From Microvirga sp. TS319 (GTDB lineage: Bacteria; Pseudomonadota; Alphaproteobacteria; Rhizobiales; Beijerinckiaceae), in contig NZ_JBGGGT010000002.1 in NCBI RefSeq assembly GCF_041276405.1, forward strand, positions 1,153,001-1,217,000: a DNA stretch of 64,000 nt, in the 5' to 3' direction. The first letter of the stretch is position 1; the number at the start of each line of letters is the position of its first letter. Below, one piece after another: positions 1 through 64,000 of this stretch. The notes below the pieces were generated by a model. It made no database searches. It was not told the DNA's origin and saw nothing but the letters and a program-made list of their open reading frames with translations. The position numbers were made by a program, and so were the translations under genes.

Positions 1-173
1 CAGCCACGGCTGGGTAGTTCTGCCCGTGTCTTTGAAGGTCGTAAGAAATGTGAAGGTTGTTCGCCAATCGGTTCTCCTCTGGTTGGCGGCGCATCCTCTC
101 AGAAGGTCCCCGAGAAAACAAACCGATGGTTAAGGGCTGTTAACTGGCTTCCTCTATTTACACAGGCAGCTCC

Positions 174-293
174 ATGGATCTTCTCTACCGCTTCCTCACC
201 CTCTCCCTGAGAGAGAACCAGATCGAGCTCCAACGCTCAGAAATGCTGCGGGATCAGCAGTACATGATCGCCCGAGACATCCACCTGGCCTAA
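174..293 (+). CDS. small hypothetical protein (39 aa), prophage
   Basis: An ATG reading frame of 39 codons, starting MDLLYRFLTLSLRENQIEL, ends four bases into the 3' end of the antisense gene at 290-571. No good ribosome-binding site is visible. Its best support is a decayed copy of the same DNA at about 32.92-33.03 kb, followed there too by a remnant of the antisense neighbour, so the pair seems to travel as a unit. Function unknown; it may be too short to be a real protein. Confidence 0.4.
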   Translation: MDLLYRFLTLSLRENQIELQRSEMLRDQQYMIARDIHLA

Positions 294-571
294 CCCGGCC
301 AACCCCAGACTGTGCGGCCGAACTCAAGGATGAAGACACCAAAGGTAGCGAGAGCAGCAAGCCCGGCGATGATCCGCTCAACCCACCCCAACTCAAAGGG
401 GCGCTTTATTAGGATCTGCTTGCCGTCCCAATAGATCTCGCCCGTTTCTTCATGGATGCCAAAGAGGCCGGCTCCACTCATAGAGATGGCCTTCACGCCC
501 TTGGGCCAATCGGCAGGCGCATCGCCAGGAAAGAACTTGTTGCGGCGTTGGTGGTCCCAATCGATAGCCAT
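290..571 (-). CDS. small single-pass membrane protein, antisense prophage cargo
   Basis: A 93-residue protein, starting MAIDWDHQRRNKFFPGDAP, with a soluble N-terminal part and one hydrophobic segment near residues 66-86 (reads GLAALATFGVFILEF) before a short tail. It faces against the late operon, like the membrane proteins at 10065-10331 and 14005-14244, which is the usual layout of a prophage moron. A diverged C-terminal remnant (ERIIAGIAARATVGVFVLE) sits at 33072-33240. Function unknown. Confidence 0.6.
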   Translation of the reverse strand: MAIDWDHQRRNKFFPGDAPADWPKGVKAISMSGAGLFGIHEETGEIYWDGKQILIKRPFELGWVERIIAGLAALATFGVFILEFGRTVWGWPG

Positions 572-598
572 ACTCTGCCCCTGTTTTTGAATTGGCTC

Positions 599-958
599 AT
601 GCCGAAACCATTAGACCACAGAGCCCGCAACAGGGAATACGACCAGCGCAGAGGCTCAGCCCGAGAGAGAGGCTACAACGCCCGCTGGGAGAAAGCCCGT
701 AAGACCTACCTGATGCGCAATCCCCTGTGCATCATGTGCAAGCGGGAAGGGCGAGTAACCCCGGCTACAGTGGTCGATCACATCATTCCCCATAAGGGGG
801 ACACGGCTCTCTTCTGGGATACCGAGAACAATTGGCAGGCCTTGTGCAAGCCACACCATGACCGGGACAAGCAGCGAGAGGAGCGAGGACGCTTCCAGGC
901 TGTAGGAGAGGACGGATGGCCGGTACTAGTAGTCACCGATCCTTGCGCATCAGAGTAA
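599..958 (+). CDS. HNH endonuclease
   Basis: A 119-residue HNH nuclease of the kind that sits just before the terminase genes of HK97-like phages and helps the terminase cut concatemeric DNA. The start was placed at the ATG giving MPKPLDHRARNREYDQRR because upstream sequence is antisense to the 290-571 gene. Visible motifs are a CIMC zinc pair near residue 43, VDHIIPH near residue 60 and NNWQALCKPHHD near residue 80, which together make the beta-beta-alpha-metal fold. Its 3' end overlaps the antisense gene 933-1424 by 26 bases. Confidence 0.88.
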   Translation: MPKPLDHRARNREYDQRRGSARERGYNARWEKARKTYLMRNPLCIMCKREGRVTPATVVDHIIPHKGDTALFWDTENNWQALCKPHHDRDKQREERGRFQAVGEDGWPVLVVTDPCASE

Positions 959-1424
959 GGGTTGCTCGTCCGCTTTCAAGCTTGCCAAGATATACGGCCT
1001 CGGAGCTCGCCGCACTTGCCTGACCCCGGTCAAAGGTTTCATTAACCAGTCCGGTGGTGTTTCTATAGCGAACTTCTTTCGGTGCCTGCGGATCATAGGC
1101 AATCGATAGAGCGCCAAATGCCGCTTCCATTTGCTTATTCAGCTGGGCTGGGCGGCCCTCAAGTAAGATTGCTCTTGTTGTCTTCGACTGAATTTCGCCT
1201 ACCGCTGTGACGGACAGCCCAAAGATCCGGAACTCACAATAATGCTCCTTCCCGTTGAAATCGCTGCACTTTCCGGGAACAACGCGCTCTTCAATGTCGA
1301 AGTCTCGAAAGACAGCATTTACCTGCACGTTTAACTCCGCAGGCGACACGTTGAAGCCGTCTGCATAAGCGCTCATCGGGAGCATGCTGCTAAAAAGAAC
1401 GAGAATGGGTTTAGCGAGCCTCAA
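933..1424 (-). CDS. secreted hypothetical protein, antisense prophage cargo
   Basis: A 163-residue protein with a clear Sec signal peptide (hydrophobic core about residues 6-16, cleavage near SAYA-D). The mature part has two cysteines (in GKCSDF and HYCEF) that could form one disulfide. It resembles no family I can name. It lies antisense between the HNH and small-terminase genes, so it probably has its own promoter in the 1425-1568 gap and is expressed from the prophage, altering the lysogen envelope. That role is inferred from position and signal peptide only. Confidence 0.6.
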   Translation of the reverse strand: MRLAKPILVLFSSMLPMSAYADGFNVSPAELNVQVNAVFRDFDIEERVVPGKCSDFNGKEHYCEFRIFGLSVTAVGEIQSKTTRAILLEGRPAQLNKQMEAAFGALSIAYDPQAPKEVRYRNTTGLVNETFDRGQASAASSEAVYLGKLESGRATLTLMRKDR

Positions 1425-1568
1425 AGTGACCTCGTTTGCTTAGTCGTGGAACGTCGAGGGAATAAGAGGGGGGATAGGTAGAAGTCTAGCCCCTTTCGCG
1501 TCTGGACCGGCGCCCTCAGTTTTCTTTTAGTTTCCGCAAAACTCCGAACCTTTTTAGGATCATGTAAC

Positions 1569-2048
1569 ATGGGACGCCCGAGGAAATCCCCAGAGGCTCG
1601 CCGCCTTGAAGGAAACCCCGGCAAGCGGCCCATTCCTGAGACGAGCATCGTGGCTGGCGGCTCTGTGGTCGCCCCAGATCATCTGAGCGACGACGCGAAG
1701 GCTTGCATCGAGATCATCAAGCGCTCGCTGCCGCCGAAAACCTACGCTGCCTGTGACGCCTTCCTGTTGGCTGCCTATGCCAGCGCCTGGGCCGAGCACA
1801 AGCGCTGCGTGGAGGAGGTGAACAAGCCTGAGTTCAAGCATGTCGAGGCAGGGTCTCAAGGCCAACCAGTTCTGAACCCATGGCTCAAGCACATGAACGA
1901 GCAGGCAAGGCTTCTGCTGTCAATCGGCGCCCGCCTGTTCCTCGATCCGGTCGCCCGCGCAGCGCTAAAGCTGGCGGACGAAAAACCGGCCAGCAAGTTC
2001 GACGGCCTGATCGGGCAGAGCTCGTCATCCGATTTATCGAGGCATTGA
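1569..2048 (+). CDS. phage terminase small subunit, P27 family
   Basis: A 159-residue DNA-packaging protein that recognises the phage genome and hands it to the large terminase. The N-terminus carries the P27-family signature MGRPRKSPEARRLEGNPGKR. The rest is helical, with no catalytic motifs, as expected. An AGGA about 9 bases upstream supports the ATG start. Its 3' end overlaps the possible N-terminal extension of the large subunit by up to 169 bases, which suggests translational coupling. Confidence 0.88.
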   Translation: MGRPRKSPEARRLEGNPGKRPIPETSIVAGGSVVAPDHLSDDAKACIEIIKRSLPPKTYAACDAFLLAAYASAWAEHKRCVEEVNKPEFKHVEAGSQGQPVLNPWLKHMNEQARLLLSIGARLFLDPVARAALKLADEKPASKFDGLIGQSSSSDLSRH

Positions 2049-3571
2049 CGGTCCCCTCAGGTGAGGGGCAGGGCGGTCCATTCGTCCTTCGGGAGTGGCA
2101 GAAGCAGTTCATCCGGGACATTTACGAGCCCCACGAGCTGCGGAAAGGACAGTACCGGCGCCGAGTGCGGCGGGCCATCCTGTCGATCGCCCGCAAGAAC
2201 GGCAAGACGGCTCTGATCGCGGCTCTCGTGCTCGTGCATCTGATCGGGCCAGAAGCCATCCAGAACGGGGAGATCTACTCCGCGGCAAACGACCGGGAGC
2301 AGGCCGGCCAGGTCTACAAGGTCGCCTCCCAGATAGTGAAGTCGGATCCTGAACTGTCCGCGATGCTCCGGTGCGTGGACTCGACCAAGACCATCGCCTG
2401 TTATGGCAATGGGAGCTTCTACAAGGCCATTTCGGCCGAGGCAGGGACGAAGCACGGCCTGAACCCGAGCTTCGTGATTTTCGATGAGTTGGCTCAGGCA
2501 AGGGATCGCGAACTTTACGACGTTCTTGATACTTCGATGGGTGCTCGCGCGGAGCCTCTCTTCGTCACCATCTCGACGCAGAGCAACGACCCGGAGCACA
2601 TCCTCTCGAAGCTGATTGACGACGGGCTCGGATCGAAGGACCCGACCATCGTGTGCCATCTCTACGCTGTTCCGGAGGAGCAGGAGGACATCTTCGACCC
2701 GAAGTGCTGGGAACTGGCAAACCCGGCGCTCTACGACTTCCGCGACTTCGACGATCTGAAGGCCATCGCCGACAAGGCCAAGCGCATGCCGGCCGAGGAG
2801 CCGAAGTTCCGGAACCTCTACCTAAACCAGCGCGTGGCTCCGGTGACCTCCCTAATCTCCCGGGCTGAATGGATGGCCTGCAAAGGGGATGCGGAGATCG
2901 AGGACGGTGAGGAGGTCTATCTCGGGCTTGACCTGTCGTCCATCAACGACCTGACGGCCCTAGTGATGGTCTCGGCGGGCGATCCGACCAAGGTTGTGCC
3001 CTTCCTCTGGAAGCCGGAAGCCTTCCTGAAGGAGCATTCCAACCGGGATTTTGGCGCGGGCAACCATCGCTATGTCGAGTGGGAACAGAAGGGCTTCCTG
3101 CTCAAGACTCCGGGCCGATCCATCGACAAGGAAGTCATCGCCAGGCACATCGCCGACCTCTGCGGGCGCTATCGCGTGCTCGGCATGGCCTATGACCGCT
3201 GGCGCATGGACGATCTGATCAAGGAGTTCGACCGCATCGACTTCGCCTCGTTCAAGGACGGCGAGAAGGGCGACGGACTGCGGATTATCCCCTGGGGGCA
3301 GGGCTTCAAGGACATGACGCCGGCCATCGACGCGATGGAGTTGGCCGTTATCGACCGGAAACTGGTTCATCCCAGCAACCCAGTCCTCAACTGGAACATG
3401 GCGAACGCAGTGGCTGTCATGGACCCCGCTGGCGGGCGCAAGATCGACAAAAACAAGGCCCGCTTCCGCATCGACGGTGCCGTCGCAATGACGATGGCGC
3501 TGGGTCTCAAGTCGAGGGACAGGAAAGAAGCACCGATGAACGTCGATGCCTGGATCGCGAGTTACGCATGA
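1880..3571 (+). CDS. phage terminase large subunit
   Basis: The packaging ATPase and nuclease (563 residues as given). The ATPase domain shows a Walker A-like RKNGKT and a Walker B in FVIFDELAQ; the C-terminal RNase H-like nuclease starts near YLGLDLSSINDLTAL. The start is uncertain. From this ATG to VIRFIEAL, about 48 residues overlap the small-subunit gene and look low in information, and the only later candidate before the conserved block is TTG at 2045. The conserved VIRFIEALTVPSG block lies largely upstream of that TTG, so the long form is kept. Its stop overlaps the portal start (ATGA). Confidence 0.9.
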   Translation: MAQAHERAGKASAVNRRPPVPRSGRPRSAKAGGRKTGQQVRRPDRAELVIRFIEALTVPSGEGQGGPFVLREWQKQFIRDIYEPHELRKGQYRRRVRRAILSIARKNGKTALIAALVLVHLIGPEAIQNGEIYSAANDREQAGQVYKVASQIVKSDPELSAMLRCVDSTKTIACYGNGSFYKAISAEAGTKHGLNPSFVIFDELAQARDRELYDVLDTSMGARAEPLFVTISTQSNDPEHILSKLIDDGLGSKDPTIVCHLYAVPEEQEDIFDPKCWELANPALYDFRDFDDLKAIADKAKRMPAEEPKFRNLYLNQRVAPVTSLISRAEWMACKGDAEIEDGEEVYLGLDLSSINDLTALVMVSAGDPTKVVPFLWKPEAFLKEHSNRDFGAGNHRYVEWEQKGFLLKTPGRSIDKEVIARHIADLCGRYRVLGMAYDRWRMDDLIKEFDRIDFASFKDGEKGDGLRIIPWGQGFKDMTPAIDAMELAVIDRKLVHPSNPVLNWNMANAVAVMDPAGGRKIDKNKARFRIDGAVAMTMALGLKSRDRKEAPMNVDAWIASYA

Positions 3572-4851
3572 GCTGGCTGCAACGAGTTCTCCGCCTGACG
3601 GGCAAGAAGGACGTTGAGATCTCGCGCCGGGGGCTAGCCTCGACCGAGAACGGCAACAACTTCGTCACCAATCAGGTCACGCTTGCGGACTATCGCGACT
3701 TGCGCTTGGCGAGCGCCGGGGCCGCAGTAGGGCTTTCCGCGACTTGGGCTTGCGTGCAGCTTATCGCCGGCACGATCGGCTCGCTCCCGCTCATGGTCTA
3801 CCGGACGGGTCCGGACGGCATCCGCCGCGTGGCTCGGGACCATCCGCTCTACTTCGTGCTGCACGACAGCCCGAACTACGACCAGACAGCCGTCGATTTC
3901 TGGGAGTTCATGGCGGCGGCGGTCGAGCTGCAGGGCAACGCCTACGCTCTGATGGAGCGGCGTGCGAGCGACAACGCCATCAACGCGCTCCATCCGATCC
4001 GCCCCGACCTCGTGCGGGTGCGCCGTCTGGACGACGGAAGCCTCGAATACGAGTGGACGGAAGACGGCCGCCGCATCGTGAAACCTGGAGAGCAGGTGCT
4101 TCATATCCGCGGCGCGATGGGCGACGGGCTCTCGGGCACATCAACCCTCTCAGCCTGCCGGAGCGTCTTTGAGGATGCTCTTGCGGCGGAGACGGCGGCT
4201 GGGGCTATGTTTCAGAACGGGGTGAACCCCGGTGGCGTGCTGTCGACCCGGGATGATGTCCAACTGACTAGGGAGCAGCGCGAACAGCTCGAGACGCTGC
4301 TTCAAGAGAAATACGTCGGTGCGATGCGGAATGGTCGCCCGATGCTGCTCGACAACGGGCTCAAGTGGACACAGCTTTCGATCAACCCCCAGGATGCCCA
4401 GATGCTGGAGAGCCGCAAGTTCAGCGGCGAGCAGATCTGTCGGCTCTTCGGGGTGCCGCCTGCCATGGTGGGCTTTGGTGACAAGGCCTCGAATTGGGGC
4501 ACCAGCAAGGAGGTCGATGTGCTCGGCTTCCAGAAGTTTACCCTCCGCAAGCGCCTGAAGCGCATTGAGCAGGCGCTCATGAAACAGCTTGTCCCTCTGG
4601 CTGAGCGACGGGCTCAAGGTCTGACCATTGAGTTCAACTTCGAAGGCCTTCTGCGGGGGGACACTGAGAGCCGTTACAACGCCTACGAGCGAGCAATCCG
4701 CATGGGTATCGCTACCCGCAACGAGTGCCGCGCCCTGGAAAACCTGCCGCCGATCGAGGGCGGCGACGTGGTGACGGTGCAGATGCAGGACATCCCGCTC
4801 GCCCAGGCCATCAACGGAGATCCCAATGAGCAAGACGGCCCCAATTCTTGA
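3568..4851 (+). CDS. phage portal protein, HK97 family
   Basis: A 427-residue portal subunit; twelve copies form the DNA entry channel at one capsid vertex. The fold is recognised from the ATWACVQLIAGTIGSLPL helix, the GDGLSGTSTL loop and a C-terminal SRKFSGEQICRLFGVPPAMV block typical of HK97 portals. Length is normal for the family. It starts in the stop of the terminase gene and its 3' end overlaps the protease by 26 bases, as expected in a tightly packed head operon. Confidence 0.93.
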   Translation: MSWLQRVLRLTGKKDVEISRRGLASTENGNNFVTNQVTLADYRDLRLASAGAAVGLSATWACVQLIAGTIGSLPLMVYRTGPDGIRRVARDHPLYFVLHDSPNYDQTAVDFWEFMAAAVELQGNAYALMERRASDNAINALHPIRPDLVRVRRLDDGSLEYEWTEDGRRIVKPGEQVLHIRGAMGDGLSGTSTLSACRSVFEDALAAETAAGAMFQNGVNPGGVLSTRDDVQLTREQREQLETLLQEKYVGAMRNGRPMLLDNGLKWTQLSINPQDAQMLESRKFSGEQICRLFGVPPAMVGFGDKASNWGTSKEVDVLGFQKFTLRKRLKRIEQALMKQLVPLAERRAQGLTIEFNFEGLLRGDTESRYNAYERAIRMGIATRNECRALENLPPIEGGDVVTVQMQDIPLAQAINGDPNEQDGPNS

Positions 4852-5500
4852 GATCAAGTCGCTCAAGGACAGCGGCGAGTTTGAGGGCTACGGCTCGACA
4901 TTCGGCGGTGAGCCTGATGCCTACGGCGATGTTGTCGCCCCCGGTGCCTATACGGACAGCCTGAAGGCCCATAAGGCCAAGGGCACCATGCCGAAGCTGT
5001 TCTGGCAGCACAACCCGGACGAGCCAATCGGCAAGTGGGTAGAGGCCACCGAGGATGACCATGGCTTGCTGATGCACGGTAAACTGAACATGGACGTTCA
5101 ACGAGGCCGCGAAGCCTATGCTCTGCTCAAGGCAGGCGACATTGACGGCTTGTCCATAGGCTATCGCATCAAGGAGTACAGCGTCGATACGGATACGGGT
5201 ATCTGGACGCTCGAAAAGCTCGACCTCGTGGAGGTCAGCATCGTGTCGGTCGGCGCAAACGAAAACGCGGTCGTGCAGAGCGTGAAGGCCGCCAAGGCCT
5301 CGCACGACCTCACCGAGAAGCTGAAGGCCGGGGACCGGCTGACAGAGCGAGAGTTTGAGACCTGGCTCAAGGGGCTGGGCTTTTCGAACTCGCAGGCGGA
5401 GCGTGCCGCACGTCTCCACCTGAAGGGGCAGGGGGAACCTGCCGCCGCGGCTGACGATGCGACCACGTTCCTCGAGGTACTCCTCGGGCGCCGGTCCTGA
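4826..5500 (+). CDS. HK97-family prohead protease
   Basis: A 224-residue serine protease (U35 type) that cleaves the scaffolding part of the capsid protein during maturation. The likely catalytic triad is visible: His62 in FWQHNPDEPIG, Ser110 in DIDGLSIGY and Glu136 in LVEVSIV. The C-terminal 80 residues are charged and helical and may act as a self-scaffold. It lies between portal and capsid genes, overlapping the portal by 26 bases. Confidence 0.93.
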   Translation: MSKTAPILEIKSLKDSGEFEGYGSTFGGEPDAYGDVVAPGAYTDSLKAHKAKGTMPKLFWQHNPDEPIGKWVEATEDDHGLLMHGKLNMDVQRGREAYALLKAGDIDGLSIGYRIKEYSVDTDTGIWTLEKLDLVEVSIVSVGANENAVVQSVKAAKASHDLTEKLKAGDRLTEREFETWLKGLGFSNSQAERAARLHLKGQGEPAAAADDATTFLEVLLGRRS

Positions 5501-5534
5501 ACCTTCCACTCCCATAGCCTCGAAAGGGCAATCT

Positions 5535-6833
5535 ATGTCTAAGAACCTCCGTATCTTCGCGGGTGGCGGCATCGCGTTTCTCGCGGCTGCAGTCGTCGGT
5601 CCCCGCATCTTCCTCGATCGTCCGAACGAGGGCGGCTCTGGCAGCAAGTCGGCCGCCGAACTGGCTGCCGAGTTCAAGCGCGATTTCGAAACCAAGCACG
5701 ACAAGGTGAAGGAGATTGCCGAGAAGGCGCTCGCCGAGGCCGAAAAGGGTGTGCCGATGGCATCCACCGCCAAGGAACTGGCGGATCAGGCTATCACAGG
5801 CATGAACGAGGCCAAGGCCCGGCTTGACGAGATCGAGCAGAAGATGGCCCGCCGCCGAGAGCAGGGCGACAGCGAGCGCACTGCTGGCCAGCGGTTCGTT
5901 GAGGACGAGGGCTTCAAGTCCTTCGCCGGCCAGACCCGCCCGCGCGGCCGCCACATTGTCGAGGTGAAGGACATTTCGTCTCTCACGACCGACGCTGCCG
6001 GATCCGTGGGTACTCTTGTGCGTCCGGATCGCGCCGCTCCGGTCGAGTTGCCGCGTCGTCGCATGACGATCCGCGCTCTGATCGCCCCGGGCAATACCTC
6101 GTCCAACTCGATCGAGTATGACAAGGAGAAAGGCTTCACCAACAACGCGGCTCCGGTCGCGGAAGGTGCGCTGAAGCCTCAGTCCGAGATCCAGTACGAG
6201 GAAGCGATCGCGCATGTTCGTACCATCGCGCACTGGATGCGTGCATCGGTCCAGATCCTTGCGGACGCCCCCGGCCTCCGGTCAATGATCGATAACCGCC
6301 TCCGTTATGGCCTCGCCTATGTCGAAGAGAACCAGCTTCTCAACGGCAGCGGTACCGGCCAGAACCTCGAAGGCCTGGTGACGGTGGCAACGCCGTTTGC
6401 CGCTCCGGCGGGCGCGGCTGCGGCAGATCAGGAGATCGACACGGTTCGCCTCATGATGCTCCAGGTGGCTCTTGCCGAGTACCCACCGAACGGCATCGTG
6501 CTGAACCCGATCAACTGGCACAATATCGAGACGCTCAAGGACACGACCGGCCGATACATCATCGGCAATCCGCAGGGCACGCTCTCGCCGACGTTGTGGA
6601 GCCTCCCTGTCGTGGCAACGCAGGCGATGGGTGTCGGCAAGTCGCTGGTCGGCGCCTTCGACCTCGCCGCGCAGATCTTCGACCGTCAGGACGCGACGGT
6701 CGAGGTGTCCACCGAGGACCAGGACAACTTCATCAAGAACAAGGTCACGATCCGCGCTGAAGAGCGGCTTGCCTTGGCGATCTATCGCGAAGAAGCCCTC
6801 GTCTACGGCGATCTCGCGCCTGTCGCGCCGTAA
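5535..6833 (+). CDS. phage major capsid protein, HK97 fold
   Basis: A 432-residue capsid subunit. The start is the ATG giving MSKNLRIFAGGG, 6 bases after AAGGGC. Residues 35-105 form a charged helical delta-like scaffold expected to be removed by the upstream protease. The HK97 fold follows, with RRRMTIRALIAPG, IAHWMRASVQILADAPGL and VLNPINWHNIETLKD as recognisable segments. Oddly, residues 8-25 are hydrophobic and look like a membrane segment (FAGGGIAFLAAAVVG), unusual for a capsid N-terminus. A strong stem-loop follows the stop. Confidence 0.93.
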   Translation: MSKNLRIFAGGGIAFLAAAVVGPRIFLDRPNEGGSGSKSAAELAAEFKRDFETKHDKVKEIAEKALAEAEKGVPMASTAKELADQAITGMNEAKARLDEIEQKMARRREQGDSERTAGQRFVEDEGFKSFAGQTRPRGRHIVEVKDISSLTTDAAGSVGTLVRPDRAAPVELPRRRMTIRALIAPGNTSSNSIEYDKEKGFTNNAAPVAEGALKPQSEIQYEEAIAHVRTIAHWMRASVQILADAPGLRSMIDNRLRYGLAYVEENQLLNGSGTGQNLEGLVTVATPFAAPAGAAAADQEIDTVRLMMLQVALAEYPPNGIVLNPINWHNIETLKDTTGRYIIGNPQGTLSPTLWSLPVVATQAMGVGKSLVGAFDLAAQIFDRQDATVEVSTEDQDNFIKNKVTIRAEERLALAIYREEALVYGDLAPVAP

Positions 6834-6841
6834 CCCGTTCG

Positions 6842-6882
6842 GTTCATCAAGGAGGGCGGCTTCGGCTGCCCTCTCTATGAAC
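6842..6882 (+). promoter_or_regulatory. UUCG-capped stem-loop after the capsid gene
   Basis: Directly after the capsid stop, GAGGGCGGC and GCTGCCCTC (6852-6873) make a 9-bp stem with one G-U pair around a UUCG tetraloop. An outer GTTCAT/ATGAAC pair extends it. There is no T-tract, so a partial terminator or mRNA-stabilising structure that keeps capsid expression above its neighbours is more likely than a full terminator. The base pairing is seen; the role is inferred. Confidence 0.7.
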
Positions 6883-6897
6883 TGAGAGGAGACCCAC

Positions 6898-7104
6898 ATG
6901 GCTACGATCAAGGCTATTCTCACCAAACCCCTCGACGGCGACCCTGAAGGCACAGAGCGCGAGTTCAGCCAGGCTGACTTCGACCGTCTCAAGGCCAGGG
7001 GCGCAGTGCGTGCCGCAGGCGAGGCAAAGGCAGCCCCGAAGGTCGCCAACAAGGCCGCCCCCGCGGTCGCGAACAAGTCGGCTGACACCAAAACCAAGGC
7101 TTAA
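6898..7104 (+). CDS. small hypothetical phage protein
   Basis: A 68-residue protein after an AGAGGAGA ribosome-binding site. The N-terminal 40 residues look folded (MATIKAILTKPLDGDPEGTE) and the tail is an Ala/Lys-rich, probably disordered stretch. It lies between capsid and connector, where phages often encode a small head-decoration or assembly protein. No family is recognised. Confidence 0.65.
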   Translation: MATIKAILTKPLDGDPEGTEREFSQADFDRLKARGAVRAAGEAKAAPKVANKAAPAVANKSADTKTKA

Positions 7105-7107
7105 ACC

Positions 7108-7686
7108 GTGCTCATCCCCCTCACAGAGGCGACTCCCGTCGTCACGCTGGACGAGGCGAAGGGTCATCTTCGCGTCGACCATACGGACGATGACGCCTAT
7201 ATCAGGGCGCTCATTGGCGTTGCCTCTGTGGCCGTTGCTGATCGAACGGACCGCACGATCGGCGTGCGCGAATGGGAATGGCGCGTGTCCTATGAGGACA
7301 TGCTGCGCCGGATGTCGCCTTGCCAGCGGCTCCGCATCCCGGCCCCGCCGCTCCTTGAAGTGCTGTCGATCAAGTATCGGGACGGGCGGGGCACCGAGCA
7401 GACCTATCCGGCAGACGATTACGAGGTGATCGGCGCCAATGCCCCGCAGGGCGGTTATATCCGGCTGAAGAATGGCCGTTCCTGGCCTTCCGTTGAGGCG
7501 GGCACCGAGGCGGCTGTGATCCGCTTCCGGGCTGGCTATGAGGAGGTTCCGGAGCCCATCAAGCAGGCTGTGCTCCTCATGATCGGGCACCTGTACTCGA
7601 GCCGTGGTGAAATGATCCGGCAGGAGTTCATCGATGATCCGACGATCAAGGCCCTTCTGGCGCCGTACAAGGTTTGGGGCGTCTGA
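7108..7686 (+). CDS. head-tail connector protein (gp6-like)
   Basis: A 192-residue protein starting at GTG, three bases after the preceding stop. The N-terminal VVTLDEAKGHLRVDHTDDDAYIRALI pattern (LDEAKxHLRVD) is the hallmark of phage gp6-like connectors that form a ring between portal and tail. The C-terminal half has the usual IRFRAGYEEVPEPIKQAVL block. It overlaps the head-closure gene by one base (TGATG). Confidence 0.88.
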   Translation: MLIPLTEATPVVTLDEAKGHLRVDHTDDDAYIRALIGVASVAVADRTDRTIGVREWEWRVSYEDMLRRMSPCQRLRIPAPPLLEVLSIKYRDGRGTEQTYPADDYEVIGANAPQGGYIRLKNGRSWPSVEAGTEAAVIRFRAGYEEVPEPIKQAVLLMIGHLYSSRGEMIRQEFIDDPTIKALLAPYKVWGV

Positions 7687-8033
7687 TGCCTGCGGCTGGA
7701 CAACTCAAGGACAAGATCACCCTGCAGCGCAGAGGCGTCCAGGACGACGGCTACGGCAACGAGGTCTCCGGCCCTTGGGAGGATATCTTCACCGTATCCG
7801 CCAACATCGCGCCGGCACGGGGCAGGGAAGAGGTTCTCGCCCAGCGGCTTCAGGGCGTGCGGCCGGTCGAGATCACCGTGCGCTGGTCCTCGCAGACCGT
7901 GCAGATCGCGCCGGACTGGCGGGCCGTGAACGCCCGCAAGCCCTCCGAAGTCTACAACATCCACGACATCCGCGACCCTGACGGCCGGAAGCAGTGGAAC
8001 ATCCTCACATGCACCTTGGGAGCCCCGACATGA
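7686..8033 (+). CDS. phage head closure protein
   Basis: A 115-residue protein of the head-tail adaptor (SPP1 gp16/HK97 gp7) type. The N-terminus GQLKDKITLQRRGVQDDG is characteristic, followed by a beta-rich core (VSANIAPARGRE). It closes the portal after packaging and receives the tail. The start overlaps the connector stop (TGATG) and the stop overlaps the next start (ATGA), so translation is coupled on both sides. Confidence 0.85.
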   Translation: MPAAGQLKDKITLQRRGVQDDGYGNEVSGPWEDIFTVSANIAPARGREEVLAQRLQGVRPVEITVRWSSQTVQIAPDWRAVNARKPSEVYNIHDIRDPDGRKQWNILTCTLGAPT

Positions 8034-8260
8034 GGAAGGTTCGTTTCGTCAAAGACTTCGATTTCCGCCCCCGCGCCTCAATCGTGATGGTCAATAAGGC
8101 CGGTGAGGAGAAGACCGTCACTGAGGCCATTTATGCCGCCGCTTCGGCTGCTGGCGCTGTGGAGCTGCTCGATGGCAAGGATGAAGAACCGGGAACGGCT
8201 GCTGCAGAAGCTGGCAGCGCTCCCGCAAAGAGCAAGGGCCGCAATCAAGCCCGCGGTTGA
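8030..8260 (+). CDS. small hypothetical phage protein
   Basis: A 76-residue protein whose ATG overlaps the head-closure stop (ATGA). It begins MRKVRFVKDFDFRPRASI and ends in an Ala/Lys/Gly-rich low-complexity tail. The last 89 bases overlap the start of the gp10-like gene in another frame. Similar small proteins (short beta domain plus charged tail) occur at this place in related phages, but no function is assigned. Confidence 0.6.
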   Translation: MRKVRFVKDFDFRPRASIVMVNKAGEEKTVTEAIYAAASAAGAVELLDGKDEEPGTAAAEAGSAPAKSKGRNQARG

Positions 8261-8630
8261 GCAGGGCGCGGCTGAGATCATCGCTATGCAGAAGAGCCTC
8301 GTGCCGAAAGAAACCGGGGCTCTTGAGCGATCGATCCAGGCAGTTCGCGGCGATGTCAACCGACGTGTCGGGCTCTCTACCGGCGACGTGAAGGGTGATC
8401 CTGATCTGACCGTTGCCATCGTGGCCGGAGACGAAACGGCATACTACGCCCGCTGGGTCGAGTTCGGAACGGCACCCCACATCAACGGCGGCAAGTTTAA
8501 GGGCAGCCAGAACCCCGGTATGAGGGCGCAGCCCTTCTTCTATGGCCCGGTTCGCGCTCTGCGGCGCCGGGTCAAATCCCGTATCACCCGCGCCACCCGT
8601 AAAGCAGCCCGAGAGGTCGCCAGTTCATGA
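8172..8630 (+). CDS. HK97-gp10-family tail completion protein
   Basis: A 152-residue protein of the HK97 gp10/morphogenesis family, which helps join head and tail. The ATG at 8172 is chosen over one at 8181 because GGAG lies 7 bases upstream. Family features are the VPKETGALERSI block and the YYARWVEFGTAPH motif followed by a basic C-terminus. It overlaps the preceding small gene by 89 bases and the next by 4. Confidence 0.87.
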   Translation: MARMKNRERLLQKLAALPQRARAAIKPAVEQGAAEIIAMQKSLVPKETGALERSIQAVRGDVNRRVGLSTGDVKGDPDLTVAIVAGDETAYYARWVEFGTAPHINGGKFKGSQNPGMRAQPFFYGPVRALRRRVKSRITRATRKAAREVASS

Positions 8631-9031
8631 GCGTTGAAGCTGCTCTTCAGAAGGCAATCGTCGGCGCCCTCAAGGGGGACGCTGGCGTGACTGCTGTCCT
8701 TGCAGGGCGGGTGTATGACCGCGTGCCGGCTGGGGCCGTCCTCCCTTACGTCCATATCCGGAACATTCAGGTGGTGGACGACGGCGCTGACTGCATCGAT
8801 GGGGGCGAGGTCTATATCGACCTTGATGTCTGGTCGAATGCTGTCGGCAAGGTCGAGGCCGAGCGCGGCGCCAGTGCTGTCCGCAAGGCTCTGAGGTTCG
8901 CCACTCTCACACTCGATGAGCCTTATGCGCTGACCGAGATCGACCACCGCGACACCAACATCGGCGACGGCGGCGACGAGCTGCTGACCCGGGCCCGCAT
9001 GTCCTTTCGCGCTCTCGTCGAGAGCAAGTAA
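8627..9031 (+). CDS. DUF3168 tail completion protein
   Basis: A 134-residue protein of the DUF3168 (phage gp17-like tail terminator) family. The pattern LQKAIVGALKGDAGVTAVLAGRVYDRVP at the N-terminus and the IDLDVWSNAVGK and TNIGDGGDELLTRARMSFRAL segments are typical. It is expected to cap the growing tail tube. ATGA overlap with the gp10-like gene. Confidence 0.85.
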   Translation: MSVEAALQKAIVGALKGDAGVTAVLAGRVYDRVPAGAVLPYVHIRNIQVVDDGADCIDGGEVYIDLDVWSNAVGKVEAERGASAVRKALRFATLTLDEPYALTEIDHRDTNIGDGGDELLTRARMSFRALVESK

Positions 9032-9059
9032 CCCCCTGCCCAACTGAAGGAGAACCACC

Positions 9060-9509
9060 ATGGCGCAGGCCACAACCCTCCCGTTTTCTGCGTTCAAGGT
9101 GATGCTGGAAACGGGCACTCCCGGCACCTTCGCGGCCCCTTGCGGGCTGACAAGCCGGTCTATTTCTTTCTCCAAGGAAACGAACGACACGAATAGCATC
9201 GACTGCGATCAGGAAGATGCCCCTTCTTGGGTTGATCGTGATGTCGTATCGCTTTCGGCATCCATCTCAGGTGAAGGCGTTATGGCCCGTGAGTCCCTGG
9301 ACCTTTGGCGGGAGGCTTTCATGACGACAGAGCCAGTCAATGCTCGCATTGAGGTTGCCGGTTCTGCAGCTCAGGGCGGCGGCTACTGGAGCGGCAAGTT
9401 TCACCTCACGAGCTTCGAACCCGGCGCGACCCGCGGCGAGCGGGCTTCGGTTTCCATCGAGATGCAAAGCTCAGGGCCGATTGTCTGGTCTGACGCCGTG
9501 ACACCTTAA
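9060..9509 (+). CDS. phage major tail (tube) protein
   Basis: A 149-residue tail-tube subunit that stacks in hexamers to form the tail channel. The reading frame follows a strong AAGGAGA site. The pattern of a beta-barrel with a GVMARESLDLWREAF middle segment and a SFEPGATRGERASVSIEMQSSG end matches TP901-1/GTA-type tail-tube proteins. Its place before the tail chaperone and tape measure supports this. Confidence 0.85.
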   Translation: MAQATTLPFSAFKVMLETGTPGTFAAPCGLTSRSISFSKETNDTNSIDCDQEDAPSWVDRDVVSLSASISGEGVMARESLDLWREAFMTTEPVNARIEVAGSAAQGGGYWSGKFHLTSFEPGATRGERASVSIEMQSSGPIVWSDAVTP

Positions 9510-9517
9510 GGTGTTGC

Positions 9518-10075
9518 ATGAGCCGCAACGGCCATATTGATCTGGAATTCGCCGGCAGGATCCGGCGTTTCCGCCTCGCCATTGGCGAACTGGAAGAGTT
9601 GCAGGAGGCGACTGGCGTCGGGCCCGTTGTGCTCCTCCAGCGGTTCTTCGCGGATGAGCATTCCTTCGTGGATGTGCGCGAGGTGCTGCGAATCGGCCTT
9701 ATGGGGGGCGGTGAAGAGGCTCCCGAGGCCTATGACCTTGTTCGCGACCTGCACGAGCGGCCGGTGGTCCCGGCGATCGCGGCAGCCACTGTGGTCCTGA
9801 CCGCCGCCCTGGAGCGCGACCAGCAAGAGCCGATCGAGCCGGAGGCCCCGAAAGACGCCGCGCCCAAGAAGGAGCTGCCCAACGGGCAGATGGCGTTTTC
9901 CGAGTTCTACAAGGGGGCATCCATCATAGGCCTGACTGTCGCGGACGTGCGTCAAATGTCTCTCTGGCAGTTTTCGGCCTTTGTGAAGGGCCACAACGAG
10001 GCCCACGATCCGAAGGCCGGCAAGACCCTGTCGGAGGATGAGGCGGAGGCCTTGTGGCGGGAAATCAGCGTTTGA
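9518..10075 (+). CDS. tail assembly chaperone, GTA-type, fused two-domain form
   Basis: A 185-residue protein. Residues 1-100 match the gene-transfer-agent family chaperone (LEFAGRIRRFRLAIGELEELQEATG). Residues about 125-185 (FYKGASIIGLTVADVRQMSLWQF) resemble the separate small chaperone that follows in many phages and GTAs. The two are joined in one frame by a charged linker rich in Glu, Pro and Lys. Many phages make the long form by programmed frameshifting; here no shift is needed. Its last 11 bases overlap the antisense gene 10065-10331. Confidence 0.78.
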   Translation: MSRNGHIDLEFAGRIRRFRLAIGELEELQEATGVGPVVLLQRFFADEHSFVDVREVLRIGLMGGGEEAPEAYDLVRDLHERPVVPAIAAATVVLTAALERDQQEPIEPEAPKDAAPKKELPNGQMAFSEFYKGASIIGLTVADVRQMSLWQFSAFVKGHNEAHDPKAGKTLSEDEAEALWREISV

Positions 10076-10331
10076 ACGCCGACCCTTGCTCGAATTGAGG
10101 TTGGGGCGCTTCTGGAGCCGCGTGCGGGCGCACCGGAGAGGTGTTCTTGGCGATGTCCGCGAGAAGTTCGAGGGCCTCGGCAAATCCAAGCAGCGGGGCG
10201 CCCGCCAGCAGAAGGCCAATCCCCCAAGGGACCATGATCATCATCGTCCCGCTGAGGACGCCAAAGAGGATCGCGCCGATTCCAAGAATGACGCTAACCA
10301 CACCGAAAAACCGCAACAGCCCCTTCGCCAC
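10065..10331 (-). CDS. small membrane protein, antisense prophage cargo
   Basis: An 88-residue protein with two membrane segments (about residues 8-27 and 31-55) and a Pro/Gln-rich cytoplasmic tail. It lies antisense between the chaperone and tape-measure genes, breaking an otherwise continuous late operon. No family is recognised. Position, topology and orientation match the other antisense inserts at 290-571 and 14005-14244. A host-surface or superinfection role is plausible but unproven. Confidence 0.65.
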   Translation of the reverse strand: MAKGLLRFFGVVSVILGIGAILFGVLSGTMMIMVPWGIGLLLAGAPLLGFAEALELLADIAKNTSPVRPHAAPEAPQPQFEQGSAFKR

Positions 10332-10372
10332 CCTGATCTCCGTCCCAGTCCCATCCGCGACCTGAGAACACT

Positions 10373-12397
10373 ATGGCCACAGATCTCGAACGTCTAGTTG
10401 TCTCACTCGAGGCCTCGATCAAGTCCTTTGACAAGGAGATGAAGCGGGCCCGCGCCGTCTCCAATACGGCGATGAAGGATGTCGAGCGGAGCGTCGCTTC
10501 CGGCCAGAAGCGCATTGAGGCGGCTATGGGCCGGATTGGCTCAAGCATCCGGGCGGGCATTGCGGGAGCTCTGGCTGGCCTGTCGATCGGGCAGATCAAG
10601 GATTATGCCGACAGCTACACCCGCATTCAGAACGCGCTCAAAGTCAGGGGCCTTGAGGGGAAAGACCTCTCCGATACGTACGACACGCTCTATGCGGCCG
10701 CCCAGCGTCAGGGCGCGCCACTCGAGGCCATGGCGACCCTCTACGGCCGCATTTCGATGGCCCAGAAGGATCTCAACGCCACTTCGGCAGAGATGCTGCA
10801 ATTCACCGAGGGCGTCGGCATGGCGCTCCGGGTGTCCGGCCAGAGCGCGGAACAGGCCTCCGGTGCGCTTCTGCAGCTGAGCCAGGCGCTCTCGGGCGGC
10901 AAGATCCAGGCCGAGGAATACAACTCGCTGATCGACGGGGCGCGCCCTGTCCTCCAGGCGGTCGCCGTCGGTCTGAAGGAAGCGGGCGGTTCGGTTTCAA
11001 AGCTCACGGCGCTGGTAAAGGACGGCAAGATCAGCAGCGAGGCGTTTTTCCGCGCCTTCCAGGCCGGACAGCCCGTCCTCGAGCGGATGGCCTCCAAGAC
11101 CAGCGAGACATCCTCTCAGGCGTTGAACCGGCTCGGGAATGCCTTCACGACCTTGATCGGGCGGCTCGACGAGGTGAGCCGCACATCGTCGACCACGGCC
11201 CGGCTGCTGGGCGGTGTCGCGGACGCCATGGACAGGATTGCCAAGGCGATCCCGAATGCCGCTGGCGCGCTCGTGAATCTTGATGCGGCAATTGATGCGG
11301 CGAAGCTCAAGACGCTTGAACAGACACTCGTCGGGGTCAATCAGCAGCTTCAGCTCGCAGCCAAGACAGGCGATCTGAGCTCAGGGCGCACACGCGGTCT
11401 CGCCGCGCAGGCGGTCCAGCTGGAGCAGCAAATTGCGCAACTCAAGCGCGCCACCAAAGGCAACGAAGCCGCCAATGATCCGGCATTGCAGGCTGCCGAT
11501 GCCGCCGAGATGGCGAGGCGCCGAAACCAGGCGGACTATAAAGCCATCGGTGGGGTCTCATACAAGGACTATGCGGTTCCGGACGATGACAAGGGCAAGA
11601 AGCGCAAGGAGAACGAATACCAGCGCGAGATTGCCCAGATCCGCGAGCGCACGGCCGCTCTTCAGCAGGAAAGCACGACCATTGGCCAATCAGCCGCCGA
11701 TGTCGCCAAGGCCGAGGCAGAGTTCCGGCTCCTGGAAGCGGCCAAGAAGGCGAACGTCGCGATCACCCCGCAGCTCAAGGCCGACATTGAGAGTGTTGCT
11801 GCGGCCTACGGCGAGGCCACGGCGAAACTGGAAGATGCCCGCAAGGCCCAGGAGCAGTTCAACGAGCTGCAGCAGTTCGTGGGCGAGTCCATCAGTGGCT
11901 TCCTGTCCGACATCGTGTCCGGTGGCAAGAATGCCGAAGAAGCTCTGATGAACCTGACGAAGCGGCTGGCGGACATGGCGCTGCAGGCGGCGCTCTTGGG
12001 GCAGGGGCCGCTTGCTGGGCTCCTTGGCATGTCAGGCACCAATGGCGGCGTCGGCGGGCTCATCGGAACCCTCTTCAAGAGCTTCATGCCCGGCCGAGCC
12101 ATGGGCGGTCCTGTGAAGGCAGGACAGGCGTACACGGTCGGCGAGACGGGCCGCGAGACGTTCATCCCCACAACCCCCGGCCGGATCGTCCCGAACGGAA
12201 AATTGGGCGGCGGCAACATGCAAGTCGTGATCAACAACAACGCTGGGGCTCAGGTGTCCACGCGACAGACGAATGGGCCACAGGGTCCGCGCCTCGAGGT
12301 CCAGATCGACCAGATGGTGGCAGACGCACTCATGAGAGGGCATGCAACTTCCGGGGCCCTGAAGAGCCTGCGGCGCAACCAGATGGGAGGTCGGTAA
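10373..12397 (+). CDS. phage tail tape measure protein
   Basis: A 674-residue tape measure that sets tail length and is ejected with the DNA. The N-terminal part (LVVSLEASIKSFDKEMKRA) and the block ALEVRG/ADSYTRIQNALK to SGALLQLSQALSGGKIQ are typical of the tape-measure N-terminal domain. Two coiled-coil stretches lie around residues 300-360 and 415-505. The C-terminus, near residue 578, has the lambda H-like AMGGPVKAGQAYTVGE signature. It is short for the family, implying a tail of roughly 100 nm. The same C-terminal signature recurs in the gene at 13309. Confidence 0.92.
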   Translation: MATDLERLVVSLEASIKSFDKEMKRARAVSNTAMKDVERSVASGQKRIEAAMGRIGSSIRAGIAGALAGLSIGQIKDYADSYTRIQNALKVRGLEGKDLSDTYDTLYAAAQRQGAPLEAMATLYGRISMAQKDLNATSAEMLQFTEGVGMALRVSGQSAEQASGALLQLSQALSGGKIQAEEYNSLIDGARPVLQAVAVGLKEAGGSVSKLTALVKDGKISSEAFFRAFQAGQPVLERMASKTSETSSQALNRLGNAFTTLIGRLDEVSRTSSTTARLLGGVADAMDRIAKAIPNAAGALVNLDAAIDAAKLKTLEQTLVGVNQQLQLAAKTGDLSSGRTRGLAAQAVQLEQQIAQLKRATKGNEAANDPALQAADAAEMARRRNQADYKAIGGVSYKDYAVPDDDKGKKRKENEYQREIAQIRERTAALQQESTTIGQSAADVAKAEAEFRLLEAAKKANVAITPQLKADIESVAAAYGEATAKLEDARKAQEQFNELQQFVGESISGFLSDIVSGGKNAEEALMNLTKRLADMALQAALLGQGPLAGLLGMSGTNGGVGGLIGTLFKSFMPGRAMGGPVKAGQAYTVGETGRETFIPTTPGRIVPNGKLGGGNMQVVINNNAGAQVSTRQTNGPQGPRLEVQIDQMVADALMRGHATSGALKSLRRNQMGGR

Positions 12398-12762
12398 TGG
12401 CCCGCCCTGTCTGGCCCGCAACCGTCCCGCATGAGCCGTCTTCTCGCAGCATCTCCGAGCCTTTCCGCAAGGCGCTGGAAAGCGAGATGGCAGCCGGGAA
12501 CACCCGCACCCGCCGCACGGCCACGGCTGTGATCGGCGTGGTCGATCTCACCATCCGGATGACCACCGAACAGTTCCTGACCTTCAAGGCCTTCGTGCGC
12601 GACACCCTCTCGCACGGCACGGCAGAGTTTGACATGCCTGTGTCCGATCTCACCGGCTGCACGGTGAAGCGGGTCAAGCTCCGCAACGGTGGCCAGTATC
12701 AGCCGGCCCGCGCTGGCAACCGCATCTTCGTTTCCTTCTCTCTCGACGTTTGGGATCTCTAA
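12397..12762 (+). CDS. distal tail protein, hypothetical
   Basis: A 121-residue protein whose start overlaps the tape-measure stop (TAATG). It is beta-rich with the segments TATAVIGVVDLTIRMTTEQF and YQPARAGNRIFVSFSLDVWDL. It occupies the slot of the GTA gp12/lambda M-type distal tail gene, directly after the tape measure and before a DUF1833 protein. The family name is not certain, but a minor tail role is very likely from the order. Confidence 0.7.
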   Translation: MARPVWPATVPHEPSSRSISEPFRKALESEMAAGNTRTRRTATAVIGVVDLTIRMTTEQFLTFKAFVRDTLSHGTAEFDMPVSDLTGCTVKRVKLRNGGQYQPARAGNRIFVSFSLDVWDL

Positions 12763-13299
12763 GTGCCGATCTCCGCAACGCAAGCCTGGGCCGAGGCCGC
12801 CGCCTCCGCGCCCAAGGATGAGGTCATGCTCATCACCATTGAGCTGATCCATCCGGTCTTTGTCGAGAACGGCGTCCCGGCTCCCATCCGGGCGGTTCGG
12901 AACACGGTCGATATGAACTTCAAGCTGGAGACGGGGGCACCGGTCGGCAGCGGGCAGACGGTTCTCTTCAAGGCAATCCCCTTTGAGATCGACTATCCCC
13001 GCATCGGCAATCTCGGCGCAGAGGCCACCATCCGGCTCGACAACATCAACCGGGAGGCCTCCCGCTACCTCGAGGAAGCCGTGAAGCTGAACACGCCCAT
13101 CCAGGCGATCTTCCGCGGCTATCTGGCCTCGGATCCCAATACGGTCGGGCAGGGGCCCTATAAGCTGATCCTGCGCTCTGTGAAGCGAACAGGGCGGCAG
13201 CTTGAGGGGCAGCTTGCCATCGCACGTCCGCAGAACATGCGGGTCATGCGGGGGGTCTATGACATGCAGAGGTTCCCGTCTCTGCTCGCGGTATCCTAG
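12763..13299 (+). CDS. DUF1833 minor tail protein
   Basis: A 178-residue protein starting at GTG immediately after the preceding stop. The mix of IELIHPVFVENGVPAPIRAVR at the front, FEIDYPRIGNLGAEATIRLDNINREAS in the middle and a QLEGQLAIARPQNMRVMRG ending matches the DUF1833 family, found between tape measure and tip protein in many alphaproteobacterial siphophages (the lambda L position). Probably part of the tail hub. Confidence 0.82.
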   Translation: MPISATQAWAEAAASAPKDEVMLITIELIHPVFVENGVPAPIRAVRNTVDMNFKLETGAPVGSGQTVLFKAIPFEIDYPRIGNLGAEATIRLDNINREASRYLEEAVKLNTPIQAIFRGYLASDPNTVGQGPYKLILRSVKRTGRQLEGQLAIARPQNMRVMRGVYDMQRFPSLLAVS

Positions 13300-13308
13300 G
13301 AGGAACAC

Positions 13309-13572
13309 ATGCTCTCACGTCGTAAGCTGTTCGGGTTCTTGGCTGCCGCTCCTGTTGTGGCTGCTGCTGGCCCTGTTTTGGCACGAGGCGGCCCTGTCAA
13401 AGGCAGATCATACGTCGTAGGCGAGGTGCCCTCTGAGACGGTTATCCCTCTTAAGAACGTCGAACTTCGCCACCCCACGATGGTCCGACCTGTTACAATC
13501 ACCGTCAACAACACGTCCGGACGACTGGTGCGCATGGAAATGAAGGAAGGCCGGATCAATATCTATGACTGA
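13309..13572 (+). CDS. small signal-peptide protein with a tape-measure-like C-terminus
   Basis: An 87-residue protein after an AGGAGGA site. Residues 1-24 form a Tat-like signal (SRRKLFGFLAAAPVVAAAG). The mature part begins RGGPVKGRSYVVGEVPSETV, which matches the C-terminal signature of the tape measure at 10373-12397 (GGPVKAGQAYTVGETGRETF), including the following VTITVNN versus MQVVINN strand. It sits between two tail genes and overlaps the peptidase gene by 8 bases. Exported, or a membrane-inserting tail component; no family is known to me. Confidence 0.7.
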   Translation: MLSRRKLFGFLAAAPVVAAAGPVLARGGPVKGRSYVVGEVPSETVIPLKNVELRHPTMVRPVTITVNNTSGRLVRMEMKEGRINIYD

Positions 13573-13987
13573 CCGTTTCACCTTCCTCGAAAGCCTCGTG
13601 GGCAAGCCCTACAAGATCGGGGCGCGCGGACCAGACGAGTTCGATTGCTACGGTCTCGCCCGCCATATCCAGATGGAGCTTGCTGGCGTTGACATGCCGG
13701 ATGTGGCCTTTGTCGAGCCCACGACCCGGGCCCAGGCCGAGGCCATGCTCTCCCATCCCGAGCGCCAGGCGTGGGAAGAGGTGACGGAAGCGGACGTGCA
13801 GGATCTCGATCTCGTGCTGATGGGCAACGTGGCCAAGCGGGACTTCCACCTCGGCACCTATGTGAAGCTGACGACGGCCGGGGCGGTGCTCCACATCGAC
13901 CGCCATGCTGGCGTCGTGGTCGATGACATCCCAGCACTTCGGGCGTCGGGGTTTCACTTTTTGAGGTTCTTCCGTCGAAGGGCGTAG
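13565..13987 (+). CDS. NlpC/P60-family (C40) tail peptidase
   Basis: A 140-residue cysteine peptidase of the tail-assembly K type, which locally cuts peptidoglycan during DNA entry. The catalytic cysteine is Cys28 in PDEFDCYGLAR and the catalytic histidine is probably His95 in RDFHLGTYV, with His110 nearby. Its place between the DUF1833 gene and the tip protein is conserved in lambda-like phages and GTAs. Confidence 0.87.
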   Translation: MTDRFTFLESLVGKPYKIGARGPDEFDCYGLARHIQMELAGVDMPDVAFVEPTTRAQAEAMLSHPERQAWEEVTEADVQDLDLVLMGNVAKRDFHLGTYVKLTTAGAVLHIDRHAGVVVDDIPALRASGFHFLRFFRRRA

Positions 13988-14004
13988 TCACTTCGGAATT
14001 TGGA

Positions 14005-14244
14005 TCAACTGCGCCGGTACTTACGAACCAAAAGCCATACCTGAACAAGGTAGATCGCCAGGGCAAGCAGTACGATCGGAATAGCGAACGTGAGAAAGCG
14101 CGAAAAGGCTTCTTCTCCAGCGCCCTGATAAACATGATTGCCGTAGTAGGCCAGTAGGCAGAGGACAAAGAAGCCCGCGCCTAGGCGTATGGCAATTTCA
14201 CGTTTCATTTGCTTTCGAGCCTCAGGGCCGCCGCTCGGTTCCAT
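14005..14244 (-). CDS. small membrane protein, antisense prophage cargo
   Basis: A 79-residue protein starting at the ATG preceded by GAAGGGC (MEPSGGPEARKQMKREIA). An inner ATG at 14208 would give 67 residues. It has two hydrophobic segments (about residues 22-36 and 51-70) and a basic C-terminus. It sits antisense between the tail peptidase and the tip protein. This is the third antisense membrane protein inside the structural operon. Function unknown. Confidence 0.6.
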   Translation of the reverse strand: MEPSGGPEARKQMKREIAIRLGAGFFVLCLLAYYGNHVYQGAGEEAFSRFLTFAIPIVLLALAIYLVQVWLLVRKYRRS

Positions 14245-14340
14245 CGTTTGCCCTTCAATCAACTGTGTCCCGGCCTGCCCCAATCGCCTAGCGAGCAGCA
14301 CAGGTCTTCTCACTGACCAATGGTAGAACTCTGATTCGAC

Positions 14341-17300
14341 ATGCGTCTTGCAATCAAGCATAATCTCTTGGTCTTCGATCCGGAGCGCGATGACCCGCGT
14401 GTGCAGGAAAGCGGGCTCGTGCTCCCCATTTCCGAGCACAAGACCCGTAAGCGCAGGCCGACCATCGAGCAGGTTCTCGCCGAGACCGGTTGGCGGTTCG
14501 ACCTACCGACCGTCTGCAAGGTGAACGGCGTCTATTTCGGCCGCGCCGAATGGGCGACCCATAAGCTGACCGCCAACGACAACGTTGAGTTCCTGTCCCG
14601 TCCCCTCGGTGGCAGCATGGGCGGCAGCGGCGGTTCGTCTGGGAAAACCATTGCTGCCGTCGTTGCCATGGTCGCTCTCACGGCGCTCGCCCCTTGGGCC
14701 GCTGGTGCGGTCTTCGGTGCCGGCACGATCGCGGCCTCGGTCGCCGCGTCTGTCATGATTGCAGGCGGCGCGATGGCGATCAGCCATTTCCTGCAGCCCA
14801 AGGCAGGCGGGCAGACCGACGCCAAGGACGAACTGTACTCCTTCGGCTTCGGCGGCAACGCAGCGCGCCCCTTGGAACCGATCCCGGTCCTCTATGGCCG
14901 CACCCTGTCATTCCCGGATTTTGCCGCGCCGAAGTACAGCGAGTTCGACGGCGACAGCATGACGGAGTTCGCCCTCCTGTGCCTGACGTGCGGGGATGCG
15001 GACGTTGAGGAATTGCGTATTGCCGATACCCGTATCTGGACCAAGAGCGGCGGCTACAACACCAGTTTCCCCGGCATCACGATCCAGATCCGCAAGCCGG
15101 GTCAGAAGGTCACGCTGTTCCCGGTCAACGTCGTTACCTCCTCCGAAGTCACCGGCGTTACGCTTTCGACCGACTATAGCCCTGGGTTTGCCGCCAATGC
15201 GGCAGGCACGGAGGCGACGAGCCTCCTGCTCGATTTCATCTTTCCGTCCGGCTGTTACTGGACCTGGAAGGGGGAGCTTCGGCCGGCCGTGGTGGGGGTC
15301 GAGGTGCAGACCCGCCCCATCAATGCCGCGGGAGCGCCGACAGGCCCTTGGGCCACGATCTGGACGAAGAACTACAGCTACACCAAGCAGTCCCAGATCC
15401 GGGTCACGGAACGGATCGACATCGGCGATCCCCGGGTTGAGGTGAGGGCCCGTCGGACGAGCATCCCGATCAAGGACATGGAGCCGGATCCGCGCATGTC
15501 AGGCGCGAACGACATCATCTGGTCGGCGCTGCGGGCGCATATCGACGGGCCGAACTCCTTCCCGCGGGTAACGACCATCGCCATCCGGGCCAAGGCCAGC
15601 GAAGCCCTCCAGGGCATCACCAACGGCCAGATCGGCGTCATCTCCACCCGGATCATTCCCGTGTGGAACGGCTCCACCTTCGTCGACCAGCCTTCGCGCT
15701 CGATCGCGTGGGCCGCGCTCGATATGTGGCGCAATGCCGACTACGGCGCGGGGCTCTCGCTCAACCAGATCGATTTCCAGAGCTTCTATGCCTACGACCA
15801 GTATTGGCAGAGCCAAGGGCACGCCTTCAACCATGTGTTCAAGGAGCCGCAGACCCTGGACGATGCGCTCGAGACCATCCTGAAGGCCGGGCGGGCCATG
15901 CCGGCTCCGGTGGGCGACCGCCTGACCATCGTCCGGGACGAGCCCCGCGGGCTCCCGCGCATGCTGTTCACGGATTACGACATCGTGCGGGACAGCCTCA
16001 GTATCGATTACACCCTGGCGGACGACGATATCGCTGACGGGATCGTGGGCGAGTACATCGACGAGACGACCTTCCGCCTGGCCGAAGTCTCCTCGGCTCC
16101 GACCGGAACGACGCTCGCCAAGCCCGCTCGTGTGCAACTGCAGGGTGTCACCAAGCGCTCTCAGGCGACGGGCCTAGTCCGCTTCATGGCAGCCGAGAAC
16201 AAGTACCGCCGCATCAATGTGTCCTGGACGGCGCGCGCCGAGGGCCGCCTGCTCAAGCGCGGCGATCTCGTGAAGCTGGCTTGTGAGGAGCCGGAAACCT
16301 GGGGCCAGTCCGCAGAGGTCATCGGGTACAACGACGCAACGCGCACGATCACCTTCGACCACGATCTGACATGGAACGCGACCGGCAACCACTATGTCGA
16401 GGTGAGGGCGAGGGATGCACAACCATGGGGGCCAGTTAGGGTCACGCGCGGGGCCTCTGACCGCATCGCCATCGTCAACTCCACTGACATGGTGGCCGAA
16501 ACGACTAGGCAGGGTCGGACGCTCGCTGACGCCTTGGCTCGCACGGATCTCATGGACAGCCCAACAGCGAATTTCTCTCCGGGTGAGCCGAGGTCCTTCC
16601 GCGTGCTCATCATCGATGGCGAGCCCGATACGGACGGCGAGCATATCACCCTCCATGGCGTGGTGGACGATCTCGCCGTCTACGATATCACCGAGGATGG
16701 TGTCGAACCCCTGCCGAGCGTCCCGGATGCCTTCTCCAAGTCGATCCCGGTTATCACGACGCTCGGTGCTCAGGTCTACCAGCGTGGGGTGAACCTCATC
16801 CTGCAGGCGGGCTGGCAGCCGGCCAAGGGCGCGATCAGCTATATCGCCGATGTGTCCTATGACAACGGGGCGACCTGGGTCCGCGCCTATGAAGGCGACA
16901 AGACGACATTCGAAGCAATCGTTGCCGGGGCTCAGAAGATCAGGCTCAGGGTAGCGGGCGTCACCGCCAGCAACGTTCCCGGAGCCTTCAGCATCGTGGA
17001 GGTCAATCCGCCTGCGCTGAAGCTGAAGAACGAGTTCGTCATGATGAAGATCCGGCCGGACGACCTCATTCCGGAACTCGCCCGCAGCTTTGACGGCCTG
17101 GACCTTCTCGACCAGCTCGCGGACGTGGCCGGCGAAACCCGTGTCCTGGCAGAGGAAGCCGACGACCGGGGCAGGGCGGCCATTACGGAGGTCGCCAAGG
17201 TCCGGGTTGATACCGATCAGGCCATCGCCGATCTCACGACCACTGTAGAGACGCAGTTCGACGACTATGAGCTCAGCGTCCAGCAGCGCTTTACCGCGGT

Positions 17301-17694
17301 CACCAACGTGACGGGGCAGATGATCGGCGCCTATTCGGTCGCGATCGATGCGGGCGGCTATGTCTCTGGGTTCCAGCTCGTCGGAGCGAACGGGCCCGGC
17401 GGCGGGCAGAGTGAGATCAAGTACAGCGTCGATAACTTCCTGGTCGGAGCGCCTGGAGCTGGGTTCGGCGCCGAGGCCCTCTTTGGGATATCGACCCGCA
17501 ACGGCGTGGCCCGCGTGACCATGCGCGGCGACTTCATCGCAGATGGCTCGATCAACGCCAACCAGATCAACGCCCTCAACCTTACCGCCCTGACGGCAAA
17601 GGTGTCGGGAACCCTGTCGGCCGGCAAGATCGCCAGTGCCAACAGCAAGATGATCATCGACCTCGACAACAACCGTATGACGTGGGCGGACTGA
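14341..17694 (+). CDS. tail tip/host-specificity protein (J-like)
   Basis: A 1,117-residue protein forming the central tip of the tail and contacting the host. Residues 1-90 resemble a ubiquitin-like I/J N-terminal region (KVNGVYFGRAEWATHKLTAND). Residues about 95-155 carry two hydrophobic, glycine-rich segments (TIAAVVAMVALTALAPWAAG), a feature of lambda I/J-type proteins. The central part is the phage-tail beta domain (DMWRNADYGAGLSLNQID), and the last 150 residues have a coiled-coil and a central-fibre-like end. The 96 bases before it hold no other gene. Confidence 0.87.
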   Translation: MRLAIKHNLLVFDPERDDPRVQESGLVLPISEHKTRKRRPTIEQVLAETGWRFDLPTVCKVNGVYFGRAEWATHKLTANDNVEFLSRPLGGSMGGSGGSSGKTIAAVVAMVALTALAPWAAGAVFGAGTIAASVAASVMIAGGAMAISHFLQPKAGGQTDAKDELYSFGFGGNAARPLEPIPVLYGRTLSFPDFAAPKYSEFDGDSMTEFALLCLTCGDADVEELRIADTRIWTKSGGYNTSFPGITIQIRKPGQKVTLFPVNVVTSSEVTGVTLSTDYSPGFAANAAGTEATSLLLDFIFPSGCYWTWKGELRPAVVGVEVQTRPINAAGAPTGPWATIWTKNYSYTKQSQIRVTERIDIGDPRVEVRARRTSIPIKDMEPDPRMSGANDIIWSALRAHIDGPNSFPRVTTIAIRAKASEALQGITNGQIGVISTRIIPVWNGSTFVDQPSRSIAWAALDMWRNADYGAGLSLNQIDFQSFYAYDQYWQSQGHAFNHVFKEPQTLDDALETILKAGRAMPAPVGDRLTIVRDEPRGLPRMLFTDYDIVRDSLSIDYTLADDDIADGIVGEYIDETTFRLAEVSSAPTGTTLAKPARVQLQGVTKRSQATGLVRFMAAENKYRRINVSWTARAEGRLLKRGDLVKLACEEPETWGQSAEVIGYNDATRTITFDHDLTWNATGNHYVEVRARDAQPWGPVRVTRGASDRIAIVNSTDMVAETTRQGRTLADALARTDLMDSPTANFSPGEPRSFRVLIIDGEPDTDGEHITLHGVVDDLAVYDITEDGVEPLPSVPDAFSKSIPVITTLGAQVYQRGVNLILQAGWQPAKGAISYIADVSYDNGATWVRAYEGDKTTFEAIVAGAQKIRLRVAGVTASNVPGAFSIVEVNPPALKLKNEFVMMKIRPDDLIPELARSFDGLDLLDQLADVAGETRVLAEEADDRGRAAITEVAKVRVDTDQAIADLTTTVETQFDDYELSVQQRFTAVTNVTGQMIGAYSVAIDAGGYVSGFQLVGANGPGGGQSEIKYSVDNFLVGAPGAGFGAEALFGISTRNGVARVTMRGDFIADGSINANQINALNLTALTAKVSGTLSAGKIASANSKMIIDLDNNRMTWAD

Positions 17695-18137
17695 TGCCTG
17701 ATCGTGGAATCCTTGGGAAGCACCCGAACTATCCCTATACCGGGATCTTCGTTTCGACGCCTGGAGTGGATGTCAGCGCGCGTAACCCGACCGATCGCAC
17801 GGGGCTTGCTCTCTCGAGCCAATGGCCGGTCATCGCCAACGTGATCGCTTCGGGCACCTGCGGCCTTGATGAGGTAGTGCCTTACCCGAGCGTAGTGTCT
17901 GGCTTCCGGCCCTACGTCCACTTCCAGCGCCGGGTCGGCACCGGCTACCACATGCACGAGATGTGGGGGTACAATGCGCTGGAGCTGGAGCGGATCGTCG
18001 CCTACGAGAAGTGTTCGCGCTGGAGGGTCGTGCAGACCAGCAGCGGCTTCCGGATCGTCAAGAATGCCCGGGTTTACACGGACACGATCGCCAGCGCCTC
18101 ATTCCGCTATGTCCTCTTCAACCTGCCGGTGTCGTGA
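17694..18137 (+). CDS. small distal tail protein, paralogue 1
   Basis: A 147-residue protein whose start overlaps the tip-protein stop (TGATG). The N-terminal GIFVSTPGVDVSARNPTDRT is closely echoed by GIRVSKPGINVSTANLADL in the next gene, so the two are diverged copies. The C-terminus ends in strands (ASFRYVLFNLPVS). Genes at this place usually encode parts attached to the tail tip, possibly receptor-binding. Family unknown. Confidence 0.65.
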   Translation: MPDRGILGKHPNYPYTGIFVSTPGVDVSARNPTDRTGLALSSQWPVIANVIASGTCGLDEVVPYPSVVSGFRPYVHFQRRVGTGYHMHEMWGYNALELERIVAYEKCSRWRVVQTSSGFRIVKNARVYTDTIASASFRYVLFNLPVS

Positions 18138-18598
18138 TGGCGGAGCGCGTTCTGATCGACGGCAACGGAATCCGGGTCTCAAAGCCCGGCATCAACGTCA
18201 GCACCGCCAACCTGGCCGATCTTGTGCTGAGCATCGACATGCGCGTCGGGCAGATCCTGGGGGCTGGCTACGCGGCCTTGGGCCCTCCGTATGCGGGCAA
18301 CGACCCGAACAAGGCCATGCGGGACGCGACCATCACCTATGGACCGTTCAGCCGGGCTCCTGACCTGATGCTCTACGTGCGCGGCGACGACGGGTATGCC
18401 TATCCGAACGGCTGTCTCTTCTCCGGAGGCGGAGTGACGATGAGCGATGCCGCCAATTTCGACAGCCTGTTCTACATCGAAAGCTGCAGCATCGGCGTCA
18501 GCAGTGCGGCGATCACGGGTTACAAGTGGCCGTACAACCTGCTCCCGGTCGAGGCCATCGGGCTCTACTACATCCTCTACCGCAAGCCGCTGATATAG
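18137..18598 (+). CDS. small distal tail protein, paralogue 2
   Basis: A 153-residue protein overlapping the previous stop (GTGATG). It shares the N-terminal pattern GxxVSxPGxxVSxxN with the preceding gene and ends in a similar beta segment (GLYYILYRKPLI). The two probably arose by tandem duplication and may form a mixed tip complex or give alternative binding surfaces. No outside family is recognised. Confidence 0.65.
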   Translation: MAERVLIDGNGIRVSKPGINVSTANLADLVLSIDMRVGQILGAGYAALGPPYAGNDPNKAMRDATITYGPFSRAPDLMLYVRGDDGYAYPNGCLFSGGGVTMSDAANFDSLFYIESCSIGVSSAAITGYKWPYNLLPVEAIGLYYILYRKPLI

Positions 18599-18605
18599 GG
18601 CCGCC

Positions 18606-19016
18606 ATGCTGATCCAGTTCGCGCAAAACGACGACCCCTTACGGGTGATGTCGAACAATGCCTACGTGGCCGACGATCTCGATCCGCGCGTGATCTACTC
18701 GTCCAAGTACCGGGGCGGTGTCTGCGAGTATTTCACCACCACCCGCAGTTTCGGCACGACCGAGATCAGCGGCACCTTCGCGCTCGCCGGCAGCTATTCC
18801 GTCCGACCTCTCGTCCTGGGTGTCGCCATCATCGGCGGGGCGCCGCTTTATCCGAGCGGATGGTGCAACGCCAGGATGACCAACCCGAACAGCGCGAGCA
18901 GCTGGGTCGGCGAGGCGGAATACTTCATCGTTCGCAGTACCCTGAGCGCCGTCGAGTACAAGCTGCGCCAGCCGGCATCAGGATCCGCCATCATCAGAAT
19001 TTGGGCAATGGGATAA
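18606..19016 (+). CDS. small distal tail protein, hypothetical
   Basis: A 136-residue, beta-rich protein 7 bases after the preceding gene. It begins MLIQFAQNDDPLRVMSNN and ends SAIIRIWAMG, echoing the strand-like endings of the two preceding genes although the N-termini differ. Likely a third member of the small tail-tip set. Function inferred from position only. Confidence 0.6.
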   Translation: MLIQFAQNDDPLRVMSNNAYVADDLDPRVIYSSKYRGGVCEYFTTTRSFGTTEISGTFALAGSYSVRPLVLGVAIIGGAPLYPSGWCNARMTNPNSASSWVGEAEYFIVRSTLSAVEYKLRQPASGSAIIRIWAMG

Positions 19017-19020
19017 CACC

Positions 19021-19422
19021 ATGATCGTAGCATTCGACCCGGCGTCCGGCCGTATCCTCGGCGCGCATGAACAGTCTGGAGACGAGGACGCCTATATCGA
19101 CCTCTTGCGCCAGCACGGCCAGGATGGCGTGCGCCTCGGCATCGACGGCCAACTCTACTACGTGAAGGGCGGCGCGATCGTGCCGCGTCCTGATGCAGGG
19201 ATTGCTCTCGACCGGACGGACATCACCCTTCCCGAGACGGTCACCCTGTCGGGCGTGAAGAAGGGGGCGACAGTTCGGATTACAGGTCCATCGGCCCGGC
19301 ATGAGGCCGAGGCCACGGGGCGGGACATCGACCTCTCGTTCGCGCTCCCCGGCACCTACGAGATCCAGGTCGACGCCTTTCCCTATCTGGATACCGTTTT
19401 CAGAGTGAGTGTGTCCGCATGA
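19021..19422 (+). CDS. distal tail hypothetical protein
   Basis: A 133-residue protein. The first 65 residues look like a small alpha/beta domain (MIVAFDPASGRILGAHEQS). Residues 68-133 look like an immunoglobulin-type beta domain (LPETVTLSGVKKGATVRI to GTYEIQVDAFPYLDTVFRV). Such domains are common in tail accessory proteins that touch cell-surface sugars. Its stop overlaps the next start (ATGA). Confidence 0.6.
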   Translation: MIVAFDPASGRILGAHEQSGDEDAYIDLLRQHGQDGVRLGIDGQLYYVKGGAIVPRPDAGIALDRTDITLPETVTLSGVKKGATVRITGPSARHEAEATGRDIDLSFALPGTYEIQVDAFPYLDTVFRVSVSA

Positions 19423-19781
19423 AGATCTTCGTTGCCCCTGACCTCGACGCCTACAAGGATCTCGCCTTGTCGGCGGTCGATGCCTGGACCGGCAGCCGCC
19501 GCGCGCGTCCTGCCTCCCAAGCCTCCATGGATGCCTACAAGCTGGCCGAGGCGCAGAAGGTCATCGCAGGCGAGTCATCCCGCCTGATCGAGGAAGAGGC
19601 CCGCATCAACGGGATCAAGCCGGCCGAGCAGGCCGAGCGGGTCATTGCGGCCGCGTCTGCCACCGTCGATCTTGAGCTCGATCGCATCCAGGCCAAGGCG
19701 GCGATCCGATCCGCCAAGAAGCACGCCGACGTGCTGCAGGTCCTGACCGACCGCGGCATCAGTCTGCCGAACGCCCGCTAA
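19419..19781 (+). CDS. helical hypothetical protein, tail fibre region
   Basis: A 120-residue mainly helical protein (MKIFVAPDLDAYKDLALSAVD) rich in Ala, Glu and Lys, coupled by ATGA to the previous gene. Helical proteins before a collar-type fibre often act as chaperones for fibre assembly. No specific family is recognised. Confidence 0.55.
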   Translation: MKIFVAPDLDAYKDLALSAVDAWTGSRRARPASQASMDAYKLAEAQKVIAGESSRLIEEEARINGIKPAEQAERVIAAASATVDLELDRIQAKAAIRSAKKHADVLQVLTDRGISLPNAR

Positions 19782-19813
19782 GCCCTCTCTCATAATCCAA
19801 GCCCGCCACCATC

Positions 19814-19832
19814 GGCCAAGCCCCTCTTGGCC
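19814..19832 (+). promoter_or_regulatory. stem-loop before the tail fibre gene
   Basis: GGCCAAG and CTTGGCC pair perfectly around a CCCCT loop and end one base before GGGAGA, the ribosome-binding site of the fibre gene. A short T-run follows. It could be a weak terminator or a structure affecting fibre translation. The pairing is seen; the role is inferred. Confidence 0.5.
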
Positions 19833-19844
19833 GGGAGATCTTTT

Positions 19845-21083
19845 ATGGCTCTCGATCCTGCGTATTTCTTCTACAGCGACGGCACGATCACGCTGACCAA
19901 CGGCTCCGACATCGCCACCGGTGACATGGTGGCGTGGGATGTCGCCGTGCTCCCGTTCGACTTCATCTTCCCGAACGACGGCATGGATGGCATGTCCGTC
20001 ATCAAGGAGGTGCTGTCGGTCAATCAGATCCGGCTCGCGAAGCCCTGGACGGGGCCGACGCTGACGGATGTGCCCTATTTCATGCTCCGGTGGGCCAGGC
20101 ACACTGACCCGAAGGTCTATGCAGTCCGCGTGTCTGAGTACCTGACCCGGCTGAAGGCGATCCCGGACAACCTGGAGGAGGTGGCTGGGGAGATCAAAGC
20201 TGATCGTCAAGCGGTCGATGATGCTCTGGCCGCGCTCCAATTGATTGAGCAGTCTGTCGATGCCGACCGGCAGGCTGTCGACACGGCGGCTGGCCAAGTC
20301 GAGCAGGCGCGCCAGGACGTCAATGGGAAGACAACCCTTGCCGCAGCATGGGCGCAGGCTCCGAAGGATACCGATGTCAACGGCCCAGGCACGCGCTCAG
20401 CCCTTCACTACGCTGCAAAGGCCCAGGACATCCTTGATCAGGTTCAGGCTGGATCGGTCCCCGATAACGCCGTGTCCACGGTAAAAATCCAGAACAAGGC
20501 CGTGACGAACGCCAAGATGGCCGACATGGCGGCCAACACGATCAAGGGCACCGACACGGCCGGCCCTTCAAAGGATCTAACTGCGGCTCAAGTCGCAGGA
20601 ATTCTCGCCGAGTACGTCTTTCAACCGGGCGATTTCAAGTTCAGTACGAGAGCCACCACTCCGGCAGGCTTCCTGAGAGCCAATGGCGCTGCCATTTCTC
20701 GCACGACTTACGCGGCTCTATGGGCGCACGCCCAGGCATCAGGATTGCTGGCAGCGACTGAGGTGGCGAAACTTCCCGGCGGCTACGGCCCTGGTGACGG
20801 GGCTACAACGTTCACAATCCCAGACCTTCGCGGCGAGTTTATTCGCGGGTTCGACGATGGCCGCGGGATAGACCCTGGACGCGTTCTTGGTTCGTGGCAG
20901 GCCGACGATTTCCTCGCGCATAGCCACTTGGTCGTTGGTGTCTATAGCGCGGGCGGTGGCGGTACAGACAACTGGACCTCTGGAACGCCAACTCAGAACA
21001 AAGCACCGCGAAACACGGGGATCACCGGCGGCGCGGAGACCCGTCCGCGCAACGTCGCCTATCACTGGTTCATTAAATACTGA
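19845..21083 (+). CDS. tail fibre with phage collar domain
   Basis: A 412-residue fibre. Residues 1-90 are a globular attachment domain (ALDPAYFFYSDGTITLTNGS). A coiled-coil stalk covers roughly residues 100-190. The C-terminal 150 residues form a phage tail collar/knob: ATTPAGFLRANGAAISRTTY, TFTIPDLRGEFIRGFDDGRG and a His-containing FLAHSHLVVGVYSAGGGG tip. The knob probably binds the bacterial surface. Confidence 0.85.
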   Translation: MALDPAYFFYSDGTITLTNGSDIATGDMVAWDVAVLPFDFIFPNDGMDGMSVIKEVLSVNQIRLAKPWTGPTLTDVPYFMLRWARHTDPKVYAVRVSEYLTRLKAIPDNLEEVAGEIKADRQAVDDALAALQLIEQSVDADRQAVDTAAGQVEQARQDVNGKTTLAAAWAQAPKDTDVNGPGTRSALHYAAKAQDILDQVQAGSVPDNAVSTVKIQNKAVTNAKMADMAANTIKGTDTAGPSKDLTAAQVAGILAEYVFQPGDFKFSTRATTPAGFLRANGAAISRTTYAALWAHAQASGLLAATEVAKLPGGYGPGDGATTFTIPDLRGEFIRGFDDGRGIDPGRVLGSWQADDFLAHSHLVVGVYSAGGGGTDNWTSGTPTQNKAPRNTGITGGAETRPRNVAYHWFIKY

Positions 21084-21091
21084 GGCTCGAC

Positions 21092-21577
21092 ATGAAGACA
21101 GTCTATCAGACCGATGCCAACGGCTATTTCGTTGGGCCGACCTTCGCCGATGAGAGCCCATTGGAACCCGGTGTGTACCTGATACCGGGCGGCGCTGTGG
21201 AAGCCGAGCCGCCGAGCATACCGGATGGCTCCCGAGCCCGCTGGGACGGCGGCAGTTGGCAGCTTGAGGCGATCCCTGAGCCAGAGCCACAGCCTGAGCC
21301 GGAACCTGAGCCTGCTCTGCGCATCGTCGCCATGTGGCGGGCCCGCACCATCATGAAGGTGACACTCTGGGGAGAGGGCATGCTGTTCGATGCAGTTCAA
21401 GCCGCGATCGCTGGGCTGACCGATCCGCTCCAGAAGGCGGCCGCCGAAGAGGCGCTTGAGCGCGGTACAGACTTCGACCGGGACGGCGTGTTCGTGCCCA
21501 TGCTGGCGCAGATGGTGGGAATCACTGACGAGCAACTCGATGAGATGATGGCTCAGGCGGCAGCACTGCCCGCCTAA
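21092..21577 (+). CDS. tail fibre assembly-like protein
   Basis: A 161-residue protein 8 bases after the fibre. The N-terminal half (YQTDANGYFVGPTFADESPLEPG) resembles tail-fibre assembly/DUF4376-like proteins. A Pro-Glu repeat (about residues 68-84) joins it to a helical C-terminal domain. Likely the chaperone of the preceding fibre. The Pro-Glu tract is a short direct repeat in the DNA and could vary in length. Confidence 0.65.
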   Translation: MKTVYQTDANGYFVGPTFADESPLEPGVYLIPGGAVEAEPPSIPDGSRARWDGGSWQLEAIPEPEPQPEPEPEPALRIVAMWRARTIMKVTLWGEGMLFDAVQAAIAGLTDPLQKAAAEEALERGTDFDRDGVFVPMLAQMVGITDEQLDEMMAQAAALPA

Positions 21578-21659
21578 TTCAGTCTCGCTCATGTCACAGA
21601 AGGGGTAATTGCTTTTCCTCCTAGTAGCTGGTGAAATCCAGAAACCTAGGGGGCGAGTA

Positions 21660-22466
21660 ATGGCTAAGGTAAGCTGGGCGAATTTTGCGAAAGGATACAA
21701 CGAGAGTTCTGGAGCCTTCCAAGATTATGGCTTCGATCTCCGAAATATAATCCTCGAAGAGACATCAGATCCGTTCAGCTCTAGTACGTCGCAATTTTAC
21801 GTCATGCAGACGAGTGCATATCATTTCGTCGCGGGAGATTATTTTTCCGGATCGTTCGTACTGGGTGATTCTTTCTCCGGTATCAAATCGGGGACGGTCA
21901 ATAGCTTCACGAGGAAGTATGACGGAAAGGTTCTTGGCACGATATCAGGGCTGAGCCTTGATTACAGTGCAGTGGCCGCTGCAGCAAAAACGCCAACCAA
22001 AACAGATGACATGGCCCTGTGGGCCAAGGCTTTTGCAGGAAACGATATTTTTTCAGGAAGCAAGGCAAGTGACCGCTTCGAAGGTTTTGCTGGAAACGAC
22101 ACGATTAAGGGTATGGGCGGGGCAGATAAGCTCTATGGTGGCGCCGGGGCTGACACATTCATCTTCTCGTCCACAAAGGACAGCACAATGGCTAGTTCGG
22201 GCCGTGATACGATCTAGGACTTTTCCTCCCGGCAACAGGACACGATCGATTTGAGATTAATCGACGCCAGCACAAAGGCCGTCGGCAACAACATGTTCAA
22301 ATACATCGGCACTCAGGATTTTCATAAGAAGGCTGGTGAGCTGCGCTGGGAAAAGGTGAAGAGCGGCACCTTTGTCTATGGCGATGTAACCGGAGACGGA
22401 AAAGCGGATTTCTCCATCTTTCTGAAGGACGTGGCTAAACTGATAAAGAGCGATTTCTATCTTTGA
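21660..22466 (+). pseudogene. RTX (haemolysin-type Ca-binding) protein broken by an amber codon
   Basis: The reading frame from ATG 21660 runs to TAG at 22215-22217 and continues in the same frame to a normal stop at 22466, giving about 268 codons in all. The first part has a lectin-like start and RTX nonapeptides (GNDIFSGSK, GNDTIKGMGGADKLYGGAGAD). The second part is the conserved serralysin-type C-terminus (QDTIDLRLIDASTK, YGDVTGDGKADFSIF). Homologues read TI-Tyr-DFS at the break, so a single base change made the stop. AT content is higher than in neighbours, suggesting later acquisition. It is either a recent pseudogene or read through. Confidence 0.8.
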
Positions 22467-22475
22467 GGCGACCTT

Positions 22476-22511
22476 GGGCCGGGATCAGCGCGCAAGGCGG
22501 CCCGGCCGTTT
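22476..22511 (+). terminator. rho-independent terminator after the RTX gene
   Basis: GGCCGGG and CCCGGCC form a stem around an 18-base loop, followed by GTTTT. It lies between the end of the rightward late genes and the convergent gene at 22523. Confidence 0.65.
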
Positions 22512-22522
22512 TCATGTGCGCT

Positions 22523-23125
22523 CTACACCGTGAAATGCTTGATGAAGCAAAGGTTGGTCGGCGTGGTCAGACGCTCGAAGCCATACCGAAGAGCAACTGC
22601 CTGGAGGATCTCGTTATGAACCTGCTCCAAGAATATGCCCTTGAACCCGCGCTGGGGCAGCTCGCGCTCGAGAAAGGCCATGAGGGATCGGAAGGCGCCT
22701 TTGCTATACATGGTACCCTTTGGCTTCGATGGATCCTTGCTCACTCGGTAGGGGCTGTCACCCTTGCTAATCTTGTCGTCGATGATGGCATCGATAATTG
22801 GGCCGTCTAGGCCAAGCCGGATCAGCGGGAAGTAGTCCTTATAGTCGTGGGCCGTTCGCACGTAGATCGACATCAACAGGTCCGACCGGGCAAAGCCCTC
22901 GATGTCGAACAGGACGTCTGCACCGAAAAATATCTCTCCTGGTTTCAGGTAGTCCAAGAACTCGGGAAGCGGCATCAGCTTCAGATAGGTCGGAAGCTCA
23001 TCGTACTCGCCATACGACGATGCTAATTCTCTATTATAGCCCAGGTATTTGGGTGCTCGCTCAGAGTTCTCAATGAACCCATCATCGTCATCAGCCAACA
23101 AGTCAGTCATCCCGCCTTGCTCCAT
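22523..23125 (-). CDS. hypothetical protein with possible GNAT-like C-terminus
   Basis: A protein of about 200 residues starting at MEQGGMTDLLADDDD; an inner ATG at 23110, 4-5 bases after AAGGCGG, is equally possible. Upstream in-frame sequence lies in the gap to the next gene and was left out. The C-terminal FLERELPQRGFKGIFLEQVHNEILQ to RYGFE pattern recalls the end of an acetyltransferase fold, but the acetyl-CoA P-loop is not evident. It follows the VasI-like gene by about 50 bases on the same strand, so they may be co-transcribed. Confidence 0.5.
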   Translation of the reverse strand: MEQGGMTDLLADDDDGFIENSERAPKYLGYNRELASSYGEYDELPTYLKLMPLPEFLDYLKPGEIFFGADVLFDIEGFARSDLLMSIYVRTAHDYKDYFPLIRLGLDGPIIDAIIDDKISKGDSPYRVSKDPSKPKGTMYSKGAFRSLMAFLERELPQRGFKGIFLEQVHNEILQAVALRYGFERLTTPTNLCFIKHFTV

Positions 23126-23177
23126 CCGGTCTGCGGCGCCCCCTGATGGAGTGTTGAGCGTGATGGTTAACAATACC

Positions 23178-23774
23178 TTACCATTTGCATGCTTCTCGGA
23201 GCGGCTTAATGGCGTCTTCGATCCCAGTGATCGGAAAATCCATTTCAATGGCAGATTCATTAAATGGTACTGCGCGGATGTAGAGAGATTTACCGCCAAA
23301 CAGGTCCTTGATGTAAGGCACTGCAGTACGGTTGCCCCAAAGGCCGAGAGCAGAATTGTCATTGGACTCAATCATGGAAAGCGTCTTCGGAGTGTTGCTG
23401 TCTACGCGGGCGCTAACCTTTCCGCCCCCCTGTACGCTCGACATGAAATGGTCGCCAAATATAAAGTATATGTTAGTCGCTTTCTCTCGGCAGGTGATGT
23501 GCAGTGATCCAAATTTGTCCTGGCCGTACTTCCCGCGGACGGGTTCAGCCGACAGGACTGAGAGAAAGACTTCACGGGAATCGTCTAAGCGCGACTTCTC
23601 TTCTCTGACCTGCCAAATGCTTGCATTCGCCACATTGGCTGTCTTTCGATGAGCGAGATCGTAGCACTCCAGTCTAGTCTTATCATCCGACAGTGCGGCA
23701 CAGACTTTAGGATCCTGAGCGTGAGCAGCCAAAGGTGTAAGGCAGAGTGTTGCCATCATGAAATAATGATACAT
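23178..23774 (-). CDS. secreted VasI-like protein (type VI-associated family fold)
   Basis: A 198-residue protein with a Sec signal peptide (cleavage near AHAQ). The mature part has KVCAALSDDKTRLECYDLAH at its start, TCREKATNIYF in the middle and a GIEDAIKPLREACKW end. This is the pattern of the VasI family (PF11319) first named for type VI secretion clusters and also present as stand-alone genes in prophages. No type VI genes are nearby, so the name reflects fold only. It is low in GC compared with the late operon and probably lysogen-expressed cargo. Confidence 0.65.
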   Translation of the reverse strand: MYHYFMMATLCLTPLAAHAQDPKVCAALSDDKTRLECYDLAHRKTANVANASIWQVREEKSRLDDSREVFLSVLSAEPVRGKYGQDKFGSLHITCREKATNIYFIFGDHFMSSVQGGGKVSARVDSNTPKTLSMIESNDNSALGLWGNRTAVPYIKDLFGGKSLYIRAVPFNESAIEMDFPITGIEDAIKPLREACKW

Positions 23775-23959
23775 TACACCCCCAATTCAGTCAGAATTTA
23801 TCTATTTTCCTAGGCTTTGAAGCCATCGGCAAGGCCGTGGCCCTGCCGATGGCCCGCCCATATTCCCCCGCCAACGAGGACATCATGACCACCGAGACAC
23901 TCGGGCGGACGCTGAACCGTGCTGCCTGTGGCAGGTGAGGAGAGAACGAGGGCCTCCGC

Positions 23960-24943
23960 TTAGCCCCCGGGCTTCGGAAGTGCTGGAGGTGTAAGGGTTG
24001 CAATAGCCAGTTGCGCCACTGAGGGAGCGATCTGCCCCTTCGAAACCTTTCCTTGGAGATAGCCTTGGAACTTGCCGCCTTCCAGGTAGACATCTTGAAG
24101 CCATTGCCTGAACTCGCCTAGCGCCGCGAGTGGATAGCACCAAGACTCCTGCGGGTTTGATTTTGACTGAGGATGACTGTCAGGATAGCGATGAGGATAC
24201 TTCCCTCGCTCAAATTGGGCGGCCAGACCGGACGCCTCCCAGTGTTTAGACCAGTGCTGGCCAATGGAGATGTCGACGACAAAGTTTGCGCCGATGTCAG
24301 CCCCGGCCATAATGAGCTCATAGATAATGGTATGAGCCTCGTTGAAGACATGGAAATAGCCTTTAGGGGCGGATTGGTAATTTAGAGCAATCCTCTCATG
24401 CCACCTTTCGAACTTGGCGCTGTTCTTGCCAGAAGGGTCATAGCCGAGTTGGCTGTAAATCATCTCCCGCAGCTTGGAGCCCGCGAGCAGCCGGAAATTG
24501 TCTCGAGCTTCGGGCTGGCAGTTCGAGCCAGCGTCAAATGCATAATACTCTAGCACGGCAAGGCAAACTTCAGCCGGATAGCAGTAATGTGTACGCCCCG
24601 CATGGAGGATCTCGAAATGAGCTGATGCTGCGGTGTACCCGGCCTTCTCCAGAATAGCCTTGATGGCTTTTATGCGGGGCTTCTCATCATCATCATTCCA
24701 CTGGGAGCTGATAGTGCCAATATGGGCGTTCTGCACACCACATAGTGCCGCTAGTCCGCGCTGGTTAAGGTAAGGGGTTCCATCGGAGAGGACACCCATG
24801 CCGACATCGCCAAAATCCGCGTTCTTTTCGATACCCAGGTTGAAAGAAGCCTGTTTCTGACTGATTTCCTTCGATGTCGAATTCTGCGCTAAAACACTGA
24901 TTTTATTAGCGCTTGAACTGATTTCCTTTGTGCTCTTTGCCAT
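23960..24943 (-). CDS. prophage KilA-N/antirepressor-like protein, possible BstA-type exclusion protein
   Basis: A 327-residue protein. After a Ser/Lys-rich lead of about 45 residues comes a DNA-binding-type domain (VLSDGTPYLNQRGLAALCGV to PAEVCLAVLEYYAFDAG). The C-terminal half has FHVFNEAHTIIYELI, DISIGQHWSKHWEASG and CYPLAALGEFRQWLQDVYL. Length, prophage setting and domain order recall BstA-like abortive-infection proteins, but I cannot confirm the family; P63C-type phage proteins are the main alternative. It is expressed against the late genes. Confidence 0.6.
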   Translation of the reverse strand: MAKSTKEISSSANKISVLAQNSTSKEISQKQASFNLGIEKNADFGDVGMGVLSDGTPYLNQRGLAALCGVQNAHIGTISSQWNDDDEKPRIKAIKAILEKAGYTAASAHFEILHAGRTHYCYPAEVCLAVLEYYAFDAGSNCQPEARDNFRLLAGSKLREMIYSQLGYDPSGKNSAKFERWHERIALNYQSAPKGYFHVFNEAHTIIYELIMAGADIGANFVVDISIGQHWSKHWEASGLAAQFERGKYPHRYPDSHPQSKSNPQESWCYPLAALGEFRQWLQDVYLEGGKFQGYLQGKVSKGQIAPSVAQLAIATLTPPALPKPGG

Positions 24944-25184
24944 CGCAGATTCCCCCTCATGAGATTATAAGCGTATCGAACCACACCATCGCAGTGGGTG
25001 TCTAGCCCGAGCAGACCTTCAGACCCGGAAGAGATGACTTTTACGCACGTGGACTCAGTCTGAAAAAGCATACGATTGCAAAGTGTTAACCGGCAAAAAA
25101 GCACCGAAAAGCGCCAAGTGAATCACACCCTCTCCAGCCGCTCTCACTGGGCGGCTTGTTCGTGCCCACAACCGAGGAATCCCA

Positions 25185-25838
25185 ATGGACAAGACGGTCC
25201 CCAAACCGGCTGCGATGCTGCTCGACTTCATCGGCAGCAAGGAAGCGCCGAGAGGCTATGACACGGTCTATGCGAACCGCATGGACAGGATGCCGAAGCC
25301 CCTCACGTCGATGACGATGAAGGAGATCCTCGACCAGGGGAAATGGAGGGCCAAGACCTTCGGCTCGTCGGCCTGTGGCCGGTATCAGTTCATGGACGCC
25401 ACGCTGCGCGATCTTGCGACAGAGCTCAACCTCAAGGCCGAGGACCGCTTCACGCCGGACTATCAGGACCGGCTCGGCCTGCATCTGCTCCGGCGCCGCG
25501 GTTACGACAAGTGGATTAAGGGCGCGCTCTCGGATGCCGAGTTCATGCTCAACATTTCGAAGGAATGGGCCTCGTTCCCGTTGCCCTATGCGGTCAAGGG
25601 CGGCAGCCGGACCGTCAGTCGCGGCCAGAGCTTCTATGCCGGTGACGGGCTGAACAAGGCCCTCGTCTCGGCTGAGGCCGTTGAGAAGACTCTCGTCGTG
25701 GCACGCGTCGAGCAGACCGTCATCGCGGGCCCGCCGCCTCCCGACATCGAGCCTCTCCCGGTTCCCGTTCCCCAGCCCGCCACCAACGGCGGGCTTTTTG
25801 CTGCCCTCGCCAACCTGCTGAAAAGGATCTCCGCATGA
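25185..25838 (+). CDS. endolysin, lysozyme-like muramidase
   Basis: A 217-residue phage lysozyme. The catalytic glutamate is likely Glu20 in LLDFIGSKEAPRGYD, and FGSSACGRYQFMDATLRDL is the substrate-cleft motif of phage muramidases with this fold. Residues about 180-200 are a Pro-rich linker (PPPPDIEPLPVPVPQP) before a C-terminal hydrophobic stretch (GGLFAALANLLKRI) that may anchor it to the membrane. No signal peptide, so release would depend on the adjacent holin candidate. Confidence 0.85.
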   Translation: MDKTVPKPAAMLLDFIGSKEAPRGYDTVYANRMDRMPKPLTSMTMKEILDQGKWRAKTFGSSACGRYQFMDATLRDLATELNLKAEDRFTPDYQDRLGLHLLRRRGYDKWIKGALSDAEFMLNISKEWASFPLPYAVKGGSRTVSRGQSFYAGDGLNKALVSAEAVEKTLVVARVEQTVIAGPPPPDIEPLPVPVPQPATNGGLFAALANLLKRISA

Positions 25839-26194
25839 ACCCGCTCATCCTCCTCCAAATCGCCGGCAGGGTCGCCGACGGCCTGGCGAAGAGCCCTTAC
25901 ATACCCGTTGAGCGCAAGGACGCTCCTGTCGTGAGGCAGGAGGTTGCCGAGGTTCTGCAGAAGGAGATCGCTCCTGTCATGGAGCACCTGACGAGCACAG
26001 AGCCTTGGTACCGCTCTCGAGCGAACTGGTCGGCTATTGTGGCGGGCCTGACGCCGCTCATAGCCATTGCTGGCTATAATCTGGCCCCCGAGGATCAGGC
26101 CACGATTGCGGGCGTCCTCACCCTCGCTGGCAACCTTGTGGCCGCTTATCTGGCTCGCCGCGCTAGGACCGCAACCAAGCCGCTCGGGCACTAA
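25835..26194 (+). CDS. holin-like membrane protein
   Basis: A 119-residue protein with ATGA coupling to the endolysin. Two hydrophobic segments lie near residues 66-82 (WSAIVAGLTPLIAIAGY) and 88-106 (TIAGVLTLAGNLVAAYLA), and the tail is basic. This topology and the position next to the lysozyme make it the best holin candidate. Similar proteins in rhizobial phages are annotated only as hypothetical. Confidence 0.65.
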   Translation: MNPLILLQIAGRVADGLAKSPYIPVERKDAPVVRQEVAEVLQKEIAPVMEHLTSTEPWYRSRANWSAIVAGLTPLIAIAGYNLAPEDQATIAGVLTLAGNLVAAYLARRARTATKPLGH

Positions 26195-26196
26195 GC

Positions 26197-26547
26197 ATGC
26201 AATTCAATTGGGACATCAACCTCTCGACGATCTTCATGATCGGGGCTTCGGCTCTCGCCCTGATCCGGTTCTGGATCCAGGCGGAGCAGAAGGCCAACCA
26301 AGCCGAGAAGCGGGCTATCATTGCCGAGGAGAAAGCCGACAAGGCTCATGAGAAGATCGCCATCCTCCAAGCCTCTGTGAACGCCTATCAGGTCACACAG
26401 GCCGAGCGTTTGGTGTCCCGAGAGGTCCTGCGGGAGGTAGAGGAGCGGCTGTCTGGATCGATCGATCAGCTCGGAGGGCGGTTCGAGAAGCTGGGTGAGA
26501 AATTGGATGGCTTCGTGAAGGAGTTGCTTCACCACCGGGGAGGGTAG
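26197..26547 (+). CDS. membrane-anchored coiled-coil protein, possible spanin or second holin
   Basis: A 116-residue protein with one N-terminal membrane segment (about residues 9-26) followed by a long coiled-coil (EQKANQAEKRAIIAEEKADK onward). It follows the holin-like gene by 2 bases. The build resembles an inner-membrane spanin (Rz-like), but there is no embedded Rz1-like lipoprotein frame that I can see. Confidence 0.6.
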   Translation: MQFNWDINLSTIFMIGASALALIRFWIQAEQKANQAEKRAIIAEEKADKAHEKIAILQASVNAYQVTQAERLVSREVLREVEERLSGSIDQLGGRFEKLGEKLDGFVKELLHHRGG

Positions 26548-26604
26548 GTCTGGCACGTGGGACCGCCATCTTGCCGCGGTGCCAGCTGCCTGCGATAAGC
26601 GGCC

Positions 26605-27144
26605 ATGCCCATCTACTGGATGAAAACCGCAGACGTTTACCCCGACATCCGGGAGGAGCATGACTTCATAGCCTTTGATCCGGAGGTGCGTTTCCCTCGG
26701 ACTCTCCCCGTCGAAGGCGATGAACAAATTGGGGCGGTTCGTCAGATCCGGGGCGGGCCCCAAGACGGTCAATGGTCCTGGGCCATGTACGTGTCACTTC
26801 CCGGGCCACGCTATGCCCAGCCGACGACTGGAACAGAAGCCACCAGAGGCGAAGCTGCCCGGAAGGTCATCGAAGCGTATCGACACTATCTCTCGACACG
26901 GCCGGAACAGTATCCTCGGAACAAGCCTCTCGCGGCGCGGGCGGCTTGGAGCCGCTCCATGGTCGCTTTGATCTCCTCGGCAGCCTTGGGCCCGCGAATG
27001 GCGATCACGCCGCGGTCTATCGTCTTTCCATCCGCATCCTTCCGGCCGTTGAAGAAGGCATCCCGCTGCTCCTTGCTCATCTTCAGGACAGTGCGGGCTT
27101 CGGTCTCGATCCGCCATTCCTCGGACCAGGTGTTGCCGGGCTAG
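26605..27144 (+). CDS. hypothetical protein, probably extended into antisense DNA
   Basis: The first 100 or so residues look genuine (GQWSWAMYVSLPGPRYAQP, TRGEAARKVIEAYRHYL), a pattern seen in small proteins of Rhizobiales genomes. From about 26,925 the frame runs through the antisense strand of the gene fragment at 26886-27224 and reads as low-information residues. The real gene probably ended near 26,920 and lost its stop through a deletion or rearrangement. Function unknown. Confidence 0.5.
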   Translation: MPIYWMKTADVYPDIREEHDFIAFDPEVRFPRTLPVEGDEQIGAVRQIRGGPQDGQWSWAMYVSLPGPRYAQPTTGTEATRGEAARKVIEAYRHYLSTRPEQYPRNKPLAARAAWSRSMVALISSAALGPRMAITPRSIVFPSASFRPLKKASRCSLLIFRTVRASVSIRHSSDQVLPG

Positions 27145-27224
27145 CTGGTGAGCTCGGAGATGGCAGCCATGTCACGGGAGTAGGTCATGTTGGGCGGGCA
27201 GGGAGCCTCCCTACGCTCAGTCAT
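26886..27224 (-). pseudogene. hypothetical phage-type protein broken by an amber codon
   Basis: On the minus strand a frame starts at ATG 27224 (MTERREAPCPPNMTYSRD), stops at TAG (27141-27143) and continues in the same frame as PGNTWSEEWRIETEARTVL to KATMERLQAARAARG. The continuation is clearly protein-like. The start overlaps the end of the DUF768 gene by 8 bases, so the two were an operon. Either a nonsense pseudogene or an amber read-through; the tail-to-tail overlap with 26605-27144 suggests decay. Confidence 0.6.
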
Positions 27225-27471
27225 CTTTGCCGGCTTGTCTCCGAACTTCTGCATCTGCAATCCTCTCCATCTGCCTATGAAGAAATTGCGCTAGATCACC
27301 ATGTTCCTCTTCTAATTGCTCTCGGGAGAAACCGCGCTGCTCTGCATCCGAAATAAGTTGCTCAGAAAGCCTTATAGCCTCTGGATCGACTCCATCTTCG
27401 CTTGGATATCCATTGAAGTGAATGTTCTCTGATATCCAATCGTGGATGAAGTCTCTGACATCGCTACTCAT
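27217..27471 (-). CDS. DUF768 family protein
   Basis: An 84-residue acidic protein. The pattern FIHDWISENIHFNGY, then PEAIRLSEQLISDAEQRGFSRE and a final helix, matches DUF768, a family of small proteins of unknown function found in rhizobia, often on plasmids and islands. It is followed (8-base overlap) by the broken gene at 26886-27224. Confidence 0.65.
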   Translation of the reverse strand: MSSDVRDFIHDWISENIHFNGYPSEDGVDPEAIRLSEQLISDAEQRGFSREQLEEEHGDLAQFLHRQMERIADAEVRRQAGKDD

Positions 27472-27629
27472 AAGCGATCCTCTTCTTTCGTAAGATGCTT
27501 CACGCTATTGGTCGTTTAAACCAACTTCAACCGGTGGCCAAGCACATCCCACAGGTGTCTTGTATGGGCCCTGTTTATTTGATTTGGCTCTCCGCGCACT
27601 GCCGTCAATCGGAGTTGGGGCAGCCTAGC

Positions 27630-28445
27630 TCACAACCTTATCGTCGGGAACTGTTGCTCATGAGTGCGATCAAGCAACAAATCTCTCGGCATGTTGTCTA
27701 ACATATCATTGTTGTTAATATAACTGAGCATATTCGTGCCATTGGCATGAACGCAGTTGTAGTAGAGAATAATCATCTCGTGGTCTGACAACTGGGCGCG
27801 TAGAACGCGAATATATTTCAGTTTAAATTCACGGTCATTATTTCTGTATACGAACTTTGCTTCGTCAACGAACCTTAGTATATTATACAACGACCTATAA
27901 TAGTGGCCCAGATAATTTCTGTGGTGCTGGTACATACCCTGATATGCGGCAACCGTCCGATGCGGCTCTTCTAGCGGAATTCCCGAGAATGCGGTGTTGA
28001 AGTACGACGATCTGAGATCTTCATAGAATTCAGAGAAAACCTGTTTTCCAATGATCTCTTTGAACTGTCTATTTCCCGTGTAATCAGTCTCTGATTTCAC
28101 AATCCGCAGACCGGAGACAACCTTATGATAGATATCCATAAGGTGAAAGAAAGTGGATTCGAAATTCTGTAGTTCGTTTGAGGAAAGCTGATCTTTGGTG
28201 AGGCTGCGCGTTGATGCAAGTTCTACTGACTGCAAGTAGGAAGTCCATAAAACTATGATAAGGGTCCCAAAACTCAATAATGGATTAATGGAGCCGCCAA
28301 CGAAATCCCCAAAGGTTCCGAGCTTGCCGATAACTCCATTATCTTGGCCTAGAGTTTTGTAGCCGTAAAGATAAACCGCCAATACGCCGATGGCTATTAT
28401 CCCAGATACAATTGTAAGCATAGGAACGATTATGGACTTTCTCAT
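27630..28445 (-). CDS. PutAbi-like phage abortive-infection membrane protein
   Basis: A 271-residue protein. Two membrane segments (about residues 6-28 and 55-73) are followed by a cytoplasmic domain with ELQNFESTFFHLMDIYHKVV, TVAAYQGMYQHHRNYLGHYYRSLYNIL and LRAQLSDHEMIILYYN. The F-F-x-L-M-x-x-Y/H-x-x-V and HYYRxLYxIL motifs match the putative phage abortive infection protein family (PutAbiC). The DNA is much richer in AT than the surroundings, indicating recent transfer. Most likely it protects the lysogen by killing or arresting it on infection by another phage. Confidence 0.78.
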   Translation of the reverse strand: MRKSIIVPMLTIVSGIIAIGVLAVYLYGYKTLGQDNGVIGKLGTFGDFVGGSINPLLSFGTLIIVLWTSYLQSVELASTRSLTKDQLSSNELQNFESTFFHLMDIYHKVVSGLRIVKSETDYTGNRQFKEIIGKQVFSEFYEDLRSSYFNTAFSGIPLEEPHRTVAAYQGMYQHHRNYLGHYYRSLYNILRFVDEAKFVYRNNDREFKLKYIRVLRAQLSDHEMIILYYNCVHANGTNMLSYINNNDMLDNMPRDLLLDRTHEQQFPTIRL

Positions 28446-28622
28446 TCTCTGCCCCCTCCTGCCCGGAGAATGAACTGCAACTAGGAGGCATCTATAGTGC
28501 TTTCTGCCGCCGATAAACTGAACTTTTTGCCAAATGCAAAATTCAGGATGGCCAGGCGAGGGCTCGCGTGACCTCGCGGTCAGATTGCAGGCGGGGCAGT
28601 GGTTGGTTCTGAACTCGGAAAA

Positions 28623-28745
28623 TCAAAGTACGGCTTCAGGATAACCGAGAGTGCCGCTGCTCATCTGAAGCCCTAGCCCCATAACGGACATCCGGTCGCG
28701 AATGACTGCCCATCGGTGGCCGCAATCTCTGGCAAGTGCGCTCAT
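28623..28745 (-). CDS. short hypothetical protein (40 aa)
   Basis: An ATG frame of 40 codons (MSALARDCGHRWAVIRDR) preceded by a strong GGGAGGA site and starting 13 bases after the stop of the gene at 28759-28992 on the same strand. The ribosome-binding site and spacing argue for translation, but length and lack of a family leave doubt. The rest of 28446-28622 shows nothing. Confidence 0.4.
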   Translation of the reverse strand: MSALARDCGHRWAVIRDRMSVMGLGLQMSSGTLGYPEAVL

Positions 28746-28758
28746 TCTGTCCTCCCAT

Positions 28759-28992
28759 TCATGAGATGGGTGGGGGGCAAAGGCGAGTCTCATATTCATG
28801 GGCTATTGTAGCTGCAGCGAGACGGTCCCAATCGTACTGAGGGGCCCCGAAGGTGACTTCCCCATCCGAGAGAAAGCTGCGGTAGGCAGTCCGAGCCAAG
28901 GGGAGCGCCTGCTGGGCCTTTAGCTTCCCGGCCCGGGCAATATGCACAACCAACTGAATGAGGGATTGGCTTTGAGGCAGGCGTCCGCTCAT
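28759..28992 (-). CDS. small hypothetical protein
   Basis: A 77-residue protein from the ATG giving MSGRLPQSQSLIQLVVHIAR, preceded by GAAGGG; a TTG 12 bases further up would add four residues. The pattern IARAGKLKAQQALPLARTAYRSF and YDWDRLAAATIAHEYE looks like a genuine helical fold of the kind common in Rhizobiales small proteins. Possibly the last prophage gene before the candidate attachment site. Confidence 0.5.
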   Translation of the reverse strand: MSGRLPQSQSLIQLVVHIARAGKLKAQQALPLARTAYRSFLSDGEVTFGAPQYDWDRLAAATIAHEYETRLCPPPIS

Positions 28993-29118
28993 GCGGCCCT
29001 TCAACCTGCGAGAGGGGCGGGAAAAGGTTTGCCAAAAGGCAGAAAAAACCCAAGAAATTCAGTGGGGCCTTTTCGCAGGTTTGCCACTGTTAAGTGGCTG
29101 ATATCATTCGTGGGTGGC

Positions 29119-29137
29119 AATCCTGCCGGGCCCACCA
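29119..29137 (+). other. candidate prophage attachment core (tRNA 3'-end-like)
   Basis: The 19 bases AATCCTGCCGGGCCCACCA read exactly as the 3' end of a tRNA: last T-loop bases, 5-nt T-stem strand CCTGC, 7-nt acceptor strand CGGGCCC, discriminator A and CCA. Upstream bases do not make a tRNA, so this is only a 3' fragment, as left when a phage integrates into a tRNA gene. The last phage-like gene ends just left of it. The matching intact tRNA would lie left of the window. Confidence 0.45.
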
Positions 29138-29458
29138 CCTAACATAATCAATGACTTAGTTGTTGGTTTGATGTCATTAGCGACATTGATTAGCGACAGT
29201 TCCACCGGGCTAGGTGCAGGCTGAACGAGCGAACCTACAAGCGTCATCTCGAAAATCTGGCATAACAGATTGGAAAACTGTGGGTTGGATCAAACTGAAT
29301 TGTCACAGGGTAGGTACAAAGCCGCCTCGTTCCCATTATGCTATTGCGTTTGATCGTGGACAGTAGGCTTGGTGCTATTGACGCGAAGATGGCTCTTGAT
29401 GTTGCATCGTTTGTTTCTCAGACCTGAGAGATGAAAAACGTTGCATACGGGGGCAAAT
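29138..29458. other. intergenic, no gene seen
   Basis: About 320 bases right of the candidate attachment core. The only visible structure is a 10-nt direct repeat ATTAGCGACA occurring twice 13 bases apart near 29175-29200. No convincing reading frame or promoter. Confidence 0.5.
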
Positions 29459-29845
29459 ATGCGAGGCACCCTCGCTCTCACGGCACTTATCATAGCAATA
29501 AGTCCTGCCGCGTTCGCACAATCTAAAGGCATGAAAGCCAGCTTTCGGTGGTGTAGTGGTTCACCTGAGTTCAAGTTGTCGGGTGTGCCTAAAGGCACTG
29601 CTAAGATCGCCATGAGGATGACCGATCTGGATGTGCCGGGCTATAATCATGGTGGCGGTGAAGTAGCTATTACTCCGAAGCAGACCGTGATTGACTGCGG
29701 TGCCCTGTTCGGACAGGGGACATACAATGGTCCCTCCCCACCGAGCGGTCAGCAACATACCTACCGCTGGACGCTCAAGGCACTTGATGCTGCCGGAAGT
29801 GTATTGGGTGAAACAACCGCAGAGCGGAAATTCCCGGAACTCTGA
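29459..29845 (+). CDS. secreted PEBP-like (YbhB/YbcL-type) protein
   Basis: A 128-residue protein with a Sec signal (about residues 1-22, cleavage near AFA-Q). The mature part has SPEFKLSGVPKGTAKIAMRMTDLD followed by YNHGGGEV and a GPSPPSGQQHTYRW motif. This corresponds to the phosphatidylethanolamine-binding-protein family as found in bacterial YbhB/YbcL. It is shorter than classic PEBPs, and the ligand-site residues are only partly recognisable. The ATG follows GGGGGC. A terminator follows. Confidence 0.7.
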   Translation: MRGTLALTALIIAISPAAFAQSKGMKASFRWCSGSPEFKLSGVPKGTAKIAMRMTDLDVPGYNHGGGEVAITPKQTVIDCGALFGQGTYNGPSPPSGQQHTYRWTLKALDAAGSVLGETTAERKFPEL

Positions 29846-29865
29846 CCCGCACATTTCCGAAGTGG

Positions 29866-29893
29866 AAAAGGGCCCGGCGAAACTGGGCCTTTT
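29866..29893 (+). terminator. rho-independent terminator
   Basis: AAAAGGGCCCGG pairs with CTGGGCCTTTT around CGAAA, with one bulged base, ending in a T-run. It terminates the PEBP-like gene and, as the stem also starts with A's, can work for the convergent gene at 29983. Confidence 0.8.
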
Positions 29894-29982
29894 GCGTCAC
29901 TGCGTGAAAAGATGCTCGAGATCAAAACGTTGAAGCACCGGACGTGCGTTCGATGTCACGTCCGATGCTGTAGGAGATTCAG

Positions 29983-31179
29983 TTAGCGGATGGATTCGCC
30001 GCGGCCGCCGCGACCTCCATCACTCTGTCCGCCACGGCCGCCGCGATCTCCATCGCTCTGGCCGCGGCCGCCGCCGTGACTGCTTTCGTTCCTGCCGCCG
30101 CGGTCCCCGTGATCTCCTTTGCCGCCGCGATCATGCCCGTCGGAGCGGCCATGGGAGCCACCGCCCCACCCACCGCGGCCATCGGGGCTTTCACCTGCGC
30201 GACCGGAGCCCTTGTCATTGCCGGGATTGCCATACCCGCCATCACCGCGTCCATGACCCTGGCCATGATCGCCCCGGCCGCGACCGTCCTTACCGCCCTT
30301 GTCTCCGTGCTCGCCGCGTCCGCCATCACGGTCTCCGCCGTGGTGGCCGCCGCCCGGCCGCCCACCATCGTCCTTGCCACCATGATGTCCATCACCATGG
30401 TGACCACCCGGCTTGCCGCCGCCACCATTGTTCCCACCGTGGTGGCCGCCGCCGTAATCTCCACCTGGCTTACCACCGCCGTGATGCCCGCCATGGCCAT
30501 CGCCCGGTTTTCCACCACCGTGGTGCCCGCCATGGCCATCGCCCGGCTTCCCACCGCCATGATGTCCGCCGCCGTGATGTCCACCGCCTGGGTTTCCACC
30601 GCCGGGCTGCCCTCCGCCGGGTTGCTCGGCGCCAGGCTGCTCGCCGCCGGTCTGGCCGCCGCCCGTGGAACCTCCGCCTCCGGGCTTGCCGCCACCGCTC
30701 CCGGTGTCACCGCCCCCGGAAGCACCTCCGCCGGTGGTGCCTCCACCTCCGGAACCTCCAGAACCACCGGTACCTCCGGGATTGCCGATGCCGCCACCTG
30801 GCGGGTTCATCGATGCAAAGCCGCCACGCGAGCCGTCCCCGTCGCTGGTACGCTCAGTGTTGATCGCGCCAGATGTCATGAACCCTGGCGTCATGCCGAT
30901 CGATCCGGTGACGAGATGAGGATCGTCGACGGGAACCCTCACGAGCCGCTGCGCCGGAGGCACGATTTGACAGCGGCAAACCTCGTTGCCACGCACACGA
31001 CGCAGCCGGCAGTTGGTGTAATCCGATGGATTCGCTACGGCCGGCATGCATTGGTTCGTGACGTTTGCCGCGCGGCGAGCGTCCGCCAACCTGCCATAGG
31101 GATTCATCTCTGTCGCGTGCAGGGCTGCCGTTGAGACAAGTGTCGTCAGGCCCGCAAGAGCGAGCGTCATTTTGCGCAT
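29983..31179 (-). CDS. secreted Gly/His-rich repeat protein
   Basis: A 398-residue protein with a signal peptide (residues 1-20). Residues 21-110 form a small domain with four cysteines (NQCMPAV, TNCRL, EVCRCQI). From about residue 120 to the end it is low-complexity: Gly with Pro, then His-Gly-Gly-His repeats, then Gly/Arg/Asp repeats. A 13-residue unit (HGGHHGGGKPGDG) is repeated in tandem. Such tails bind metal ions or act as flexible surface polymers. The large plus-strand frame over the same DNA is a shadow of the repeats. Confidence 0.7.
   Translation of the reverse strand: MRKMTLALAGLTTLVSTAALHATEMNPYGRLADARRAANVTNQCMPAVANPSDYTNCRLRRVRGNEVCRCQIVPPAQRLVRVPVDDPHLVTGSIGMTPGFMTSGAINTERTSDGDGSRGGFASMNPPGGGIGNPGGTGGSGGSGGGGTTGGGASGGGDTGSGGGKPGGGGSTGGGQTGGEQPGAEQPGGGQPGGGNPGGGHHGGGHHGGGKPGDGHGGHHGGGKPGDGHGGHHGGGKPGGDYGGGHHGGNNGGGGKPGGHHGDGHHGGKDDGGRPGGGHHGGDRDGGRGEHGDKGGKDGRGRGDHGQGHGRGDGGYGNPGNDKGSGRAGESPDGRGGWGGGSHGRSDGHDRGGKGDHGDRGGRNESSHGGGRGQSDGDRGGRGGQSDGGRGGRGESIR
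30470..30600. repeat. 39-bp tandem repeat inside the Gly/His-rich gene
   Basis: On the plus strand, units containing CCATGGCCATCGCCCGG recur about every 39 bases, encoding the 13-residue His/Gly/Pro unit. Such repeats often change copy number. Confidence 0.65.
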
Positions 31180-31672
31180 GAATTTTTGTCCTGAGAGCTG
31201 AGTGGTTCAACCGGGCCAACCAACCGTCGGCCTCTGCTAATCGAGACGCACAAGCTCCCGAGACAGTTCCAGATTATTCCTAATTTAGTTGGAATTTAGA
31301 ACTAAATTCAGCATATATCCCATATTAACCTATTGAAAAATAATGATATTTTCCTACGATCCGCATTTGGGGTACGTCCGAAGTGGTACGTAGCGAAGTC
31401 CGATCCCGGCAATTGAGAGCAGTTTCCACCGACATGAAAACAGCTCGTTCCTTTGCTTCGCTACATTTTTGGACGGCAGCCTGGATCCACTTCGCCGAAC
31501 CATGCTCTCGTGGAGGCTCAGCGCTTTGACGCTCGCTCACAGGAAACTGCGGCTTTCATTAGGTGTGGACGAACACACGTGGAGCGCACTGAGTTATGCC
31601 TCGACAAGCTGCCGCATCATCGTATTTTAGAATTGGCTACTGTGCCTACGTCGTGAGTAGAGGGGCAACGGA
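31180..31672. other. AT-rich intergenic region between divergent genes
   Basis: About 490 bases separating the Gly/His-rich gene (leftward) and ldtR (rightward). It contains a strongly AT-rich stretch (31,265-31,350) with a perfect palindrome (31293-31308). A possible 71-codon minus-strand frame (31325-31540) has no ribosome-binding site or protein-like pattern and was not accepted. Confidence 0.6.
31293..31308. promoter_or_regulatory. perfect palindrome, candidate MarR-type operator
   Basis: AATTTAG-AA-CTAAATT, a 7-bp inverted repeat with a 2-base centre, with a further AATTTAGTT just upstream. Length and symmetry suit a MarR-family dimer, and ldtR is the next rightward gene. It lies 114 bases before the start of the Gly/His-rich gene. 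Target assignment is inferred. Confidence 0.5.
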
Positions 31673-32236
31673 ATGGCGCGAAAGCGCAGTGCGGGACAAG
31701 ACGTAGATCAACCGGTGGACGGCACAACCAAGACGGCCAATCGGGTCGTTGGTTCAGCAGCGGATCCTTTACGTGCGAATGCACACCTCGATCTCGTCCG
31801 CGTTGTGGAGCGCGTTCATCGCAGGTCGCTTGACCTGTTTCGGATTGATCTCACACGGCTTGGTGTTCATGACGTCAGCCCGTCTCAGGTCATGATGCTA
31901 TTCATGATCGGCGCCGAGGAACTCACGGTTCGTGATCTGATCGAGCGCGGTTACTATTTAGGTTCGAACGCCTCCTATAATCTTAAGCGCTTGGTCGAGA
32001 CTGGTTATGTCGACCGAAGCGTATCGGAACGAGATCGACGCTCAGCGCGGCTCCGCTTGTCCGATAAAGGACGAAGGCTGTGCGAGGCCGTGAAAAAAGT
32101 TGATGAGACCTACCATAGCCTCGTCGTGCGCAGTCCAAAAGAAGCCCGTGAACTTGACATTGCCATCAAGACCCTGAAGCGTCTGGAGCAGGCGTGGTCG
32201 GCAGCCCTGCATTTCGGGGACGTGCAGGATGCCTGA
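31673..32236 (+). CDS. ldtR: MarR-family regulator, LdtR type
   Basis: A 187-residue winged-helix regulator. The core (HLDLVRVVERVHRRSLDLFR, then VSPSQVMMLFMIG, ELTVRDLIERGYYLGSNASY, and the wing SVSERDRRSARLRLSDKG) matches LdtR of Rhizobiales, a MarR protein known in Liberibacter and Sinorhizobium to control an L,D-transpeptidase and stress tolerance. The first 35 residues are unstructured. No transpeptidase gene is next to it here. Its end runs into a REP-like element. Confidence 0.8.
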   Translation: MARKRSAGQDVDQPVDGTTKTANRVVGSAADPLRANAHLDLVRVVERVHRRSLDLFRIDLTRLGVHDVSPSQVMMLFMIGAEELTVRDLIERGYYLGSNASYNLKRLVETGYVDRSVSERDRRSARLRLSDKGRRLCEAVKKVDETYHSLVVRSPKEARELDIAIKTLKRLEQAWSAALHFGDVQDA

Positions 32237-32239
32237 TCC

Positions 32240-32527
32240 CTAGCGCATCGTGCGAACTCGGCGGGTTCACCGAAGCGATGCACTCCCTCCGTCGTGGCTC
32301 TCCCGGCATGGCTGCATTTGGTTTACCGCCATCCACGTCTTGGGAACCACTGCGCTACAAAGACATGGCTGCCCGGCTCAAGGCCGGGCATAACGCTGAG
32401 GGATGAGGCTCACCTCATCTCTGCATGTCGCCGCCATGGGCGCATGCTGCGCTCTTTCCCAGAAGAGAGCATCGGAGGGAACCCAAAAAGTGCAAATCCC
32501 CTATTCACGCCCGATGCGCTATGCACC
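32240..32527 (+). repeat. REP-like element, split copy
   Basis: Starts TAGCGCATCGTGCGAAC and resumes at about 32,447 as TGCGCTCTTTC through GAGCATCGGAGG to GCCCGATGCGCT. Both halves have the same orientation as the copies at 54012, 55482 and 58566. About 150 bases, including a different palindromic repeat, separate the halves. Confidence 0.6.
32300..32396 (+). repeat. Rhizobiales-type palindromic repeat nested in the REP-like element
   Basis: Contains CCATCCACGTCTTGGGAACC and the hairpin GCCCGGCTCAAGGCCGGGC followed by ATAACG. This layout is typical of the abundant palindromic repeats in Bradyrhizobium/Methylobacterium-type genomes. It interrupts the REP-like copy at 32240-32527. Confidence 0.6.
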
Positions 32528-32752
32528 GGGGCATGCCTGAGTGACTGCGGCTTTCGGGGCGAGGGCAGGGAACGAAGCAATCATGCGTGCGCGATCCCAT
32601 AGCTGAACGCCATAGCGACCTACGAGTCGACGGGCCTCCTCGATGGCTTGCTCGTCACTCTCGCAATCGAGATAATGCGAATTGAAGATGCGCCCAAGGT
32701 CGTTGATCAAATAGGCTCGGTAGACGGGACGTGACCGATCATGGCCGGACAT
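32519..32752 (-). CDS. small hypothetical protein
   Basis: A 77-residue protein from the ATG giving MSGHDRSRPVYRAYLINDLG. The pattern VYRAYLINDLGRIFNSHYLDCESDEQAIEEARRLV, with acidic and aromatic residues before a helix, is seen in many small proteins of Methylobacteriaceae and Bradyrhizobiaceae of unknown role. Its 3' end abuts the REP-like element. Confidence 0.6.
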   Translation of the reverse strand: MSGHDRSRPVYRAYLINDLGRIFNSHYLDCESDEQAIEEARRLVGRYGVQLWDRARMIASFPALAPKAAVTQACPGA

Positions 32753-32919
32753 GGAGTCCTCCGTGCCAGAGTGCTTCAAGGGCAGTATCGCGCCTAAAAG
32801 ATCGGGAGCTTCACCGCGCGACCGATGATGAAAGACAAAAGGACTATTGTGGTCATATAGGGGCGAAAGCCTATCCATCTGACTGCGGTCCTAGAAAGGC
32901 TTGGCTTTAGAGGGAGTTA

Positions 32920-33030
32920 CCGAGATCCTTCATCGCTTTCTCACCCTGAGATTCAGGGAAAAATCCATGTGGGCTGCACCGCTCAGAGATCCTGAATCGG
33001 CAGATCCTCATGATCGCCCGAGACATTCGC
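32920..33030 (+). pseudogene. decayed copy of the prophage small gene at 174-293
   Basis: Similar to 180-285 over its length: CTTTCTCACCCTGAGATTCAGGGA matches the TTCCTCACCCTCTCCCTGAGAGAG region and GATCGCCCGAGACATTCGCCTA matches GATCGCCCGAGACATCCACCTG. No intact start or frame remains. Confidence 0.55.
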
Positions 33031-33071
33031 CTACAGAACCGGATGTGCCCTCGAACCCACATCCGATGCTG

Positions 33072-33240
33072 TCAGTCGATGGTCGTGAGCATCTTTTCAC
33101 GCAAAATCGGTTCCCATTTTTGCGTTCGTACTCGAGCCTGGCCATCCCCATGCGGTTCGATCAACTCAAGGACAAAGACGCCGACCGTCGCGCGTGCAGC
33201 AATGCCAGCAATGATGCGTTCGATCGGTAAGAAAGGCGCT
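33072..33240 (-). pseudogene. C-terminal remnant of the prophage membrane protein at 290-571
   Basis: The minus strand encodes APFLPIERIIAGIAARATV then GVFVLELIEPHG, matching KRPFELGWVERIIAGLAAL then ATFGVFILEFGRT of the 290-571 protein. A stop lies just upstream and no start codon is kept, so only the membrane-spanning end survives. With 32920-33030 it keeps the order and orientation of the pair in the prophage. Confidence 0.65.
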
Positions 33241-33255
33241 CATAACGGTCCGGTT

Positions 33256-33282
33256 GCAGCTTCGAGTCCTGCGGGCCTACCA
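33256..33282 (+). other. degenerate tRNA 3'-end-like sequence
   Basis: GCAGC-TTCGAGT-CCTGC-GGGCCT-A-CCA has the shape of a T-arm with TTCGAGT loop, one mismatched stem pair and an acceptor strand one base short, ending in CCA. It lies 16 bases from the prophage-gene remnants and resembles the candidate attachment core at 29119. It may be the scar of an older integration. Confidence 0.35.
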
Positions 33283-33338
33283 TTCATTCCTTCGCCGAGC
33301 CTCCCCTCGAAGGACCGATCGGCCGGTGCCGGGTTCGG

Positions 33339-33911
33339 TCACGTCCTGCCCATCGTGTAGAACTCGTCGTTCGGGCGCATGTTCGTGACGTTGGCGAGGC
33401 GGTTTGACATGCCGAAGAAGGCCGCGATTGCGGCGATGTCCCAGGCGTCTTCCTCACTGAAGCCGTGGCTGCGCAACTGCGCCAGGTCGGCCTCGTCGAC
33501 CGAATAGGCCTCGAAGGCGACAGTCATTGCAAAGTCGAGCATCGCCTTCTGCCGGTCCGTGATATCGGCCTTCCGGTAGTTGATCGCGACCTGATCGGCG
33601 ATCAGCGGGTCCTTCGCCCTGATGCGCAGGATCGCCCCGTGAGCCACCACGCAGTACTGGCATTGGTTGGCGTTGCTCGTCGCGACCACGATCATCTCAC
33701 GCTCCGCCTTGGTGAGGTTCCCGGGCTTGTCCATCAGGGCATCGTGGTAGGCGAAGAAGGCGCGAAACTCGTCGGGGCGGCGGGCCAGGACGAGAAAGAC
33801 GTTCGGCACGAAACCGGACTTTTCCTGAACGGCCAGGATGCGCGCCCGAATGTCCTCCGGCAGGTCCGCGATCTCCGGCGTGGGGAAACGGCTGATGGGG
33901 GCCTTGCTCAT
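33339..33911 (-). CDS. peroxidase-related (AhpD/carboxymuconolactone decarboxylase-type) protein
   Basis: A 190-residue protein from the ATG giving MSKAPISRFPTPEIADLP. The redox motif CQYCVVAHG (CxxC plus His) lies in the conserved AhpD-fold segment TKAEREMIVVATSNANQC. Length and the EFYTMGR ending match the peroxidase-related-enzyme group of this superfamily. It would reduce peroxides using the cysteine pair; its physiological partner is unknown. It is divergent from the crotonase-family gene at 34033. Confidence 0.85.
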   Translation of the reverse strand: MSKAPISRFPTPEIADLPEDIRARILAVQEKSGFVPNVFLVLARRPDEFRAFFAYHDALMDKPGNLTKAEREMIVVATSNANQCQYCVVAHGAILRIRAKDPLIADQVAINYRKADITDRQKAMLDFAMTVAFEAYSVDEADLAQLRSHGFSEEDAWDIAAIAAFFGMSNRLANVTNMRPNDEFYTMGRT

Positions 33912-34032
33912 GAGGGGCTTCCTTCCTGTCACATGACCGCAGACGAAAGGCTGCGGCGTCGATGGGGCCTCAGCTTATTCAGCTTGGCTCCCAGGGACAA
34001 CGTGCTTAAATTTGCGGCAGGGGAGAGGATCC

Positions 34033-34830
34033 ATGAGCGCGCAGATAGCTTCCGATGAGCCCATCCTGACCCGCGACGAGCGGGAAGGGGTCGTGACACT
34101 GACGCTGAACCGGCCGGGTCAGTACAATGCCCTGTCTGAGGAGATGCTGCGGGCCTTGCAGCGGAACCTGGACGAGCTTGCCGCCGACGGGGCCGTCCGC
34201 TGCGTCGTGATCGCCGCTGCAGGCAAGGCGTTCTGCGCAGGGCACGATCTCAAGCAGATGCGGTCCCATCCACACCAGGACTATTACGAGGATCTGTTCG
34301 AGCGCTGCGGGCGCGTCATGCAGAGCATCGTGAACCTGCCGGTTCCGGTGATCGCCCGCGTGCAGGGCATGGCGACCGCCGCAGGGTGCCAGCTGGTGGC
34401 GTCCTGCGACCTTGCGGTTGCGGCCGAGAGCGCGACATTCGCCGTCTCAGGAATCAATGTCGGTCTTTTCTGCTCCACTCCGGCGGTCGCGCTCTCGCGC
34501 AACGTTGCGCCCAAGCAGGCCTTCGAGATGCTGGTGACGGGGCGCTTCGTCTCGGCCTCCGAGGCCCTCTCGTACGGCCTGATCAACCGCGTGGCTCCGG
34601 ATGCCGAACTCGATGCCGCCGTGGCGTCTCTGACAGTGGAGATCTGTGCCAAGAGCCCGGTCGCGATCCGCACCGGGAAGGCCATGTTCGGCCGCCAGCG
34701 GAGCATGAGCCTGGAGGAGGCCTATGCCTATGCCGGCCAGGTGATGGCCTGCAACATGATGGCCGAGGATGCGGCGGAAGGGATCGATGCCTTCATCGGC
34801 AAGCGCAAACCGGTGTGGAAGGGGCGCTGA
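34033..34830 (+). CDS. crotonase-family protein (ECHDC3-like)
   Basis: A 265-residue enoyl-CoA hydratase/isomerase fold, start supported by GGGAGAGG upstream. The oxyanion-hole segments are AGHDLKQM and ATAAGCQLV. Where classic hydratases have the first catalytic Glu in GQPEI, this protein has AVSGINVGLFCSTPA, the form seen in ECHDC3-like members; the second Glu (AFEMLVTG) is kept. So it may not be a normal hydratase. It ends 10 bases from the convergent acyl-CoA synthetase, suggesting joint use on an acyl-CoA. Confidence 0.85.
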   Translation: MSAQIASDEPILTRDEREGVVTLTLNRPGQYNALSEEMLRALQRNLDELAADGAVRCVVIAAAGKAFCAGHDLKQMRSHPHQDYYEDLFERCGRVMQSIVNLPVPVIARVQGMATAAGCQLVASCDLAVAAESATFAVSGINVGLFCSTPAVALSRNVAPKQAFEMLVTGRFVSASEALSYGLINRVAPDAELDAAVASLTVEICAKSPVAIRTGKAMFGRQRSMSLEEAYAYAGQVMACNMMAEDAAEGIDAFIGKRKPVWKGR

Positions 34831-34840
34831 GGAGCTGTCC

Positions 34841-36481
34841 TCAAGCCGCCCCGGCATGCGCCCGCGCCATCTCGCGGAGCTGGAATTTCTGGATCTTTCC
34901 AGTGGACGTCTTCGGCAGCTCGGCGAAAATCACCGTGCGCGGACATTTGAAGGAGGCGAGATGGTGTCGGCACCAGGCGATGAGATCCTCGGCCGTCGCT
35001 GATTGATCCGCCCTGAGTTCCACGAAGGCGCAAGGCGTCTCGCCCCATTTCTGATCGGGCATCGCGACGACGGCGACGGCTTGAACCGCAGGGTGCTTGT
35101 AGAGGGCATCCTCCACCTCGATGGAAGAAATGTTCTCGCCGCCGGAGATGATGATGTCCTTCGAGCGATCCTTCAGCTGCACATAGCCGTCGGGATACTT
35201 CACGCCGAGGTCGCCGGAATGGAACCAGCCGCCGGCAAAGGCCTTCTCGGTCGCGGCGGGATTTTTCAGATAGCCCTTCATCACCACATTGCCGCGGAAC
35301 ATGACCTCGCCGAGGGTCTTGCCATCCGCAGGCACGGGCCGCATCGTGTCCGGGTCGAGCACGTCGAGCGCCTCGAGCACCGGATAGCGCACGCCTTGGC
35401 GGGCCTTCTTGGCGGCATATTCCGCGGGCGACAGCCGGTCCCAGTCCTCATGCCATTCATTGACGACGGCCGGACCGTAAACCTCCGTCAGGCCGTAGAG
35501 ATGGGTCACGTCGAAGCCCGCCTCCTTCATGGCGGCCAGCACGGCCTCCGGCGGAGGGGCTGCCGCCGTCATGAAGCGGACCACATGAGGAAGCGGGCGC
35601 TTTTCCGTGGCCGGTGCATTGAGAAGAGTCGACATGACGATGGGGGCGCCGCACAGATGGGTGACCTTGTGGTCGGCCAGAGCGTCATACATCGGCTTCG
35701 CGCGGACGGCGCGCAGGCAGACATGCGTTCCGGCGACGATCGACAGCGACCAGGGGAAGCACCAGCCGTTGCAGTGGAACATGGGCAGCGTCCACAAATA
35801 CACGGGATGCTGGCTCATGGCGCCGGTCACGATATTCCCCATCGCGAGCAGATATGCGCCGCGATGGTGATAGACGACCCCCTTCGGATCGCCCGTCGTG
35901 CCGGAGGTGTAGTTCAGGGTGATGGCGTCCCACTCGTCGCCGGGCAGTTTCCAGGCGAACTCGGGATCGCCCTCGGCCAGAAGATCTTCGTATTCGAGTT
36001 CGCCCAGGAGATCGCCCGAGCCGGTGAATTCCGGATCGTCGTAATCGATGACGAGCGGCCTGACGGACGTCATGGCGAGGGCTGCCTTCACGACGTTCGA
36101 GAATTCCCGGTCCGTGATGAGCACCTTCGCGTCGCTGTGCTCGAGGGAGAACGCGATGACCTTGGCGTCGAGACGGGTGTTCAGCGTATTGAGCACCGCG
36201 CCCGCCATGGGCACGCCATAGTGGCATTCGAGCATCGCCGGCGTATTGGGAAGGATGACAGACACCGTGTCGCCGCGCCCGATGCCCCGCCGGACCAGCG
36301 CCGAAGCCAGGCGCCTGGAACGGGCATAGAACTCGCGGTAGCTGCGCTTCAGCGGGCCATGGATGATGGCCGTCTGCTCAGGGTGAACGCTCGCGGCGCG
36401 CTCCAGGAACGAGAGGGGCGTCAGTGGCTGATGGTTCGCCGGATTCTTGTCGAGGTTCGTATCGTAAACAGTCGAAGTCAC
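34841..36481 (-). CDS. AMP-forming acyl-CoA synthetase
   Basis: A 546-residue adenylating enzyme. The P-loop is LNYTSGTTGDPKGVVYHHRG near residue 190, the A5 motif is HLYGLTEVYGP, and the hinge and C-terminal lysine region is KDIIISGGENISSIEVED to TSTGKIQKF. Length and motifs match the medium-chain/aromatic acyl-CoA synthetase group. Exact substrate is not clear. Convergent with the crotonase-family gene. Confidence 0.9.
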   Translation of the reverse strand: MTSTVYDTNLDKNPANHQPLTPLSFLERAASVHPEQTAIIHGPLKRSYREFYARSRRLASALVRRGIGRGDTVSVILPNTPAMLECHYGVPMAGAVLNTLNTRLDAKVIAFSLEHSDAKVLITDREFSNVVKAALAMTSVRPLVIDYDDPEFTGSGDLLGELEYEDLLAEGDPEFAWKLPGDEWDAITLNYTSGTTGDPKGVVYHHRGAYLLAMGNIVTGAMSQHPVYLWTLPMFHCNGWCFPWSLSIVAGTHVCLRAVRAKPMYDALADHKVTHLCGAPIVMSTLLNAPATEKRPLPHVVRFMTAAAPPPEAVLAAMKEAGFDVTHLYGLTEVYGPAVVNEWHEDWDRLSPAEYAAKKARQGVRYPVLEALDVLDPDTMRPVPADGKTLGEVMFRGNVVMKGYLKNPAATEKAFAGGWFHSGDLGVKYPDGYVQLKDRSKDIIISGGENISSIEVEDALYKHPAVQAVAVVAMPDQKWGETPCAFVELRADQSATAEDLIAWCRHHLASFKCPRTVIFAELPKTSTGKIQKFQLREMARAHAGAA

Positions 36482-36601
36482 GAGCGTTTCCCCAGTGGCT
36501 GCCGACGGAGGGCCCTGGGCCCAGGGCTCGACAGGATGTTCTTGTATATCCCTATCCTATCAAAAGCGTATGCACCCGTCTAAGGTGTCTATAGGGCATG
36601 T

Positions 36602-36727
36602 GCCGTGGCAATAGAGCAAGGCCACGCTGAGGCGGCTTTTCTGCCGGCCGATCTGCCGCACCGCGAGCATGACCGACGCGGCCGGGAGTTCGACGATGGT
36701 GTCCACTTTCTCCACGTCGATCAAGCG
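36602..36727 (-). pseudogene. relic of a branched-chain-type ABC substrate-binding protein
   Basis: The minus strand reads RLIDVEKVDTIVELPAASV then MLAVRQIGRQKSR, closely matching the W/R-x-D-x-E-K-V-D-x-I-x-E-L-P-x-S-S-V-x-L-A-V-x-x-I-A segment of periplasmic Leu/Ile/Val-type binding proteins. Sequence on both sides is out of frame or unrelated. Only some 40 codons survive. The rest of 36482-36836 shows nothing else. Confidence 0.5.
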
Positions 36728-36836
36728 ATGGGGTACGGCAGGGCCGACAACCGGTCAATTTTGACGGTCGCCGGCGAGGGGCTCGATAGGCCTGCCGAGC
36801 ACCTCGCCGGGCCGCGATGATCTCCGCTCGGCCCCG

Positions 36837-38033
36837 CTAGAGCGGAAGGTTCCGAAGGGCCGATACCGCCGTCATCACGCCGCGCAGTTCGGCGAGCCCC
36901 TTCAGGCGGCCGATGGCCGGATAGCCCGGATGGGTGGGCTTGCCCACATCGTCGAGGAGTTCGTGGCCATGGTCCGGGCGCATCGGAATGCGCCAGCGTT
37001 CCTCGCCAGAATCCTTCCGGCGCTTCTGCTCCTCCAGGAGAGCGGTGACGACGGCGACCATGTCGGTGTCGCCGCCGAGATGATCCGCCTCCATGAACGA
37101 GCCGTCCGGATCCTTTGCGACATTGCGCAGGTGAGCGAACCAGATGCGGTTTGCAAAGCGCCTCGCGATGGCGGGCACGTCGTTCGACGGACCGGCTCCG
37201 AGCGAACCGCTGCAGAGCGTAATCCCGTTCGCGGGCGAGTCGACGGCACCGACGATGAAGGCGAGATCGTCCGCGTTCGAAACAATGCGCGGCAGACCCA
37301 TCAGCGGACGCGGCGGATCGTCCGGATGGATGCACATGCGGATACCCACTTCCTCGGCGACGGGAACGACCTCGCGCAGGAAGCGCGCCAGGTTTTCACG
37401 CAGCGCGCTCGCGTCGATGCCGTCGTAGCGGCTGAGCATCGCGCGCAGGCCAGGGATGTCGTAGCGGTCATAGGCGCCCGGAAGGCCCGCCATGATGTTC
37501 GCGAGCAGCTTGTTGCGGTCGACTTCCGACGAGCGGTCGTACCATTCCTTCGCGCGAGCGAGGACGTCCGGGGTCTGCTCCTGCTCCGCGCCGGGGCGCT
37601 GCAGCATGAAGCAGTCGAATGCGGCGTATTCATGCGCGTTGAAGCGCAGCGCCGTTCCGCCGCCCGGGAGAGGGTAGGCGAGCTCGGTGCGGGTCCAGTC
37701 GACGACCGGCATGAAGTTGTAGCAGACGGTCTTGATGCCGCATTGCGCGAGATTGCGCAGGGACTGGCGGTAATTGTCGAACAGAACGGTGAGATCGCCT
37801 TCACCGATCTTGATGCTTTCATGGATCGGCAGGCTCTCGACCACGCTCCAGCGCAGGCCCAGCGATCGGTCGGCGGCGATTTCGGCTTTGCGCCTCTCGA
37901 TCTCTTCCACGCTCCAGACGACGCCGTAAGGAATGTGATGAAGCGCCGTCACGATTCCCGTCGCACCGGTCTGCCGGATATGGGGAAGGCGAACGGCATC
38001 ATCGGGGCCGAACCAGCGCCAGGTCTGTTCCAT
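36837..38033 (-). CDS. uxuA: mannonate dehydratase
   Basis: A 398-residue enzyme that removes water from D-mannonate to give 2-keto-3-deoxygluconate in D-glucuronate breakdown. The TIM-barrel signatures are MEQTWRWFGPDDAV at the start, YNFMPVVDWTRTEL in the middle, MCIHPDDPPRPLMGLPRIV with its metal-binding His and Asp, and RPDHGHELLDD near the end. Length matches bacterial UxuA. It is downstream of uxaA in the minus-strand arm of the hexuronate locus. Confidence 0.95.
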   Translation of the reverse strand: MEQTWRWFGPDDAVRLPHIRQTGATGIVTALHHIPYGVVWSVEEIERRKAEIAADRSLGLRWSVVESLPIHESIKIGEGDLTVLFDNYRQSLRNLAQCGIKTVCYNFMPVVDWTRTELAYPLPGGGTALRFNAHEYAAFDCFMLQRPGAEQEQTPDVLARAKEWYDRSSEVDRNKLLANIMAGLPGAYDRYDIPGLRAMLSRYDGIDASALRENLARFLREVVPVAEEVGIRMCIHPDDPPRPLMGLPRIVSNADDLAFIVGAVDSPANGITLCSGSLGAGPSNDVPAIARRFANRIWFAHLRNVAKDPDGSFMEADHLGGDTDMVAVVTALLEEQKRRKDSGEERWRIPMRPDHGHELLDDVGKPTHPGYPAIGRLKGLAELRGVMTAVSALRNLPL

Positions 38034-38099
38034 GGAAGCACCTTACAGTTTCAAGCCGACCTCTCGGATCGGCAGTTGAGGTTGAACTCTCGTTGTCGC

Positions 38100-39635
38100 C
38101 TACATCACCGCGCCGACCTGCCAGGGCAGGAACTCGGCGTCGCCATATCCGAGAAGCTCCGACTTGGAGCGCTCGCCCGAGGCGACCTTCAGGATCGTGT
38201 CGAAAATCTCCTGCCCCTTTTCGGCGATCGAAACGCCATCGAGGATATCGCCGCAATCGATGTCCATGTCGTCGATCATCCGCCGGTAGACATCGCTGTT
38301 GGTCGCGAGCTTGATCGAGGGCGTCGGCTTGCAGCCATAGGCAGAGCCGCGTCCGGTCGTGAAGCACAGGATATTCGCACCGCCCGCCACCTGTCCGGTC
38401 GCCGAGACCGGGTCGTAGCCGGGCGTGTCCATGAACACGAAGCCCTTCGCATTCACGGGCTCGGCATAGCGATACACATCCGTCAGCGTCGTCGTGCCGC
38501 CCTTTGCTGCCGCACCCAGGGATTTTTCGAGGATGGTCGTGAGGCCGCCCGCCTTGTTGCCCGGGGAGGGGTTGTTGTTCATCTCGCCCCTGTTGCGGGT
38601 CGTGTAATCCTCCCACCAGCGGATGAGATCCACGAGCTTCTCGCCGATCTCGCGCGTTGCCGCACGGCGGGTCAGGAGATGTTCCGCGCCGTAGATTTCG
38701 GGCGTTTCCGACAGGATTGCCGTGCCGCCATTTCGGACCAGAAGATCCGCGGCCGCCCCCAGAGCGGGGTTCGCCGTGATGCCCGAATAGCCGTCCGAGC
38801 CGCCGCATTGCAGGGCAAGAACCAATTCGGATGCCGGTACGGTCTCGCGTTGGACGCGGTTGGCGATGGGGAGCATATCGCGGATCGCCGCGAGGCCGGC
38901 TTCGACGGATTTACGCGTGCCGCCGGTTTCCTGGATCGTCAGGGACCGGAACGTGTCGGTCTCCTCGATGCGATAGAGCTCTTTCCAGCGCCCGATCTGA
39001 AAGACCTCGCAACCCAGACCTACCATGAGCACGCCCGCGATGTTGGGATTGGAGGCGTAGCCCCATTGCGTTCGCTTGAGGATCTCGGCGCCTTCGCCCT
39101 TCTGATCCATGCCACAGCCCGTGCCGTGCACCAGGGGGATGATGCCGTCGATATTCGGATACTCGTCGAGAAGACCTGAGCGCTCCGCCTCCCGTGCGAT
39201 GAAGCGGGCCACGGAGGCCGAACAGTTCACGCTGGTGAGGATCGCAAGGTAATTTCGTGTGCCGACCCTGCCGTTCGCGCGCCGATAACCTTCAAAGGTC
39301 GCACGGGCTTCGACCGGCAGCACGGCTTCCGATCGAGCCTCTTCGGCGAAACGATAATCGCGGGAGAACGCGTGCATCTCCACATTGTGTTCGTGGACCC
39401 ATTCGCCGGGTTCGACGGGCATTGAAGCAAAGCCGATGATCTGGCCGAACTTGAGGATCGCTTCCCCTTGCCCGATCGGCGCAACGGCCATCTTGTGGCC
39501 CTTGGGGACGCGGCTCTTGGCCATGACCCCGTGAACGGCCGCTCCAGGAGCGATGGGATCGACGGCCACGACAAGATTGTCGCGCTCATGGAGGCGCACG
39601 ATCCGCGGGGACGGGGCCTGCTTGTCCAACATCAT
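38100..39635 (-). CDS. uxaA: altronate dehydratase
   Basis: A 511-residue iron-dependent dehydratase converting D-altronate to 2-keto-3-deoxygluconate in D-galacturonate breakdown. The N-terminal SAF domain (about residues 1-95, VHGVMAKSRVPKGHKMAV) is joined to the C-terminal catalytic domain with GYRRANGRVGTRNYLAIL, LVHGTGCGMDQKGEG, ALQCGGSDGYSG and NILCFTTGRGSAYG. A related D-galactarate dehydratase is the alternative, but the uxuA/uxaC setting favours altronate. Confidence 0.92.
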   Translation of the reverse strand: MMLDKQAPSPRIVRLHERDNLVVAVDPIAPGAAVHGVMAKSRVPKGHKMAVAPIGQGEAILKFGQIIGFASMPVEPGEWVHEHNVEMHAFSRDYRFAEEARSEAVLPVEARATFEGYRRANGRVGTRNYLAILTSVNCSASVARFIAREAERSGLLDEYPNIDGIIPLVHGTGCGMDQKGEGAEILKRTQWGYASNPNIAGVLMVGLGCEVFQIGRWKELYRIEETDTFRSLTIQETGGTRKSVEAGLAAIRDMLPIANRVQRETVPASELVLALQCGGSDGYSGITANPALGAAADLLVRNGGTAILSETPEIYGAEHLLTRRAATREIGEKLVDLIRWWEDYTTRNRGEMNNNPSPGNKAGGLTTILEKSLGAAAKGGTTTLTDVYRYAEPVNAKGFVFMDTPGYDPVSATGQVAGGANILCFTTGRGSAYGCKPTPSIKLATNSDVYRRMIDDMDIDCGDILDGVSIAEKGQEIFDTILKVASGERSKSELLGYGDAEFLPWQVGAVM

Positions 39636-39674
39636 CGATCCTTCCGGCGCGCCCAGTCCATCAAGACGGATGGC

Positions 39675-40403
39675 TCAGGCGCTGAGAACGTCCGGAGACG
39701 GTTCTGTCTCCGATTCAAATAGATGCGGGTGCTGCGCGGCGAGTTCCGGCAGCGTACGCAGGATCTCACACAGGTGCTGGTGCATCGCCTCATGCGCGGC
39801 CACCGGATCCTTCTCCTTGATGGCCTTCACGATGAGAACGTGCTGCGCGAGCACCACATGGCGGGGGACGGCCTTCGTCATGTCGAGGAAACGCACGCGG
39901 TCCATCTGCGGCTTGATGTCCTCGATCATTCGCCATGCCGCGGGGCGGCCGGCCGTTTCGGCGAGCAGCCGGTGAAACTCTTCGTCGAGCGCGAGAAATT
40001 CTTCGGTCGAGGCGGAGCGCTGCGCGCGCCGCTGGCGGGTGAGGCTGGCATTCAGCTCTGCGAGACTGACGGGCGTCGCATTGACGGCTGCATCGCGCAC
40101 GACCGCGCATTCCACGGCTTCCCGGATGAAGCGGGCATCTTCGACGGCGGCTCGCGAAATCTTGACGACCTGGGTGCCCCGCTGAGGAAGAACGCGCACG
40201 AGCCCGGCTTCGCTCAGCTTGATCAGCGCCTCCCGGACCGGCGATCGGCTGACCCCGAACTTCTGGGCAAGGTCCTGCTCCGACAGCATCTCTCCCGGTG
40301 CAATCTGCATGGTCACGATGGCCTGACGCAAGGCGCGCGTGACCTGTCGGGCCATGGGCTCGCGGCTGATATCGAGCTTTGCAAGGGAGGGTCTATTAGT
40401 CAT
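39675..40403 (-). CDS. GntR-family (FadR-type) regulator of the hexuronate locus
   Basis: A 242-residue regulator from the ATG giving MTNRPSLAKLDIS; a GTG nine bases further up is possible. The winged helix is residues about 15-75 (GEMLSEQDLAQKFGVSRSPVREAL). The C-terminal all-helical FCD domain has the metal-ligand pattern EEFHRLLAETAGR to HVVLAQHVLIVKAI and HEAMHQHL. It is divergent from uxaC and upstream of uxaA and uxuA. Members of this type (UxuR/ExuR) bind a uronate and release the operator. Likely ligand: a hexuronate or its keto-deoxy product. Confidence 0.9.
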   Translation of the reverse strand: MTNRPSLAKLDISREPMARQVTRALRQAIVTMQIAPGEMLSEQDLAQKFGVSRSPVREALIKLSEAGLVRVLPQRGTQVVKISRAAVEDARFIREAVECAVVRDAAVNATPVSLAELNASLTRQRRAQRSASTEEFLALDEEFHRLLAETAGRPAAWRMIEDIKPQMDRVRFLDMTKAVPRHVVLAQHVLIVKAIKEKDPVAAHEAMHQHLCEILRTLPELAAQHPHLFESETEPSPDVLSA

Positions 40404-40419
40404 AAGTGGCACACTACCA

Positions 40420-40427
40420 TACTAGTA
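40420..40427. promoter_or_regulatory. candidate GntR operator
   Basis: TACTAGTA, an 8-base palindrome, lies 17 bases before the regulator start in the 118-bp divergent region shared with uxaC. Its size suits the core of FadR-subfamily sites, but the flanks are only partly symmetric. Confidence 0.4.
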
Positions 40428-40521
40428 GGCCATTGCAAAGCCGCTCCAATCGCTCTAATCTTCCCTGCACAATCTCGATAACTGACCGGGAAGGTCGAGC
40501 GTAACGTCTAGGGAGAAACCC

Positions 40522-41925
40522 ATGCTGATCCATCCGGACCGGCTGTTCCCCATCGAGCCTGCGGCGCGGGAGGTGGCGCGACGGCTCTATGAGGGAATCC
40601 GCGATCTGCCGATCGTCTCGCCGCATGGGCATACGGACCCGCGCTGGTACGCCGAGAACGAACCCTTCCCTGATCCGGCGACGCTGTTCGTCATTCCCGA
40701 TCATTACATTTTCCGGATGCTCTACAGCCAGGGCGTGAGCCTTGAGGATCTCGGCATTCCGACGCGGGACGGCGGGCCGGTCGAGCGCGATCCCCGTGCG
40801 ATCTGGCGGCGTTTTGCTGCGCATTACCATCTCTTCCGCGGAACGCCCACGCGCGCTTGGCTCGATCATACGTTCGCGACGCTGTTCGGCTTCACGGAAC
40901 GTCTCTGCGCCGACAATGCCGATGTCTATTACGACCGGATCGATGCGGCCCTGCGTACGCCGGAGTTTCGTCCCCGCGCTTTGTTCGAGCGCTTCCGCAT
41001 CGAGGCCATCGCCACGACGGAAAGCCCGCTCGATCCCTTGAAATATCACGAAATCATTCGTCAGTCGGGCTGGGGAGGGCGTGTCGTCACGGCTTATCGT
41101 CCGGATCCTGTCGTCGATCCCGAGTTCGAAGGATTCCGTGAGAACCTCGCCCGCTTCGGCGAGATTACGGGTTGCGATACCGCCACATGGAGCGGCTATC
41201 TGGAAGCGCATCGCAAGCGGCGCGCGTTCTTCCGCACGTACGGCGCGACCTCTACGGATCACGGGCATCCGACGGCGCGAACCGCCGATCTGTCGCGAGC
41301 GGATGCGGAGGCTCTGTTCCGGCGCGTCTCGACGGGGGAGGTCGGCCCCGAGGATGCCGAGCTGTTCCGCGCTCAGATGCTCACCGAGATGGCGGCCATG
41401 AGCGTCGAAGACGGCATGGTCATGCAGATCCATCCCGGCTCGTTCCGGAACCACAACGATGCGATCTTCGGCCGCTTCGGCCGCGACATGGGGGCCGACA
41501 TTCCCACGGGCACGGACTATGTCCGGGCTCTGAAGCCCCTCCTGGACAGGTTCGGCAACGAGCGCAACTTCACGCTCATTCTCTTCACGCTCGACGAGAC
41601 GAGCTATTCGCGCGAGCTCGCGCCGCTCGCGGGCCATTATCCTGCGCTCAAGCTCGGTCCGGCCTGGTGGTTCTTCGATGCGCCGGAGGGCATGCGCCGT
41701 TTCCGCGAGCTGACGACGGAAACGGCCGGTTTCTACAATACCGTCGGGTTCAACGACGATACCCGGGCCTATCTCTCGATCCCGGCCCGTCACGATGTGG
41801 CGCGCCGCGTGGATTGCGCCTTTCTGAGCCAACTCGTGACCACTCATCGCCTCGGCGAGGATGAGGCGCACGAGGTTGCCTACGATCTCGCATACCGCCT
41901 CGCGAAAGAGGCTTACAAGCTGTGA
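40522..41925 (+). CDS. uxaC: uronate isomerase
   Basis: A 467-residue amidohydrolase-fold enzyme converting D-glucuronate to D-fructuronate and D-galacturonate to D-tagaturonate. The metal site starts at SPHGHTDP (His35 and His37). IEAIATTESPLDPLKYH, MQIHPGSFRNHND and KLGPAWWFFDAPEGMRRF are signature segments. GGGAGA lies 6 bases before the ATG. It heads the rightward arm that also encodes a transporter and a fructuronate-reductase-type enzyme. Confidence 0.96.
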   Translation: MLIHPDRLFPIEPAAREVARRLYEGIRDLPIVSPHGHTDPRWYAENEPFPDPATLFVIPDHYIFRMLYSQGVSLEDLGIPTRDGGPVERDPRAIWRRFAAHYHLFRGTPTRAWLDHTFATLFGFTERLCADNADVYYDRIDAALRTPEFRPRALFERFRIEAIATTESPLDPLKYHEIIRQSGWGGRVVTAYRPDPVVDPEFEGFRENLARFGEITGCDTATWSGYLEAHRKRRAFFRTYGATSTDHGHPTARTADLSRADAEALFRRVSTGEVGPEDAELFRAQMLTEMAAMSVEDGMVMQIHPGSFRNHNDAIFGRFGRDMGADIPTGTDYVRALKPLLDRFGNERNFTLILFTLDETSYSRELAPLAGHYPALKLGPAWWFFDAPEGMRRFRELTTETAGFYNTVGFNDDTRAYLSIPARHDVARRVDCAFLSQLVTTHRLGEDEAHEVAYDLAYRLAKEAYKL

Positions 41926-41975
41926 GAACTGACGTGGCCGGCAAAGAGGCCAGTCGCACAGAACGGGAGGAAGAC

Positions 41976-43163
41976 ATGACGAACCTGATCACCAGACGAA
42001 CCTTCGTCGGGGGCGTAGCTGGCGCCGCCGGCGTCGCCGCCTTCGGCGGGCCGAGCTTCGCGCAGCTGGCGCTGCCCAAGGAGCCGGTCGCGCTCAACGT
42101 CATCGACGTCGCCGGTAACCTGGCGCTGACCCAGAAGGCCATCGAGAACTACCGCAAGGCGAAGCCGAACCTGGTTTCGCGCATCACCTTCACCAAGGCT
42201 CCGGCTCCGGAGCTCGCGGGCAAGATCAAGGCGCAGCAGGATGCAGGCCGCGTCGATATCGATCTCGTGCTCACCGGCACCGACGCCTTGTCGGCCGGCA
42301 TCGACCAGAAGCTCTGGGTGGAACTGATTCCGCAGCACGCGAACGCGCTGCCGAAGCTCGACGACATCTATCTTCCGCCTGCCGCCAAGATGCAGACTCT
42401 GGCGAAGGGCCAGGGCGTCGTCGTCACCTATTATCCGTCGGGCCCCATTCTGGAGTACATGCCCGACCGCGTGAAGAAAGTTCCGACGACCGCCGAGGAA
42501 CTCCTGGCCTGGACCAAGGAGAACCCGAACCGGCTGATCTATGCCCGTCCGGCGAATTCCGGCCCTGGCCGCACCTTCCTCATGGGCCTGCCTTATCTGT
42601 TGGGAGACAGCAACCCGCAGGATCCCGCCAAGGGCTGGGACAAGACCTGGGCGTACCTCAAGGAGCTCGGCCAGAACATCGAATATTACCCCTCCGGAAC
42701 GGGCGCGGTCATGAAGGAGCTGGGCGAAGGCTCGCGGGACATGACGGTTTCGACCACCGGCTGGGACATCAATCCGCGCGTGCTCGGCGTCGTTCCGAAG
42801 GAGGCGAAGGTCGCCGCGCTGAAAGGCTTCCACTGGGTCGCGGACGCTCATTACATGTGCATCCCGAAGGGCCTCTCGAACGAGAAGACCGCCGTTCTTC
42901 TCGATCTGATGAACTTCCTCCTCACGAAGGAGCAGCAGGCCTACACCTACGATGAGGGCTATTTCTATCCCGGCCCCGCCGTAAAGGACGTTACCCTCGA
43001 CATGGCTCCCCCGGAAAGCCAGGCCGCGATCAAGGAATACGGACGTCCCGAATACGAGAAGTGGATCGCCGAAAACCCGATCGAACTGCCGCTCCAGCCG
43101 GAGCAGATGGTGGTCGCGTTCCGCATGTGGGACGAGCAGGTCGGCGGAGCGAAGCGTAAGTAA
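41976..43163 (+). CDS. ABC transporter periplasmic binding protein (PotD-like) of the uronate locus
   Basis: A 395-residue extracellular solute-binding protein. The ATG giving MTNLITRRTFVGG is chosen because GGGAGGA precedes it; the twin arginines make a Tat-type signal ending near SFAQ. The mature fold has the cluster-D/PotD pattern (TGTDALSAGIDQKLWVEL, YYPSGTGAVMKELGEGSRDM). It is followed by ATPase and two permease genes. Substrate is inferred to be a hexuronate or oligouronate from the flanking catabolic genes, not from binding-site residues. Confidence 0.88.
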   Translation: MTNLITRRTFVGGVAGAAGVAAFGGPSFAQLALPKEPVALNVIDVAGNLALTQKAIENYRKAKPNLVSRITFTKAPAPELAGKIKAQQDAGRVDIDLVLTGTDALSAGIDQKLWVELIPQHANALPKLDDIYLPPAAKMQTLAKGQGVVVTYYPSGPILEYMPDRVKKVPTTAEELLAWTKENPNRLIYARPANSGPGRTFLMGLPYLLGDSNPQDPAKGWDKTWAYLKELGQNIEYYPSGTGAVMKELGEGSRDMTVSTTGWDINPRVLGVVPKEAKVAALKGFHWVADAHYMCIPKGLSNEKTAVLLDLMNFLLTKEQQAYTYDEGYFYPGPAVKDVTLDMAPPESQAAIKEYGRPEYEKWIAENPIELPLQPEQMVVAFRMWDEQVGGAKRK

Positions 43164-43178
43164 ATCTGAGGACCCGCG

Positions 43179-44264
43179 ATGACGATAGCTCTTTCACAGT
43201 TCAACGAAGTCCGGCTCGACCGGGTCAGTCGCGAGTTCGGAGCGCTCAACGCTCTTCGCGATGTCTCCCTGACGATTCAGCGGCGCGAGTTCATCGCTCT
43301 GCTCGGACCGTCCGGTTGCGGCAAGTCCACGACGTTGAACTGCATCGCGGGTCTTCTTCCTGTGACCGGCGGCGCAATCTGGCTCGACAAGAATCGGATC
43401 GATACGATGCGGCCGGAGGAGCGCGGGTTCGGAATGGTCTTCCAGAACTATGCGCTCTTCCCCCATCTCAACGTCCGCCAGAACATCGGCTTCGGCCTCA
43501 AGATGCGCGGAACGCCGAAGGCGGAGATCGACCGCAAGGTCAACGAGGCGCTCAGCCTCGTCCGTCTCCAGGGGCAGGAGAACAAGCTGCCGGGCCAGCT
43601 CTCCGGCGGCCAGCAGCAGCGCGTCGCCATCGCCCGCGCCATCGTCATCGAGCCGCCGCTCGTCCTCATGGACGAACCGCTGTCGAATCTCGATGCCAAG
43701 CTGCGTCTCGAGATGCGGGCTGAGATCCGGCGCATCCACAACGAGCTTGGTGCGACGACCATCTACGTCACCCATGATCAGGACGAGGCGTTGTCGCTCG
43801 CGGACCGGATCGTGGTCCTGCGTGACGGCGTCGTCCGCCAGGTCGGAACGCCAAAAGAGCTCTACGATTCGCCCGCCCATCTCGACGTTGCGGATTTCAT
43901 GGGATTTCGCAACAAGCTCAAGGGCAAGGTCGTCTCGGTCGAGAACGGCAGGGCGCTCCTCGATGTGGAGGGGGCGCGGATCAGCGGCGTCGCCCGGGAA
44001 AATCTGTCCGTGGGCTCTACGGCCTATGCGGCGATCCGCCCGGATGACCTTGTCCTCGGCGAGGCAGGCGGCAATGCGCTGAAAGTTAAGGTCGATACGA
44101 TCGAGTATCGCGGACGCGAATTCGTGGGAACGGCGCATTCGGAGGGTGGCCTCGACTTCGTCTTCCGCTCGGCTCAACCTGTCGAGCTGGGATCGACCGT
44201 TCACCTGCAGGCCGACGATCAGCGCATTCTCGTCTTCGCCGAGCCGATCAAGGGGAAACAATGA
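43179..44264 (+). CDS. ABC transporter ATP-binding protein (PotA-like)
   Basis: A 361-residue ATPase that powers the transporter. Walker A is GPSGCGKST (residues 44-52), Q-loop in [11 protein letters not shown], signature [14 protein letters not shown], Walker [13 protein letters not shown] and H-loop [12 protein letters not shown]-terminal TOBE domain (about residues 240-350) is as in PotA/MalK-type proteins. It overlaps the first permease by 4 bases. Confidence 0.95.
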
Positions 44265-45172
44265 TGGAGGCTCTTGCTCCCACAACCCACGCCGAACAGG
44301 GCCCCAGTCTGCGGCAGCGACTGGCGGCCAAAGGGTTCGACGCCGTCACGCTGCTGGTCGTTCCTGCCGCCATCTTCAGCCTGCTGCTCTTCGTCTATCC
44401 GTTCGCCTTTGGGTTCATTCTCTCCTTCGAGCCGAAGAACGGCGGCTGGCTGGCCAATTACCAGCGCTTCTTTTCCGATTCCTACCTGTATGACACGATC
44501 GCCAACACGCTCGGGCTGTCCATTCCCGTCACGCTGGTAAACCTCCTGTTGGCCGTGCCGATTTCGTTCCGCGTACGGCTCATGCGGCGCCAGCGCCTTC
44601 TGACCACGATCCTCGTTCTGCCGATCACCCTCGGTACGGTGCTGGTCGCCGAAGGGCTCCTGAATTATCTCGGCCCTCAGGGCTGGTTCAACCGCACCCT
44701 CGTGACGTTCGGGATCATCGACCATCCCCTGAGGCTCGTCCACAATTACTGGGGCGTTTTCGCCTCTCTCGTGATCACGGGATTTCCGTTCACGTTCCTG
44801 CTGACCCTGTCCTACGTGACCGGCATCGATCCGGCCCTGGAACAGGCGGCGGCGACCCTCGGCGCGAGCGCGTGGCAGCGCTTCCTTCATGTCTATCTGC
44901 CGCTCCTGATGCCGGGATTCGCCATCACGTTCTGCCTGTCCTTCGTGCAGGCCTTCTCGGTCTTCCCTTCAGCGGTCCTGCTCGGCGAGCCCGCAGGCTC
45001 GACCCGTGTCATCTCGATTGCCGCCTATCAGGCCGCTTTCGAGGAATACGATTACTCCATGGCCTCCGCGGTCGCGATGATCATGGGCTTCGTTCAGCTC
45101 GGCATCGTCGTGTTGGTGCTCGCGTCTCGCGGGCTGTTCTACCGTGGGCCGGCCTCCGGCGCGAAAGGATAA
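44261..45172 (+). CDS. ABC transporter permease 1 (PotB-like)
   Basis: A 303-residue inner-membrane protein with about six membrane segments and the coupling motif EQAAATLGASAWQRFLHVYLPLL (EAAxxLGA-x-P) near residue 195. ATGA overlap with the ATPase shows translational coupling. The family pairs with PotC-like permease 2, which follows. Confidence 0.92.
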   Translation: MMEALAPTTHAEQGPSLRQRLAAKGFDAVTLLVVPAAIFSLLLFVYPFAFGFILSFEPKNGGWLANYQRFFSDSYLYDTIANTLGLSIPVTLVNLLLAVPISFRVRLMRRQRLLTTILVLPITLGTVLVAEGLLNYLGPQGWFNRTLVTFGIIDHPLRLVHNYWGVFASLVITGFPFTFLLTLSYVTGIDPALEQAAATLGASAWQRFLHVYLPLLMPGFAITFCLSFVQAFSVFPSAVLLGEPAGSTRVISIAAYQAAFEEYDYSMASAVAMIMGFVQLGIVVLVLASRGLFYRGPASGAKG

Positions 45173-45176
45173 GGCA

Positions 45177-46019
45177 ATGATCCGCGACACGACGCTTGGC
45201 GCGAAGCTGTGGGCCGTGGCCGTCTGGAGCCTGGTCGGTTTCTTCATCATCAACCTTCTGGCCATGATCGCCACGGTGGTGACGAGCTCCTTCGCAACCC
45301 GCTGGCTGGGCACCTGGCTTCCGCTCGGTTGGACGACGCGCTGGTATTCATCGGCCTGGAACGAGTTCCAGCTTTGGGACGTGCTGATCGTCACGTTCCA
45401 GGTCGTCGGACTGGTCGTCCTGATCTCGGGCGTGCTGGGCGTGACGGCGGCCTATGCTCTGGCGCGCCGCGATTTTGCCGGCAAGCGCCTTCTGGTGCTG
45501 CTCTTCCTGCTGCCGCTTCTGATCCCGCCGATCACCTTCGGCATTCCTTTGGCGACCGTTCTCTATCGGACGGGACTCGCGGGCACGTTCTGGGGCGTTG
45601 TCGTGGCCAATCTCGTGCCGACGGTTCCGTTCGTGATCCTCGTCATGATTCCCTTCATCGAGCAGATCGACCCGAAGATCGAGGCGGCGGCGCGCGTGTT
45701 CGGGGCGAATACCTTCAAGCTCTTCATCCACGTGCTTCTGCCGCTTCTGCTTCCGGGCATTCTCGCGGCACTGCTGCTGGTCCTGGTGCGAACCATCGCG
45801 ATGTTCGAGCTGACCTTCCTGGTGGCGGGCCCGACGAGCCAGACACTGGTCGTGGCGCTCTACTATGCGGTCTTCGCTGCGGGCGTTCGTGCGGTGCAGT
45901 CCATCGATGCCATGGCGGTGGTTTACATGGCCACCACCCTGGTGTGGCTCATCATCGCGCTGCGCTTCGTCAATCCCACGCAGATCGTCACCCGGGCGAA
46001 GCAGCAGCCTGCCCATTGA
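45177..46019 (+). CDS. ABC transporter permease 2 (PotC-like)
   Basis: A 280-residue inner-membrane protein from the ATG giving MIRDTTLGAKLW, four bases after the first permease. About six membrane segments and the ATPase-coupling motif IEAAARVFGANTFKLFIHVLLPLL near residue 165. With 43179 and 44261 it completes a binding-protein-dependent importer. Confidence 0.92.
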   Translation: MIRDTTLGAKLWAVAVWSLVGFFIINLLAMIATVVTSSFATRWLGTWLPLGWTTRWYSSAWNEFQLWDVLIVTFQVVGLVVLISGVLGVTAAYALARRDFAGKRLLVLLFLLPLLIPPITFGIPLATVLYRTGLAGTFWGVVVANLVPTVPFVILVMIPFIEQIDPKIEAAARVFGANTFKLFIHVLLPLLLPGILAALLLVLVRTIAMFELTFLVAGPTSQTLVVALYYAVFAAGVRAVQSIDAMAVVYMATTLVWLIIALRFVNPTQIVTRAKQQPAH

Positions 46020-46026
46020 GGATGCC

Positions 46027-47514
46027 ATGTCCAAACGCCTGGGCGAAGCGACGCTCGCCGATCTTCCAGATGCCGTTGTCCGTCCACGTTACGACCGCCG
46101 CGCCGTCACGACGGGGATCGTGCATCTCGGCGTCGGCGCGTTCCATCGCGCTCATCAGGCCGTCTATGTGGACGACGTCCTGGCCCAGGATCCGCACTGG
46201 GGGATCGTGGCGGCGAGCCTGCGCAGTCCCGACACCTACGATGCCCTGGAGCCGCAGAACGGGCTCTACACTCTCTCCATTCGTTCGGGTGAGGGGGAAG
46301 CACTCCGGGTCATCGGCTCGATCCAGCGCGTGATCGTCGCACCGCAGGCCGTGGACGATCTCCTGGGCGTCATGGCCGATCCGAGGACGCGGATCGTCTC
46401 CCTGACCGTGACCGAGAAGGGCTATTGCCATGATCCGGCAACGGGAACGCTGAACGAGACCCACCCGGATGTGGTGCACGATCTCCGGAACCCCCATCAA
46501 CCCCGGTCGGCTCCCGGCTTCATTCTCGAGGCTCTGCGCCGCAGAAGGATGGCGGGCATCGCGCCGTTCACGGTTCTGACCTGCGACAACCTTCCTTCCA
46601 ACGGCCGGACGGTGAAGCGCGTCCTGACGCGCTTTGCGGAGCTGTTCGATCCCGCATTCGGACGGTTCGTCGCGGACGAGGTATCCTGTCCGTCGACCAT
46701 GGTCGACCGGATCGTTCCCGCGACAACCGACGAGGATCGCCAGCGGATCAGTGAGACGCTGGGATTGTCGGACGCGTGGCCCGTGGTGACCGAGCCCTTC
46801 ACGCAATGGGTCGTCGAAGACCGGTTTCCTCAAGGCCGCCCGGCCTGGGAGAAATCGGGCGCCCAGTTCGTGGCCGATGTGGAGCCCTATGAACATATGA
46901 AGCTTCGGCTTCTCAACGGAAGCCATTCGACGCTTGCCTATCTCGGCTACCTCGCCGGTTACGAAACCGTTGCGGACACGATGGCGGACGGAGCCTTCGA
47001 GCGGCTGATCGCGGGCCTCATGAACGAAGAGGTCACGCCGACGCTCCATATGCCCGCCGATGCCGACATCACGGCTTATCGGCGTGCCCTGATCGAGAGA
47101 TTCAAGAATCCCGCGCTGCGGCACCGGACGTGGCAGATCGCCATGGATGGCTCCCAGAAGCTGCCGCAGCGGCTGCTCGGCACCGTTCGGGACCGGTTGC
47201 GCGAGAATGCGCCCATCGACCGGCTCGCACTCGGCGTTGCCGCCTGGATGCGCTATGTGACCGGCGTCGACGAGCGGGGCGGAGTGATCGACGTGCGCGA
47301 CCCCATGGCCGCCCGCCTGCGCGAAACGGCCGACCGGGCTGGAGGCTCTCCTGAGCGATTGGCCAGCGGCTTGTTGGCCATGCGGGAGATCTTCGGAGAC
47401 GATCTTCCCGGCGATCCGCGCTTTACCGGACCTGTCGGCGCTGCACTGGCACGGCTCTACGCTCAGGGCGCCAAGCGGACCGTCGCCGAGTGGGTCGAGG
47501 CTGTCAGGCCTTGA
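46027..47514 (+). CDS. uxuB: mannitol dehydrogenase-family protein, probable fructuronate reductase
   Basis: A 495-residue NAD-dependent long-chain dehydrogenase. The Rossmann start is TGIVHLGVGAFHRAHQAVYVD, and the catalytic segment is MKLRLLNGSHSTLAYLGYLAG with its lysine. Length matches UxuB and mannitol 2-dehydrogenase. Between uxaC and uxuA in the pathway one expects fructuronate to mannonate reduction, which this enzyme would supply. Mannitol dehydrogenase or tagaturonate reductase activity cannot be excluded from sequence. It overlaps the end of the convergent cyclase gene by 11 bases. Confidence 0.82.
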   Translation: MSKRLGEATLADLPDAVVRPRYDRRAVTTGIVHLGVGAFHRAHQAVYVDDVLAQDPHWGIVAASLRSPDTYDALEPQNGLYTLSIRSGEGEALRVIGSIQRVIVAPQAVDDLLGVMADPRTRIVSLTVTEKGYCHDPATGTLNETHPDVVHDLRNPHQPRSAPGFILEALRRRRMAGIAPFTVLTCDNLPSNGRTVKRVLTRFAELFDPAFGRFVADEVSCPSTMVDRIVPATTDEDRQRISETLGLSDAWPVVTEPFTQWVVEDRFPQGRPAWEKSGAQFVADVEPYEHMKLRLLNGSHSTLAYLGYLAGYETVADTMADGAFERLIAGLMNEEVTPTLHMPADADITAYRRALIERFKNPALRHRTWQIAMDGSQKLPQRLLGTVRDRLRENAPIDRLALGVAAWMRYVTGVDERGGVIDVRDPMAARLRETADRAGGSPERLASGLLAMREIFGDDLPGDPRFTGPVGAALARLYAQGAKRTVAEWVEAVRP

Positions 47515-48622
47515 GGCCCTCGATATTGTAGATCGGGACGGGGCGGCTTAAGCCCTTCAATGGAAAGTCACCGAGCGAAACCGCGTCGGCAAGACCCTCC
47601 ACCTCGCTCGCAATGCGCTGCGTCACCAGGATCTGACCGTCGCGCGCTTCCGAGCAGAGGCGGGCCGCGACATTCGTCACGGTGCCGATCGCCGCGTAAT
47701 CGAACCGGCCCTCGAAGCCGATCCGACCGAGCGTCGCATAGCCCTGGGCGATGCCGATCCCGAAGCCGATGGAATAGCCGCGGAGCCGCCAGTCATGGGC
47801 CAGCGCCTGGGTGCTCTCGCGCATGGCAACGGCGAGCCGTACGGCCCGGTCGGCAGGGTCGGGGCAGGGGACGGGATCGTTGAAGAAGATCATCATGCCG
47901 TCCCCGGTGAAGCGCTCGAGCGTTCCCTCGGCTTCATGGATCAAGGGCCCCAAGGTGGAGTGATACGCTTTCAGCAGCGCCATCACCTCCTCGGGCGCGG
48001 CGAGCTCGGCAAAACTCGTGAAACCGCGTAGATCGCAGAAGAGGACGACGATCTCCCGACGATGATGCTCGAGAATTTCCGCATTGCCTCCCTTCGAGGC
48101 AATCATGTCTGCGAGCTGGGGCGCCAGAAAGCGCCGGAGGTCGCGCAGCCGATCGAGCTCCTGTACCTGCCGCTCGACCCGCCCTTCCAGGTTGCGGTTC
48201 AGCACAGCCAGCTCGGCCGCCTGCGCCTGGACGGTGTCGTAAAGCGTCTTGATCCGCAGGAGAGAGCGGACCCGGGCGACGAGAGTGGCAGGCTCGAACG
48301 GCTTGGTAAGATAATCGTCGCCGCCGGCATCGAGACCCGCGACGACATCCTTGATGCTCGACTTGGCCGTCAGGAGAATGATGGGAATTGCGCGAAAGGC
48401 CTCGTCGCTCTTGAGGCGTCTGGTGACTTCGATGCCATCCATTCCGGGCATCATGATGTCGAGCAGGATCAGGTCGGGGCAAAGCTTCTCAACCTGCTCG
48501 AGAGCAGCATGGCCACTGGTCGCTGTCGCGATGTCATAGCCTTGCGCCTCCAGGCGCACCCGGACGATCTCGATATTCTCCTCGATGTCATCGACCACCA
48601 GGATGAGGGGATGCTCGCGCAT
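47504..48622 (-). CDS. response regulator with class III nucleotide cyclase domain
   Basis: A 372-residue protein. The receiver (residues 6-120) has acidic Asp11/12, phospho-acceptor Asp55 (LLDIMMPGMDG) and Lys107 (LTKPF). A coiled-coil (about 125-165) leads to a cyclase domain with metal-binding Asp197 (FCDLRGFTSF) and Asp241 (TGDGMM). The lysine that usually reads adenine in the K-x-x-G-D motif is Arg here (LERFTGD), so activity and base choice need proof. It lies last in the operon with a histidine kinase; phosphorylation probably sets cAMP (or cGMP) output. Confidence 0.9.
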   Translation of the reverse strand: MREHPLILVVDDIEENIEIVRVRLEAQGYDIATATSGHAALEQVEKLCPDLILLDIMMPGMDGIEVTRRLKSDEAFRAIPIILLTAKSSIKDVVAGLDAGGDDYLTKPFEPATLVARVRSLLRIKTLYDTVQAQAAELAVLNRNLEGRVERQVQELDRLRDLRRFLAPQLADMIASKGGNAEILEHHRREIVVLFCDLRGFTSFAELAAPEEVMALLKAYHSTLGPLIHEAEGTLERFTGDGMMIFFNDPVPCPDPADRAVRLAVAMRESTQALAHDWRLRGYSIGFGIGIAQGYATLGRIGFEGRFDYAAIGTVTNVAARLCSEARDGQILVTQRIASEVEGLADAVSLGDFPLKGLSRPVPIYNIEGLKA

Positions 48623-48628
48623 GACGGA

Positions 48629-48994
48629 TCATTCCAGGAGTTCGCGAATCTTCGCGAGAATCTGACGGGGGCTGAAGGGTTTGGCGATGTAGCCGTCGCA
48701 CCCGGCGGCCCAGGCCTTTTCCTCGTCTCCCGAGAGGGCATAGGAGGTAACTGCGATGATCGGGGGCGGCTCGATCGTACCGTTCGCCTTGATGTGCCGG
48801 ATGGCTTCATATCCGTCGAGAAGGGGAAGCTGAATATCCATCAGGATCAGGTCGGGCCGGAACTCTGCCGCAGCCGTCACGGCCGCCAGTCCATCATGCG
48901 CCTCGCAGATGTCGAATCCGGCATTGGTCAGAAGATCGCGCAGGATGCGCCGGTTGTCCTCCGTATCTTCAACGATCAGGATCCGCTTGCCCAT
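48629..48994 (-). CDS. stand-alone receiver protein (CheY-like)
   Basis: A 121-residue receiver domain with phospho-acceptor Asp53 (LMDIQLPLLDG), the acidic pair in VEDTEDNRRIL and the lysine in YIAKPF. The ATG overlaps the kinase stop (TGATG); a GTG three bases upstream is an alternative. No output domain, so it probably relays phosphate from the kinase or works by protein contact. It lies 6 bases before the receiver-cyclase gene. Confidence 0.9.
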   Translation of the reverse strand: MGKRILIVEDTEDNRRILRDLLTNAGFDICEAHDGLAAVTAAAEFRPDLILMDIQLPLLDGYEAIRHIKANGTIEPPPIIAVTSYALSGDEEKAWAAGCDGYIAKPFSPRQILAKIRELLE

Positions 48995-51900
48995 CACGCG
49001 GCCTCCGTGGCGCGGGTGTCCAGAGGGAGGTCGATGGTGAAGGTCGACCCTTGCCCCACAACCGACCGGACATGAATCGTGCCGCCATGCATCTGTACGA
49101 TGCGTTTCGAAATGGCGAGCCCGAGGCCTGTTCCCGTACCGCCGTGCACGGCATTCGAGCCCTGCTGGAAAGCCTCGAAGATGAGTTTCTGATCCTTTGG
49201 AGAAATGCCGATGCCTGTGTCCTGAACGACGATTCTCAGCCGCCCGCTCTCCACCTCGGCCGCGACGGAGACAGAGCCCTGATTCGTGAACTTGATGGCA
49301 TTGCCGACGAGGTTGACGAGCACCTGGGTCAGCCTGCGCTCATCGCCGCTGCCATAGGGGAGATCCTCGGGCATGGAAACGTGGAGCGAGAGGCCCTTGG
49401 CTTTCGCGAGCGGCTCCGCCGTCGTCACGGCGGCATGGACCAGATCCGAAACGGAATAGGGCTCGGTTGCAATCATGAGTTCGCCTGCCTCGATCTTCGA
49501 CAGATCGAGGATGTCGTTGATGAGAGCGAGCAGGTGACGACCGTTCACCTGCACGCGGGTGAGAACCCCGTGGGCCTTCTCCGGCAGATCGCCATAGAGA
49601 CCATCGATCAGGAGCTCGGTATAGCCGAGGACCGCATTGAGCGGAGTGCGAAGCTCGTGGCTCACATTGGCCAGGAACCGGGATTTGGCCTGGCTTGCTT
49701 CCTCTGCCTGTTCCTTCGCCTGCCGCAAAACATCCTCGAACAGCTTCAGGTCCGTGATATCGAAATAGGTGAGCATGCGCCCGCCGTCGGGCAGGGAGAT
49801 GATGCGGTACTGAAGCACTTGGCCGCTCTTCAGCCGCATCTCGGTCATGGCCGTCACGCCGTTCCTGATCTCCTCGACGCGCCGTGTCTTGTACGCGGCC
49901 CACTCCTCCTCCGAGACGTCATAGCTGCCGAGTTCACGGCTCTCTTCCATATCCTCCTCGAGAGAGCGGGGTCGCTCGTAGAACCCTTCGGGCATCTGCC
50001 AGATTTCGCGGTAGGCGCGGTTGGCCAGGCGGATATGAAAATCCGGATCGAGGAATAGAATGCCGTACTGAATGATTTCGAGAACGGCGTTGAGATCGCG
50101 CAGCGCCGCTTCGGTTTCTTTCTTCGCCTGCTTGAGCTGCGCTTCTCTTTGCTTCAACTCGGTGATGTCGTTGAAAGCGAAGAGAAGGGCCGGCGAGGAT
50201 TCGTAATCGGCGAAGGTGGCATTTACCAAGGCCCAGAACTGAGTTCCGTCGTGACGATGCAGAAGAACTTCGATGTCCTGGACCCGACCTTCCTGTGACA
50301 GGATATTCAGGATGCGATCCCGGTCGACGGGGTTCGCGTAATAGTTCGGTGCCGATGTTCCCCGCAATTCCTCTTGCGTGAGACGGATCGCTTCGGCCGT
50401 GCGGGCATTCGCATAGAGGATGCGCCCATCCGACATCCGCGTCACCACAAGGGGGAATGGTGCCAGTTCCAGAAGGCGCCGCTGCCGCTGCTCGGCGAGG
50501 GCGACGGCGTCGAGGGCCCGCTTCTGGTCGGTAATGTCCACATAGGTGAGCATGCGCCCGCCATCGGGCAGGGCGACGCAGTGGTAGCGAAGCACATGAT
50601 TGTTCGGCGACTGAATTTCGATCGGCGTCTCGTCGCAATGCCGGATGTCTTCCATGCTGCGTTCAACGAAGGCATTCCCATATTCCGGTTCGATGCCCAT
50701 GGCCTTGCCGTGATGCGCGATCACGTCACGGATCGGAGTGCCCTTGACAAGCTGCGTTTCCGATACGGCCCACATGGCCTTGTAGGCACGGTTGGCGAGG
50801 CGGATCCTCAGGTCGGGGCTCAAGAAAAGAATGCCGTAGTCGATGGTGTCGAGAAGGGCGTTGAGCTCACGATGGCGGGCGAGTTCCCGCTCGGCACGCT
50901 CGCGCTCGCTCAGCTCGCGCGCGAGCTCTTCGTTCAGCTTGGTCAGGCTCTCGCTGCGCTCGCTGAGCGCCGACTCGCGCGCGTCGATCTGACGGGCCAT
51001 CGTCGTGAAAGCCTCGGCCAGCTCGCCGATCTCGTCATCGCGTTTCATGTTGAGGTGAGTTTTGAACTCGCCCTTGGCCACGGAACTCGTGGCGCGCACC
51101 AGAAGGCGCAAGGGCACCGCAATCTGGCTTCTGAGGGTCGAGCTCAGGATGGCTATTTCGAGAAGCAGCGCCAATGCGCCCATGAGAAGGATGAGGCGCG
51201 CGGTCTTCCACGCACTCTGGGCCGCAAGATCCAGCGGATAGACCGTGGCAAGGGTCCAGGCCGGACCGCTGAGTTTCGTGACGGCGATCACCTGGTTGTT
51301 GCCCTGGTCGCGAATGACCGTCTGCTGAGGTGAGCGCCCGAGCGTCAGACGGTAGATCTCCTCCAGGCGTGGATCGCCCGTCTCCGAGATGGGCAGCGAA
51401 CCGCTGCGCGCCTGAATGGCGTCCATGAAGCGTGGATGCGCGATAATCCGTCCTTCATCGGAAAAGAGGATGTTATAGGTTCCATCCACATCCGTGCTCA
51501 TGGCACGCCCGATCAGGTCGTGAACGAGAATGTCCTGCCCGATTTGGATGGCGGGGCGATTGTCCAGGAGCGCGGGGCGCGTCACCGATACGAGCCAGTC
51601 GTTGATCCCATAATCGAAGTAGAGTTCCGACCAGCGCTCTTTGGTCGAACTGCCTGGCGACCCGGTATTGGCGACGAGAACGCCGTCCTTCTTGTCCAAG
51701 AGCAGATTCAGCTTGCCGGAAATCTCCCAATCCTCGGCGCGGAGAGCCCAGGGCTGGTCCGGCCAGTACATGAGGACTGCCCCTTCGGGAGTCATCACGT
51801 AGAGATTGGCGAACTGACTCTTCCAGGCAGGTCCGAACTGCGTGATCAGGTCGAAAGCGACCACAAGCCGCCGCTTGAGATCTCGCTCGATCATTACATT

Positions 51901-52299
51901 CTTGCCGATGAAACCCGTAACGCCATAGGTCTTGAAGACATTCTCCGTCAGTCGCGTTGTTCCGTCGGGGAGCTGCTCGAAAAGGGCGGCAAAGCGCAGC
52001 TCGGCCCCTTGGAGATCCATCTGGCTGATTTCGCGCAGGTAGCTATCTGAGAACGTGCGGACATTGCTGCTGGCGAGATCGAAAATTGCGCTTTCCCTGA
52101 CCCGTCTCTGTTCGACGTAGCGTTCCAGATTCTCCGTCGCCTGTTGCTCGAAACCGGTCTTCACGTGCCAGTAGCTCATGATGGTAGCGGCCGCGACGAC
52201 AAGGCTGATGCGGATTGCGATCTTGCGAAGCGTCTGCAATGTGAGCGAACGCTTCGGACTGGTGACCTTGGGGCGCTGCGCTTGTGCCGGACTTGTCAT
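48994..52299 (-). CDS. Cache/HAMP/multi-PAS sensor histidine kinase
   Basis: An 1,101-residue membrane kinase. Membrane segments near residues 25-43 and 363-388 enclose a periplasmic Cache-type domain (NVRTFSDSYLREISQMD onwards). A HAMP follows (LRLLVRATSSVAKGEFKTHLN), then a coiled-coil and three PAS domains (first and third share YGILFLSPD/YGILFLDPD and the ending DGGRMLTY). The kinase core has His881 (FLANVSHELRTPLNAVLGY), N-box GNAIKFTNQG and G-boxes DTGIGIS and GTGTGLGLAIS. There is no attached receiver; two receivers follow as separate genes. Start overlaps the binding-protein stop (ATGA). Confidence 0.93.
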   Translation of the reverse strand: MTSPAQAQRPKVTSPKRSLTLQTLRKIAIRISLVVAAATIMSYWHVKTGFEQQATENLERYVEQRRVRESAIFDLASSNVRTFSDSYLREISQMDLQGAELRFAALFEQLPDGTTRLTENVFKTYGVTGFIGKNVMIERDLKRRLVVAFDLITQFGPAWKSQFANLYVMTPEGAVLMYWPDQPWALRAEDWEISGKLNLLLDKKDGVLVANTGSPGSSTKERWSELYFDYGINDWLVSVTRPALLDNRPAIQIGQDILVHDLIGRAMSTDVDGTYNILFSDEGRIIAHPRFMDAIQARSGSLPISETGDPRLEEIYRLTLGRSPQQTVIRDQGNNQVIAVTKLSGPAWTLATVYPLDLAAQSAWKTARLILLMGALALLLEIAILSSTLRSQIAVPLRLLVRATSSVAKGEFKTHLNMKRDDEIGELAEAFTTMARQIDARESALSERSESLTKLNEELARELSERERAERELARHRELNALLDTIDYGILFLSPDLRIRLANRAYKAMWAVSETQLVKGTPIRDVIAHHGKAMGIEPEYGNAFVERSMEDIRHCDETPIEIQSPNNHVLRYHCVALPDGGRMLTYVDITDQKRALDAVALAEQRQRRLLELAPFPLVVTRMSDGRILYANARTAEAIRLTQEELRGTSAPNYYANPVDRDRILNILSQEGRVQDIEVLLHRHDGTQFWALVNATFADYESSPALLFAFNDITELKQREAQLKQAKKETEAALRDLNAVLEIIQYGILFLDPDFHIRLANRAYREIWQMPEGFYERPRSLEEDMEESRELGSYDVSEEEWAAYKTRRVEEIRNGVTAMTEMRLKSGQVLQYRIISLPDGGRMLTYFDITDLKLFEDVLRQAKEQAEEASQAKSRFLANVSHELRTPLNAVLGYTELLIDGLYGDLPEKAHGVLTRVQVNGRHLLALINDILDLSKIEAGELMIATEPYSVSDLVHAAVTTAEPLAKAKGLSLHVSMPEDLPYGSGDERRLTQVLVNLVGNAIKFTNQGSVSVAAEVESGRLRIVVQDTGIGISPKDQKLIFEAFQQGSNAVHGGTGTGLGLAISKRIVQMHGGTIHVRSVVGQGSTFTIDLPLDTRATEAA

Positions 52300-53288
52300 G
52301 GAACGGCCCTGGCGAGAGGCGGAATGTCCCGGATGCCGAGTTTATGCGCGATCTTGGGGTTGAAGAACAATTCGCCCTCGCGATTGTATGAGAGGGGAAT
52401 ATCGCTAGGCTTGACGCCCTCGAGGATGCGGAGCGCCGCATGCCCCGCCCAGCGCCCCTGTTCCTGCGGGCTTTTGACGACTCCGATCAGGCTCACGGCC
52501 GTCAGCCATTCGAAGTCCGTTCCACTTGGGATTTCGCTACTCTCCTCGGCAAGGCGGCTCGCATCGGCAAGGTTCCAGTCCGGCAATGCTCCGACGCCGA
52601 GGATCATGAGCATGTCGACTTCCTTCTGGGCGCGCAGGAATGCCGCCTTCCAGGCCGCATAGGATGGTACGAAGTAGGTCCTATCGTAGGTGATCCCGAA
52701 CAGGCGCTCGTGATAGGCAAGTTCCTTGCGCTTCACAGGCGTATCCTCGGCGAGGAATCCGAGCCTCGAGCCGCGCGCATGCTGGCGCATCAGTCTGACG
52801 ATCTGCGGAATGGAGGAAACCTCAACCATGCCCGTAGTATTGCGATATGGCAGGCCGTAGGTGGCGGCATCCCAGTTCAAGCCGCAAAAGACCACAGGAA
52901 TAGCCGTGTCGCGTAGATAAGGCATAACGAGGTATTTCGCGGCAGGGTCGTCATTGATCGTGACCACATCCGGCCTGAATTCGTCGATGATGCGCAAGGC
53001 ATCGAGAGCAGAGGCTTGGATATCGTTCTCCGACGATCGTCTCTTGGTATCCATGTGGAATACGCGCAGTTCGATCGCCTTTCCGCTCAGGGTTTCCTGA
53101 AGGGCGGCCACGATCCGGTCGTTCCATTCGTTGCCGGCGTGGTAGGAATCTACGTGGAGGATTTTCTTCTGGGTCTCTTGGGCGCGTGCAGCTTGGGTCA
53201 GCGGAGCGACGATCATGGCACAGGCAAGGAGGCAAGCCAGTGCCACATCCCGCAGCCAGGGCCGTGCATGTTCGAAACATCTTAACAT
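52296..53288 (-). CDS. ABC-type substrate-binding protein (ABC_sub_bind), sensor partner
   Basis: A 330-residue protein with a Sec signal (about residues 12-37, ending near ARAQ). The mature two-lobe fold has ILHVDSYHAGNEWNDRIVAAL, PDVVTINDDPAAKYLVMPYL, VVFCGLNWD and DMLMILGVG, typical of the ABC_sub_bind (PF04392) group. No permease or ATPase is near; instead the gene leads an operon with a Cache-type histidine kinase and overlaps it by 4 bases. It probably binds a ligand in the periplasm and presents it to the kinase. Confidence 0.85.
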   Translation of the reverse strand: MLRCFEHARPWLRDVALACLLACAMIVAPLTQAARAQETQKKILHVDSYHAGNEWNDRIVAALQETLSGKAIELRVFHMDTKRRSSENDIQASALDALRIIDEFRPDVVTINDDPAAKYLVMPYLRDTAIPVVFCGLNWDAATYGLPYRNTTGMVEVSSIPQIVRLMRQHARGSRLGFLAEDTPVKRKELAYHERLFGITYDRTYFVPSYAAWKAAFLRAQKEVDMLMILGVGALPDWNLADASRLAEESSEIPSGTDFEWLTAVSLIGVVKSPQEQGRWAGHAALRILEGVKPSDIPLSYNREGELFFNPKIAHKLGIRDIPPLARAVP

Positions 53289-53735
53289 GGCATATTCCGA
53301 TCGCGTGAACGTTCGATTGCCTTCGGCGGACGTATGTCCTTCTCACATTGTGCCGCGGGCCTATGCCTTGCTTGTGAGTTTCACTCTTCGGACCTTACTA
53401 TGCGCCGATAACCGCGGCTCCCAACTCTTTTGCGCTCTCACACCCCTTTAGGGGTAATTCCGATGTATCGATCGGCTCTCTGCCATCTGAAGCTCACCCG
53501 TCGACAAAAGCGCCTGCAGCAGCTGTGGCCCACGTTTCCAGGTCCCGCAAATAGCGGCGGTGTGACAGTGTCAGTTCCCAGTGCGGGACACCGTCATGAA
53601 ATGTCGTACCGGCCACGCATCGGTTGTCGCGACAACCGGGGCCGTCCAGCTCGCAGGTTCCGTCCTTATAGGGCCGTCGTGCGTCTTCGGTTCGAAGCGA
53701 GGTATGGAGTTTAATCGCAGGGGATCTATTCGTCT
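53289..53735. other. upstream region of the signalling operon
   Basis: About 450 bases with no convincing gene. It contains the palindrome CCCCTTTAGGGG at about 53,451-53,462, which could be a regulator site or a weak terminator. A 94-codon rightward frame (53430-53714) has no protein-like pattern. Confidence 0.5.
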
Positions 53736-53751
53736 GTGAGTTGGATCACAC
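53736..53751. promoter_or_regulatory. perfect CRP-type palindrome
   Basis: TGTGA-GTTGGA-TCACA, an exact match to the CRP consensus spacing of two TGTGA half-sites. It lies 6 bases before a possible 40-codon frame (53757-53879, MPAKTLPDQDHVHAASVAK) and 448 bases from the start of the leftward signalling operon, which encodes a nucleotide cyclase. Which promoter it serves is unclear. The rest of 53,752-54,011 shows no firm gene. Confidence 0.55.
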
Positions 53752-54011
53752 GACGATGCCGGCGAAGACATTGCCCGATCAGGACCATGTCCATGCGGCA
53801 AGCGTCGCAAAGGCTGCGATCAATCCGGCGTCGCAGCAGCAAGGCAATACCGGCTCTGAACGGAGCACAGGGGCGTGACGCCGAGCCGCGAGGGAGCCCT
53901 TTGTCAAGCACGGCGATCGGTATCGCCATGTGATCGAAGTCACAGAAATCCAGCCATGGTCGGGGGAGGATCAGCGACATCGACGATAGTCGACTTCGGT
54001 TCCGACCGATC

Positions 54012-54084
54012 GAGCGCATCGTTGCGAAAAGTGGATCCGGCTTTTCGCAAGAACGATGCGCTCTTTCCAAGGAGGGAGCATCCA
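54012..54084 (+). repeat. REP-like element, forward copy
   Basis: CGAGCGCATCGTTGCG, then AAAAGTGGATCCGGCTTTTCG, then CAAGAACGATGCGCTC and TTTCCAAGGAGGGAGCATCC. Ends of the first part pair as a hairpin (GCATCGTT with AACGATGC). Pairs in opposite orientation with the copy at 54934-55007, with the small gene and methyltransferase between them. Confidence 0.75.
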
Positions 54085-54105
54085 TGCACGGGGAGGCACA
54101 CCACA

Positions 54106-54282
54106 ATGCGGAATGCTGCTTGGCTGAATGACATTGACGTGCCGCATCCCGGCGGGCCTACGGGCGCCGCCAGGGGGGCTGCCGAAAACATGCCCTTCGC
54201 CATGACGATGATGAACGCGATCATCGGGCGCGCGCCGAGCCGCCGGAGGCTGGCCCGCCTCTCGCTTCACGGAGCTCGATAA
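54106..54282 (+). CDS. small hypothetical protein (58 aa)
   Basis: Starts MRNAAWLNDIDVPHPGGP after GGGGAGG and its stop overlaps the methyltransferase start (TAATG), so translation is probably coupled. The middle is Gly/Ala-rich and the C-terminus is very basic (GRAPSRRRLARLSLHG). No family known; it may be a leader for the next gene. Confidence 0.5.
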   Translation: MRNAAWLNDIDVPHPGGPTGAARGAAENMPFAMTMMNAIIGRAPSRRRLARLSLHGAR

Positions 54283-54899
54283 TGAGCATCTATTCTCGCT
54301 ATATCGGGCCGAAAATCGTGAGCTGTCTATGCGCCATGGATGACATTACGGCGGAACGGGAGCGGATCATTCCTCTCGCAAGAGGTGTGGTTCTCGAAAT
54401 CGGGATGGGGCCGGGACTGAATTTGCCATTCTACAACCCGCTTCATGTGACAAGAATTATCGGCGTTGATCCCAACGATGCCTTTCTTCACCTCGGCGAG
54501 GTTCGCCATCGAAGCAGCCGCGTGCCTCTGGAGATCATGCGTTCGCCCGCTGAAGAGCTGCCCCTGGGCGACGGTACCGTCGATACGGCCGTGATCACCT
54601 ACACCTTGTGCTCTGTCGATGATCCCGAGCGGGCGCTCGGAGAAGTTCGGCGGGTCCTCAAACCCGATGGGAGAGTGCTCTTCCTGGAGCATGGATTATC
54701 GCCGGAGGAAGATGTGGCACGTTGGCAGCACCGGTTGAACCCGATTTGGCGCTCACTCGCGGTAGGTTGCAATCTCACGCGCCCGGTGGCGGAGCTTCTT
54801 CAGCGGACGGGGTTTTCGATCAGTGACATCGAGGAGTATTACCTCGGCGGCACTCCGCGCGTTCTCGGCTTTCATTGCCGCGGTATCGCCTTGCCTTGA
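54282..54899 (+). CDS. class I SAM-dependent methyltransferase
   Basis: A 205-residue methyltransferase of the UbiE/COQ5-like type. The SAM-binding glycine motif is VVLEIGMGPGLNLPFYN (residues about 33-49), followed by an acidic VDPND and the post-motif TVDTAVITYTLCSVDDPERALGEVRRVLKPDGRVLFLEHG. The N-terminal YSRYIGPKIVSCLCAMDD matches phospholipid-methyltransferase-like members. Substrate not determined. The gene and its small partner sit between inverted REP-like elements. Confidence 0.88.
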   Translation: MSIYSRYIGPKIVSCLCAMDDITAERERIIPLARGVVLEIGMGPGLNLPFYNPLHVTRIIGVDPNDAFLHLGEVRHRSSRVPLEIMRSPAEELPLGDGTVDTAVITYTLCSVDDPERALGEVRRVLKPDGRVLFLEHGLSPEEDVARWQHRLNPIWRSLAVGCNLTRPVAELLQRTGFSISDIEEYYLGGTPRVLGFHCRGIALP

Positions 54900-54933
54900 T
54901 CATTGGGACGGCGCTGCTTGAAGCGGCCATTCC

Positions 54934-55007
54934 CTCCGATGCTCCCTTCTTGGAAGGAGCGCATCGTTCTTGCGAATAACCGGGTCCACCTTTTCGCATG
55001 ACGCGCC
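54934..55007 (-). repeat. REP-like element, reverse copy
   Basis: The reverse complement reads GGCGCGTCATGCGAAAAGG, TGGACCCGGTTATTCGCAAG, AACGATGCGCTCCTTCCAAG and AAGGGAGCATCGG, matching the copy at 54012 in opposite orientation. Confidence 0.75.
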
Positions 55008-55048
55008 AAGCGGCGCACCGCCATAAGATGGCGGTGCGTCTTCATTTT

Positions 55049-55288
55049 TTAATTGAGGGCGTATGAGGGGGCATCTCCCATGAGGGCGGCCCTGGCGGCG
55101 AGCAGCAGCGCCTCGCCGAGCTCGCGGGCATGCTCGGCCGTCATCGCCACCGGCAGCTGCCGGCGCACGCCGCTCTCGTATTCCTCCGGTGTGGCCGCCA
55201 TCTCGATCACCATCATCGCATCGTGCCCGTCGAGCGTGCCGACCGAGAAGGAGGTGAGGGCTCCGATCAGATCCATGTCCGGCTTCAT
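55049..55288 (-). CDS. 79-residue hypothetical protein, copy A
   Basis: Starts MKPDMDLIGALTSFSVGTL, with GAGGG before it. Residues 1-60 form a folded-looking part ending in a helix (TAEHARELGEALLLAARAAL). The gene lies inside a 338-bp direct repeat, and the copy at 58112-58351 encodes the same protein. The single base difference in the coding part is silent. The copy keeps its 100-bp upstream region, including a CTCTCC-AGGC-GGAGAG hairpin. Function unknown. Confidence 0.75.
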   Translation of the reverse strand: MKPDMDLIGALTSFSVGTLDGHDAMMVIEMAATPEEYESGVRRQLPVAMTAEHARELGEALLLAARAALMGDAPSYALN

Positions 55289-55388
55289 TGTTCTTATCCC
55301 TCTGGCTGGTGGTGTTTGCCCCTACGGCATGACCAACAATCTACCCCCTCCAACACACCCTGTCTGCTCTCCGCCTGGAGAGTGGATA
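55051..55388. repeat. 338-bp direct repeat, copy A
   Basis: Nearly identical to 58114-58451 (one substitution noticed: GGTGTGG versus GGCGTGG near 55,190), offset 3,063 bp. It contains almost the whole 79-codon gene and its upstream region and ends at AGTGGATA, after which the two copies diverge. Confidence 0.9.
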
Positions 55389-55481
55389 TTATTACGCTGA
55401 CGCGGATCGAAGAGACGTTGGGCTGCGGCGGGCCCTCAAACATGTTCGAGCGCGCTTGAAAGAATGGTTCTGCACGGCTAG

Positions 55482-55650
55482 CGCATCGTGCGAACCCAGC
55501 GCGCCGCGCGAGCAAAAAGTGGACCCGGTTTTCACGGGCGTGGCCCTTCGGGTCCGCATCGCAACGATGCGCTGTTCTATCGTGGGAGCATCGAATTCGT
55601 TTCCAAAAATGGATTCCACTTTTGGGTCCGATGCTCCAGGGGCCTCTTTT
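55482..55650 (+). repeat. REP-like element, forward long copy
   Basis: TAGCGCATCGTGCGAACC through AAAAAGTGGACCCGGTTTTC, GCAACGATGCGCTGTTC and GGGAGCATCGAATTCG to TTTTGGGTCCGATGCTC. This is the fullest copy in the window; the second half folds as its own hairpin (GAGCATCG...CGATGCTC). The remaining 55,289-55,481 and 55,651-55,762 hold no gene. Confidence 0.75.
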
Positions 55651-55762
55651 CTCGTGCAGAGCGCTCATCTTTTCGCCACCCTGCCGTATCAAAGTCGAGT
55701 CTAGGGCGTTGAGAGGGGCAGCGTGTCTTGAACATGACCTGAGGGCTGGGGCGGAGGTCGTC

Positions 55763-56569
55763 ATGCTTCGTCGTTTCTGGTGCACTGCTGTGTGCCTTGT
55801 TCTCATAGGCGGTTTCCTCGATGGACCGCCGGCTCTTGCCGAACCCCAACTCGACGTGGCTCTCGTGCTTGCCGTTGACATATCCTCTTCCATGGAGGCG
55901 GAAGAGCAGGGTCTTCAGCGCGTCGGTTTTGCCGAAGCATTCCGCTCTTCTCTCGTTCACGATGCGATCCAGAACGGCGCCGCAGGCCGGATCGCAGTCA
56001 CCTATGTCGAATGGTCGGGCGCCAAGGATCAAACGGTGATCGTGCCCTGGACTGTCATTGACGGGCCGGACAAAGCGAAAGCCTTCGCCGATAGCCTCAC
56101 CAGCAAACCCATCCGGCAGGCCGGCATGACATCGATTTCCGGTGCCATCGATTTCAGCCGTACCCTTTTCGGCGATGTCGGCAGGATCGCCGCGCGCCGC
56201 GTGATCGACATTTCCGGCGACGGTCCCAACAATGACGGACGCAAGGTCATCCTTGCGCGGGACGAGGCGGTTACGGAGGGCATCGTGATCAATGGTCTGC
56301 CGATCATGTTCCGCCGGAGCCAGAACAGTCCGGAGATGGACGGCCTCGATGTCTATTATCGGGATTGTGTCGTCGGCGGTGTCGGCGCCTTCGTGATCCC
56401 GCTCCACGACCCCGAGCAGTTCGCCATGATCATTCGAAATAAGATCATGCGGGAGATCGCAGGAATCGAGGATCGGCAGCCAAAAGTCATCCCGACACAA
56501 TCACGCATGAATTGCGTCACAGGTGAGAAGAAGGCCGACGATGACCTCAGCCTACAGAAAGATCCATAG
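55763..56569 (+). CDS. DUF1194 (VWA-like) secreted protein
   Basis: A 268-residue protein from the ATG giving MLRRFWCTAVCLVLIGG, after GGAGG. A signal peptide (cleavage near ALAE) precedes a von Willebrand A-like domain: the MIDAS motif is VDISSSMEAEEQ, with RVIDISGDGPNNDG and GGVGAFVIP completing the DUF1194 pattern. It probably binds a partner through a metal ion in the periplasm. It lies between oppositely oriented REP-like elements. Confidence 0.85.
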   Translation: MLRRFWCTAVCLVLIGGFLDGPPALAEPQLDVALVLAVDISSSMEAEEQGLQRVGFAEAFRSSLVHDAIQNGAAGRIAVTYVEWSGAKDQTVIVPWTVIDGPDKAKAFADSLTSKPIRQAGMTSISGAIDFSRTLFGDVGRIAARRVIDISGDGPNNDGRKVILARDEAVTEGIVINGLPIMFRRSQNSPEMDGLDVYYRDCVVGGVGAFVIPLHDPEQFAMIIRNKIMREIAGIEDRQPKVIPTQSRMNCVTGEKKADDDLSLQKDP

Positions 56570-56679
56570 GATTAACTCGCGTCGTTCGGTTCGTTGGGGG
56601 CTATTTCGGAACTGCGTGCTGCTCGCGAGAAGCAGCATCGGATCTGTCCCGAAAAAATAGGCCTCTTCGACATTCGAGA

Positions 56680-56812
56680 GCATCGGACGTGACATCGAAC
56701 CCACATCCGCTGCTCCCTTCCTGGAAAGAGCGCATCGTTCTTGCGAAAAACCGGATCCACTGTTCCGCACGACGCGCTAGCGCGGCCCGCCGGGTCCGCA
56801 GGATGCGCTAGC
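56680..56812 (-). repeat. REP-like element, reverse copy
   Basis: In reverse orientation to 55482: GAGCATCGGACGTGAC, GAGCGCATCGTTCTTGCG, AAAAACCGGATCCACTG, then GACGCGCTAGCG and ATGCGCTAGCGC. Its right edge supplies the stop codon (CTAG on this strand) of the depolymerase gene at 56808. Confidence 0.7.
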
Positions 56813-57977
56813 GCATGAGGCCCGCGGCCTTCAGGGCTTTCGTAATCACTCCGGTAACGTCGGAAACGGGCGAGGGGGCGGGCTTGTCATGCTCAGGTGC
56901 ACCCTTGGCCAGTTCGGGTGTCCGTTGTCGGGCACCGGATTCCTGGGCGGGCAGCGGTTGTCGCTTTGCGACGGCATGCGTCGTGAGGCCCCAGAATTTC
57001 GCGATGTGGTAGCTCGACGAGATACCGGCTTCGAGAAGGAATGGACCCGCAACGCCATATTGGTTCTCAGCGGTGCCGGTCGCGATCGGCGTACCGTGGG
57101 CCATACCACCGATGATGTACTCCTCGATCACATCCTCGCCGGCGGCATTCGTCCAGACGCGGCGCGGATAGCCGTCCACCGTCTCGTTCCGGCTCGGAGA
57201 GACCGACAGGCTATGGACATCTGTCCATTGCTTGATGATCTCGTCAGCGTTCACCGGCTTCACGGTGGCATCGGCGCTGCCGTGCCAGACGGACACTTTC
57301 GGCCAGGGCCCCTGATGGGGCGATGCATGGCGCACCAGGTCGCCCCATTCCTCGGCGGGGCGCGTCTGCCCCTGGAACATGCATTCGAATGCTTCCGGGA
57401 CGCTCGCGGCGCATCGATAGGGCAGGCCGGCAATGATGGCTCCGCCCGCGAAGACCTCCGGGTAGGTTGCCAGCATGGCGGCCGTCATGGCGCCACCGGC
57501 CGAGAGACCCGTCACGAAAATGCGATCGCGATCGACGCCGTGGTCGTGAACGGCGCGCTCGACCATCTGGCGGATCGAGGCGACCTCACCCTGCTCACGC
57601 TCGGTATCTCCCGGCTGAAACCAGTTGAAGCAGCGTTTGGGGTTGTTCGCCTCCTGCTGCTCGGGAAGGAGCACGACGAAGCCGTAATGCTCGGCCAGGA
57701 CCGACCAGCCGGAGCCGTGATCGTAGCCTGCCGCATTCTGAGTGCAGCCGTGCAGAACCACGACGAGGGCCGGAGAAGGCGCGAGCTCCGGTGGCGCATA
57801 GGTGAACATGCGCAGGTTGCCCGGATTGGTGCCGAAATTCTGCACTTCGGTGAGGCGGCTGAGCACCCCGGATGAAGGCTCGAGCGACGCTGCGCTCGTT
57901 GCTGCGGCCTTCATCAACCCGTCCCACTGGTGGCGGTAACGGGCCAACTGACGGATCATGCTTCCCAGACGCTGCAT
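56808..57977 (-). CDS. PHB depolymerase-family esterase
   Basis: A 389-residue alpha/beta-hydrolase. The nucleophile is Ser159 in VTGLSAGGAM; the oxyanion segment is VVVLHGCTQNAAGYDHGSGW; the acid and base are likely in WHGSADATVKP and GMAHGTPIAT. Length and motifs match the short-chain polyhydroxyalkanoate depolymerase family, type 1 catalytic order. There is no obvious signal peptide, so it may be intracellular or use another route. The last 55 residues are Pro/Ala-rich before a short final helix. Confidence 0.88.
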   Translation of the reverse strand: MQRLGSMIRQLARYRHQWDGLMKAAATSAASLEPSSGVLSRLTEVQNFGTNPGNLRMFTYAPPELAPSPALVVVLHGCTQNAAGYDHGSGWSVLAEHYGFVVLLPEQQEANNPKRCFNWFQPGDTEREQGEVASIRQMVERAVHDHGVDRDRIFVTGLSAGGAMTAAMLATYPEVFAGGAIIAGLPYRCAASVPEAFECMFQGQTRPAEEWGDLVRHASPHQGPWPKVSVWHGSADATVKPVNADEIIKQWTDVHSLSVSPSRNETVDGYPRRVWTNAAGEDVIEEYIIGGMAHGTPIATGTAENQYGVAGPFLLEAGISSSYHIAKFWGLTTHAVAKRQPLPAQESGARQRTPELAKGAPEHDKPAPSPVSDVTGVITKALKAAGLMR

Positions 57978-58111
57978 CGAGCTTGTCCTTCAAGACACTG
58001 ATCGAAGGATAACGCCAGATGGAAGTCTGTGTTGCAATGCAAAAAAGTGAATATTGCTTTGCAGCAGCATTCCGCAGATGTCTGAAGAGCAAGATGCAGG
58101 GCGAGTTCGCA

Positions 58112-58351
58112 TCAATTGAGGGCGTATGAGGGGGCATCTCCCATGAGGGCGGCCCTGGCGGCGAGCAGCAGCGCCTCGCCGAGCTCGCGGGCATGCTCGG
58201 CCGTCATCGCCACCGGCAGCTGCCGGCGCACGCCGCTCTCGTATTCCTCCGGCGTGGCCGCCATCTCGATCACCATCATCGCATCGTGCCCGTCGAGCGT
58301 GCCGACCGAGAAGGAGGTGAGGGCTCCGATCAGATCCATGTCCGGCTTCAT
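58112..58351 (-). CDS. 79-residue hypothetical protein, copy B
   Basis: Encodes the same 79 residues as 55049-55288. It lies in the second 338-bp direct repeat, with the same ribosome-binding site and upstream hairpin. Two nearly identical copies flanking the DUF1194 and depolymerase genes mean a recent duplication and allow recombination that would remove the 2.7 kb between them. Confidence 0.75.
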   Translation of the reverse strand: MKPDMDLIGALTSFSVGTLDGHDAMMVIEMAATPEEYESGVRRQLPVAMTAEHARELGEALLLAARAALMGDAPSYALN

Positions 58352-58451
58352 TGTTCTTATCCCTCTGGCTGGTGGTGTTTGCCCCTACGGCATGACCAAC
58401 AATCTACCCCCTCCAACACACCCTGTCTGCTCTCCGCCTGGAGAGTGGATA
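58114..58451. repeat. 338-bp direct repeat, copy B
   Basis: See copy A at 55051-55388. Left boundary AATTGAGG, right boundary AGTGGATA. Neither copy is bounded by terminal inverted repeats or a visible target duplication. Confidence 0.9.
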
Positions 58452-58520
58452 CTGTTACCGTGCTGGCTGGCCCGACGTTTCCAGCCTGACGCTTCATGGA
58501 TGGTGCGCTCGGCCGCCACA

Positions 58521-58557
58521 AAAAGATCAGGCCGGAACACGAGAGCGTTCCGGCCTG
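58521..58557 (-). terminator. rho-independent terminator of the helicase gene
   Basis: On the minus strand CAGGCCGGAAC pairs with GTTCCGGCCTG (11 bp, 8-base loop) and is followed by ATCTTTTTG. It lies about 125 bases after the helicase stop, just beyond a REP-like element. Confidence 0.8.
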
Positions 58558-58565
58558 CCTGGGAT

Positions 58566-58685
58566 CTAACGCATCGTGCGAAAAGTAGACCCGGTCTTTA
58601 GCCGGAAGCGATGCGCTGTTCTATCGTGTGAGCATCGGAAGGAATCCCAAAAGAGCAAATCCACTTCCCGCGTCCGAGGCTCTAG
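58566..58685 (+). repeat. REP-like element, forward copy
   Basis: AACGCATCGTGCGAAAAG, TAGACCCGGTCTTTAGCC, AAGCGATGCGCTGTTC and GAGCATCGGAAGGAATCCC to CGAGGCTCTAGCG. Its right edge includes the stop codon (CTA on this strand) of the helicase at 58682. Confidence 0.75.
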
Positions 58686-60544
58686 CGGCGCTTATCCGCG
58701 TCGCGTTTCTTGTCCTTCGGGCGAGGGGAGGTTTGCGCCTCCTTTTTACCACGGAACGGCTTGGAGTCCGGAGAGCGTTTCCCCTCCCGCGGGCCTTTAC
58801 GCTCCGAGAATTCGCCCTTGCTCCTAGGCCCTTTGGGCTTTGGTCCACCCGACTTGGGGCTGTCCCAGGACTTGCTCTGCGGAGCATCGGCGGACTCGAT
58901 CCGGATATCTTCGTCATTCGCCTTGCGCACGGCTGCGGCGAATTTCGGCGCATGAGATTGGGCGATCTGGAATTTCGTTTCCCGGTCGAAGATCTTGATC
59001 GATCCGATTTCCTTCTTGGTCACATGGCCAAGGCGGCAGATGATCGGCAAAAGCCAGCGCGGATCGGCATTGTTGCGGCGCCCGACGCTCATGCGGAACC
59101 ACACCATGTCCTCCGACGAGCCATAGGCGTTGTCGTCCGACTCTCCGCGGCGACTTCTCTCCCCACGCTCGCCGTGAGACCGCTCGTCCTGCCGCTCGCG
59201 CTTGTCCTTGCGCTGCCGCGGCCCGCGATCTTCGCCAGGATCGAAAACCTCTTCGGGCGCGGGCAGTCTCGCGCGATGGAAACGCGCCAGAGCTTTGGCA
59301 AGCTCTTCCGCCGACTTGGATGCAAGAAGAGCGTCCGCCATGGCGAGATCCTCGTCCGTGGTCTCTTCGGAGAACATCGGATCCTGCATCAAACGGTCGC
59401 GGTCGAGCTTGCGGATCTCGTCGGCGGAAGGCGGTCCGGCCCAGGAAGCGTCGATCCCTGCCTGATCGATCAGGCGTTCGGCTTTGCGGCGGCGCGTATA
59501 GGGCACGAGCATGACGCACACGCCCTTGCGCCCGGCACGGCCGGTGCGGCCGCTGCGATGCAGGAGCGTTTCGTGGTCGTTCGGCAGGTCAACATGGATG
59601 ACGAGCCCGAGATCCGGCAGGTCGATGCCCCGCGCGGCCACGTCGGTGGCGACGCAGACCCGGGCGCGCCCGTCGCGAAGCGCCTGCAGGGCGTGGCTGC
59701 GCTCGCTCTGGCTGAGTTCGCCGGAGAGTGCGACTGCGGCAAAACCGCGCTCGACCAGGCTCGCATGGAGGTGACGCACCGCCTCGCGCGTATGGCAGAA
59801 GACCATCGCGCCACGGCTTTCGTAGAAGCGCAGCACGTTCACGGTGGCGATCTCGGTCTCGTTCGGTGCGCAACGGATAGCGCGGTATTCGATGTCCCCG
59901 TGGGACTCGTTCTCGACCAGGGTGTCGATGCGGTGCGCGTCGCGCTGATAGCGTCGCGCGAGCGCCACGATGTTCCTGGGCAGAGTCGCGGAAAACAGCA
60001 GCGTGCGGCGATCCTCGGGCGTGGCATCGAGAATGAATTCCAGGTCCTCTCGGAAACCCAGGTCCAGCATCTCGTCGGCCTCGTCGAGCACGACGACCTT
60101 CATCTTGGATGTATCGAGGCGTCCGCGTTCGAGGTGGTCACGCAGGCGTCCGGGCGTGCCGACGACGATATGACAGCCGTCCTCCAGCGCGCGCTGTTCC
60201 CGGCGCACATCCATTCCGCCGACGCAGGAAACGACCCGCGCGCCGGCTGGGCCATAGAGCCAAATCAGCTCACGATTGACCTGGAGCGCGAGCTCCCGGG
60301 TCGGGGCGATGATCAGTGCCAGGGGCTCGCGAGGCGCCCCGAAGCGCTCCGCAGCACCCAGCAGGGTCGAAGCCATGGCCAAGCCATAGGCCACGGTCTT
60401 GCCCGATCCGGTCTGGGCGGAGACGAGGAGGTCGCGATCGAGGGCTTCCGCTTCGAGAACGGCGGCCTGGACGGGAGTGGGGTCGTTGTATCCTCGATCG
60501 GCAAGAGCGCGCTCGAGGCTTGGATTGGTCTTGGGAAAAGGCAT
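58682..60544 (-). CDS. DEAD-box RNA helicase with DbpA-type RNA-binding domain
   Basis: A 620-residue ATP-dependent RNA helicase. Motifs in order: Q-motif TPVQAAV (residue 23), Walker A AQTGSGKT (43-50), PTRELA, GTPGR, DEAD (154-157), SAT (185-187), and in the second domain ATDVAARGIDLPDL and HRSGRTGRAG. A charged linker (about residues 440-485) leads to a DbpA-like domain (FRMSVGRRNNADPRWLLPII) and a very basic Lys/Gly/Pro tail. Such enzymes act in ribosome assembly or RNA decay. The terminal stop lies in a REP-like element. Confidence 0.93.
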   Translation of the reverse strand: MPFPKTNPSLERALADRGYNDPTPVQAAVLEAEALDRDLLVSAQTGSGKTVAYGLAMASTLLGAAERFGAPREPLALIIAPTRELALQVNRELIWLYGPAGARVVSCVGGMDVRREQRALEDGCHIVVGTPGRLRDHLERGRLDTSKMKVVVLDEADEMLDLGFREDLEFILDATPEDRRTLLFSATLPRNIVALARRYQRDAHRIDTLVENESHGDIEYRAIRCAPNETEIATVNVLRFYESRGAMVFCHTREAVRHLHASLVERGFAAVALSGELSQSERSHALQALRDGRARVCVATDVAARGIDLPDLGLVIHVDLPNDHETLLHRSGRTGRAGRKGVCVMLVPYTRRRKAERLIDQAGIDASWAGPPSADEIRKLDRDRLMQDPMFSEETTDEDLAMADALLASKSAEELAKALARFHRARLPAPEEVFDPGEDRGPRQRKDKRERQDERSHGERGERSRRGESDDNAYGSSEDMVWFRMSVGRRNNADPRWLLPIICRLGHVTKKEIGSIKIFDRETKFQIAQSHAPKFAAAVRKANDEDIRIESADAPQSKSWDSPKSGGPKPKGPRSKGEFSERKGPREGKRSPDSKPFRGKKEAQTSPRPKDKKRDADKRR

Positions 60545-60597
60545 GAGTTTAGGGCTGAACCGGTTTGAGAGAGCTTTCCAAGCTCCGATGAGGATGA

Positions 60598-60915
60598 TCA
60601 GCCGGAGGCGGTACCGTCGTCTATTTCGTCGATCGACACCAGGAAAACGACATCGATGTTGATGTCACCAGAGTCTTCGTCGTTTTCGACCTCGTCCTCA
60701 TCCTCGTCGTCCAGAACCTCATAAAACGCATCGATTTCGTCTTCGGATGCGGGTCTGGTTGTCAAGGCAGCTGAGCCGTCCCAAAGGAATCGGCCCTCGC
60801 TCTTAAACGACTTCAGGTCATCTTTAAAGCTCTCACTCAAAAAGAGCTCCTGAGCCTGCTCCTGATCGGCATTGGTCACTGCAACCGCTTTGCCGGCAAT
60901 TTCCAGGGTAACCAT
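60598..60915 (-). CDS. acidic hypothetical protein
   Basis: A 105-residue protein from the ATG after GAAGGAC, 53 bases upstream of the helicase start on the same strand, so possibly co-transcribed. The first 65 residues look folded (VTLEIAGKAVAVTNADQEQAQ). A run of Asp/Glu (DEDEDEVENDEDSGD) follows. No family known. Confidence 0.6.
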   Translation of the reverse strand: MVTLEIAGKAVAVTNADQEQAQELFLSESFKDDLKSFKSEGRFLWDGSAALTTRPASEDEIDAFYEVLDDEDEDEVENDEDSGDINIDVVFLVSIDEIDDGTASG

Positions 60916-60999
60916 GGCATGTCCTTCATCGCTTAAGCTGGGGCTCCTAGGCTAACGCGCATCCGGGCGATTCGATCATCGCGGCCAAGCTCGCGAGCC

Positions 61000-61788
61000 C
61001 TACAATGTGTAGCGCAGGGCCTCGCTGGCGGCCCTTAGCGCCGGCAGGAAGCGTTCTTCCATCTCGGAGGCGGGCACGCGCGCGGCCTGAGCGCTGATGT
61101 TGAGGGCGATGGATGCCTGTCCGTCCTTCTGCACGAGCGGCACGGCAATGGAGCGGAGGCCAAGCTCCAGTTCCTCGTTGATGATGGCATAGCCCTGCTG
61201 GCGGACGGCATCCAGCACGGAGCGGAACTCATTCCTGTCGGTCACGGTCCTCGGCGTGCGCGCCTCCAAGCGTACGCGCCGTAGGTAGGCTTCGACGGTT
61301 TCGGGCGGCTGATAGGCCAGGATGGCCCGACCAAGAGAGGTGCAATAGGCGGGCAGCCGGCTTCCGACGCCCAGGCCGATGGACATGATCCGGCGGGTGG
61401 CCGAGCGGGCGATATAGACGATGTCGTCGCCGTCCAGTACCGCCGCGGAACTTGATTCACCTGTCTCCTCGGAGGCCCGTTCGAGGAAAGGCTGAAGGCG
61501 GGTGGGAATCGCCGTGGAGGAGAGATAGGCATAGCCGAGCCTGAGGATCCGTGGGCTCAATGAAAAGTAGCGCCCATCGAAATCCGCATAATGGAGACGC
61601 GTCAGGGTTCGCAGATAACGACGGGCGGCCGCGCGGGTAATGCCGGTGATCTTGGCGACGTCGGACAGGGTCAGCCGTGGGCGGCTGGCATCGAAGGCTT
61701 CGATGACCAGGAGGCCCTTTTCGAGACTCGCGACGAAATCGCGATCCTCGCGCTCCGGATTGTCCGTCTCCTGCGTCTGCATTCTCAT
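61000..61788 (-). CDS. IclR-family regulator (PcaR/PobR-like)
   Basis: A 262-residue regulator from the ATG giving MRMQTQETDNPERED; a GTG at 61827 would add 13 residues. The winged helix (VASLEKGLLVIEAFDASRPR, TITRAAARRYLRTL-type segment) and the C-terminal effector domain (GESSSAAVLDGDDIVYIARS, RLPAYCTSLGRAILA) match the PcaR/PobR/CatR branch, whose members sense aromatic acids. It is divergent from a branched-chain-type ABC transporter, its probable target. Confidence 0.88.
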   Translation of the reverse strand: MRMQTQETDNPEREDRDFVASLEKGLLVIEAFDASRPRLTLSDVAKITGITRAAARRYLRTLTRLHYADFDGRYFSLSPRILRLGYAYLSSTAIPTRLQPFLERASEETGESSSAAVLDGDDIVYIARSATRRIMSIGLGVGSRLPAYCTSLGRAILAYQPPETVEAYLRRVRLEARTPRTVTDRNEFRSVLDAVRQQGYAIINEELELGLRSIAVPLVQKDGQASIALNISAQAARVPASEMEERFLPALRAASEALRYTL

Positions 61789-61820
61789 GTCCAAAAGAGA
61801 GGGGTTCGACTCATGGAGCC

Positions 61821-61884
61821 TTGACACCCGGGGTGTGAATCGTCCTTGATGTGCGGAATGGTAATCAATGTTCGCAATGCGTAC
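61821..61884. promoter_or_regulatory. two palindromes in the IclR/transporter divergent region
   Basis: TTGACACCC-G-GGGTGTGAA at 61821-61839 has perfect 6-bp inner arms (ACACCC/GGGTGT) and near-symmetric ends; its TTGACA could also be a -35 box. GTTCGCAATGCGTAC at 61870-61884 has the size and symmetry of known IclR-family (PobR/PcaU) boxes. Both lie between the regulator start and the transporter gene, so one is a likely operator. Confidence 0.5.
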
Positions 61885-61959
61885 AAGTTTGATTTGCCTG
61901 GAGTAGGAGCCCGGGATCCGTTGAACGAGATTGACTGGCTCGCGGGGAGGGAGACGAGG

Positions 61960-63141
61960 ATGACAGCAGGCAAGAGATTACTGGGCGTGGCCGTCGGCGC
62001 GTTGCTGATGGGCTGCGTCTCCGCTTACGCCGACACCATCAAGGTCGGCATCATCGGCCCGTTCTCGGGACCGTTCGCCCTGCAGGGCAAGAACTTCCAG
62101 GCAGGCGTGGAAGCCTATATGGCGCTGAACGGAAAGTCCGTGAAGGGCCATGACATCGAGGTCATCTATCGCGACCTTCCGGCCGCCAATCCCGCTCAGT
62201 CCCGCGCCTTGGCGCAGGAGCTCGTGGTGAAGGAGAAGGTGCAGTATCTGGGCGGGGTCTACTTCACGCCGGACGCCATGGCGATCACGCCGCTGCTGGC
62301 GCAGGCCAACACGCCGCTCGTCATCTTCAACGCGGCCACCTCCGCGATCATGAACACGTCGCCGCTCGTGGTCCGCACGTCGTTCACGACAGCCCAGACG
62401 ACGCACCCCCTCGGTAAGATTGCCTACGACGAGGGTGTGAAGAAGGCCATTACCGTGGTGAGCGATTACGGGCCCGGCGTCGACGCCGAAAACGCGTTCA
62501 AGAAGGCGTTCGAGGCGGCAGGCGGCCAAGTGGTCGAGGCCATCCGCATGCCGATGAACACCACCGATTTCAGCCCGATCATGCAGCGCGTGCGCGATTC
62601 CGGCGCCACGGGCCTCTTCGCTTTCCTGCCCTCCGGCCCTCCTACGCTGGGCTTCGTGAAGGCCTTCAACGAGACGGGCCTGAAGACGGCCGGAATCAAG
62701 TTCTACGCGCCCGGCGATCTGACGCAGGAATCCGACCTGCCGGCTCTCGGTTCCGCGGCCGAAGGACTGAAGACGAGCTTCCACTATTCGGTGGCCCATG
62801 ACAGCCCGGAGAACAAGGCCTTCGTCGAGGCCGCGGTCAAGGCCATCGGCTCGGCGGACCAGCTCTCCTTCCCGGCGGCCGGCGCCTATGACGGCATGCA
62901 TGTCATCTACAAGATGATCGAGGCCACCGACGGCAAGCAGGATGCGAAGAAGGCGGTCGAGGCCGTCAAGGGCCTGTCCTGGACGAGCCCGCGCGGACCG
63001 GTGCGCATCGAGCCCGAGACTCGCCACATCACGCAGAACATCTATCTGCGCGAGGTCGCGAAGGCAGCCGACGGAAAATACGTCAACAAGGAGATCCAGA
63101 CCTTCCCGGATCAGAAGGATCCTGGTCTCGCCACCCAGTAA
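61960..63141 (+). CDS. branched-chain-type ABC transporter binding protein
   Basis: A 393-residue periplasmic binding protein of the Leu/Ile/Val type, starting at the ATG after GGGAGACGAGG. Signal peptide about residues 1-24. The mature fold has IKVGIIGPFSGPFALQGKNFQ at the start, the YLGGVYFTPDAMAITPLLAQ ligand-loop region and a GPVRIEPETRHITQNIYL end. With an aromatic-acid-type IclR regulator next door, an aromatic carboxylate is a likely substrate rather than an amino acid. Confidence 0.92.
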   Translation: MTAGKRLLGVAVGALLMGCVSAYADTIKVGIIGPFSGPFALQGKNFQAGVEAYMALNGKSVKGHDIEVIYRDLPAANPAQSRALAQELVVKEKVQYLGGVYFTPDAMAITPLLAQANTPLVIFNAATSAIMNTSPLVVRTSFTTAQTTHPLGKIAYDEGVKKAITVVSDYGPGVDAENAFKKAFEAAGGQVVEAIRMPMNTTDFSPIMQRVRDSGATGLFAFLPSGPPTLGFVKAFNETGLKTAGIKFYAPGDLTQESDLPALGSAAEGLKTSFHYSVAHDSPENKAFVEAAVKAIGSADQLSFPAAGAYDGMHVIYKMIEATDGKQDAKKAVEAVKGLSWTSPRGPVRIEPETRHITQNIYLREVAKAADGKYVNKEIQTFPDQKDPGLATQ

Positions 63142-63156
63142 GGCAAACCGACGAAA

Positions 63157-63189
63157 GGCGGGCGCGGCCCCAGTGGGGCCGCGCCCGCC
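63157..63189 (+). promoter_or_regulatory. perfect 15-bp stem-loop between binding protein and permease
   Basis: GGCGGGCGCGGCCCC-AGT-GGGGCCGCGCCCGCC, a perfect inverted repeat with a 3-base loop, 15 bases after the binding-protein stop. No T-run follows, so it is more likely an RNA-stabilising or partial-termination structure that keeps binding-protein mRNA in excess over permease mRNA. Confidence 0.8.
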
Positions 63190-63232
63190 AACTTACTCCC
63201 TCCGACGACATGCGAGCGAGCGGACGCTTTTC

Positions 63233-64000
63233 ATGCAGACTATCCTCAGCATTGCCATCGACGCTCTGGCGTTCGGCATGGTGCTGTTCATCATCTGCAT
63301 CGGCCTGTCTCTCACGATGGGCCTGATGCGGGTCGTGAATCTCGCTCATGGCGCCTTCGCGATGATCGCGGGCTATATCGCTTCCTATGCGGCGCGCGAT
63401 CTCGGGCTGGGCTATGCGGCTGCGGTCCTTCTGGCGATCGCCGGCACGATCGTCATCTCGATTCCGCTCGAGCGCTTTCTCTATCGCCGGATCTATGGCC
63501 GCTCCGAGCTGACTCAGGTGCTGATGACCATCGGCATCACATTCTGCGTGATCGGAATCACCAACTATTTCTTCGGTCCGACCCTGAAGACAATTCCGCT
63601 GCCTCGGCTTCTGAGCGGGCCGGTCGATGTAGGCTTCCGCACCATCGCGGCGCACCGGCTCTTCGTGATCGCCTGTGGCGCGGCTGTGGCGGGAGGGCTG
63701 TGGTATCTGATCGAGCGGACGAGCTTCGGGATCAAGCTCAGGGCGACGGTCGACAATGCGGCCATGAGCGATGCGCTCGGCGTGCGCACCCAGGTGGTCT
63801 ATGCCGTCAGCTTCGCCATCGCCGTCGGTCTTGCCGCATTCGGAGGGGTGGTCGGCGCCGAGTTTCTGCCCATCGAACCCTATTATGCCCTGCGCTACAT
63901 GGTGACCTTCCTCGTGGTCGTCTCGGTCGGCGGGGCGGGCTCCATTCCCGGCGCTCTCATCGCCTGTCTCGTCCTCGGGCTGGTGGATACGACCGGCCGC
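63233..64000 (+). CDS. branched-chain-type ABC permease (LivH-like), cut by window end
   Basis: The first 256 codons of a permease (MQTILSIAIDALAFGMVLFI) with about seven membrane segments in view. Typical LivH segments are GLMRVVNLAHGAFAMIAGYI, the RTSFGIKLRATVDNAAMSDALG coupling region and GGAGSIPGALI. The ATG starts 91 bases after the binding-protein gene with the stem-loop between them. The rest, and probably LivM- and LivG/F-type genes, lie beyond the window. Confidence 0.93.
   Translation, partial: MQTILSIAIDALAFGMVLFIICIGLSLTMGLMRVVNLAHGAFAMIAGYIASYAARDLGLGYAAAVLLAIAGTIVISIPLERFLYRRIYGRSELTQVLMTIGITFCVIGITNYFFGPTLKTIPLPRLLSGPVDVGFRTIAAHRLFVIACGAAVAGGLWYLIERTSFGIKLRATVDNAAMSDALGVRTQVVYAVSFAIAVGLAAFGGVVGAEFLPIEPYYALRYMVTFLVVVSVGGAGSIPGALIACLVLGLVDTTGR

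Follow-up and report, generated by a model that had tools for sequence, protein, structure and literature searches.

Two questions are raised by a locus of Microvirga sp. TS319: do the minus-strand genes that surround a prophage lysis cassette work as one defence system, and how might a prophage that carries a BstA gene avoid being stopped by its own product? The locus was studied within a window of 64,000 nucleotides, which is the whole stretch of DNA analysed. In Owen 2021 (PMC8585504), BstA of the Salmonella prophage BTP1 was shown to block the replication of incoming phage DNA, and to spare its own phage via aba, a DNA element of 63 bp whose terminal CCCGCC repeats are required. Of 72 BstA homologues, 79% were found in prophages, and a position of bstA downstream of the repressor was described as common, without being required. 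The mechanism by which aba DNA suppresses its BstA was left unanswered in that study, as was the basis of phage sensitivity or insensitivity.

The prophage and its gene content

The prophage spans ~42.5 kb, and its right end is marked by a 20-bp att-like repeat, an exact second copy of which lies just past the integrase gene, 13 kb to the left of the window. The prophage setting and nearby attachment site proposed in the preliminary description were therefore upheld, and every ORF that it named was found on the minus strand at the position it had given. The integrase and early genes are located at the opposite end of the prophage from bstA. A consensus scan of 23000-29200 returned sigma-70-type promoters and terminators at chance level (5 versus 3.5, and 7 versus 5.5, respectively). 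The features of the region are as follows.

22523..23140, minus strand: ORF without family match, just outside the block 23178..28992
23178..23774, minus strand: VasI-like protein (PF11319, phrog_1848)
23960..24943, minus strand: bstA, 327-residue BstA-family prophage defence protein (PADLOC, PHROG, alignment with BTP1 BstA)
25185..26547, plus strand: lysis cassette, consisting of the next three ORFs
25185..25838, plus strand: endolysin (phrog_90, 4.6e-35)
25835..26194, plus strand: holin-like ORF (weak holin match, 1.3e-3)
26197..26547, plus strand: small ORF
26886..27080, minus strand: DUF7696 protein (PF24751, 1.3e-9)
27217..27471, minus strand: DUF768 protein (PF05589, 4.9e-10)
27630..28445, minus strand: putAbiC-family protein (PF16872; phrog_8999, 6.4e-31)
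29121..29140, plus strand: att-like 20-bp exact repeat, prophage right end

Most gene assignments that had been made from the letters alone agree with the profile searches, including the DUF768 protein and the plus-strand lysis genes amid minus-strand cargo. The 27630-28445 gene, described as PutAbi-like and AT-rich, scored 71.7 bits against PF16872 (gathering cut-off 22), and its G+C content is 42.4%, lower than the 62.1% of window positions 1-21000 and the 62.5% of the host side (33000-64000). Its product is a putAbiC-family protein with a putative role in abortive infection; matches to the abortive-infection proteins AbiC and AbiP are partial and weak. The 23178-23774 product, thought to resemble VasI, reached 44.1 bits against PF11319 (cut-off 26.5), and 29.7 bits against the type VI secretion equivalog TIGR03360 (NCBIfam), far under the cut-off of 124.2, and is therefore classed as VasI-like rather than as the secretion-system VasI. 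ORF 22523-23140 gave no family match in PADLOC, Pfam, and PHROG with a longer reading whose start is probably wrong, nor when searched as 22523-23140.

The BstA protein

The suggestion that the gene at 23960 could be of BstA type was confirmed. The product is a full-length BstA by PADLOC (PDLC02356, 9.6e-115; residues 28-317 of 327 aligned to positions 3-287 of the 292-position profile), matches phrog_6287, “BstA abortive infection system”, at 1.9e-84, and shares 42% identity with BTP1 BstA over residues 25-323. BstA by itself is an already described system. Pfam gave no match for this copy, though the protein database assigns PF26567 to relatives. In the structure model, residues 1-33 are disordered, and the N-terminal domain, possibly of the KilA-N-like DNA-binding kind, gave moderate winged-helix matches in VIA-align. 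The C-terminal half had no convincing VIA-align match, a result without bearing on the novelty of that half; a Foldseek search of the PDB with the model found nothing at an E value of 0.001 or below, and the BstA profile matched none of the solved chains at E 0.1. Two segments of the predicted DNA-binding surface are used below.

24713..24730, minus strand: codons 72-77 (NAHIGT), within the predicted recognition helix 72-81 (model; repeat-letter tracking)
24575..24616, minus strand: codons 110-123, predicted wing hairpin (model), of which residues 111-116 rank first or second in repeat-letter tracking

A candidate aba element within bstA

The DNA that encodes the disordered N-terminal extension of BstA contains a 12-bp repeat, AAGGAAATCAGT, that occurs twice with a spacing of 57 bp. 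The element that it bounds lies at the start of bstA and carries terminal direct repeats, which are, at the level of sequence, the hallmarks of an aba.

24860..24928, minus strand: candidate self-immunity element of aba type (69 bp), entirely coding, spanning bstA residues 6-28 in the disordered tail
24917..24928, minus strand: repeat R1, AAGGAAATCAGT
24860..24871, minus strand: repeat R2, AAGGAAATCAGT, 57 bp from R1
24890..24903, minus strand: central motif AAATCAGTGTTTTA, found by motif search (family consensus AAATCAAnnnnTTA)

The candidate element occurs once in the 6.26-Mb genome. When 397 genomes were scanned with a DNA-only pattern, the only matches were the window and one other genome; in the latter, the pattern falls on a bstA gene whose product shares the recognition helix. 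It is thus quite likely, in our judgement, that the prophage gene at 23960-24943 encodes a BstA defence protein and contains, in its coding sequence, the aba element for its own self-immunity, and a short tag at the start of bstA probably tells BstA to spare its own phage. This element, the most informative feature of the locus, had been overlooked in the preliminary description.

The BTP1 and window proteins are full-length, prophage-encoded homologues with a predicted DNA-binding N-terminal domain, and both genes open with a pair of terminal direct repeats, spaced by about 56-57 bp, around a common central motif. The repeat letters differ, being GGAAATC(AGT) in the window and CCCGCC in BTP1, as do the recognition helices (NAHIGT and HSVIQD, respectively). 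The window element is wholly coding, with the first repeat copy translated, whereas the BTP1 element spans the start codon and its first copy is untranslated. The window bstA sits between the VasI-like gene and the lysis cassette, while BTP1 bstA lies behind the repressor. Closer relatives, with 61-77% identity to the window protein, are found in alphaproteobacterial phages and plasmids (Azospirillum plasmid p4, L016; IMG/VR loci L003 and L022-L029), and plasmid p4 also has a lysozyme gene near bstA. A GGAAATC pair at 57 bp was observed in 23 of the window's neighbours, among those listed. Unlike the window, L025-L027 have the first repeat copy ahead of the likely start codon, and L002 is without the pair.

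A repeat rule across the BstA family

The comparison was extended to 282 loci plus the window, in which bstA could be anchored in 273 and clean upstream sequence was sufficient in 269; some loci are the window again or one contig fetched twice, and these are merged by clustering. A repeat pair at 56/57 bp was found in 59 of 88 BstA clusters (shuffles, at most 6), with 22 of 30 (at most 5) and 10 of 14 (at most 3) in the two other cluster counts, while control regions elsewhere in the bstA loci were near background. The repeats have clade-specific letters and a near-constant position around AAATCAAnnnnTTA, and the element often overlaps the probable ribosome-binding site or initiation codon. 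Motif search gave 9.4 bits for the start region, 6.1 bits for the upstream control, and 10.7 bits for the gene-body control. The gene-body control owes its higher score to being conserved coding sequence, which leaves the upstream control as the only fair one. The rule, a 56-57 bp direct repeat with clade-specific letters and a AAATCAAnnnnTTA centre, covers about two thirds of the clusters examined.

Placement of the repeats by nearest relative without indels passed in part (20 of 88; 4 of the 54 in which the first copy has diverged), and is superseded by a coupling test that allows indels. Among the 76 loci with confident repeats, from which L019, L083, and L118 (chosen pair apparently misplaced, as judged by eye) were left out for the letter-tracking analyses, the repeat letters track two predicted parts of BstA, its recognition helix and its wing. 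Aba is therefore probably a binding site of BstA that is read via a helix-to-repeat code. A literature search that took in few subscription papers and no bioRxiv preprints turned up nothing further on how aba is built. Both questions left by Owen 2021 become testable under the repeat rule, as the tag can be predicted from DNA, helices can be compared with repeats, and tags can be sought in phages that lack bstA.

Elements in phage records without a detected bstA

A DNA-only scan of phage contigs revealed at least 15 distinct GGAAATC-type elements in records without detected BstA, all with the correct spacing and with the correct register (CA at base 28 and TT at base 35, with the other 38 registers as control), which was picked after the bstA genes and the first eight of these elements had been viewed. 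They are situated in helicase-methyltransferase genes, replication-initiator genes, and elsewhere, and are candidate anti-BstA decoys. It is possible, at slightly less than even chances, that aba is a modular, decodable tag with letters set by helix and wing, and that phages without BstA acquired or kept it as a counter-defence decoy. If so, decoys would make phages resistant to BstA lysogens, and would explain part of BstA insensitivity. A “spare me” tag of prophages, with its possible forgery by other phages, would give conflict between phages a clear-cut example of both self/non-self marking and mimicry. A search for equivalent BTP1-type elements returned 25 sites, of which 24 belong to bstA genes: tblastn identified 23 of these, and the other, L424, which is cut by its stretch, is contained in the bstA locus L057. 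The remaining site, L418, precedes a decayed remnant of bstA.

Proposed mechanism and alternative explanations

In the mechanism proposed here, BstA produced by the lysogen would keep incoming phage DNA from being replicated, which is the activity shown for BTP1. Through its winged helix it would bind R1 and R2, which are separated by about 5.4 helical turns, and would make additional contacts in the middle of the element; the resulting complex would keep BstA inactive on DNA with a matching tag, so that the induced prophage would be spared. In the window clade, the tag appears to be translated into the disordered N-terminal tail, which may be mainly a tag carrier.

The location of the element at the gene start could instead reflect an autoregulatory operator that limits BstA expression, self-immunity being secondary or absent in this clade, and KilA-N-type winged helices are usually regulators. 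This reading is considered unlikely: the elements that lie away from any detected bstA could serve no sensible purpose in regulating that gene, and the BTP1 element acts as DNA in self-immunity, in trans too, as shown in Owen 2021 (PMC8585504). The in-frame placement of the window-clade repeats, at a distance of 19 codons, might also point to a conserved peptide, KEIS...KEIS, under protein-level selection unrelated to DNA recognition. However, the in-frame Glu-Ile pairs are encoded by GAA ATC in 28 of 28 cases, the spacing is equal where the first copy is untranslated, the modelled tail that carries the repeats is disordered, and the DNA element also occurs in other genes and in other frames, which makes this explanation the least credible of those considered.

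Compared with self-immunity through a BstA-specific tag, a cooperative exclusion island of BstA, putAbiC, VasI-like, and DUF768 proteins, as the preliminary description envisaged for what it took to be an undescribed mixed system, is highly improbable. The genes share a strand, several are lower in G+C than the phage genes, and two putative defence families lie <5 kb apart. However, in a survey of the flanks available for 272 BstA-bearing loci (many redundant; median length of a locus, 8.9 kb), putAbiC, DUF768, DUF7696, and the holin-like ORF were found at none, and the VasI-like gene at one; a conserved multi-gene island as a fixed unit was thus rejected, and the cargo genes do not make up one conserved system. 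Relatives of the VasI-like protein are present in 23 phage records.

The BstA prophage and its cargo genes

The window contains 29 kb of a prophage, its right-hand part, with genes for terminase, portal, head protease, major head protein, tape measure, tail, and fibre on the plus strand. An exact 20-bp repeat at window 29121-29140 matches a second copy beside the integrase gene, and this pair bounds a prophage of about 42.5 kb.

G000:C2:1139623-1140723, integrase gene, 13 kb left of the window
25185-26547, lysis cassette, 3′ of the plus-strand structural genes

The cargo genes were correctly placed in the preliminary description, on the minus strand inside the right end of the prophage, and most of its assignments were borne out. 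The gene at 23960-24943, proposed to be BstA-type, matches BstA over its full length (PADLOC, 9.6e-115; PHROG, 1.9e-84), and its product shares 42% identity with BstA of the Salmonella prophage BTP1 across residues 25-323. The PutAbi-like gene at 27630-28445 encodes a putAbiC protein (PF16872) and is AT-rich as described (42.4% G+C). The VasI-like assignment of 23178-23774 holds for Pfam and fails at the T6SS equivalog cut-off; relatives of this gene occur in 23 phage records, some near a genome end. The DUF768 and DUF7696 genes are small, with family-level matches to DUFs alone.

The same description had proposed a single mixed exclusion system, which was not supported. In a tblastn of the window genes against 279 loci, BstA was present in 272. 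The VasI-like gene turned up at one locus (L212), and putAbiC, DUF768, DUF7696, and the holin-like ORF at none. Since much of this set is redundant and short (median 8.9 kb), a looser association of the cargo genes with BstA is possible. A fixed multi-gene island around BstA is excluded.

At E 0.001, 1694 database proteins are related to the window BstA, and among the best 120 of these matches, 119 others are 71-79% identical to it. The BstA profile was matched in 6 of 385 whole genomes of the class, a thin sample. One alphaproteobacterial genome (G026) has five matches (L008, L010, L011, L012, and L013), four identical in score and length, perhaps reflecting a mobile or amplified BstA-like gene.

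Three further genes were observed in or beside the prophage. A 510-aa flagellin-like ORF (G000:C2:1150594-1152126, plus strand; L284:13594-15123), roughly 0.9 kb to the left of the window, lies within the prophage with early genes on one side and terminase on the other, and matches NCBIfam PRK12687 (8.8e-68) under that model's cut-off. Behind the tail fibre gene, an ORF at 21609-22466 (plus strand) contains RTX/serralysin-type calcium-binding repeats; its frame is broken by an in-frame stop, and the family search covered the first piece only. A phosphatidylethanolamine-binding-protein gene (PBP, PF01161; 29441-29845, plus strand) lies directly outside the prophage end.

A candidate aba within the coding sequence

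According to the passages of Owen et al. (2021; PMC8585504) consulted here, BstA of BTP1 aborts infection, and the BTP1 prophage is spared through aba, a 63-bp DNA element that begins 29 bp upstream of bstA and extends over the initial 34 bp of the gene. The terminal CCCGCC direct repeats are required: changing one base in either of them is enough to destroy function. The bstA loci of E. coli and Klebsiella each carry an aba of their own, and BTP1 aba gave no protection against these; those passages contain no sequence rule for the E. coli and Klebsiella elements.

In the window bstA start, AAGGAAATCAGT occurs twice, at +15 and +72 (0-based), a spacing of 57:

24917-24928, minus strand, AAGGAAATCAGT, direct repeat R1, first copy
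24860-24871, minus strand, AAGGAAATCAGT, direct repeat R2, second copy

Paired GGAAATCA, the shorter form, at spacings of 55-59 is present in the 6.26-Mb genome at the window site only. The gene is a member of the known BstA family, and the variant is its candidate aba, which lies entirely within coding sequence, whereas the BTP1 aba described in those passages spans the bstA start; the window repeats are of the GGAAATC type, in contrast to CCCGCC in BTP1. An inverted repeat, GCGCTAA ... TTAGCGC, is seen in the sequence flanking the central motif of the window element (24882-24910, minus strand).

A spacing rule across the BstA family

For 269 usable BstA loci, the conserved MG[VIL][LM] motif served as the anchor, and clustering gave 88, 30, and 14 clusters at 80%, 60%, and 50% protein identity. 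Exact direct repeats six or more bases long were found in the start region at spacing 57 in 43 of the 88 clusters and at spacing 56 in 18, compared to a mean of 3.6 over spacings 15-109. Control regions gave, at spacings 56 and 57, 0 and 4 clusters (upstream), 4 and 4, and 2 and 7 (gene body). A stricter test for pairs at 56/57 bp, with the first copy 95-145 bases before the anchor, was passed by 59/88, 22/30, and 10/14 clusters, against maxima of 6, 5, and 3 in 100 dinucleotide shuffles. The repeat letters are clade-specific (CCCGCCA, GGTCA, GATCCC, CCGGCCACC, CGCGCAC, GGAAATC, and others); the place of the repeat relative to the protein core is near-constant, and the likely start codon shifts around it. 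With indels allowed, the fit between the two copies of one locus is better than their fit to copies from related loci in 71 of the 88 clusters, and worse in 14. Counting against the rule, 29 of the 88 clusters fall under the pair threshold, some with imperfect pairs and a few without any, and the indel-free copy-fit test is passed by only 20 of 88.

An unsupervised motif search (55 clusters, 70% identity) found AAATCAAnnnnTTA approximately midway between the repeats, with 9.4 bits compared to 6.1 bits in the upstream control; the coding-body control gave 10.7 bits, which is not comparable. The BTP1 version, AAATCAAATGGTTA, includes the start codon.

Two E. coli loci with near-alike bstA starts, L430 and L431, differ in the first repeat (GATCTC vs GATCGC) and share the second (GATCGC), offering a naturally occurring pair on which the tag could be tested. 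Of 5426 complete E. coli genomes, 43 contain BstA relatives of the CL707 type.

Probable selection as DNA and tracking by the predicted recognition helix

The repeats appear to be selected as DNA, not as peptide. The first repeat is untranslated in BTP1, both are translated in the window, 19 codons apart, and in L025-L027 the first copy directly precedes the likely ATG. In 14 relatives, all 28 Glu-Ile pairs that the stretch encodes when read in the bstA frame are GAA ATC, and elsewhere in these genes GAA and ATC make up 46% and 52% of the respective codons; a TTA codon is present within the stretch in 13/14, and elsewhere accounts for 3.5% of Leu codons. No p-value is given, because the relatives share ancestry. 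The AlphaFold model of the window BstA (39 sequences, mean pLDDT 85.6) falls below 50 at residues 1-33 only.

Protein residues were compared with repeat letters at 73 loci with confident repeats, after removal of overall identity. Residue 76 ranked first among 250 variable columns (partial r 0.34, vs a maximum of 0.22 in 200 label permutations), and residues 73, 72, 74, and 77 ranked 4, 5, 10, and 14; all five fall in helix 72-81 of a predicted winged-helix domain. Among 256 six-residue windows, 71-76 was first and 111-116, in the wing hairpin, second, an order reversed by excluding pairs with NAHIGT in both. Pairs 40-50% identical outside the helix shared repeat words of 4.67 letters when at least 4/6 helix residues were alike and of 2.67 letters when at most 2/6 were, though the pairs are non-independent. 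As counter-evidence, second and third place go to residues 161 and 208, and windows at 174-176 likewise score high, which means that other contacts or linked changes exist.

Helix residues NAHIGT go with GGAAATC, DTPLRV with GATCCC, and RSTIQE with CCGGCCACC; HSVIQD, HSVIQS, and HKVIQD, from Salmonella-type and Pseudomonas-type phages with 44-46% identity, go with CCCGCCA or CCGCCAG. Exceptions, in which like helices have unlike words, include NRHIAT/ACTCACC vs NAHIGT/GGAAATC, and HSVIFR vs HSVIQD. Among the genes compared here, those of the Klebsiella phage, the E. coli type, and BTP1 have different helices as well as different repeats, which fits the lack of cross-immunity reported by Owen et al., if these are the alleles tested there.

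Most likely, the BstA N-terminal domain would bind R1 and R2, and the complex on tagged DNA would hold BstA inactive at that DNA. From BTP1 and the statistics on repeats and helix, we infer that binding, inactivation, and immunity may likewise occur in the window prophage. Autoregulation through the same repeat sites is a serious rival, or a second role. The spacing rule, the helix-repeat tracking, and the orphan elements described below were not found in the literature searched, comprising, beyond Owen et al., passages of PMC12172434, in which BstA serves as a test system and aba is unmentioned.

Elements away from bstA

An IMG/VR scan for AGGAAATC-N49-AGGAAATC, using repeat letters alone, gave at least 122 sites (at least 110 unique) in at least 120 stretches. 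Among the matches listed, 23 of the 110 unique sites have CA at base 28 together with TT at 35, the central signature; the other 38 registers have a mean of 0.5 and a maximum of 4 such sites. Eight of these 23 listed sites are accounted for by bstA genes, seven by tblastn and the eighth, L400, whose own stretch ends there, by its containment in bstA loci L027 and L131. At least 15 listed signature sites lie outside bstA genes, including:

L395 and L396, in helicase-methyltransferase genes
L347, in a replication initiator gene
L301, close to terminase
L308, close to integrase

No family match was obtained for L326, L336, or the ORFs across the element in L301 and L308, and the 15 orphan stretches showed no NAHIGT-like helix. 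BstA was not found in the 18 whole records carrying the orphans, which are possibly fragments; a control record was recovered. At L418, the two repeats and the centre of a BTP1-type aba are intact in front of a decayed, truncated bstA remnant, a related state with tag retained and gene lost.

By contrast, among 385 genomes of the class the full pattern occurs in the window alone, and a set of 397 bacterial genomes from the order adds one further genome. There it marks the start of a bstA gene that shares 70.5% identity with that of the window and has the NAHIGT helix, a blind success for the rule, though a small one.
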